Shown here: piece by piece, positions 1-44,587 of the stretch
Numbering within the stretch: position 1 is the stretch's first letter
Layout: each line of letters begins with the position of its first letter
NCBI GenBank assembly: GCA_030141585.1
Contig: JAQIFP010000032.1
Location: 2,468-47,054 of the forward strand
Direction of reading: 5' to 3'
DNA: 44,587 nt
From: Ophryocystis elektroscirrha
Taxonomy: Eukaryota; Apicomplexa; Conoidasida; Neogregarinorida; Ophryocystidae
Program-made: the position numbers and the translations under genes
The notes under the pieces: model-generated
What the model saw: only the letters and a program-made list of their open reading frames with translations
Database searches by the model: none
Told to the model about the DNA's origin: nothing

Positions 1-246
1 TATAATAATAATATATATAATATGTGCATAAAATAATAAATATAATATATATATATTTTATATATAATAAATATATATATTATATTTATTATATATAACA
101 TATATATACTTTATATATATATATATAATAATAATATATATAATATGTGCATAAAATAATAAATATAATATATATATATTTTATATATAATAAATATATA
201 TATTATATTTATTATATATAACATATATATACTTTATATATATATA
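1..246. repeat. Two tandem copies of a 123-bp AT-only unit
   Basis: The stretch 1-123 is repeated almost exactly at 124-246. The landmark tatgtgcataaaataataaa occurs at 21 and again at 144, giving a period of 123. The unit is built from TA and TAA runs. It lies in the intron or upstream sequence before the first visible RAD50 exon. No coding potential is seen. Confidence 0.8.
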
Positions 247-388
247 TATATATTAGACAACATACGCTTAAAAAAATTACGATGTATGTTATAAATACTT
301 TTTGTTTCAGCTTCTACTATGAATGAAACTAGTAAATAGAAAAAAAATTATATAAGCTTATAATTTTATCTTAACTTTTTTTTTTTAG

Positions 389-3376
389 TCTGCAAATGCC
401 ATTCAATCTTCGGAAAGGGTCAAAAATATTGATAAATCTCTTCGAAACTTAACTGTTCAAATTGAAGAAATTATTCCCGATTTCAAATACGAAAATTTAG
501 ATGATTTACAGAATAAAATGAAGTAAGGGTTTTTTTCAAAAAACATTAAGCGTTTTCCCAGTGAATATGTTGAAAAAAAAAATGAAGATTTTCAAATAAA
601 AAAAAAAAAAAATACTGAGGAATTATCGCGCTTAGAAACATTACTAATGGAAATAGATAATGATTTAAAAGTTAAAACAAGTAATTCATATTTGAAATTA
701 TTAAAACTTAGAATTATTTCAAGAAAATACATTAAAGCTTGAACTTACTAAACAAAATATTTCAAGGCATACTGAATTAATTAGAAAAGTATATTGAAGC
801 TTATTTACGTACTACCAGAAAAAATCATTATTGGTCGAATTCTCGACTGCTAAACAAGATATTCAAACAAATTACGCTTCGGAAGTTCTTGACAAGATAA
901 AAGAAGATATTCAACGTGTGTTTATCACCAATTCATATAATAGAGTATATTAAATTATAATAGATTTGTTTATTTTATGTTTAATATATGAAAAACTAAA
1001 AGTATAAGCACATATAAGTCATACTAATGCATATATATAGACATATGCAAATACAAAATTCTTATGTTATATTCATGTGTATATATATATATATATATTT
1101 TAATATGTATATATATATGTTTTTAATTATGTATATATAACTATATGTAATTATATAACTATATATGTTTATTTGATTAAAGTATATAAAAGTATAGGCA
1201 TAATAAGCCTATAAGATGACGTATATGTAAATATTTATTAGCATTTGTGTAAATATATATATAATAACATATATATACACTTATATACATATATGTATCA
1301 ATATTGGTTTTTTTATATGATTTACTTACATATAAATGTGATACATATTAAGATATAACCCTTATTTACTAAGTTAATTATAAGTTATACATGTTAGATA
1401 ATATATCCTTATGTAATTACAATTTCCGAACAGATTGTGAAGAAAGTTTGATAGACGCTCGTGGGTTTAGAAACCATGCTGCCAATGAAATATCCGATTT
1501 TCAAGCTCAGATACAGAAATCGACAAACTTAACTCATATAAATAATAGAATTAATACTTTGAAAACCTCTATTATTCGACATAGTGACCAATTTAAAGTT
1601 ATACTTGAAACACTGAGTTGCGACATTATAAATGATGAATTATTGAACAATATTCAAACTGAAAAAGCTGAAAAGCAAAATGAGTGCAACAAGTAATTAA
1701 TAAAACTCTTAAATTTTTTTTTTCTCAGAATTAAATCATTATTATTACAGCAAGAATTGGATTTTTCAAAAATTAAAGAAAAATACGCTATTCAAAATAA
1801 TAATGTAGAAAATTAAAGAATAAATTACTTGCAGAAAAAAAAATTGGAGCAATCATACAATGAAAAAATAAATTTGCTGAATTCTCATAAATTAACATTA
1901 GAAGAATTAGAAAAAGCTTTGATTTCAAAACAAAATGACGCGGAAAGTAAATCAAAAGAAATAAATGATCTAGAAAACTCTTTAATATTTTATAAAGATC
2001 TGTTAGAAAGTAAAAATTGTGTAAGTGAAAAAAATGCTTAGAATCAATAAAAAACAAAAAATGTGCCGTCTGCACAAGAGTTATAAAAAACGCAAAAGAT
2101 ACAGAAAAAATTAATGATAATATAAAATTTCAAATTCAAAATATCCCTGAGCGTATAAAATTACTTGAAGTAGAAGCTGCTAAAGCTCGGGATTCTTATC
2201 AACAAATACTCAAGTAAGATACCTTATATGTAAATTTTGAATAATTTTTTAATTTACACTCGAAAATTAAATACACTTTAATTGATACTAAAATAAATAT
2301 TTTACCTCAAATATACTGAGTATATTTAGATGTTGATATATGCAAACTTATCTATATTTCTATTCATCTATTTCATCTCTATTTTTGAATTGTTAATTAA
2401 ATATATTAAGGTTTCAGAATTACGCTGAAGAACTCAAATTATTGGAAAAAGAAATAAAACTTCATGAAGAAGAATGTGAAAATTTAAACACTGTAAGTAT
2501 TAAAGTTGTAATATTTTCGATAATAAATACACACTTATGCTGAATTGTGACTTTTACATATATTTGTGATTTTTTAAGGTTGATTTTATAGTTGTGCTAT
2601 CTTTTGAATATATAGGGATTTTTTTGTGTGTAATAAATTACTGAATATTTATGTTCAAACAAAGTCTTGAAATTACAATAACGTTTAGGGGATCTTGGAA
2701 GAAACAAATAAAATAAACCACTCAAAAGCTTGTATAGTTCAGTGCGACATTGATATAGAAGCTTACAATGAAAAATTAAAATTATACTGGGAAGGATTGC
2801 GTCTTTCTAATGATATTCAAGATTTTGAAAAGTTAGCCTCTATAATTATAAACGTTTATTTAAACTACATAATTATTAGACATTATTGTTCAATGATTTG
2901 TCTATACTATATATTGATAGTCAACATGCACAAACATATCCATTGAATTATATAAATAAACTTATATAATTCCATTTTTATTTATAGTTAGTCTAATTTA
3001 TGTGTAATTTATCTATTTTTCGGCTGTATAAATAATCAATTATGAATAGTATTACATCAATCAAATAATAGTAATATATATGTGTGTGATTAATAAGTTA
3101 TTGCACTTTATTTTGGCACGTTACAAATTATGTATAGGGAGCTGGGGCAACTTCAAAAAGAAATCTCTGATGGTTTAGACGGGAAAGAGGCTTTAAGCAT
3201 ACCAGAATTAGAGCAGAAAATAATGAAAGCTAAAGAGGTTTTGTGTAGTACTGATACAAAAATTAATGACAAAGAAACTTCAATAACGGAACTCAAAGCT
3301 AAATTAGAGCAAATAAAGTAACACATAATTAATTTTACAAATAAACTATTTAAATTTAAATTTATCTCACAACCAA

Positions 3377-3415
<39 letters not shown>

Positions 3416-3974
3416 CAATAATAATATAATATATATTATTACAGCTACCGTTCACTAAAAATTTTTTGGTTTTTTAGCTATCAGAGATTATTGGCAGAAA
3501 CCAAAGTCAATGAGTTGACTAAACAACTAGAAGTAATTGAATCAGCAGAGAAACAGCTTGTTGAAGAACATATGATGCAAGAATTTTATAAGGAGAAAGA
3601 CGTTCAACTCAAAATTGAAGTTACAGAGTAAAATAAATATTGCAATTTCATTATTTATTATTGTACTCCCATCATCTTAAATTGAAATAAATTAATTTAA
3701 AATATTAACATTTTTATTTTGGAATGAATTATATAATAAATAATATATTAAACATTCCAAACCACAAGTAACATAGCATTAATTTTCTTATAAATTTAAA
3801 ATAAATAAAATGCCATATAATGTTGTATTTATTAATCAAATTATAATAATTATATTACTAGAATTAAATATTAATTATTTAAAAATTTAGTTATTTTGTT
3901 TGTTTATCCAAATTATTTAATTATATTAAATAAATAAAATAATATATAATATATAATAATATAATATATATGAA

Positions 3975-4017
<43 letters not shown>

Positions 4018-5749
4018 AAATATATATATGTTAATATATTTCAATAGTACCAATTAGTTAGTAATTATTAAATTAAATTTATATAATTTAGATTGAATAC
4101 AAATTATGATGAAGCCAAGAAACAAATGGATTCTTTGAAAGCATCTTTTTTGTAAAAATATTGCATAAAATATGAAAATTGCAGCAATTTCGAACAATCC
4201 CACGAACACATAATCAAAGTTATTAAGCAAATACAGGCTGAAGTAGAGGAACTGAAGATAGAAAGGTTAAAAGAGTCCACGTTACAAAAGTTCGATCCTG
4301 ATATAATTACGGAATTAGATACAGAAAAGAAGAGACTTGTAAGCACAAATTTTGATTCCATTTTTATGCAGACAGTAGTAGTAGAAGAAATTAACGGACA
4401 AATAGCTGCCGAAAACGAAGAAATGACGGAAAAGTTACAAACACAGCGGCAGATAGAGAAAAGTGTAGTATTGCGTGAAAAAGAAGAAAAAGCAAAACTT
4501 AAGCTGGACAGAATTGAGTTTTTAGAAGACCAGCTGAGTAAAATAGCCAAAAAAATATTTTTTTTATAGAAAATTATAACCCAGAAAGATTAAGGCAAAC
4601 GTATGACTTGTTGAAGTCAGAGTTAACTGAAGCCACACACAAACTGTAAGACGAATTTTTTTTTTTAATAATAATTAATAAAGATCCGCTAAATCGGGAG
4701 AAAGAAAAGCAAATAATGAGTGGTGTTTACAATACGAAACAGATTTGAATGCTCCTAAATTCCATAATCTAAAAGAGAGGCATATTGAAGCTATAATGGC
4801 GACTGAAGCCGAATTAATGGTTATTCGAGTAATATAATCCACATAAAATTGATTTTTAAGGATCTTCAAAAGTTCCATAGTGTATTAGATAAAGCCCTTA
4901 TGAAATACCATACAACCAAGGTACCATACAAACTGTATTTTGACCACACATCAGATGCATGAAATAAATAGAATTATCGAAGAGCTATGGAAAAAAATCT
5001 ATAATGGAAATGATATCGATTATATAGTAATACGGTCAGATACTGAAGATATTAATCAAACACAACAACAAGTTATGGGACAGCGTTCTTATCATTATAG
5101 GTGCTCATCTTATTCATACTATTTATATTATTACTAATACTATTATGAATATTTAAATAATTATTGTTATTATTACTATTATTTATAGGGTTAATTATTC
5201 TTATTATTTTTTATAGGGTTTATTACTATTATTATTAATTATAGGGTTTATTATTATTATTATAATTATTCTTATCAATATATATAGGGTTTATTATTAT
5301 TATTTATAGAGTACTTATGGTAAAAGATGAAGCTGAATTTGAAATGAGAGGACGATGTTCTGCAGGACAGAAAGTTTTAGCTAGTATTGTAATTCGACTA
5401 GCACTTGCTGAATGTTTTTGTGTAAATTGTGGAATACTTACGTTAGATGAACCTACCACCAATTTAGATCAAAGTAATATGGAGGTAAGAAAAAAAAAAA
5501 AAAAAAGAAAAAAAAAAGGGATTAGCTAAAGCAATATCGAATTTAATAGAAGTACGAAGAAATTGCTCCAATTTTCAAGTAAATAAAAATGTATATATTT
5601 AAAATCAATTAAAGTTAGTATTAATTACTCACGATGAAGATTTTGTTCGTATGTTGAACTTGTATCAACCGTGTGACGTTTATTATCGCGTCTCAAAAAA
5701 TAATGAAGGATATTCTGTGATTACCCACGCTGATATTAGAAGTTTTTGA
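389..5749 (+). CDS. RAD50 DNA double-strand-break repair ATPase, 5' end outside window
   Basis: RAD50 is the SMC-like ATPase of the MRE11-RAD50 complex, which tethers and processes broken DNA ends in the nucleus. The visible part starts inside the coiled coil (first exon 389-522, after a T-rich acceptor) and runs through about 15-20 exons of Glu/Lys/Leu-rich coil. The zinc hook is at about 2060-2085, with [10 protein letters not shown] (CxxC) at the apex of the coil. The C-terminal ATPase lobe is clear: [18 protein letters not shown] near 4960-5000, the ABC signature [13 protein letters not shown] near 5345-5390, Walker [12 protein letters not shown] near 5440-5470 and the H-loop LITHDEDF near 5620-5650. 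It ends in TGA at 5747-5749. Most introns are about 30-35 nt; those at about 917-1427 and 3630-4092 are larger and AT-repeat-rich. The Walker A half must lie upstream. Identity is certain; individual coil exons are less so. Confidence 0.9.
5101..5309 (+). repeat. RAD50 intron made of TATAGGGTTTATT minisatellite
   Basis: This intron separates the codons for HYR and VLMVK just before the RAD50 signature motif. It holds about four imperfect copies of a unit with the core tatagggtttattattatt, plus TTATTA runs. Both flanking exons keep the RAD50 frame (AG at the 5' side plus A at the 3' side gives Arg). Confidence 0.6.
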
Positions 5750-5774
5750 AGAAAAAAAAAAAGAGTCTAATTTT

Positions 5775-6603
5775 TCACTCATCTGCTGGTACTGCGCGCC
5801 GCATTGTTTGCATATTTACAAAAATTGGAACACAGTATTTAACCCCTTTAGTTACAGGCAGAGCTCCATGTAATGTTCTTGTATCTGCTTCACCATTTAA
5901 AGACATATTTTTCCAGCAAATTGCCATTCCAGTTTTTGGCTTAAATTGAATCCCTATGGTAGAGAAGTAAGTTTCTCCACCTTCTTCAACATCTAAACAA
6001 AACAATTAAAAAAAAAAAAAGAAAAAAAGTTACCGTTCAAATAAATGATTGCTGAGTGAGACCTAAACACTCCATCATGGTGTATTTTGAATTCTTGACC
6101 CGGCAAGTATTTTAACAAATTAATTTCCTCTATGTTATCATAAGATAACTTGAATATTGAAGCTATTCGATTAATTAATTTATGCACCATTGTGACGCTG
6201 TTAGTATCCAATAAATTCTCAATCTTTGAGCTCAATGAAGTCCTATTACGACTTTCCACTGAAACATAATTGTTCTAATTGCAAATTATAATAATTTAAA
6301 ATTGCGTACAGGATTATCAGATGTGGCTCCAATAGAAGTTTTCGATTTATCCCACCCTGCTAAATTACCAAGTTGTATAATTTCTTCACATTCTTCCGGA
6401 GATAATAAATTATATACAACTTCTATATATGGCTCTGTATTCAATAAATATACATCCACAGGTATTTTTTTTTGATCTCCTTGTACTATTTCATAATGTC
6501 GGATTAAGCGCTGTGTTAATTTTTTAGTTGTATCTACAGGAATAGTTTCCTTGGATAAATTCCATCCTATAGCAGTTCTTCCAGTTTCAACAGAATTTGT
6601 CAT
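5775..6603 (-). CDS. Prolyl 4-hydroxylase, Fe(II)/2-oxoglutarate dioxygenase
   Basis: This family hydroxylates peptidyl proline using O2, Fe(II) and 2-oxoglutarate. Three exons are read on the minus strand. The N-terminal exon begins MTNSVETGRTAIGWN and includes YNLLSPEECEEIIQL, typical of the family's first helix. The middle exon carries GQEFKIHHDG (iron ligands of the HxD pair) and continues into YLND-VEEGGETYF, the highly conserved YLN..EGGET strand, across a 41-nt intron at 5993-6033. The last exon has TLHGALPVTKGVKYCVP: the distal His ligand and the Lys that binds 2-oxoglutarate. The first intron is best read as 35 nt, GT-AG. Total length is about 260 residues, with no obvious signal peptide from this ATG; the frame stays open upstream as far as about 6620, so a further 5' exon is possible. 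Its stop lies 25 bp from the RAD50 stop, tail to tail. Confidence 0.85.
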
Positions 6604-6881
6604 ACTGTCACGTATAGCTTTTTTTTTCTCCTGAATGTTAATAATATATATTTTTATTTATAATACTTTTTATACTACTATATATATATTATATATATAT
6701 ACTATATATATATTTATATTATTATTATTAGTATTATTATTATAATTAATGTAATAAATTAATGTATATAGAGATTAAAATATAATTTATGTATAAGTTA
6801 TATGTAAGGTATATAAGGTAAGCTATTAATCAATAAGATTAATGAATAAATAATTTGGTAGAGGAGGTTCGGTCCTTAAAA

Positions 6882-7955
6882 ATGTATTTTATAGATGTAT
6901 TTATTTTATTTTTTTTTTTTTGGAAATATATTGATTGTATAGCTGTACAAAAATCCGGAGTAGGAAGATGGATAAATGCCCATTCAGCGACGCACACCAT
7001 AGGATTTTATATAGAAAGGGAACTTGATGAAGAATTGAATATTGAAATATCTGTATCAATAATAAACGCTCTAAGAGTATTAGAAATGGGCTCAAATGTA
7101 AAGTTTAGACAAATAAGACAATTAGAAAAACACCATATAAAGCTTGATTTGACAGGAGACGAATGCATTACGTTCAATCATCCACGTTTTAATTACATTT
7201 CAATTGTGCTTGGTTCAGGCTGTTTTTCTTTAAGTTTAATTATCCATGAATTGCTACATGGACTTGAATTTTCTCATGAATTTAATAGAGCGGATTACAG
7301 CGACTATATAACGAAAAACACAACCGATATGGAATCCCCATGGAACCTTACAAAATACGATATTTATTCATCTTTGCACTACACAGTAAACAGTTTAGGA
7401 GCAACTTTATTACAGCCATTAAAGGAATTAAAAATTAATGAAACATTGGTCGGCAATTTTGCGTTACCAAGTACGTGTGATTGGTACGGTATCAATATTT
7501 TGTATCCTGGATACAAACTCCCTCCCGAGTGTGTTTTAAATGAACCTCCTGAACTTCCCAAACCCCGTGAAGAGTATCAAACGGATGATGATAACTGGGA
7601 AAAATGCATTTATACAAGAAATCTTAGCATTTTTGATGATACCTGTATTTATGAAAAAAGATACGGAAATCTCAATTTTATTCCTTTCGCAAATAAGTCT
7701 TTTTTTTCAGCAGCAACTATCAAACAACTTAAAAGGTGGTTTCGAGCTATTTACAAAAGGTTTCAAATTGGATTTTTAACACATATTGACCGTTATATAT
7801 GGGAAACCTTATTAGAACGTTTAGAAGAAGATTGTGAACAATCTTCTATTGATAAAAATCAAATGAAATTTGCAAAACTTATCTATTGTATGTGTGATCG
7901 ATTAAAAGATAAAACGATAACAGGAAAAGATTTTTTTGAGTGTCAATCTCGATAA
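6882..7955 (+). CDS. Secreted astacin-like zinc metalloprotease, copy 1
   Basis: Single exon of about 357 residues. The ATG at 6882 is preferred over upstream in-frame non-ATG codons because it begins a hydrophobic signal peptide (MYFIDVFILFFFFWKYIDCIA). The astacin zinc site is HELLHGLEFSHEFNRAD, with zinc ligands at about H122, H126 and H132, catalytic E123, and the family's HExxRxD continuation. The usual Gly before Phe is Glu here. The Met-turn, normally SxMHY, reads SSLHY, with Leu at about residue 165 in place of Met; the Tyr is retained. The end of the catalytic domain matches the family pattern LSxxDxxxINxLY as LPSTCDWYGINILYPG. A C-terminal region of about 130 residues has at least six Cys. 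Its closest relative in the window is the next gene. The substrate is unknown. Confidence 0.85.
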   Translation: MYFIDVFILFFFFWKYIDCIAVQKSGVGRWINAHSATHTIGFYIERELDEELNIEISVSIINALRVLEMGSNVKFRQIRQLEKHHIKLDLTGDECITFNHPRFNYISIVLGSGCFSLSLIIHELLHGLEFSHEFNRADYSDYITKNTTDMESPWNLTKYDIYSSLHYTVNSLGATLLQPLKELKINETLVGNFALPSTCDWYGINILYPGYKLPPECVLNEPPELPKPREEYQTDDDNWEKCIYTRNLSIFDDTCIYEKRYGNLNFIPFANKSFFSAATIKQLKRWFRAIYKRFQIGFLTHIDRYIWETLLERLEEDCEQSSIDKNQMKFAKLIYCMCDRLKDKTITGKDFFECQSR

Positions 7956-8032
7956 GGTTCTTTTTTTTTTTTTTTTTTTTTTAGAAGAAAAAATTAAGTC
8001 ACATAGGTTTATAACATAATATTTATGTTTAT
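7956..8032 (+). other. 77-bp spacer between the tandem astacin genes, with a poly-T run
   Basis: The spacer contains a run of about 20 T followed by an A-rich stretch up to the ATG at 8033. It is too short for a large promoter, so either the core promoter is very compact or the two genes share transcription. Confidence 0.5.
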
Positions 8033-9058
8033 ATGTATACTTTAGTGTTTTTTATTTTATGTATAATAAGACGAATAAATGGTTCCTGTATAAACGACGC
8101 TTTTGGACTAAAGTGGTTTTCCCCACACAGTCTATTGCACACAATTGGTGTTAAATGGAACAATTTTTCTTTATCCCATAAAGAAACTGTACTACATAGT
8201 TTAAGAATATTGGAATTAAGTACAAATATTCGTTTTAGAGATAATAGGCTGTTTGAACGTAATATAATACGAATGAAATATAATACAAAAACGTGTATGA
8301 CTACATTTGATCATAACAAAGTATATATTGAGCTTAAATTAAGTTGTATTGATCAACTACCCATAATACATGAATTTTTGCATGCATTTGGATTTGCCCA
8401 TGAGTTTGGTAGAGCCGATGCCACTAAATATGTGGTAAACCTTAAAGATCATAAACAATGCAATTTGACGCTTACACCATATGACGCATATTCAATATCC
8501 CATTATGCTTTAGGCTTCAATAGTTATATAACCGATGAGTTGAAGAACCAGGGTGTAAATCAATCTTACGTAGGGTTTGGTATATTTCCAAGTTTTTGTG
8601 ATTATTACGCTCTTAATAACCTTTATCCGGGCAGTCTTTTTCCTCCTACGTGTATTTTAAATGAACATACGCCTTTTTATAGAGCTTATGAGCCTCAATA
8701 TGAATCCAGATGCCGACAATTACAACCTGATATTGTTCAAGAAAAATGCTATCTTAAGAAAAGATATGAAGAATTCGATTTTATTCCCTCCATCCGCTCT
8801 AAAATATTCTCTAATCCTCGTTTCGCTAATGATGAAGTATATGTAGTACGTTTTCTTGAAGGTATCAACCACAGGTTTTCTAAAGGCTATAAAACTCCAT
8901 TGGATCAATATCTATGGGAATTTCTATTGGAAATGTTGGAACAGGAATGCAAACATACTTCAAATAACGCCAAAATCAATAAAATAAGATCTTGTATATG
9001 TCATAATATAAACTATTCCAAAATGGAACCTAAAACATTAACTAGATGTTATGATTAA
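8033..9058 (+). CDS. Secreted astacin-like zinc metalloprotease, copy 2
   Basis: Single exon of 341 residues, colinear with the upstream gene and clearly its paralogue. The signal peptide is MYTLVFFILCIIRRINGS. The zinc site is HEFLHAFGFAHEFGRAD, with ligands at about H113, H117 and H123 and catalytic E114; the canonical Gly is retained, unlike copy 1. The Met-turn reads SISHY, with Ser at about residue 156 where the family has Met. The catalytic domain ends FPSFCDYYALNNLYPG. A C-terminal Cys-containing domain shares motifs with copy 1: EKCYLKKRYEEFDFIP versus TCIYEKRYGNLNFIP, and YLWEFLLEMLEQEC versus YIWETLLERLEEDC. Activity is plausible because ligands, Glu and Tyr are kept, but it is not certain with an altered Met-turn. 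Confidence 0.85.
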   Translation: MYTLVFFILCIIRRINGSCINDAFGLKWFSPHSLLHTIGVKWNNFSLSHKETVLHSLRILELSTNIRFRDNRLFERNIIRMKYNTKTCMTTFDHNKVYIELKLSCIDQLPIIHEFLHAFGFAHEFGRADATKYVVNLKDHKQCNLTLTPYDAYSISHYALGFNSYITDELKNQGVNQSYVGFGIFPSFCDYYALNNLYPGSLFPPTCILNEHTPFYRAYEPQYESRCRQLQPDIVQEKCYLKKRYEEFDFIPSIRSKIFSNPRFANDEVYVVRFLEGINHRFSKGYKTPLDQYLWEFLLEMLEQECKHTSNNAKINKIRSCICHNINYSKMEPKTLTRCYD

Positions 9059-9301
9059 TTAATTAAAGAAGTTTAGTGTTAATATCACTTAATTACATGT
9101 TAGTAGTTTTTTTTTTTTTTTAATTTTTTTCTGGTTATTTTTGAACTTTTTTATAAAAAAAAAATATATAACAATGAACTCTCAGTTTTTACTTTTTATA
9201 AACTAGACGGATATAAGAGGGCTCATATATATATATTTACATATTTCGTCATTTGCAGTTTTTTTTTTTTATGATTTTTTAAACCCATTAAGGTATAGAA
9301 T

Positions 9302-9625
9302 ATGAATACTGAAACCAATCTATCTATACTCCTTAAAGATGAAGTTGACATAAAGAAAGAAAAAGATGTACTATACTTAAGCATTATGCTTAAAACATCT
9401 CAGTTATTATCCTATCAGCTTCAAAAACAAATCAATGAAAATATGATAGAAAAATTTTCAAAAAGATCATCTTGGTGGAATACTTTGCAGCTGCATTCTT
9501 GGGACTTTAAGAATGGTTATAAATATTTAGATTTGGAGGGAGCTTTATTTATTCTAGTAAAACAAGATATTTACTATTACTTGTTTAATTGAGCACTTTA
9601 TATATATTCATAGTTATAAAAGAAA

Positions 9626-9678
<53 letters not shown>

Positions 9679-10356
9679 CATATATATATTTGTTTGAGAG
9701 GTTTTTTTTTTTTTTTTATATACAATGAGTATTACAGATGTCTTTTTGGGATGAGTTATTTGAAGGCATATTTAAGGCTCAATTAATTATGTACGAAGAT
9801 TTAAGAAAATTTCAAGTAAATTAAAAAATATCTAATACTAATTTTTACGTGTAAAACATGCCTTGTAAATTATATATAAACACGTGGAACTGTAAATCGG
9901 TTAACATAAAAAGAAGTGTTGCATAATAGCGTCCAAACCCTTGTAAAATATTTTTTAAATTATAAATTTAGGAAGTTATTTTTTTTAATATAATTATATA
10001 TATTTGAATTTGTAGAAAATATGCGTAAATTGGTCGAATCAAAATTTGTCTGCGTTTGATCATTATACTGGTAATCAATACTTTTGTAAAATCTTTCAAT
10101 AGTGCGAGACTTTTTAGAACAAGCAGAAATTATTCTAAAGGTACTTTTTTTTACAAAAAAAAAAAGTTAATAAGTTTACACACATATGTGTGTAATATCT
10201 AAATTTATTAATTCGAATGCATTTGAATAGTATTTATAGTAATTATATCAATACCATATGAATTCTTTTCAGAAAATGAATAGATTAGATTTGGCTTTAT
10301 TAGTCAGTAAACAGAAATCAATTCTAACAAGTTTGAATCCTGAGGAAGAAAGCTAA
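9302..10356 (+). CDS. Unrecognised small protein, about five exons
   Basis: I do not recognise this protein. The first exon begins MNTETNLSILLKDEVD and is Lys/Leu-rich, with the segment SSWWNTLQLHSWDF. A consistent model joins it through a long (TA)n intron, with acceptor before 9739, to an exon reading MSFWDELFEGIFKAQLIMYE. Two short exons follow (one reading ICVNWSNQNLSAFDHYT, one RDFLEQAEIILK), then a last exon from about 10274 ending NPEEES and TAA at 10354-10356. The total is about 165 residues, mostly helical and without membrane segments. Consistent phases and GT-AG borders support a real gene. Its stop overlaps that of the convergent CRN gene. Confidence 0.5.
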
Positions 10357-13143
10357 GAAACTGGTACACTTTGCTGAGCAGCTGCTTTTTCGAGTTGTGC
10401 TTGCTTCCACGCTCTCGCCTTCTCCAAAATTTTGTAATTCTGAAATTTACATAATAAGAATTATCACATTTTTTTTAACCATTGTTATCTAACTAAAAAG
10501 ATTGTTTTTTTTTGTCACTTCGCAAAGTGTGCATAAATAGATAATTACTATCTATTCTTTTTTCAATTATTTTTTAGCTACATTATAAATAATATTATAT
10601 ATGCACGTTACCATCACATACATATATACATATATAAAAACAGATACAAAAACATATACATATATATACATATATATACATATATATACATATGTATATA
10701 CATACATATATACATATATATATATATACGTATACATATATATGCATATATGTATACGTATATAAACATATATATATATACATCTATATATATATGTGTA
10801 TATATAATATAATAAATATTATATACATAAAAATGATAATATTTATGTAACGCACATATATATATATATTTTACTTATTGTATAGCTATAATATGTTAAA
10901 GACCACAAAATGTAAACATAAATATGCATTCTTTCTGATACAGTCAGAAAGATTAAATAAGGAAATAATTTTGTATAAGCTTACAGCGCTTTGAGTTGAG
11001 TCGTCTTTGAAAATATATTCTGTAGCTTCTTCGTAACCTTGTTGATTTCTGTGCAGAGAGTTATCATAAAAAGAAAATACCCTTCGTCATCAACAATGGT
11101 TCGACGTATTTTAACAATTTTGGGACGCATATCAGCAACTTTATCGATTTCTTCTTGTGAGCTTTGGTTTTCTTTCTCAAGAAGTAACCAGTGCTAAAGG
11201 TTTATTGAGATAAAAAGAAATAATTAATTTACATTAATAAGGAACATTCTAAACTCGTTTAGTGAATGGGTTTTACAAAACTCGATACCTAGTTATTATA
11301 AATATATATATACACGTTTATATACCTTGTTGTAATAATTCTCGAGCTCTTTTGATGCTCCCTTTTTTTTCTAACTCGAAAGAAGCATATGATTTGTACA
11401 CCTATTTATTTTTTTTTTTTTTTAGCATCTACCTTATAATGCTGCGATATTGTTAATACTCTCTCATATAGTGCAGTCGCTTTATCAAGGTTTCCATTTT
11501 CAACTTCAAAATCGATATAATTTTTCCATATCTGTAGATAATATATATAATAGTAATAATATTTACTAATTCAGGTTCTTCAACGACATTACTGGAAATG
11601 GATAATTCAAACAAATATCTAGCTCTCTCTAATTCATCTGCGTCTTTTTCGAATTCAATAAAAGCCAGCCAAGAGTCAGCGGACGATGGATGCAGTTCAA
11701 CGTATTTGCTAAATATTTGACGACAACGTTCTGGGTTGTTCAAGCGTAGCTCTAAATTGGCGTATGCAGTAAATATCTTAGGTTTTTTACAACGGCCTAT
11801 AGCATTTCCAAAAATAAGCCTTGCTCTGTCTAGTCTTAATTGACGAACCTAAATTGAAGCTTTTTTTTTTTTTTTTATTGTCTTACTTCAAACTCTGCGT
11901 AATATATCCAAACTTTTGCAAAGGAAAAACTTGTATGAGGAATAACTTCAATACATTTATCCCATACAGCTCGACATCTGTCTATGTCTAAAGTTACTAG
12001 CTCCTCAAATAATGCATAATTTATCCATAAATATATATAACGTTTCCAATAATTTTTTTCGGAAATGGGAGGTATTTGAGCGATAGCTCGCTCGTAAACA
12101 TCTCGAATACGCTCAATGTCTCCTGCACCTTCTTCTAAATGGAGTAAATCAAACCAGATATCGTAATTTTGAGGTTCCTCTAACAGTTGTTTTTCATAGA
12201 ATAAACGTCTTTTGTTAATAACAACATATTCTATTGTATCTTGGTCTCCTCTTTGTTTTTGGAAAGCAACGTAATTTCTATAAAGCTCCTCATTTTCGTC
12301 TTCTGGAAGCCGTTTTATGGCTTCTTCATAGATGCGTTTGACTCGATCAAACTCTTTTTGTCGCTCTTCAAATTGTGCAAACTTAATATAAAAAAATTGA
12401 TTCAAGGATTTTTCTGGTAAAACTTCTAACTAACAAAAAATAAAAGCCAAAAAATCTTACTGCTTTTTCGAAGCCAGCACGGGCACGGATAATATTGAAA
12501 TGTTTTTCTTCGAATTTAGCAAATTTTAAAAAAGAATTTTGGGACGGGCGTATACTAATGTATCTTTCAAGTACGTTTTGAGCACGCTCGATTTCTCCGC
12601 AACGCTCTTCAAAACGAACATATTGAAGCCATGCTTTATCATCTGGCTCCCAGTCCATCCACCGTTCAAATACTGCTCTTGCACCTGCATAATTTCCTAG
12701 CAACTCTTCCATATGAGTGTACTTAAGCCAGAATTGATCTTTTCTAGGAAGTAATTGAGTAACTCGATCAAACAAATTTCTAGCCTATACATTATTCAAT
12801 TATACTTTATAAAAATCTCACTTTTCATACATATATATATAAACGTCAGAAAATAAACCATATTTTAGCATATGTTCACATGTATATATATATATATATA
12901 TTAGAGAACAAATCATATTTTAGCATATATATATACATACATATATATGTATAGATATATGTAAAAAATTTACCATATTTCTACATATGCATATATATAT
13001 GTATATATAGAAATCTAGAAAATTTATCATATCTTAACATATATATATATATATGCATATCTAAGAATAAATAATTGCTCAGCTTAAAGACATACATATA
13101 TATATATAAACGTCAGAAAATAAACCATATTTTAGCATATGTT

Positions 13144-13178
<35 letters not shown>

Positions 13179-13618
13179 GAACAAATCATATTTTAGCATA
13201 TATATATATACATATATATATATATGTATAGATATATGTAAAAAAATTTACCATATTTCTACATATACATATATATATGTATATATAGAAATCTAGAAAA
13301 TTTATCATATCTTAACATATATATATATATATGCATATCTAAGAATAAATAATTGCTCAGCTTAAAGACATACATATATATATATACACGTTAGAAAATT
13401 AACCATATTTCAGCATATGTTCACATATATATATATGTATAGATATATGTAAAAAAATTTACCATATTTCTACATATACATATATATATGTATATATAGA
13501 AATCTAGAAAATTTATCATATCTTAACATATATATATATATGCATATCTAAGAATAAATAATTGCTCAGCTTAAAGACATACATATATATATACACGTTA
13601 GAAAATTAACCATATTTC

Positions 13619-13659
<41 letters not shown>

Positions 13660-14307
13660 AAAATAACTACTTTCTCAGCTTATATACATACATATATATA
13701 TACGTTTAAGAATTAACCATATATCAGCATATATATACAAATATTGTGACTATATAATTTAGACCAAACAAATTTAAAATTTGTTAATCAATTATCCAGG
13801 ATTTTTACTTACAGAATTGATAAATTTATTTTTCATCTCCATCTCTATATATTTAAGCCATGTCCCGAAATTTTGAAAATTGACGCCTAATGCGCGCTCA
13901 AAAACTGATCGTGCTCTGTTTAAGTGTTTAAGTTTAAATATCCAACCTTTTGAATTCCCGCTGACCCGCCTCCCATTCAGCGTATTGAATCCATAGACCC
14001 AAATTATTTCGTTCTCGGTGAAGTGCATCTTCAAACTGTTTCCGCTTGCGAATTCTGTATGTAATTAGCTTTTATATTGAAAAATGAGAACCTGTATTCT
14101 TCCAGTTCTTCTTGGTCCAATATTCTTTGACGTGGTGGTCGAACTTCATCTTGCTGCCGATCTACTGCTTCCCGTAAAAGCTGTTCTGCCGTAATTTGAA
14201 TAGGATTGGCAGCTTTATTTTTGACAGCAAGCTTATAGCCTTGTGAACCTTAAAAAAATGTAAAAATTATGTAGTTAAATACCGTAAGGTTTAACGCCTT
14301 CAGCCAT
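10353..14307 (-). CDS. Crooked neck / Clf1 spliceosomal HAT-repeat protein
   Basis: This is a core component of the NineTeen-complex-associated spliceosome, a scaffold that helps recruit the U4/U6.U5 tri-snRNP. The ATG at 14307 gives MAEGVKPYG, followed after an intron by the diagnostic [10 protein letters not shown] and [13 protein letters not shown] repeats follow: [76 protein letters not shown] and [13 protein letters not shown]. The C-terminus reads [16 protein letters not shown], then YEEATEYIF, and finally [16 protein letters not shown] before TAG at 10353-10355. It has roughly a dozen exons; most introns are short, but those at about 10440-10985 and 12785-13790 are expanded by satellite DNA. 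Nearly full-length agreement with the family makes the call secure. Confidence 0.92.
10595..10830. repeat. (TA)/(CATATA) microsatellite in a CRN intron
   Basis: Long run of alternating tatatatacatatatacata units inside the second-to-last CRN intron. Apparent reading frames here are Tyr/Ile runs produced by the repeat. Confidence 0.8.
12785..13760. repeat. Imperfect tandem minisatellite, about 200-280 bp units, in a CRN intron
   Basis: A block beginning aaacgtcagaaaataaacca at 12841 recurs at about 13108 (period 267). It recurs in diverged form as acacgttagaaaattaacca near 13386 and 13593. Within each block the sub-motifs taccatatttctacatatgc and gctcagcttaaagacataca occur in the same order. 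(TA)n runs separate the sub-motifs. The array lies between the first and second HAT-coding exons. Confidence 0.75.
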
Positions 14308-14548
14308 TTGTCAAATATTACAATTATTTTGCCAATTAGAACAGTGTACCTAATTAAATATAAAGTTATTGTTGCAAAATAACTAAATATTTTTTTTATT
14401 TAAATATATAACATAAATATTCTTTAAATTTGCTCAAACAGAATAAACAAAAATCTGAAAAATTAGTTTAGTTCAACAAGCTATCTTTAAAATTTTGAAA
14501 TATATGTATATATAAGTTTAAGGTACGGCTTCTGGCTTCCAAAAAAAT
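14308..14548. promoter_or_regulatory. Divergent intergenic region between CRN and RPT1
   Basis: This 241-bp AT-rich stretch lies between two divergent ATGs, so it must hold the 5' flanks of both genes. No recognisable motif can be assigned. Confidence 0.4.
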
Positions 14549-17285
<2,737 letters not shown>

Positions 17286-17286
17286 A

Positions 17287-18164
17287 TCAAGGTTTTGAAA
17301 GTTCCATTAAAAAAGAGGCGGCATCCTTTCGAGTTACTTTTATTTTTTTTTTTTTAATTACCTCTAATGTTGTGGAACCTTTATTATGTTTCGTTTTTAA
17401 TAGTATGCAATTAGGTATCACTGATTTTAATACATTGTACACCTCTTCCGAAGCTAAAAAAAGATCATTTTTGTTTTTTTTTTATGATTTACTTTCAATG
17501 TGAACTAAAGGCTGTATTTGACGTACGACCGACACGCGTCCTTTTTCGGTGGAAGTAAATAAAATACACTAAATTTTCTTTTTTTTTTTTTTTTTTTTTT
17601 ACATGAGAAGGTATTTGCGTATTGTATTTTGAATTTAAATTTACGAAAAAGTCTTTAGCTTTTTTTTCATCTTCGTCACTATCAACCTTCGAAAGAATAA
17701 TCTGTAATCATATCTTTACTGTTAATATTGGAATAAGTTTAGATATTAAACAGATTTCTTGAAATCCAGGGGGTAGTTGAACGTCATTTCCATCTTTTAT
17801 ACACTGAATAAATGATTTACTTTCATGTAATAACTGGCAAATTTATAAAAAAAAAAAAAAGCACTCTACTTGATTGACGCATATGGTAATAGTAGGTCTT
17901 ATTAGTAAATTATTTTTTGTAGTAACTTTCTGGTGATTATAGTCAATAGTTATATATATATACTTTAGTTTTTCGTATATTTTCAATATACCAATATGAT
18001 ATATAGAATGAAAGAGATACACATATTATCAAAGATAACGTAAATACAATGTATTGTGACGAATAATCTGTGATTATTTAAAAAGAAGAAAAGATACCAT
18101 TTTCTATAATTTTTATCAACCCGTGTACATCATCACCCCAGAACAAATTAATTCGACTATTCAT
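17287..18164 (-). CDS. Unrecognised conserved-looking protein, multi-exon
   Basis: I do not recognise this protein. A model starting at the ATG at 18164 reads [20 protein letters not shown]. Exons then contain [44 protein letters not shown] and [20 protein letters not shown]. The last ones carry [38 protein letters not shown] and [12 protein letters not shown] before TGA at 17287-17289. Total about 200 residues, soluble, with alternating strand- and helix-like segments. Short GT-AG introns join most exons in frame. One junction, after PPGFQEI, requires either an 18-nt intron or weaker alternatives, so that part is uncertain. The stop is 1 nt from the RPT1 stop, and the start is 27 bp downstream of the importin alpha stop on the same strand. 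Confidence 0.55.
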
Positions 18165-18191
18165 TTACAGGTGCACACCATAAAAAAACAA

Positions 18192-19967
18192 TTAATACAT
18201 AGTTCCATCTTGGAATGCGAACTCTTTTACATTGTCTGGCATGTCATCTACATCTTCTAAAAAGTCTTCACATGTATCATCAATTGGCATGTATTTAGTC
18301 ATAATATTCATAACTAAGTTATATATACGGGAATGAGGGGGTTGAAATTGGAGTTGCTCAAATGCAGGGAAGGCGCGTGCCTGATTTTTTTTTTTTTTTT
18401 TTTTTTTTACCTCTTCAAATAATACAGCGTAAGGATTAACATCAGAATCACCTTGTAATGTTTTTCCAGCTTTAAGAATGTTTTGAATACCCTCAAGAGC
18501 AGATTCAACTAATTTTGGATCTGCATTTTCAATCAGTATATTAGATAAAGGAGAGATAATTTTGGCTTCAATAAGATACGGAATCTAAATAATTAGTTTT
18601 TTTTTTTTTAAATTGAATTTACTTGGGACTCGACAGCTCCAGAAGCTGCATTAGCTAAAGCCCAATAAGCTTCCTTTCGAATTTCATATTCTGTTGTTCG
18701 TGGACAGGCTAATTTTACAAGTATTGGTATTAATTCATGATTTATAACTTCTTGAATTTGTTCTGGAGTTCCAGCTGTTATATTTGAGACTGTCCAACAT
18801 GCTTCTTTTTGTAAGATTTTTTTAGGCGATCCTAATAATGCTCTTAGTACAGGGACACAATTGACCGATATCATTGCTTGAGTTTCTTGTTCAGTTCCTA
18901 TTGAAAAAAAAAAGTTTTTTTTTTTTTTTTTTTACCTGAAACAATGTTGCCTACTACACGTAAAGCTGCGGTTTGAACCGGGGGTTGTTCATGTACCATT
19001 AATTGAACAATTCTTCCAGCAAATCCATAACCTAAAATAGCTTCATTAAATCCTTTAGAATGCAAATCATTGCCGTCGGTCAAATAAGATAAAGCCCAAC
19101 AAGCATCTGTTAAAACCTATATATTTTTTTTTTTTTTTTTTTTCTTACATCAGCGTCATCAGAGAATAATAAATCTCTTAAAACAGGTAAAGCAGGTAAT
19201 ATTTTTTCTAGTTGCGGTTTTGGGCGCCCACGACATAAATTAGACAAACTCCAAGTAGCATTTCTAAGCATAGATAGTTTAGTTCTAGGGGTCTCTAATG
19301 CCTCAACTAATTGCTGCAATAATGGAGGAAGACCTCCATTAGCATAAACAGCATCTCTCAGTGCAGGACAGTCTCCAGCAATGTTTCCTAATGCCCACAC
19401 TGCTTGTTCTCTAATGTCTATTTTAGGTGAACTTAAAAGGCGAACAAATAACGGTAAACCTCCTTCTTCAATTACTATACGTGTTTGCTCAGATGTTCCA
19501 GATGCTATATTTGTTAAGGCCCATGCAGCCTCAAATTGAAGCTCTGGACGATTATCATTTTTCAAGAACTCTACAAACTTGGGGACCATTCCGGCATCAA
19601 TAACATCTTGAATAGGAGGCATTTTTTCGATTGATAAAAGTCTTCTAAAATATTGACATGCACTTAATTGCTCAAGTTCATTTGATGAGTTAATTGCTAC
19701 AACTAATTGGGAGATTTGTGGTATTTCTGTGATAGGGCCTGACATTCGAGTAACCATAGAGGCACGTGAAGCATCTTCACTCTCTGTTTTTGAGGAACCT
19801 ATAAATGTATGATTATCTGATGATGCTAAAGCTTGCTGTCTTTTTGATTCAATAATTTCCTCGCGCTTTTGTTTCCGAATTTGAACTAATTGTTCTTCTC
19901 TTTTTCGCCGAGGATCAGTAAATGTTTTTTTAAAATCTTTTTTACGTAATTCTATGCGGAAGTCCAT
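18192..19967 (-). CDS. Importin alpha (karyopherin alpha), nuclear import adaptor
   Basis: Importin alpha binds classical nuclear localisation signals with its armadillo repeats and binds importin beta through its N-terminal IBB domain. The ATG at 19967 opens a basic IBB-like segment: MDFRIELRKKDFKKTF, then DPRRKREEQLVQIRKQKREE. Armadillo repeats follow, with the NLS-binding Trp/Asn signature: AAWALTNIASGTSEQT, AVWALGNIAGDCPALRD, ATWSLSNLCRGRPKPQ, AALRVVGNIVSG, ACWTVSNITAGTPEQIQ and AYWALANAASGA. The acidic C-terminus reads EDFLEDVDDMPDN and ends DGTMY before TAA at 18192-18194. Four or five introns of about 30-45 nt interrupt it, several made of A runs followed by T runs. Length, about 535-550 residues, is normal for the family. 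Confidence 0.95.
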
Positions 19968-20331
19968 TTTTTTTTCTAAAAAAAAAAACTTTTTTTTTCA
20001 AACTATTAAATATATATTGATACAAACTACACATTATTATTAGCATAAAAGCAAAAATATTCAATTACCTAGGAGATTTTTATTATTCTATATTTGCGTA
20101 ATAAAATCCCTGAATTCTATATCTGTTCCTTTTCCCAATTTCAGTCACGTCTATAATTTTCTTTTATTTTTTGAATCTTCGCAATATTATGATGACTATA
20201 GATTATGAACACGATTATATTTCTTATTTATCTTGCATACTTGCAATTTTATAAATAATACGCAATAATTTTCGACTTAAAAGAATATAGACATATATAG
20301 TTAGGAAATATTCCTATATTAATCGATAAAT
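19968..20331. other. Intergenic, no gene seen
   Basis: AT-rich spacer between the importin alpha start and the stop of the propeller-like gene, both on the minus strand. It includes A/T homopolymers next to the importin ATG. No convincing open frame or RNA gene is visible. Confidence 0.5.
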
Positions 20332-21631
20332 TTAATTTGATGGATAAAAAACTGCTACTATTTTATCATATAAAGACTTATTAGGATTATAAAATAATAC
20401 TGGAGTGAATACATTATTTTTTTTATTTTCCATATGATTATCATTAGCTGCTTTTCCAAATATATATGTGTTATAATACAAAGTCCCGTAATTACTTCCT
20501 ATTAAAATAGATTGGGTTTTTTGATCATAGTTCAATGAAATTAAATATTTTGTTAAAATTGATACATCTTCGTGACACTCTTGTATTACATTGCTAAATT
20601 TTGGAGTTAAAAGTTCAGGAATCAAAGGAATCTGATTTATATATAATTTTACGCAAAAACATTTTTTTGCTAATTTTGTTTGTACAATAAATATATAACA
20701 ATAATAATAATAATTAAATAAATAAACTTACATAAATTTTACGATATAATGAATATTCAAGATTATTTGATGATTGAATAAAGCTAATTAACACTAAATA
20801 ATTGGTAGAAAATAATAAAAAAGCCAGTTTTAAATTTGAATCATATTTTGCATCACAGCATGGTCCAGCTATATAAAATTTTAAAGATATGGACATATCT
20901 GGTATAGAGGATGTATTAAGCTTGTATACATATATCCAAGACGGAGTTACACATAACAATTTTTCTTCAAATATAATAGTTAAATACAATACGGATTCAT
21001 CATATGGAGGTTTAAAAGTGTAAATTAAATTCATACTGCTTAGGCTATATATAGATATGCAACCCGTTTTATTAATTAATTTTGATTCAGAAAATAACGA
21101 ATTTTCGATCATAAGCTTATTTTTGTACGATATTAATAGCCATTGCTTGCTATTATAAAAGTTCATACACTGTATGTCGTACTGATTATTAGCATTTATA
21201 GGACTGTTCAATTTATGGGGATCGAAAGATGTAATAACTTCATAATTTAATAAACTTATTGCATGTATAATACCACAATGTGTTCCGCAATATAGTTGTG
21301 TGTAATTACCATCCGTACATATATCTTTGATATCCTGGGTAAATGATATTTTACGTATAAGCTCAAAATTGCTTAGTTTGTATATATGTACATCTCCTAT
21401 ATTATTGCTAACTATTACCAGTTCTCTAATATCCACGTATAATATTTTATTAATGCATATATGTAAAATGTTTTGAACTTGATTCTTATTTATATCATAT
21501 ATTAATAAGCTAACGTGATTTGCGCAAAGTATATATTTATCTAACTTGATAAATTCGCTGTAAATGATATTAAATGACGGAGATATGCTCAAACGTTTTA
21601 TATAATCTTTGTTTGCAATAACTTCTACCAT
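20332..21631 (-). CDS. WD40/beta-propeller-like protein, two exons
   Basis: The protein starts MVEVIANKDYIKRLSISPSF and is rich in alternating hydrophobic strands of about 40-residue periodicity: SLLIYDINKNQVQNILHI, ELVIVSNNIGDVHIYKLS, YTQLYCGTHCGIIHAISLL and GCISIYSLSSMNLIYTF. The pattern of strand, turn, then a short I-Y-x-L strand resembles divergent WD40 blades without the canonical GH and WD dipeptides. A single intron at about 20635-20730 joins RKIY to IPLIPELLTPKF. The C-terminus has another strand block, SILIGSNYGTLYYN, and ends VAVFYPSN. Total about 400 residues; no signal peptide or TM. The specific family is not recognised; a scaffold role is only a guess. Confidence 0.6.
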
Positions 21632-22315
21632 TCATAGCCTAATAAAAAAAAAAAAAAAAAAAAGAACTGTAATTTTTCGTATACCACTCAACAAGCAATA
21701 ATACACCTTTATTATAAAATGTTACACATATCAAAAAATCTTGAACTAATATTAATTATAAGTTGTTTTTTTATTATTCAAACCGTTTCTATATTCATAA
21801 AATATTTTTGGAATATTTTGTGTGTGTAACAAATTAAATTACAACATACCTGTTACTATTTATCTGCTACAAAAAAACTTATTCCAAAATATAATTTTGC
21901 TATTATTACTGTTCAAAGTAGTTGATAATTTGATTTTTTCTGAGGTATATTGTTAATTTTTTTTTATTATTTGTTTAGTTGAAATTAGACTTAATTTAAA
22001 TGACATTCCACGAAGAAACATGTATATAGTAAGTTTGACACTACATACAGCTATTTTATATATTTATTTTTCAGATAGATGATTAAAGCGTTCAACGTTT
22101 GATTAGTTAAACTACTATCTTTATTGAAAAAAACACATTTTTAGTTTTTGTTTGATCTCAACTTTATCTCTAGATATTCTCTTACAGACTAAAAAAAAAA
22201 AAAAGCGAATTTACGTTATATCTTCAAAAAAAAAATATAAAAACGTGTGATCTAGTTTGTAAAGTGAAAGTGCATATATAATAGTATAAAAAATCTTTTG
22301 GATATTAGTAAAATA
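21632..22315. promoter_or_regulatory. 684-bp divergent intergenic region
   Basis: This lies between divergent start codons of the propeller-like gene (-) and the 22316 gene (+). It contains A runs at about 21641-21664 and T-rich stretches. No coding sequence or recognisable motif is seen. It must contain the upstream control of both genes. Confidence 0.4.
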
Positions 22316-23244
22316 ATGACTACAAATACTACAGAAGGCGTTTGGGAAACACAGGAAATGAAACCGTCTCTTGTTTCTGATTCAAAAAATAAATGGTCTT
22401 CCCAAGATGTAGGGATGTTATCACAAGCTGATGAAGCGTCCAAAAAACTACAGTATAGTTTAGATGAATTAATAGAGCAAACATCCTTTGGAAACAAGGC
22501 TCTTAAAAACAACAATAAAAAAGACAATAAGCAACAGCGTGTGTTAAAAAACCAGTCATTTAAGCAGATATTAAGAAATAAAAAGTATAATATGCGTAAT
22601 TCTGTTCCTCCTTTGCCTTATGTGTATAACCCGTTACTGCGACCTCCTTATTTATATGTTCAACCTTTCGGGTCTTCTACGGTAGATAAACCTTTTAAAC
22701 AGACAGCTAACGCTAATGTTGAATTAGCATTAGCTGAAATCAATATAGCATATCCTCCAATGGTTCCTTCTCTAACCAATCCTTCCGAACTTGTTCCTTC
22801 TCCAAATGAGTCTCTTATCGTTAAATTTAAGCAAACAGATGTTGTTAAAGTTCTAAAACAACGTGGTGAATTGGTAATATTTAATTCAAAATCAATTATT
22901 TTTTATTTATTTTTATTTTTTCTTATTTTTATTTATTTTTAACAGGTTCTTGATTCGGGAGGTTGGAAAACTATTTCAACAAGATTTGTTATTAATACAG
23001 CATTAAAACCATTAGGTTTATGGGTAATAATCATTCTATTTTATCAATATATATTATCTATAATAATCATAATAATAAAAATAATAACAATAATATACAT
23101 ATATATATACATGGGTAATAATAATATTATATAAATTCTATATATTATTAATTATTATATATTAGTAATTAATATATATATATATATATGGGTAATAATA
23201 ATATTATGTAATTACTATATGTTATTACTTATTATATACTAGTA

Positions 23245-23277
<33 letters not shown>

Positions 23278-23570
23278 TACATATATATATATATAATTTT
23301 TATTATATATATATATATAATTTTTATTATATATATATATATAAATCATTATTGATAATACATATATGTATATGGTTTTTTTTTATTATTATTATTATTA
23401 TTAATTAATTTCTTTTTTATATAGATTGAATTAGCAAATAAAGGAGGTAGTGATTCGAATAAAAAACCTTTAAAAACAAGTGAATCTGATTGGACAGTTG
23501 TAGATGGAATGTCTTATTTAGCTGCTTTCACTGATGGAATGGTAATAATTTATTTTATAATAATATTTAT

Positions 23571-23610
<40 letters not shown>

Positions 23611-23749
23611 AAGAAAATAATAAATTTTATGGGTTTAGGTGATTGGACAGATAGGAGCTCAAACAGTATCACAATTATTAGCTCGAGCAAGTGTAATTGC
23701 TCAGCATTTGAAACAAATGAAAAACAATGCAATAGCGAAATCTCATTAA
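22316..23749 (+). CDS. Unrecognised protein, four exons
   Basis: The ATG at 22316 gives MTTNTTEGVWETQEMKPSLV. A polar, Lys/Asn-rich N-terminal half contains NSVPPLPYVYNPLLRPPYLY. The C-terminal half looks like a folded domain: VVKVLKQRGEL, VLDSGGWKTISTRFVINTA, LKPLGLW, SDWTVVDGMSYLAAFTDGM, then the helix VIGQIGAQTVSQLLARASV with IAQHLKQMKNNAIAKSH before TAA at 23747-23749. Three phase-0 introns join the exons; two are (TA)n/TAA-expanded. About 290 residues, no TM or signal peptide. I do not recognise the family. The stop overlaps the formin stop on the other strand. Confidence 0.65.
23090..23400. repeat. ATTATT/(TA)n microsatellites in an intron of the 22316 gene
   Basis: Interspersed (TA)n, (ATT)n and repeated gggtaataataatatta blocks fill the intron between the exons ending PLGLW and beginning IELANKGG. 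Confidence 0.7.
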
Positions 23750-25581
23750 GTGTCCTCTTCTCTTAAAGAATCCAACTTTTGCTTATATGAAGGCAATTTT
23801 CCAAATGATTGATTTAAAATATTCAAGGATTTGATTTTTTGTGAGTGAGACGACGACTGTGCTATTTTTGGCTGCTGATGATCCGTTTTAAGTCTTTCTA
23901 AAACAAACACATTATTCATTTTTTTTTACATATTTCTTCTATTTTAAGAGATTTTTTCTCAAACTTACGAAAAATTTTGCTGTACTTTGAGTCAAATTTT
24001 TTTTCATCCAATGATGGTTTTGCTAAAAACGATAAATAACCTGTAACTGCTTTAAGAGATTCTCTTCTACGCCTCATTTGAGCTTCTTTTTCTTGTTTAG
24101 GACCATTTGAAGATTGCATTATGTCATTTAATCCGATAGCGGAAGATGGAATATTTGAAAATATGGAAGTTCTTTTTTGGCGCTGTAAATTTTTCAAATT
24201 CATCTCAAAAGACCTAAAATTACTTTTTTTTTTTTTTTTTCTTACAAGAAACTCAGGTTATCTTTGTTTTCAGGCTCATTCAACAAATATCTTCTTGTTA
24301 GCAAATGTTCTGTTTCTTCTTTGACATCTTCCGTTAAATCATTCGATTTTGATTCCTTCAGTTTCTCTTGTTGCACTATTTGATGATCTGGTTCAATGGA
24401 TATCATCACAGTATCTTTTATATTTGGGTCATTTTCGTCATTTACGTTTGTACTAGAAAGAGAATTATTCAAATTGACATCAATATTTGATTGATTCGCT
24501 TCATTTTTAGATGTTTTATTGGCATCAACTTCATTCGAGTCTTTATTGGAAGTATCAACGACTGAATTGGCCTTTGGCTCTACTTCAGTATCTTTTTTTA
24601 TACTCCCAGTTTTACCGTTTGTTTTTTTTTTAGTGATATTATTTTGAAGCGATTGAGCACGCTTTAAAGCCAGATCTGTTTTAATGTCATTATTAACTGC
24701 CTCCAAAGCAAGTTCATATTTTATAAAAAAATCTGAGAGAACTTGATACAAATCTGGCACATATTTTTGTTGCCCTGGATTTTTTTCATCTTCTATTTTC
24801 TTATCAATAGGAATGAAAGCATTATAGTCGCCAAAATATGTAACTGCAACTTTATAATTCTACAAAAAAAAAGTAAAAAAAAAAAAAAAAAAACTTACTT
24901 TTAGCAACTGATCCAAGCTTTGCTGTAAATCAATAAATCGGGTTTTTTCACGTTGAACAAATGCGGTACCAATTTCGCTAAATCTATCAAAACAAAACAT
25001 TGAACATTAGATTGTAAAAACCTGTCATCAGAATCACTAAGCCCAGGCAATATTGAATTTCGGCGTCTTTTTTTCATTAGATGCTCTTTATTTTGAGACT
25101 CTTCCGACAAAATACCAAAAATGTCCTCAACTTGCTTCACTTGATCGACAACGGAAATTAGAGTGACTGAACATATACAAAACAAAAATCTTTACTTTGA
25201 GCAGCTTTTTGTAGCAAAGATATTTCTTTTTTAGAAAAAATAGCGCCCAGATGACTTGCTAATAGATATATTAATGATTTGGAATCTGGACCAACACCAC
25301 GCAATCCGTAAACCTAACGTACTTTTAATAAATAATTGCAACTGTATTAACTTTTTTTTCTTTTACTAATGTATAATATTATCTTATAAATTGATTAAAT
25401 GACTTACTTATAACACTATAAGCATATATATATATATCCTAATATATATAATACTAATATTATTAATAATCGTAATAATAGTAATAATCGTAATAATAGT
25501 AATAATCGTAATAATAGTAATAAAACTAATTATGATAATATATATATATCTCTTAATATATATATATATATATATATCCTA

Positions 25582-25662
<81 letters not shown>

Positions 25663-26847
25663 TTAGTAAGAATATTAATAATAGTAATAATCGTAATAAT
25701 AGTAATAATCGTAATAATAGTAATAAAACTAATTATGATAATATATATATATCTCTTAATATATATATATATATATATCCTAATATATATAATAATAGTA
25801 ATAATCGTAATAATAATAATAGTAATAATCGTAATAATCGTAATAATAGTAATAATAGTAATAATCGTAATAATCGTAATAATCGTAATAATCGTAATAA
25901 TCGTAATAATCGTAATAATCGTAATAATCGTAATAATCGTAATAATCGTAATAATCGTAATAATCGTAATAATCGTGATAATCGTAATAATCGTAATAAT
26001 CGTAATAATCGTAATAATCGTAATAATCGTAATAATAGTAATATTAGTAATAAAATTAATAATAATAATAATATATATATATCTGCTTTAAAAGAACCAT
26101 TATTATGATCTAAATATAGAAAAGACAATTTAAATATAATTTGTGTATAAATAACTAACTTTTTGGAGAGTAGCCATATGAAACCATGTTCTATTTCCCA
26201 GGTGTGTATTTTCATTGAGATAATTACCAACTTGTAAAATAACCTAAAAAATAAAATACTGAGGACAAAATTACTTGAAATAATTTAGTGAGGTTTTGAT
26301 TTAAGACAAGAAACTCTAGAACATCCATAAGAACGTCGATAAACTCATTGATTCGATTTAGCAGCTCGTCGAAAGACGTCATGACAAGCATACATTCAAG
26401 TCTTTTATACAATTCGGGAATAGTAGACAACTGAAGTAATTATAGGTTCATTTATATATACATAATAAACAAATTCTTCATCTTCGTATAAGGGTTCTTC
26501 AATATTTTCTTTTTTCAGTTTTGTTACACGTGCAACTGCTTCTTGCCACTCTGACCATCTTCTTTGATGTTCCACAGAATCTTTGTCAGGTACTGTTTCT
26601 CTATTTATATAAGTATATATACTAGACTGTAATTACAATAGTAGCGATATCTGACTTTTCGTCAAATTACATTGTAAAATATTTTGTTTAAATTGCTTCC
26701 ACCCTTCCTTTCCTTCAAATTCTTTTTTAAAGCAACGAACAATTATATCTGTAAAAAGAAACCCTCATTAACCATCAATCTGTTTACATACATATTCTGA
26801 TATGTCATCAACTAAGTAACTAACTATATATATATATTTATATATAT
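23746..26847 (-). CDS. Formin (FH2 domain) actin nucleator, N-terminus lost in assembly gap
   Basis: Formins nucleate and processively elongate linear actin filaments through a dimeric FH2 domain. Exons on the minus strand give FH2 features in order: EGWKQFKQNILQCNLTKSQI and WSEWQEAVARVTKLKKENIE, then IPELYKRLECMLVMTSFDEL. The hallmark VILQVGNYLNENTHLGNR follows, then YGLRGVGPDSKSLIYLLA (the family's KSxxxxLLxxL helix). Further on come FVQREKTRFIDLQQSLDQL, VTYFGDYNAFIP and YQVLSDFFIKYELALEAV, the FH2 end. A charged low-complexity tail follows, with a basic MRRRRESLKAVTG, and ends REEDT and TAA at 23746-23748. The start of FH2 and any upstream domains lie in or beyond the N gap. A large satellite intron sits at about 25320-26160. 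Confidence 0.85.
25440..26080. repeat. Compound satellite in a formin intron: (TAA)n, duplicated flank and CGTAATAAT array
   Basis: A block of about 110 bp containing gtaataaaactaattatgat and a following (TA)n tail occurs at about 25470-25580 and again at 25690-25795. Between the two copies is a (TAA)n run at about 25590-25665. After the second copy comes a 9-bp array of cgtaataat, about 20 copies, at about 25820-26040. Long Leu/Arg or Ile/Val reading frames across it are repeat artefacts. Confidence 0.85.
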
Positions 26848-26947
26848 NNNNNNNNNNNNNNNNNNNNNNNNNNNNNNNNNNNNNNNNNNNNNNNNNNNNN
26901 NNNNNNNNNNNNNNNNNNNNNNNNNNNNNNNNNNNNNNNNNNNNNNN
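26848..26947. other. Assembly gap of 100 N
   Basis: Exactly 100 N, the usual placeholder for a gap of unknown size. It lies between (TA)n sequence and a 12-bp satellite, and interrupts the 5' part of the formin gene. Confidence 0.98.
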
Positions 26948-27170
26948 ATTTATATTATTATTTATATTATTATTTATATTATTATTTATATTATTATTTA
27001 TATTATTATTTATATTATTATTTATATTATTATTTATATTATTATTTATATTATTATTTATATTATTATTTATATTATTATTTATACATATATTTATATT
27101 ATTATTTATATTATTATTTATATTATTATTTATATTATTATTTATATTATTATTTATATTGTTATTTATA
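26948..27170. repeat. 12-bp satellite ATTTATATTATT
   Basis: About 18 near-perfect head-to-tail copies of atttatattatt, with one variant (atttatacat) near 27082. It adjoins the assembly gap and probably caused it. Confidence 0.9.
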
Positions 27171-27472
27171 ATACAATATAATTATATATAAATTATATAT
27201 ATATATAATATATAATTTATATGTATTATATATATATAATTTTATAAATATATTAATTTTTATATTTAATTATAAAGATAATTATATATATAATCATTTT
27301 GATAGGTATAACTAACGTCTTATATATATGTACAATTGCCATCCTAAATTTATGATGTTCAAATTCAAATAATTATATGATGATATATATATATATATAT
27401 ATATATAAACCTTTCATTAAAAGACGCTTATATTATATATCAATAAACAATATAAAACCACAGATATTCATA
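27171..27472. other. AT-rich spacer, no gene seen
   Basis: Consists of tataattatata runs and sequence with no open frame that can be supported. The missing 5' exons of the formin could lie partly here or in the gap. Confidence 0.4.
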
Positions 27473-28548
27473 TTAGTTTGAAATGTAAATTTCAATCTTC
27501 TTACGGTATTTTTGAGACGCAGTTGCACTGAGGCAAGTTGGACGAACTGCATTTCGCTGTTTGGTAACAACAGGTTTTGCTGTTTGCTTGGACTGTTTGG
27601 TGAACCAAGATGTAAGCCTTGGATCATTTTTGATGGATTCAATTAAATCATTAGCAACAGACTTATGATCGAAAATACAGCCACTTAAATTGAAACCAAG
27701 AAAACTAGGAGTTTCCCTAATGTTTGTAAATATCTTCTTTATTAATAAATTTAGCAATATTTTTATGCATTAGTATATACATATAATAAATTAATAAAAT
27801 ATTATATGCATGTATATTAATACTATAGAAATTAACTATTTATTACGTCTGAGAAGGTATCACTTTATCGTTTCCTTTTTGAATGAGCAAACTTTTTGTA
27901 TTCAGTTTACTATTAAGATTTGAAGGTGAACCTAAAATATGCTAAATTGCCATGCAGTACTACTTTCAGTTTGAGGCCAAAATAATGTAATTTTGTTCGA
28001 TTTTATAACATGGGGGGCAGATTTTTGTAGCAAATTGTTGAAAATGTTTACTTTTTTAGGAGCACATACTTTAGAAGCTTTCGGAATAGCTTCGGGAGGA
28101 GGAATACGTAATGGAGCTTTTCCAGGAAATCTTTTTTCGTTATAAGATACCTGGGGCAGTCCAGCAATAATTGGACGTTTAAGGATGGTTGTCTGTTTTT
28201 GCTCTAAGCAACTTTCGCATCTATAATTAAATACTATTTGTATAAAATACTGATAACTAACGGTTCATAAATATGTGTGGAGTATACATTGTTATTATTT
28301 TTATCATTTTATTAATATATCTATATATATATATTAATATTAAAAAGTAATAATTTATTTATCACAAATGATTATTTTGTTTAATTAAATTAATGAAAGG
28401 GCTGAAATACGCCTTTTGATCTATAATTTACAAATTTATATATACATAGCTATCTATGGATATATATATATATATACATATTTATCAATCTATCTATATA
28501 TATATATATAGATATAAATATACATACATATATACACATCTATCTATG

Positions 28549-28603
<55 letters not shown>

Positions 28604-28956
28604 CAGTCTATGAAAATATAATTACTGTATTAATAAGTGTACATTTGCTGCTTTAGCTTGCATGAGTGTTCGCTTAATTCACGCTGTAATTTGATGTTTT
28701 CATTTTTTTGATTTTTAAGTTCCTGTTTTATACGTTCGTATTCACTTTGAAGTTTTTTTTGTTCTACAATTTGCTGGGCTAGTAAAGAATGTAACCCCAA
28801 GTGCAATTCAATTAAAGCCTCTTGACTTTTGCCGGACAGAGCTTGACGCATTCGATCTTGAGTTCGTAATTTATTATTTTCGGTTTCTTGGGATTTAGAA
28901 TCATCTGTTGCCACAGCTCCAACAACTGAATCAAAATCACCGTTACAATTCCTCAT
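27473..28956 (-). CDS. Coiled-coil protein, possibly shugoshin-like
   Basis: Four exons on the minus strand. The first (ATG at 28956, [15 protein letters not shown]) carries a parallel-type coiled coil, [20 protein letters not shown] with [20 protein letters not shown]. The middle exons are basic and Pro-containing ([33 protein letters not shown]). The last exon holds [20 protein letters not shown] and a basic end, [20 protein letters not shown], before TAA at 27473. A short N-terminal coil plus an Arg/Pro...Lys-Arg-Lys C-terminal motif is the layout of shugoshins, which protect centromeric cohesin with PP2A. Similarity is only in layout and a loose motif, so this is a weak functional guess. 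The gene itself is well supported by introns such as a 32-nt one at about 27946-27977. Confidence 0.55.
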
Positions 28957-29056
28957 TTTCAATTTTTGTACATTTTAATTATAATTCGATCTAATTGGGG
29001 TTTTTTACTACTTATTACGCTGAAAAGCAGGTGAATTAATGTAAAAGTTCAAAAAT

Positions 29057-29275
29057 GTGCTACTTTTAATTATTATTGTTTTTTTAAATACAATATATAT
29101 ATATATTACATATTTTGTTTATTTAATTGAGGCCAAAAATCTTTTTCAGATATATTTCTATAGTACTGAAACACAATTTAATTACTTAATAATTACATGT
29201 AAAAATTCTGGAGAAAAGACGTCTTGTATGGAAGATAGAGGTGTGATTTTAGGTTTACTAATAAGATTAATTTAA
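29057..29275 (+). CDS. Possible very small gene or last exon, unrecognised
   Basis: An open frame on the plus strand ends EDRGVILGLLIRLI and TAA at 29275. The segment NSGEKTSCMEDRGVILG looks less biased than the surrounding AT-rich DNA, but the N-terminal part is Ile/Tyr-rich and may be non-coding or interrupted by introns. The exact start is unknown. Its stop lies 11 bp from the stop of a convergent small gene, matching the tail-to-tail pattern elsewhere in the window. Confidence 0.25.
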   Translation: MLLLIIIVFLNTIYIYITYFVYLIEAKNLFQIYFYSTETQFNYLIITCKNSGEKTSCMEDRGVILGLLIRLI

Positions 29276-29286
29276 ATAGTAATGTA

Positions 29287-29580
29287 TTACATATTAATAT
29301 CTTGAAGCCATAATTGCGGAGATAAATGGTTTATTGAATAAGTATGTGTTTCTGATGTATAATTGTCTATATCTTCCTTAAGATCCTAAGTAACTTAATT
29401 ATGCACAATTAAAAATACGGAAAGCAGCTGCTCCTCAATTTTTAAATAATCTTGTTTTGTTATCTCTGTCGCGGGTTTTTTTAAAACCTATAATACTGTT
29501 GCTAAATTTTTTTTTACATCGTATGGCGGTAATAAAAAGCGATTTTTATCAATTTGTAAATGTTTTTTTAATGGAATCAT
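29287..29580 (-). CDS. Small unrecognised protein of about 76 residues, three exons
   Basis: The ATG at 29580 reads MIPLKKHLQIDKNRFLLPPY. A roughly 30-nt GT-AG intron leads to VLKKPATEITKQDYLKIEEQ. A roughly 33-nt intron then leads to LKEDIDNYTSETHTYSINHL, ending QLWLQDINM and TAA at 29287-29289. Both introns have the size and borders typical of this genome and restore a single frame, and the composition is protein-like. No domain, signal peptide or TM is recognised. It could be a small subunit of a complex, but nothing in the sequence shows which. Confidence 0.5.
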
Positions 29581-30956
29581 TTAAATTCGAGTTTAACAAT
29601 ATTTAAATGTAAATAAATGTGATTATTGATATTTACTTGAAATCTAATAAATTAAACGTTTGCTATGCTTTAATCATATATTAAATATATAATTTCAATA
29701 TTTCAAGATCATAAATTAATTATACTTGACCAAAATTATGTTCTTGTTTATCGAAAACTTCTCCAATTATTTTAAATGATATTTGTAAGCTTTGAAAGCT
29801 ATGATAAAGTAAAATAAAAGAGAAATATTCATTAAATCAGTAAATTCGATGTAATAAACAAATTATAATAAATAAAGCTCATTACAAATTATATTATGTC
29901 TGAATAAAAATTCAATGTTAAATTAATCAATTATTATAACTACCGCTTTCTAAATATATTTAAAAAAATTTAAAAAACGGTTTTTTTTATATATTCCCTG
30001 TGCATTCATAAATATATTAATATTTTTCAATGTAACATCTTAGTAGCACACATAATATCAAATATATGTGGGCTAAAACTTCGACATTATTATTTTGATA
30101 ATAAAAAACATGTATCATAAAATGAAAGTAATCACAAATTTTGTCCAATATGTAACTTTTTTTTCAAACGAAGAAATTATATTTTATGCAATTTTGCGAA
30201 AATGCTGCAAGAACTTGACAAAAGTACAAAAAAAACTTGTACAAGTTCAGTTCAAATCTTCCAATTGTTTAATATTTTGTGCACAAAATAGTTTTTATAT
30301 GTTTATAAATTAGCTTACTATATATATGCCTTAATTTTCTAGCATATAAAAAATTAATTATTAGTCTATATATATATATATATATTTATGACGATTATAT
30401 ACGTATATTTCATGTTTGTCATTTCTATATCGATTATCTACAATATATATATTGTAAAAGAATTATTTATGCATATATAATAAGATTTAAATTAATTAAA
30501 ATATATATTAGTATAAAATTGTATTTAGAACATTATTGCATTATAAGGCACAGACATTGTATACGATAACACCCGTCTTTAACATTAAATAAATATAATA
30601 AAATAAATTAAATATCTAAATTTGGATCAAATAATATATTTATGAAGAGTCTGGTTTACTTTTTTTTTGATAAACATATGGCAGAAAATATAAATAAGAA
30701 TATTTATCTGTGTGGAAAGACATGGTATAAATAATAAAGAAGACATTTTTGAGTAAATTCCTTGGTAATAAAGACGTTATATTAATATACTAAGAGTTTG
30801 TATGGATAAAATATATCAAAAATGAAAAAAAATGAATTTGTTTATTATTATGCACATTTTTATTATCAGGATATTATTACGTTATAATGTACATGTAACT
30901 GCTGATTACTGGTACTTGTCTCAGTACACTTTTTATAAGAGTATAAATAATTTTGT
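29581..30956. other. 1.4-kb intergenic region without a supported gene
   Basis: The longest gene-poor spacer in the window, upstream of the adhesin. It is AT-rich with short (TA)n runs. A 72-codon open frame at 30095-30313 exists but has no recognisable features. The promoter of the adhesin must lie here; no motif can be assigned. Confidence 0.45.
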
Positions 30957-33900
30957 ATGATGCTATATATATATATAACACTTCTTTTTTTGGGTTTATT
31001 TGAATCTAAACCCCAAAGTAGAAATATTGCTTTGCATACAGCAGAAAATGCTGAAATAACATTTATTATAAAAAATACGACTTACTTGTCATTTTATAAT
31101 CAGCCAATTACCGAAATAATTCAAAAAACGCACGACGTAGCTGTAAAGCACTACAAAGATGTTGAAATTAACTTAGTTACTTTTGGCTCTAGTGCAGCTA
31201 CCCTTAACAATAAACTGGGCCTCAAATATTGTCCCAGAAGAATCGCAAGTTTGAAAGCTAATAAGAAAGCGTTTTGGGCAAAAGTGAACTCGCTCAAATA
31301 CTCTGGGAATGAACCTGGAACCATTGAAGATTATTTTGAAGGAGTACAATTGGCGGTCAAATCTTTAAATGCAAAATGCTGTAATAAAAATATTGCTAAA
31401 TTTATTTTCACAATATCTGATTCCCAAGATATACACGAAAAGAATAATGATCGATCTGCTGGACAAAGTATTCCATGCACTAAGCCTCATTTTTCCGAAT
31501 CAGAAATTACTCAAATAATGCATTCGAGTGATGCTAAATATGTCCTCTTATGTCCCAGTCCAAATGTATTAAAACGTTATTTGAATATGTTTAATAATGT
31601 AAATATGAAATTTGTAGAAGTAATTCAATTGAATAATATATCGTCAACCGTAGCAGGTGACATAATTAAAGATGGAGCAATAGCCAAATATCCACATAAT
31701 GTATATGTCCCAATTGCTCCTCCCGGCTTAAATAATAGATACCACATTGTTTGGAATTCCTCGAAAAGTTTAATTCCAATTCATCCTGATGTAGAGAGAT
31801 CACCATTAATGCATAATTTAATATCAGATGTCAAAAGTTATGATAAAGTAGTAAAAAATGAAGACTTAAAGAAGACAGTAAATCGAGCGATGCAAAAAAC
31901 CGTTATTGCCGATTGTCTTCTATCTTATGAAATAAAACATAATATGATGCATTATCCTGTAGAAGATTCAAAATCACTTAGTGAGGAGGAATTAGATGAA
32001 TTAATATTAAAAAAACATGGAAAGTATCTTCTAGCTAGAATAACAGATGAAGATAGAGCTTTGTACCTGAAAGGAGAACTTAGCTTAGAAAAAAAAAGAC
32101 TTCGAATTATGCATAAATTACTTTCGTGCTATGGTCTAGATAAGCCTCTTCCATCTTATGATAATAAATCCACTTTATTGCCGTATGTATATTCGAGAGG
32201 TCCTCAAAATTATTGGTATACGACTGATACATCTCTTCGCTCAAAAGCAGTGGAATTAATTATTCAAACATATTCCAATTTCGTGAAACCAGAGATTCCA
32301 AACGCTGAAAATTTATCACCAGTACAATTAAATGTTATATTTGCACATATACATAACTTTTTCCAAGACTATATCAAACCTAAGCACGAATATACGGAAA
32401 TCATAAATCCCGTTCTTCGGAATTATAATGATTACTTATTTGCATTTAACAATCCAAACGCGAATAAGAACCAGGTAGTAAGCGTACCTATTCCTGACTC
32501 GAGCATAACTAATATACAAAAAATACCACCTCACCATTTTAGTAACAACTTCCCTCTTTTAACTAGTTCAAACTTTGGTGTTAAACAAATGACTGAATTA
32601 AATAAAATAGTAAAGGATGCTCAAGTACAGCATTCTTTGAATGTAATAAACGACCCAAATGCTACGTTCGTACCTGAAGTCGTTACCGTAAATAATTCAA
32701 AAATCTTGCGAAAACCAGTAACTGTAAATGAATCGAAACCGGTTCAGTTAAAATCTTCTAATACTGAGCCAGTTCCAACTCAATTAACTTTTCCTTATAA
32801 TATTCCAAAGGGTCAACCAATTTTTGAACCTCAAATAGTTCCAATGAATGAACAAAAAGTTCTTCAAAACACATTACCTGTAATTGAACCGGAACCGGTT
32901 CAAGTAAAGAATCCACCTGCTGAACCAGTTACTAACTCACCAGTTTTGCCTTATGATGTACAAGTAGAACAACAACCAATTTTTGAACCTCAAATAGTTT
33001 CAATGAATGAGCAAAAAGTTCTTCAGAACACATTACCTGTAAATGAACCGGAACCGGTTCAAGTAAAGAATCCACCTGCTGAACCAGTTACTAATTCACC
33101 AGTTTTGCCTTATGATGTACAAGTAAAACAACAACCAATGTTTGAACCTCAAATTGTTTCAATGAACGATCAAAATATCGTTCAAAATGCATTACCTATA
33201 AATGAGCAAGAACTGGTTCAAGTACAGGCTTCAACTATTGAACCAGTAACTGATTCACCACTTTTGCCTTATAATGTACAACAGGGACAGCAACTGATGT
33301 TTGAACCCCAGATAATTCCAATAAACGAACAAAATATTGTTCAAGGAACATTGCCTATGAATCAGCAAGAACCGCTTCAAGTGCAAACTCCAGTTATTCA
33401 ACCAGTTACTGATTCACCAGTTTTGCCGTATAATGTACAAAAAGGACAGCAACCAGTGTTTGAGCCTCAAATAGTTCCAATGAATGAACAAAATATTGTT
33501 CAAAGTACATTGCCTATAATTGAGCAAGAACCGGTTCAAGTACAGGCTTCAACTATTGAACCAATAACAGATTCACCAGTTTTGGCTTATAATGTACAAG
33601 AAGGACAACAACCAATGTTCGAACCTCAAATAGTTCCAATGAACGAGCAAAATGTTGTTCAAAATACATTACCTATGAATGAGCAAGAACCGGTTCAAAT
33701 ACAGGCTTCAACTATTGAACCAGCATTTAATTCACCAGTTTTGCCATTTAATATAAAAGAAAAACAACAAACAATGTTTGATCCTCAAATAGTTCCAATG
33801 AACGAACAAGATACTGTTCAAAATACATTACCTATGTATGAACAGGAACCAGTTCCATTTGAAACTTTGAATGTTGATTCTAAACCACCAGTTCTGCCTT

Positions 33901-34832
33901 ATTATCTACAAATAGGAAAACAAGCAACGTTTGAGCCTAATTTAGTTCCAATGAACGTACAAGAGCCAACATACCTGCCAAGATATCCATCGGATATAGA
34001 AGAATCTATTAAAGTTACAGACAGTGTCCGAACACGTGAAATAGATTCAGTAAATACTTTACTACCAGGAAATAACCCTGAAACAAATTTCAATGTTTTG
34101 CCACCCAATGGATCGAATCCCGTTTCCGTATTACAACCAATGTTCGATTTATCTGAACCACTTCAACGAACAATACCCTCAATTAATTCAGAACAAGACA
34201 ATGAATTGTTTCCAGTGATAGAAGCTTCAAAAGAGAGAAACATACCTCTTTATTTAGACGTTATTAGTGACGAATTACCTAATTATGCTCCATATATGAA
34301 AAAATCTAGCACAGTTCCGTTTACTACTGAAACGTCATTTGAAACATCTCTTCTAACGAATGACTCAAATACCACAACAGGAAAACAAGATGAAGTTAAA
34401 ACTGTGGGAATTGTGAATCCTACTGATGTAATTGAAGACAACACTAATAATGATTCTTCGAGCAACGCAATAGATGAACCACTTCCTGAGTCCAAAGTGC
34501 TTCCAATTGAAGACAAAAGACAACTTGATACGACATTCCAAACTAAAACTGGTAGATTAAATTCGCAAGATACTGAGTCCACCTCTACAAAAACATCCGA
34601 AAAGTCCTCTAAACCTGGAAGCCGTAACAGAAATGTGGCGATTGGAACAGCCGCTTCAGCTGTTGTTCTTGCTGTATTAGCAGGAGCTTATACGATTTAC
34701 AGAAAAATACCATTCAAGAGATCTAACGAAGAAATAAATGTGACAGAAAACACATATGAAACTTCTACAACTACTAAAAAAGAAGAAGACTATGACCAAA
34801 CTATCAAGTTCAATGAAGCTGCTTATGTCTAA
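30957..34832 (+). CDS. Single-exon type I membrane adhesin with integrin-beta-I/VWA-like domain and 53-residue repeats
   Basis: 1291 residues in one exon. The signal peptide is MMLYIYITLLFLGLFES. Residues about 30-240 resemble the integrin beta I-like (VWA) fold: strand EITFIIK, then VEINLVTFGSSAATLNN, WAKVNSLKYSGNEPGTIEDY, FEGVQLAVKSL, IAKFIFTISDS and VEVIQLNNISSTVAGDIIKD, with paired Cys. The metal-binding DxSxS position reads KNTTY, so the MIDAS looks degenerate. Residues about 320-480 are helical. Residues about 565-1010 are about nine repeats containing FEPQIVPMNEQ, TLPMNEQEPVQ and SPVLPYNVQ. Residues about 1226-1250 (NVAIGTAASAVVLAVLAGAY) are a TM helix with small residues like rhomboid-cleaved apicomplexan adhesins. 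The tail of about 41 residues ends FNEAAYV. The domain call is by eye; an adhesive role is inferred. Confidence 0.75.
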   Translation: MMLYIYITLLFLGLFESKPQSRNIALHTAENAEITFIIKNTTYLSFYNQPITEIIQKTHDVAVKHYKDVEINLVTFGSSAATLNNKLGLKYCPRRIASLKANKKAFWAKVNSLKYSGNEPGTIEDYFEGVQLAVKSLNAKCCNKNIAKFIFTISDSQDIHEKNNDRSAGQSIPCTKPHFSESEITQIMHSSDAKYVLLCPSPNVLKRYLNMFNNVNMKFVEVIQLNNISSTVAGDIIKDGAIAKYPHNVYVPIAPPGLNNRYHIVWNSSKSLIPIHPDVERSPLMHNLISDVKSYDKVVKNEDLKKTVNRAMQKTVIADCLLSYEIKHNMMHYPVEDSKSLSEEELDELILKKHGKYLLARITDEDRALYLKGELSLEKKRLRIMHKLLSCYGLDKPLPSYDNKSTLLPYVYSRGPQNYWYTTDTSLRSKAVELIIQTYSNFVKPEIPNAENLSPVQLNVIFAHIHNFFQDYIKPKHEYTEIINPVLRNYNDYLFAFNNPNANKNQVVSVPIPDSSITNIQKIPPHHFSNNFPLLTSSNFGVKQMTELNKIVKDAQVQHSLNVINDPNATFVPEVVTVNNSKILRKPVTVNESKPVQLKSSNTEPVPTQLTFPYNIPKGQPIFEPQIVPMNEQKVLQNTLPVIEPEPVQVKNPPAEPVTNSPVLPYDVQVEQQPIFEPQIVSMNEQKVLQNTLPVNEPEPVQVKNPPAEPVTNSPVLPYDVQVKQQPMFEPQIVSMNDQNIVQNALPINEQELVQVQASTIEPVTDSPLLPYNVQQGQQLMFEPQIIPINEQNIVQGTLPMNQQEPLQVQTPVIQPVTDSPVLPYNVQKGQQPVFEPQIVPMNEQNIVQSTLPIIEQEPVQVQASTIEPITDSPVLAYNVQEGQQPMFEPQIVPMNEQNVVQNTLPMNEQEPVQIQASTIEPAFNSPVLPFNIKEKQQTMFDPQIVPMNEQDTVQNTLPMYEQEPVPFETLNVDSKPPVLPYYLQIGKQATFEPNLVPMNVQEPTYLPRYPSDIEESIKVTDSVRTREIDSVNTLLPGNNPETNFNVLPPNGSNPVSVLQPMFDLSEPLQRTIPSINSEQDNELFPVIEASKERNIPLYLDVISDELPNYAPYMKKSSTVPFTTETSFETSLLTNDSNTTTGKQDEVKTVGIVNPTDVIEDNTNNDSSSNAIDEPLPESKVLPIEDKRQLDTTFQTKTGRLNSQDTESTSTKTSEKSSKPGSRNRNVAIGTAASAVVLAVLAGAYTIYRKIPFKRSNEEINVTENTYETSTTTKKEEDYDQTIKFNEAAYV
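32650..33985 (+). repeat. 159-bp in-frame tandem repeats in the adhesin gene
   Basis: The anchor ttt-gaa-cct occurs at 32823 and 32982, and the same 159-nt step continues to about 33927. Seven copies are clear, with a diverged copy at each end. The first two full copies are almost identical over about 150 nt; later ones differ at many positions. Confidence 0.9.
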
Positions 34833-34945
34833 AACATCAAGCTAAAATGCTTGTTTAAAAAAAAAAAAAAAAAAAATAGTTTTTTTTTCTGTGCATTGAG
34901 TTTGTTTTTTTTCAAACAAATTTGAACTTTCAACATATTATTAGT
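34833..34945. other. Convergent spacer with A and T homopolymers
   Basis: 113 bp between the adhesin stop and the SART3-like stop. It contains a run of about 20 A at 34857-34876, followed by T runs. Poly-A signals of both genes probably lie here. Confidence 0.4.
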
Positions 34946-35287
34946 TCACACTAATTTTATTCTTCTCTTTGCTGTTGATTTAATTACAGGTTTTCGCTCA
35001 GTTGGTATGGTATAAGCTTTTGAGACTAAAATCTCTCTTCCTTCTGTATATGCATAAAAAAAATTAAGCAATATTCAACTGAGCATCAATGTTAGTGAAC
35101 TGTATGTCAAGTTATATAAATAAATTTGAATATATATACACATATACATATATATATAAATATATATATACATATACATATCTTAATATAAATATATACA
35201 TATATATATACATATACATATATATACATATTTATACATATTTATACACATTTATACATATTTATACATATACATATCTTAATATAA

Positions 35288-35321
<34 letters not shown>

Positions 35322-38300
35322 ATATCTTAGTATAAATATATACATGTATATATGTATACATATTTATGTATATATACATACTTGAATATAAACATATATA
35401 CACATACATATTTTAATATAAATATATTTATATATTGAGATATTTACAAGTAATTATAGCGTAGAATAGTTTATACTATGTTGCTGGATACTAGTATAGA
35501 TGTACCTAAAGAAGTGTCATTTAATGTTGTAGCTGAAAAAGCATCTTTTTCATTCTCAAATTCAACAAAACCATAACCCTTGGGTCGACCTTTTGGATTG
35601 GTGCATATATACACAGATTTAACTCTCCCTATCTAAAAAAAATTACTCTCATTATTATTACTTGTTCAAAATATTCCTTTAATGTACTTTCCGAAGTATT
35701 GTAGTTTAAATTATTTACAAAAATTATTTTAGGTTGCGGTTGATGAGTATTTTTTTCATTTTCCCTGCGTTTCATTTCGAGCTTTTTGGCCTCCTGTAAA
35801 CTTGCGAAATATTAGAGTGAATTACTTTATTACGAGGAGCCAAAATCCAACGATGCTGTTTCATAGGGATTGAGGGTGCTATTTTTAATGATACTTCCGA
35901 ATTAGGGAATTTCTTTTTAACGATTAATTTACAACTAAAATAGCTTACTAATTGGTCCGGCTTTAGTTTCAAAATATCTAGTAAGTCTTCCGTGGAATCA
36001 AAATCAGCATATCCATATCTGAAGTCAATATGTAAAAAAAAAAAAAAAACCCTATACTATAAAAATAAGAACTCATACTAAATTAAAAAAAAAAAAAAAA
36101 AAATATCAATCATTGACAGTATTTTATAGCTCACCCAAGATATTGATCTTTTACTTTTCTCAAACGGATAGATTTAACTTTAATAAATTTGTTTAAATGA
36201 CGCAAGACACATGTTTCTATAAAAGAAGATAATGCTACTTCGGGATTTGCAGATTTGAGCATTAACAAAGAAATATTAGAAAGAAAAGCAGTATTAGGTT
36301 CATAAATACATTTGGAAGCTTCACAAATTGAAATCTATGTTTAAAATATATTTCTGAACTTTTTTTTTACTTGTAACTGACGTTCATTTAGCACAGATGC
36401 TTTTTTTTTTTCTACAGCATTTGCTGCTTGCTCAGGAGTAGCAAAATCTATATAGCAAAATCCTTTTGAGCGTTTTTTGAAGTCTTTGATCAAACGAATC
36501 TAAAAAAAAAAATATTCATTTTTTTTTTTTTTTACTTCTTGTAATCCTTCACAATCATCAAAAAGTTTTCTTATTGTTTCTTCATCTACCATATCGTCAA
36601 GATGTTTGACAAATACAGTATTTGCTTGCTTTATTTTGCCAAACAACTCATTACTCTCTTTCTTGGATTGTAGAAAATGATGCCCTATTTTAGGAGAAAC
36701 TGTTTTTACCTCTGATTCCATTATTTTATCTTCTTCTGCTGCATACGTTGGAATAACATTAGTGTCTTCCGTATGCAAAACTTTAGTTAATGCATCATTA
36801 TTTTGATCTGGGATTCTCTTATGACTATCTTCTGGTTCAGACGATAACATTCCCACGTCAAAAAACTTTGCTGGTTTTTGAGGACTCATTTGAGAATCAT
36901 ACGTGATGGAAGTAGAAGAATTTTTTCTTTTTATAGGAGACCTAAAATTAATACAGGTATATATAATTTATTTGAATCATAAGCATTAGTAGTATTAAAC
37001 TATATTTTACGACTTTTTTTTATGTGCACAAATAAATATAATACAAAGATTTTATTTTTTTACAAAAAAACCGAAAAATGTTGCTTATTTGTTAATAAAG
37101 TATTATATTATTAGAATATCAAAACTATATATATATACTGCAAAACTTCTTATATTTTATACTAATTTTTTTTTTAATAAAGCTGGAAAGACATTATAAT
37201 GTGGAAGAAAGGAATAAATAAGTGACGATATTGTAAGCATAGCATAATAATTAATTAAAAAATATAAAAAATAATTAATTAATATATTTTTATTGTATGT
37301 AAATGCTCAAGAATAAACACCTATAATATATATATATATGTATGCAAATAAAGTGAATTATATGGCATTATTTTAGTATATACTTATGATGTATTTAATT
37401 TCTATAAGTATAAATATACACTATTATACTTGCTAGTACATATTTGAAGAGACTGGAGCAACCGGAGGACTTAAAGAAGGATCAGTGCATTCATGTCCAT
37501 CCCATGTAGCTCTAACAGAATTTTCAATATTTTGATAAGAATATGGAGTCCTTTCAACATCAAATTCACTATGAACCGGTTCTAGAGTATTTGATCTGTG
37601 TTTTTTCGACTTTAAATACGATGATTTAAGTAAAGAAGATTTCACGCTACTGCTATCAGAGGAAGCATCAGAAAATCCAGTTTCTGATTCTGATTCCGAA
37701 AAGTATCTTTGTCTCTTTTCTCTTTGTGACTTCAATTGTTGAAGAGTAACACGAACAGCATTCTAAAATAATAATAATAATAGTATTTTTTGAAACATTA
37801 CTGTATCCGGGAGTTGAAATAAAGAATCTATAGATGTCGGTTGATCATCCAATAAATTTTGTACTATATTAACTTTTTTTGTTTCCGAAGAAAATCCAAT
37901 ACTTAAATCATGTACTGGTATATGGGCTACTTGCTCTAACAATCTGTGCACCTCCTGGGAATCCCCATGTGTTTTTTCAAACCCAATTACAGCGTATAAG
38001 AATTGCTAAATAAAAAATTATTTTTTACTATAATGAATTGAATCAAAACGAAATAAATATATTATTATTAATATTTATATATAAGGCTTATTATTACTAT
38101 CATTAATTTTTAATAATATAATTAATTTATATATTTTTCTATATATATAACAATAGTCTATATATATATGTATATATATTGAATATAATAAAATATATAT
38201 ATATATATATATATATATAGATATATATATATATATATATAGATAGTAATAAAATATATAATTATATATTTTTAATATTTACCATATAAGTGAGTTGTAT

Positions 38301-39612
38301 AATTTGTAAGCCTTTCTCAATAATACTTTTTCCAATAATTATTTCAGGCTTAGTTTTTATGACTGCATTTATTGAATTAACAACCTTGAACCAGTCAGGA
38401 GCATAAAATGTCACTGGCTGTTTAATTGATGTTTCTATTATTTGATGATCTTGAATTAAATGTATGTCAGTAAAACCAACTAATTTTTTTGCAAGGGAAA
38501 AAACTAATTCAGCATTCTATGATACATGATGTTCTATATATATATAATATTACCTTTAAAGTTAAGGCTTCTATTCTTATCCAAAATCTCCATAGTTTTT
38601 TTAATGTATCATTTAAAAATGCTTCATTGTCTGGGAAGTTCTTGGAAAGCCGAGAATCTTGACTGTAGAATAATATAAATTCAATAATAAAATTTGAGAT
38701 TCAAAATATAGACATTCGAAATAAACACTTTTAGTAAATTACAAATAATTTTGCTATTTAATGCTGTATCAATGATTAATATTGTCAATAAAAAATATAC
38801 ACGAGTTTCAAAAAATTAGAATATGATTTTATACATCTGCTTGTGTCATACATCTAAAAATACAAGTATTCATCAAAAGTTGTAAATAGTATAGTAATTA
38901 ATGCATGTTTTGGTGTATTTATTAAATAATAATATTTGAAGCGGGTGCTAATATTTACAAACATAAATAATAAATTGATACATTAAATAAATATTTTATT
39001 TAATATTTTATATTATTACGATTTATACGCTAGCAGTCGATTCTGTCCGTATGTATAAAATGATCTTATAGCTGTACCATAATCGTGGTTTTTGTCAGCT
39101 TGGGGCACTTCAAAAGTACAAGGTAAACGCTCCAAGATATTAGAACCATTTAAATCACTCGCAGTAGGAGTCTCAATTAATTTTTCAGATGCATTATCAT
39201 AGTTTAGACTATTTTCTCTATGATGGAACTCATTTTGACCGACAGAATCCGAAGATTCACTTTGATATAATATGTTACAGTTTTCGGAATCTGGTTCTGA
39301 AGACTGAGTGACTGACGGAGGTTTTGAAGACATTGTCCATTGATGTGTCATAGCGTCTGCTGCCACAAAACATATAGCCGGTATGTTTTCGGGATGAGGA
39401 TCAATACTTATGCCTAGCATTGCTTGGAAAAACGTTTTTCTTATTCTTTCATATTGGTCAGATTTTTTATGTCCCTAAATAATTCAGAAATAAATAATTG
39501 TATCATCAAATTTATTGGTAATATCACATTACTGTTATATTATAATTGATAATACTTTGAATACTCTGCGCAAATAAAAGCTACTAATATATTATTTATG
39601 TTAATATGCACA

Positions 39613-39643
<31 letters not shown>

Positions 39644-41714
39644 GTTATGTATATTAAAAAATTAATCATTTAATAATATATATCCATTTATCATATAATA
39701 ATAAGAACTCAAATTTATGCATTTTATTTTAATTGATAAGTCGTAACTTTAAATGAAATTATCCTTAATATTCCTTAATTATAATTGTGTAATATTAAGC
39801 TATCCATATAATCAAAATCTTACTTGACAAGTGAGTAACATGCACCAAAGGGTTGAATTGGTGGGTATATAGCGTACAGCTCTATTCAGAATAACAGCAG
39901 CTCGACCGAAATCATTCATATAAAATATAACCCACTTTCCCCAAGCTTGCCATAAATCAGGTCTTAAATGGCCAAGATCTTCACATGCTCTTTGATACGC
40001 AGAATAAACTGATAATTGGTTTTGTCCAACATTGTGAGATTTCTCAAAGTTAATATAACGCACCCAAGCTTCGTAAAGTTTCTAAAAAAAAAAAAAAACA
40101 TTAGAGCGTATAAGCACTAAGATCAGTATATTGTTTATATAACTCACAAATATAATTGATAAGAGTACAATACTTTTTCTCAATAAATAGATATAACAAT
40201 GTAATATAAGTTCTATGGGTATAATAAATAAAATTATTATAATTATAAATATAATAAATGTTTAATTAGTATAAAAAATAATTCTGTTTGATGTATCAAA
40301 GTATAACTAAGTATTTAACAATTATATATATATATATATATGTATATTTTATTAAATATACTAATTTTTAAGAAATGCTCTAACTTGTATATCCTCTATT
40401 CCGTTGCAATTACTGAAATTCATGACATCTTGCTCGTATGGTTTTCTTATTTCCCACTCTATATTTCCTTTTTGGTAAAGTTCCTCTAAAACCTTCGTGT
40501 CTTTCTCTGATGCTTTGAGAAATTCAGGTAATTCAGCTTCAAATAATCTGTTGATATGTAAAATAATTATCATAAAAATAATTAATAAAGAAATCAAATA
40601 TATACTATTGAAATTAAACGAATTGTACTATAAGTGTCACTACTGTATCTTATACATTAATATTGAATATAACATGCATATTAGTCAATACAGAAAACCC
40701 ATCTCTACTCCCGAAAAACTAGGTGTATGTATATCTATTTAATAATTTTATTACTCTATATAATATCCATTTTGTTATTCTATATAATATTAATTTTATT
40801 ATTCTATATAATATTCATTTTATATATACATTTCAAATATATATGACATAGCTGTATTATATTGCAACTAATATTATTTCCTCGCAATATCATTAATTGT
40901 AACGAGATTAAAGAATATATACAACATGTGAATCATTACTCTAACCATTATAAATTAAAACTAATCATATATAAACCATGAGAGCTATATAAAACAATTT
41001 TTGACAAAAATAATTATTTTTACTCTTAAAACATCGGGTTTATCATACAAAAAAAAATAAAAATATTTAGATTCAAAATATGTGATTTATATATGATTTT
41101 TCTGTAAAATTACCTATACCCATCCAACAAATCTGATCTACCGTTTAATGGTAACGGTAGCTGTCTGTAATACAAGTTTCGTATTCTTTTAACTTGCTGT
41201 TCAAGCTTTATACGCTCTTCAGTATTTTCCAGTAGAGTATTCAATAGCATGCGTTCAAAATGACGGTAAAAAGCCCATATCTTCAAAGCTTCATATGTAT
41301 GAAGACCTAATTCTTTAGTAGCATACTCACATATGCGTCTGATTTGACTTGCACCAACGCTAGGAGGCACATCAGAGCCCGTACATTGTACGTGTATAAA
41401 TCGTAAATAATCTACCCATAAATCCGCGGTCGGTACCAAGTTTATAGCTTGCCTGTATAGTCGAAATATTCTACTATTTGCTATCTTTTTAGCCTCTAAA
41501 GACAATCCAGCAGCTGCACTTTTCTTTTCATGAATCCATGTCAGCCAAAAAGACTCAGTAGCTAAGATTTATTGACGTTAAAAAGTATATTTGATAGTAT
41601 AAAATAGATAAAATTAATGATTAGGTTAATTATGATTTGAAGTACTGTTTATAGAAAAATACCCACAAGCTAATCAACTTTATTTTTGTAAAGTATAGTA
41701 ATATAATATTTGAT

Positions 41715-41745
<31 letters not shown>

Positions 41746-42023
41746 ATAACAACTAGTATTAATGCTTTAGATGACGTAAAAGTGTATAAATTATTTTAAA
41801 CAAGCGTATATTTTATTTATTATATATTACTGGGGCAATATTTTGCTGCATGTTCACGCAGCTCGTTTATTTTAGATTCATCTGAACCAGCGAGTGTTAT
41901 TAATTTCAAACAGGTATCAAAATCAAAGGGATTAGATTTTAAAGCCTATACTGTATTCAGTATTAATTAATTATTTACCAGTTCCAATGTTTCTATAGAT
42001 TGCTTATAGTTTGTGTTAGACAT
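34946..42023 (-). CDS. SART3/Prp24-type U6 snRNP recycling factor (HAT repeats plus RRMs)
   Basis: SART3/Prp24 proteins promote U4/U6 snRNA annealing during spliceosome recycling. The ATG at 42023 reads [15 protein letters not shown], then [23 protein letters not shown]-type repeats include [60 protein letters not shown] and [20 protein letters not shown]. An acidic/Ser-rich linker at about 36700-37735 precedes three RRMs. In RRM1, RNP2 is TVFVKHL and RNP1 is [10 protein letters not shown]. The second has [10 protein letters not shown]. The third has RNP2 [10 protein letters not shown] and RNP1 [14 protein letters not shown]. The protein ends [20 protein letters not shown] and [11 protein letters not shown] before TGA at 34946. 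The family's short C-terminal LSm-binding motif is not visible. It is a long gene, about 20 exons, with several expanded introns. Confidence 0.85.
35120..35450. repeat. (TA)/(CATATA) microsatellite in the last SART3 intron
   Basis: Repeated tatatacatatacatatctt, aatataaatatatacata and tttatacatatttatacata units lie between the exon coding LNDTSL and the final exon. Frames through it are Tyr/Ile repeats. Confidence 0.8.
38140..38260. repeat. (TA)n microsatellite in a SART3 intron
   Basis: Long tatata runs with interspersed tatagata, between exons on the minus strand. Confidence 0.7.
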
Positions 42024-42205
42024 AATACAAAAAAAATAGTTAATTACTCAAAGAGTACACATAACTCATATTCAAACAATAAAAAAAAAAATATTCGGAA
42101 TTATAACTTTTTTTTTTTTTTTTTGCTAAATTCTTTAGGAATATATATTAACTTAGTCTACTTTCAAAAATAGGATATGAGTTAACTGTGACACAGTAAA
42201 AATTC
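42024..42205. promoter_or_regulatory. 182-bp divergent intergenic region
   Basis: Compact AT-rich region between the SART3 ATG (minus) and the ATG at 42206 (plus). It includes an A run at about 42081-42090 and a T run at about 42108-42124. It must serve both genes; no motif is identified. Confidence 0.4.
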
Positions 42206-43189
42206 ATGAAGAAAAGCACTAAAGCTAAAAAAAGCAAAAAAAACAAAAGAGCGAAGTGTATTGATAAAAGGAAAAAAACTAAACTTCATAGCAATGCTAA
42301 ATACGTTGGAAAGGTAGGACGAATTGTCTTGATAGCTTTTTTAGGCTGAACATGAGTTTATACAATTACTTGCATGTAATTTTTCTAAGAACTCTTCAAA
42401 GTCTCCTGAAAATAATACTGGTAATGTTATGTTCAAATTGATTGTGTTTAAGCTATGCAATTTTTATTCTGTAAACTTTCATTTAAAGTAATATATATAT
42501 ATATATATATACATGTAGTATTATTTTTTTATATTACTCGGTAGTAATACTTGTGGGCATTTATATAAATAATTTTTTTTAGCATAGATTTATTGTTATA
42601 CTTTTATTATAAAATCTATAGTATAAAATAAAATTTCTGTATATGTTATATACATGATTTTCAGTTTTTAGTATTTTTATGTATATATGTATATATTTTT
42701 GTTCATGTATACATACAGACATTATTGAGATTTTTTATTTTTACTTATATATATACTTATTTAAATATTTATGTATTTGCATCCATATATTTTTAACATA
42801 TTTTATATAATCATATATACCTATAAATTATTATTGATAAATTTTTCTATACTTTTACGTATACATGTAATTAATTTTATTTTCATGTATATATACATGT
42901 ACGGCCTTAACTGTATATATATATATACGTATAAATATATGTTCATATATATATGTGTCAGTATTATATAAATATTTTTATCATTATATATATATATATA
43001 TATATATATAAATGTCAGTATTATATATACATATATTTATTATTATATATATATATATTTATTTATTTTTATATGTATGTCAGTATTAAATACACATGTT
43101 TTTATCATTATATATATATATGTATATATATATATGTTTATTTTTATATGTATGACTGTATTATATATACATGATTTTATCATCAGTAA

Positions 43190-43221
<32 letters not shown>

Positions 43222-44587
43222 CATTTTACTAAATTTATTTTCTATAAATAAATTTAGACTCTTGGTTGTGTAATTTTGTATAGTCTTACATGTACATATA
43301 TAAACCTTCATAACTTTTTGAAAAAAAATTATAAATTTTTGGTGTTTTTAGACTGTAATACAACACCCTCAACGAATAAGAGCTCAAATATTCACAACAA
43401 ACCTACTTTCAAGTCTACTGAAATGCTCACCGAAAAAATCTACCGTAATGAAGCAATAAACGAAAAATCGCAGCCTGTTTCATCTTTGCTTCATAAAAAT
43501 TCAGGTAATGATAATTGATTACTGGTAACTTTTATAACTAGAAACAAAAAAAAAAAACAATGGCGATATTTCTCACCATAATAATAAAGAAGCTAATCAA
43601 CCGCCCAAATCTACTTTTGAGGCCGACTCGAATAAATTCGAGTCTAAATTAGATTCAAATACTGTATCCACTATAATGTCAAATATAATGCCTAATTCAA
43701 TTTCAATGTCTGAAAAATTAATCAAAGTTAGCGCAAGTAATGACAAGTCTGACAATTTGCATAAATCTCTAGCTTTACTTATTGAAAATAAAGGTAGATA
43801 AATGATTTAGAAAATATTTTTAGAATTAAAAAAAAACCCAAATTCAACCTTTAATAATGATTCTGTTTTGTTGTCCAAAAATGTACCTGAAATAAAAAAT
43901 GAAGAAGAAAGGAATTTAGGTAGCATAACTTCAAATTTTAAATCTGAATTTAAAAATATAAAAGAACGAGTAATTGAAGCTAAACCAGAGCCAGTTATTG
44001 AAGCTAAACCAGAGCCAGTTATTGAAGCTAAACCAGAAGCAGTTCTTCAAGCTAAACCAGAACCAATTCTTCAAGCTAAACAAGAACCAGTTCTTGAAGC
44101 TAAACCAGAGCCAGTTATTGAAGTTAAACTAGAGCCAGTTATTGAAGCTAAACCAGAGCCAGTTATTGAAGCTAAACCAGAGCCAGTTATTGAAGCTAAA
44201 CCAGAGCCAGTTATTGAAGCTAAACTAGAACCAGTTGTTGAAGCTAATGCAGAGCAAGTTATTGAAGCTAATGCAGAGCAAGTTATTGAAGCTAAACCAG
44301 AAGCAGTTCTTGAAGCTAAACCAGAACTAGTTCTTCAAACTAAACCAGAACCAATTCTTCAAGCTAAACCAGAACCGGTTCTCCAGGCTAAACAAGAACC
44401 AGTTCTTGAAGCTAAACCAGAGCCAGTTATTGAAGTTAAACTAGAGCCAGTTATTGAAGTTAAACCAGAGCCAGTTATTGAAGCTAAACCAGAGCCAGTT
44501 ATTGAAGCTAAACCAGAGCCAGTTATTGAAGCTAAACCAGAGCCAGTTATTGAAGCTAAACCAGAGCCAGTTATTGAAGCTAAACCA
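42206..44587 (+). CDS. Basic protein with long EAKPEPVI octapeptide repeat array, 3' end outside window
   Basis: The ATG at 42206 opens a strongly basic N-terminus (MKKSTKAKKSKKNKRAKC) resembling a nuclear or nucleolar targeting segment rather than a signal peptide. Exon 1 ends at 42313 (intron 42314-42344, 31 nt). Exon 2, 42345-42420, encodes AEHEFIQLLACNFSKNSSK. A 0.93-kb (TA)-rich intron follows. Exon 3 is 43352-43504 (DCNTTPSTNKSSNIHNKPTF). Exon 4 is about 43542-43793 (intron 43794-43823, 30 nt). The last visible exon, from 43824, is Asn/Lys/Ser-rich and then becomes an uninterrupted array of an 8-residue unit, EAKPEPVI and variants, from about 43970 to the window end. The introns after exons 2, 3 and 4 are phase 1, and frames join without stops. 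No known domain is recognised; the repeats imply an extended, disordered, acidic/Pro region. Confidence 0.65.
42480..43240. repeat. (TA)n/TATGTATGTCAGTATTA minisatellite in a large intron
   Basis: Intron of the 42206 gene. Several copies of a unit around tatgtcagtattatatatac, each followed by (TA)n and tttttatcatta, occur between about 42955 and 43200. No coding signal. Confidence 0.7.
43970..44587 (+). repeat. 24-bp coding tandem repeat, at least 25 copies
   Basis: The unit gctaaaccagagccagttat plus tgaa is repeated in frame to the end of the window. Variants (caagaaccagttcttgaagc, ctagagccagttattgaagt) form a higher-order block that appears at about 44035-44150 and again at about 44295-44460. 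Confidence 0.95.

What the first reader, a model, noticed from the sequence alone, without database searches (positions are those of the whole stretch)
30957..34832. Integrin-beta-I/VWA-like single-exon adhesin with TRAP-like layout
The ectodomain resembles the integrin beta I-like domain (GFGSF-like strand, SGN...E loop, IVFSTD-like strand, terminal SSN helix) more than the VWA of TRAP proteins. It is combined with repeats, a small-residue TM helix and a short acidic tail ending in Tyr-Val. No thrombospondin repeat is seen. If the organism is an apicomplexan relative, this would be an unusual gliding or host-attachment protein and the best candidate for an undescribed surface system here.
Basis: partly seen in the sequence, partly recalled or inferred. 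Interest (0 to 1): 0.75.

Follow-up and report, generated by a model that had tools for sequence, protein, structure and literature searches.

The report
Orphan apicomplexan adhesin-like membrane protein
A small apicomplexan parasite genome encodes a secreted-looking membrane protein with no relative found so far, whose tip weakly resembles the ligand-binding domain of animal integrins and whose layout resembles the parasites' gliding adhesins, but the resemblance is not yet proven.

Summary
In detail: window 30957-34832 (+) is one open frame of 1291 codons with clear coding signal. It reads as a signal peptide, a ~215-residue N-terminal domain, a P/Q-rich stalk with 6.6 copies of a 53-residue repeat, one small-residue transmembrane helix and a 43-residue tail ending AAYV. 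No thrombospondin repeat was found in it and no second copy in its 8.0-Mb genome. That genome looks apicomplexan (AP2 domains; a Notch/TSP1/Sushi gene like CpTSP2/PgTSP2).
The fold claim is only partly supported. Sequence tests against Pfam, PDB and integrin beta 1-3 are not significant (best VWA_2, E 0.013-0.068; the reversed domain scores higher on the beta profile). Two searches of 5.8 billion proteins gave no homologue. Both AlphaFold models are poor. One has the VWA element order, and 31 of the 50 Foldseek rows shown are integrin beta chains; the other finds none. Cysteine positions and loop lengths, chosen by eye, lean to beta-I over alpha-I.
No DxSxS MIDAS motif and no tail tryptophan: TRAP-family membership fails. 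Best reading: a TRAP-like, lineage-specific adhesin with a degenerate VWA/beta-I-like head, possibly motor-linked (inferred).

The parts
30957..34832 (+). single open frame, 1291 aa, TRAP-like type I membrane protein
   Evidence: open frame, coding composition and repeat dN<dS, only match in its genome
30957..31010 (+). signal peptide, about residues 1-18 (MMLYIYITLLFLGLFESK)
   Evidence: read by eye from the translation, hydrophobic core; no predictor was run
31050..31691 (+). VWA/integrin beta-I-like domain, residues 32-245
   Evidence: VWA_2 best Pfam match, E 0.013-0.068, under cut-off; element order bA-a1-bB-bC-a3-bD-a5-bE-a6-bF-a7 (my labels) in a poor model; Foldseek rows led by integrin beta chains
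31071..31091 (+). loop after the first strand, residues 39-45 (KNTTYLS), where a MIDAS DxSxS would lie; no Asp; carries a glycosylation sequon (N40)
   Evidence: no DxSxS or D.[ST].[ST] anywhere in residues 19-267; sequon scan; position
31302..31322 (+). SGNEPGT, residues 116-122: like the integrin beta SGN...PE loop; T122 could be a MIDAS Thr
   Evidence: equivalence by eye
31419..31421 (+). Asp155 (FIFTISD), candidate for the MIDAS Asp after strand D
   Evidence: equivalence by eye
31377..31382 (+). Cys141-Cys142, about where integrin beta 1-3 have a Cys after the a3 helix
   Evidence: equivalence by eye
31476..31478 (+). Cys174 (IPC), about where integrin beta 1-3 have the DGQC/DGRC Cys in the bD-bE connection
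   Evidence: equivalence by eye
31758..32654 (+). middle region, residues 268-566, no recognised domain
   Evidence: Pfam on residues 268-528: 0 families at E up to 10; NCBIfam only chance-level, E 0.024 and 0.047
32655..33968 (+). P/Q-rich repeat stalk, units of 53 residues; clear array 32814-33855, worn copies on both sides
33969..34634 (+). S/T-rich juxtamembrane stalk
   Evidence: composition of residues 1001-1222
34635..34700 (+). transmembrane helix, residues 1227-1248, small residues (AIGTAASA) in its outer half: possible rhomboid site (inferred)
   Evidence: hydropathy; rhomboid matches on two contigs of the genome
34701..34829 (+). cytoplasmic tail, 43 residues, ends FNEAAYV; no Trp, no NPxY; one YxxPhi (YRKI) at the membrane edge

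Best explanation
A secreted type I surface adhesin of a gregarine-like apicomplexan. Shown from the sequence: one open frame, a hydrophobic N terminus, one transmembrane segment, a repeat stalk, a short acidic tail, no TSP1 found, no second copy found. Inferred, with my odds: the N-terminal ~215 residues fold as a VWA domain (0.75), of the integrin beta-I rather than alpha-I kind (0.4); the domain sits at the tip of an extended P/Q-rich stalk and binds host or substrate protein with a worn, probably metal-poor MIDAS face; the protein is shed by a rhomboid cut in the outer half of the helix; the tail couples to the parasite cytoskeleton through terminal aromatic residues rather than the TRAP tryptophan (0.3). 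In this reading it works like a TRAP without being one.
For: Layout and selection on the protein. VWA_2 is the best Pfam family for the domain (E 0.048-0.068 for four overlapping cuts, 0.056 for residues 49-245, 0.013 for residues 27-168, none for 67-245). The model of residues 27-245 has the VWA order of elements, and 31 of the 50 Foldseek rows shown are integrin beta chains, best E 3.8e-3, with no integrin alpha chain among them. The bD-to-bE spacing is 46 residues against 60-62 in beta 1-3 and 23 in alpha-L; Cys141/142 and Cys174 lie about where beta 1-3 have Cys, while the alpha-L I domain has none (landmarks by eye). Apicomplexan-looking genome: 9 AP2 matches (5 over the cut-off), a Notch/TSP1/Sushi gene with a transmembrane segment, an RCC1-like/TSP1-like gene with a transmembrane segment, rhomboids.
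Confidence: 0.5

Rival explanations
1. A repeat-rich surface or oocyst-wall antigen whose N-terminal domain has some other fold; the integrin look is chance.
For: No significant sequence match; the reversed domain beats the real one on the integrin beta profile; weak chance matches to other families reach the same E-values; model 1 shows no VWA.
Against: The 50 Foldseek rows for model 2 are mostly VWA-type chains (46 by my reading), and VWA_2 is independently the best Pfam family.
Confidence: 0.25
2. A diverged alpha-I-type VWA of the TRAP/MIC2 kind that lost its TSR and MIDAS; the beta-I features are convergent.
For: The solved apicomplexan I domains, of TRAP and MIC2, resemble alpha-I much more than beta-I (PMC7351488, passages); TRAP-like layout; a Thr lies where alpha-I domains carry the MIDAS Thr (by eye).
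Against: Long bD-bE connection with a Cys, and Cys after a3, as in beta-I; no integrin alpha chain among the 50 Foldseek rows shown; no tail Trp.
Confidence: 0.2
3. A canonical TRAP-family protein.
For: Hydrophobic N terminus, single helix, acidic distal tail.
Against: No Trp in the tail, no TSP1 found, no DxSxS in the domain.
Confidence: 0.05

Closest known systems
TRAP family (Plasmodium TRAP, Toxoplasma MIC2)
   Same: signal peptide, N-terminal VWA-like domain (likely), stalk, single transmembrane helix with small residues, short acidic tail
   Different: no TSP1 found, no MIDAS DxSxS, no subterminal Trp, long P/Q repeat stalk, beta-I-leaning rather than alpha-I-leaning head
integrin beta subunit (beta-I domain)
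   Same: order of strands and helices in one poor model, several loop lengths and Cys positions (by eye), Foldseek rows
   Different: no other integrin beta domain found by Pfam, no NPxY in the tail and no DxSxS, no FG-GAP (integrin alpha) match in the genome
Pactolus (integrin beta-like protein)
   Same: its I domain is among the Foldseek rows (2iue, rank 16); an integrin beta-like domain with an altered metal site (recalled)
   Different: metazoan protein (recalled); metal sites were not compared here
WARP (Plasmodium VWA protein)
   Same: VWA without TSP1 (recalled)
   Different: soluble (recalled); this protein has a transmembrane helix
CpTSP2/PgTSP2/TGME49_223480 (Notch, TSP1, Sushi)
   Same: the same genome holds such a gene on contig C41, with a transmembrane segment and a tail ending YNGMY
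   Different: unlike ectodomain: Notch, TSP1 and Sushi domains

Membership tests
TRAP family | signal peptide | tested here: inconclusive
   hydrophobic core read by eye and by hydropathy; no predictor run
TRAP family | one or more VWA and/or TSP1 domains | tested here: inconclusive
   no TSP1; VWA_2 E 0.013-0.068, below cut-off; Foldseek rows of one of two poor models favour VWA
TRAP family | MIDAS motif in the VWA domain | tested here: not met
   no D.[ST].[ST] in residues 19-267; KNTTYLS where it would lie; T122 and D155 could be the other two residues. MIDAS present in all VWA domains of apicomplexan TRAP and TRP proteins identified so far: PMC9019593, passages
TRAP family | single transmembrane helix near the C terminus | tested here: met
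   one stretch with 19-residue hydropathy above 1.3
TRAP family | acidic cytoplasmic tail | tested here: met
   distal 37 residues net -5; the whole 43 only net -2
TRAP family | subterminal tryptophan in the tail | tested here: not met
   no Trp in the tail; hallmark per PMC9019593, passages
TRAP family | rhomboid cleavage | not testable with these tools
   small residues in the outer half of the helix and rhomboid genes only make it possible
integrin beta | beta-I domain | tested here: inconclusive
integrin beta | MIDAS motif | tested here: not met
   no D.[ST].[ST] in residues 19-267
integrin beta | NPxY motif in the tail | tested here: not met
integrin beta | other integrin beta domains (PSI, hybrid, EGF) | tested here: inconclusive
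   Pfam: 0 families in the full length at E<=1; diverged domains could be missed
integrin heterodimer | integrin alpha partner with FG-GAP propeller | tested here: inconclusive
   no FG-GAP match in the genome in an exon-by-exon search; 6 of 14 controls rang

The most novel reading that the evidence does not exclude
The first single-chain apicomplexan adhesin with an integrin beta-I-type head, standing in for the alpha-I-type VWA of TRAP/MIC2 in a genome where no Pfam VWA (PF00092) exon was found, and coupled to the cytoskeleton by a tryptophan-free tail. That would mean that beta-I-like heads arose, or were kept, in apicomplexans.
Probability: 0.18. Interest if true: 0.75.

Novelty: new variant of a known kind. 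Interest (0 to 1): 0.45.

Why it matters
The TRAPs described so far seem genus- or species-specific, and VWA domains appear to be absent from Cryptosporidium, which glides (PMC9250747, passages), so what grips the substrate outside the model species is open. A TSR-free, tryptophan-free membrane protein with a VWA-like head would be a testable candidate. It would also show that metal-site loss and a beta-I-like topology can occur in an apicomplexan adhesin, whereas TRAP and MIC2 resemble alpha-I domains (PMC7351488, passages).

Tried and rejected
Homologues: two searches of 5.8 billion proteins, with words from residues 1-500 (candidates of about 710-2259 aa) and 24-262 (about 275-875 aa), gave none at E up to 1 and 10. 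The third search went to the importin-alpha exon to place the organism and did not place it. In the own genome only the gene itself matched.

Integrin_beta (PF00362) gave nothing in the genome, but its control was silent too, so that is no evidence of absence; AMA-1 likewise. VWA (PF00092) gave 0 matches while 11 of 14 controls rang; the gene in hand was not found by it either. VWA_2 rang once, on contig C1, not at this gene.

Sequence comparison with human integrin beta 1, 2, 3 and alpha-L: not significant, or for beta-2 only. Landmark spacings were chosen by eye after the fact and are biased for that reason.

Papers: integrin beta plus gregarine, 0 held. The listed titles and abstract openings (20, 15, 15, 10 and 10 rows of 66, 50, 26, 17 and 58 papers) show none on a beta-I-type apicomplexan adhesin; only open-licence PMC papers are held, so I do not claim that none is in print.

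Not run: signal-peptide predictor, tail profile search, any species identification by rRNA.

Full report
WHAT IS THERE. Window 30957-34832 (+) is one open frame of 1291 codons. It is coding: a frame of that length has a chance of about 10^-42 at its own composition, GC by codon position is 0.48/0.32/0.22 (0.41/0.31/0.24 for the first 600 codons) against flatter, AT-rich flanks, and 15 of 15 pairs of the six in-register repeat units have dN below dS (means 0.187 and 0.341). From the N terminus: a hydrophobic stretch read as a signal peptide (no predictor run; its best 19-residue hydropathy is 1.26, its 11-residue core 2.49), a domain of about 215 residues (5 Cys in residues 19-267), a middle region without a recognised domain, 6.6 copies of a 53-residue P/Q/V/E-rich repeat (32814-33855, period 159) with worn copies on both sides, an S/T-rich stalk, one transmembrane helix (about residues 1227-1248) and a 43-residue tail ending FNEAAYV. 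Pfam finds no family in the full-length protein at E up to 1.

WHERE IT IS. The window lies in a genome of 8,008,172 bases in 118 contigs; GC along the window is 20-34% in 2-kb steps. It looks apicomplexan by content: nine AP2 matches at E up to 0.001, five over the family cut-off, and a gene on contig C41 with 13 of the genome's 14 TSP_1 matches at E up to 1, Notch matches in two exons and Sushi in one, a transmembrane segment and a tail ending YNGMY (taken as one gene by eye). That is the domain set described for CpTSP2/PgTSP2 (PMC9250747, passages) and TGME49_223480 (Sushi, Notch, 16 TSP1; PMC9218915, passages). The fourteenth TSP_1 match, below the cut-off, is a gene on C2 with an RCC1-like match (E 2e-12), a spondin-type TSP1 match (E 9e-7), both under their curated cut-offs, a transmembrane segment and a short tail. 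Size and GC recall the neogregarine Ophryocystis elektroscirrha, 8.6-8.9 Mb and 27% GC (PMC10210345, abstract, outline and passages). The SSU search did not complete, so the species is not identified and gregarine kinship is inference.

IS THE HEAD A VWA OR BETA-I DOMAIN. For: (1) Among 24,736 Pfam models VWA_2 is the best match to the domain, at E 0.048-0.068 for four overlapping cuts (residues 19-267, 20-258, 30-248, 27-245), 0.056 for residues 49-245 and 0.013 for residues 27-168; residues 67-245 gave none. All are under the cut-off, and the match covers strand B to strand D only. (2) An AlphaFold model of residues 27-245 (pLDDT 41, pTM 0.37, single sequence) has the element order of a VWA domain. 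Of its first 50 Foldseek rows against 350,542 PDB chains, 31 are integrin beta chains by title and chain letter (Pactolus, 2iue, counted), 15 I read as other VWA chains by title or recalled chain identity (VWF A1, 26S proteasome, TFIIH, an NHEJ complex, ITIH1, CMG2, C3bB), and 4 are others; rank 1 is integrin beta-1, E 3.8e-3; 418 chains match at E up to 10, none at 0.001. (3) The landmarks of integrin beta-1 occur in the same order at spacings 37, 45, 15, 18, 23, 23, 24, 8 against 37, 61, 15, 16, 26, 34, 23, 7. The bD-to-bE distance is 46 residues, against 60-62 in beta 1-3 and 23 in alpha-L. Cys141/142 and Cys174 sit about where beta 1-3 have Cys; the alpha-L I domain has none. These landmarks were picked by eye.

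THE METAL SITE. No D.[ST].[ST] occurs in residues 19-267. Strand A is followed by KNTTYLS (residues 39-45); T122 and D155 could be the remaining MIDAS residues (by eye). N40 is in a glycosylation sequon. VWA domains of apicomplexan TRAP and TRP proteins identified so far all have MIDAS (PMC9019593, passages), so this would be an exception. MIDAS mutants of Plasmodium TRAP still glide though they lose infectivity (same passages), so an adhesin without MIDAS is not absurd.

HOW IT MAY WORK. Shown: layout, no second copy found, selection on the repeats, genome setting, rhomboid matches on two contigs. Inferred: delivery to the surface, binding by the head at the end of the stalk, rhomboid shedding, and tail coupling. 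The tail ends with an aromatic residue near the C terminus, as do those of the C41 (YNGMY) and C2 (TFNFE) proteins; that these act in place of the TRAP tryptophan is speculation. A YxxPhi (YRKI) lies at the membrane edge, perhaps too close to the membrane to sort.

WHAT IT IS NOT. Under the TRAP definition in PMC9019593 (passages) the acidic tail and its tryptophan are decisive; the tryptophan is absent. It is not an integrin beta subunit: no NPxY, no DxSxS, no other integrin domain found, no FG-GAP match in the genome. No relative turned up in the searched protein collection, within the limits of that search (shared 5-residue words, length bounds).

VERDICT. I rate it a new variant of a known kind, interest 0.45. 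An alignment of orthologues would settle the fold.

Noticed in passing
window 6882-7955 and 8033-9058 (+): Two tandem astacin-type metallopeptidase genes (Pfam E 5e-12 and 2e-12, over cut-off) with HExxHxxxxxH and hydrophobic N termini (by eye); a third match on contig C2. A paper search with astacin, gregarine, apicomplexa, genome (3 of 4 terms) listed 10 of 240 papers, none of the 10 holding the word astacin.
   Followed up: partly
G000:C41 about 38000-56400 (L017, L021): Large multi-exon Notch/TSP1/Sushi gene with a transmembrane segment, CpTSP2/PgTSP2-like, tail ends YNGMY.
   Followed up: partly
G000:C2:136378-138420 (L018:2379-4421): RCC1-like repeats + spondin-type TSP1 + transmembrane segment + short tail; VAGSIGG stretch in the helix looks rhomboid-cleavable. 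May correspond to TGME49_277910 (recalled, untested).
   Followed up: partly
window 5778-6657 (-): 2OG-Fe(II) oxygenase-like exon (E 0.0025, under cut-off), prolyl 4-hydroxylase-like by eye.
   Followed up: no
window 43811-44587 (+): Repetitive open frame running off the window end, possibly another repeat-rich protein.
   Followed up: no
window 34857-34876: A run of 20 A right after the stop codon of the gene, followed by a T run: a simple genomic run or a worn transcript-like end.
   Followed up: no
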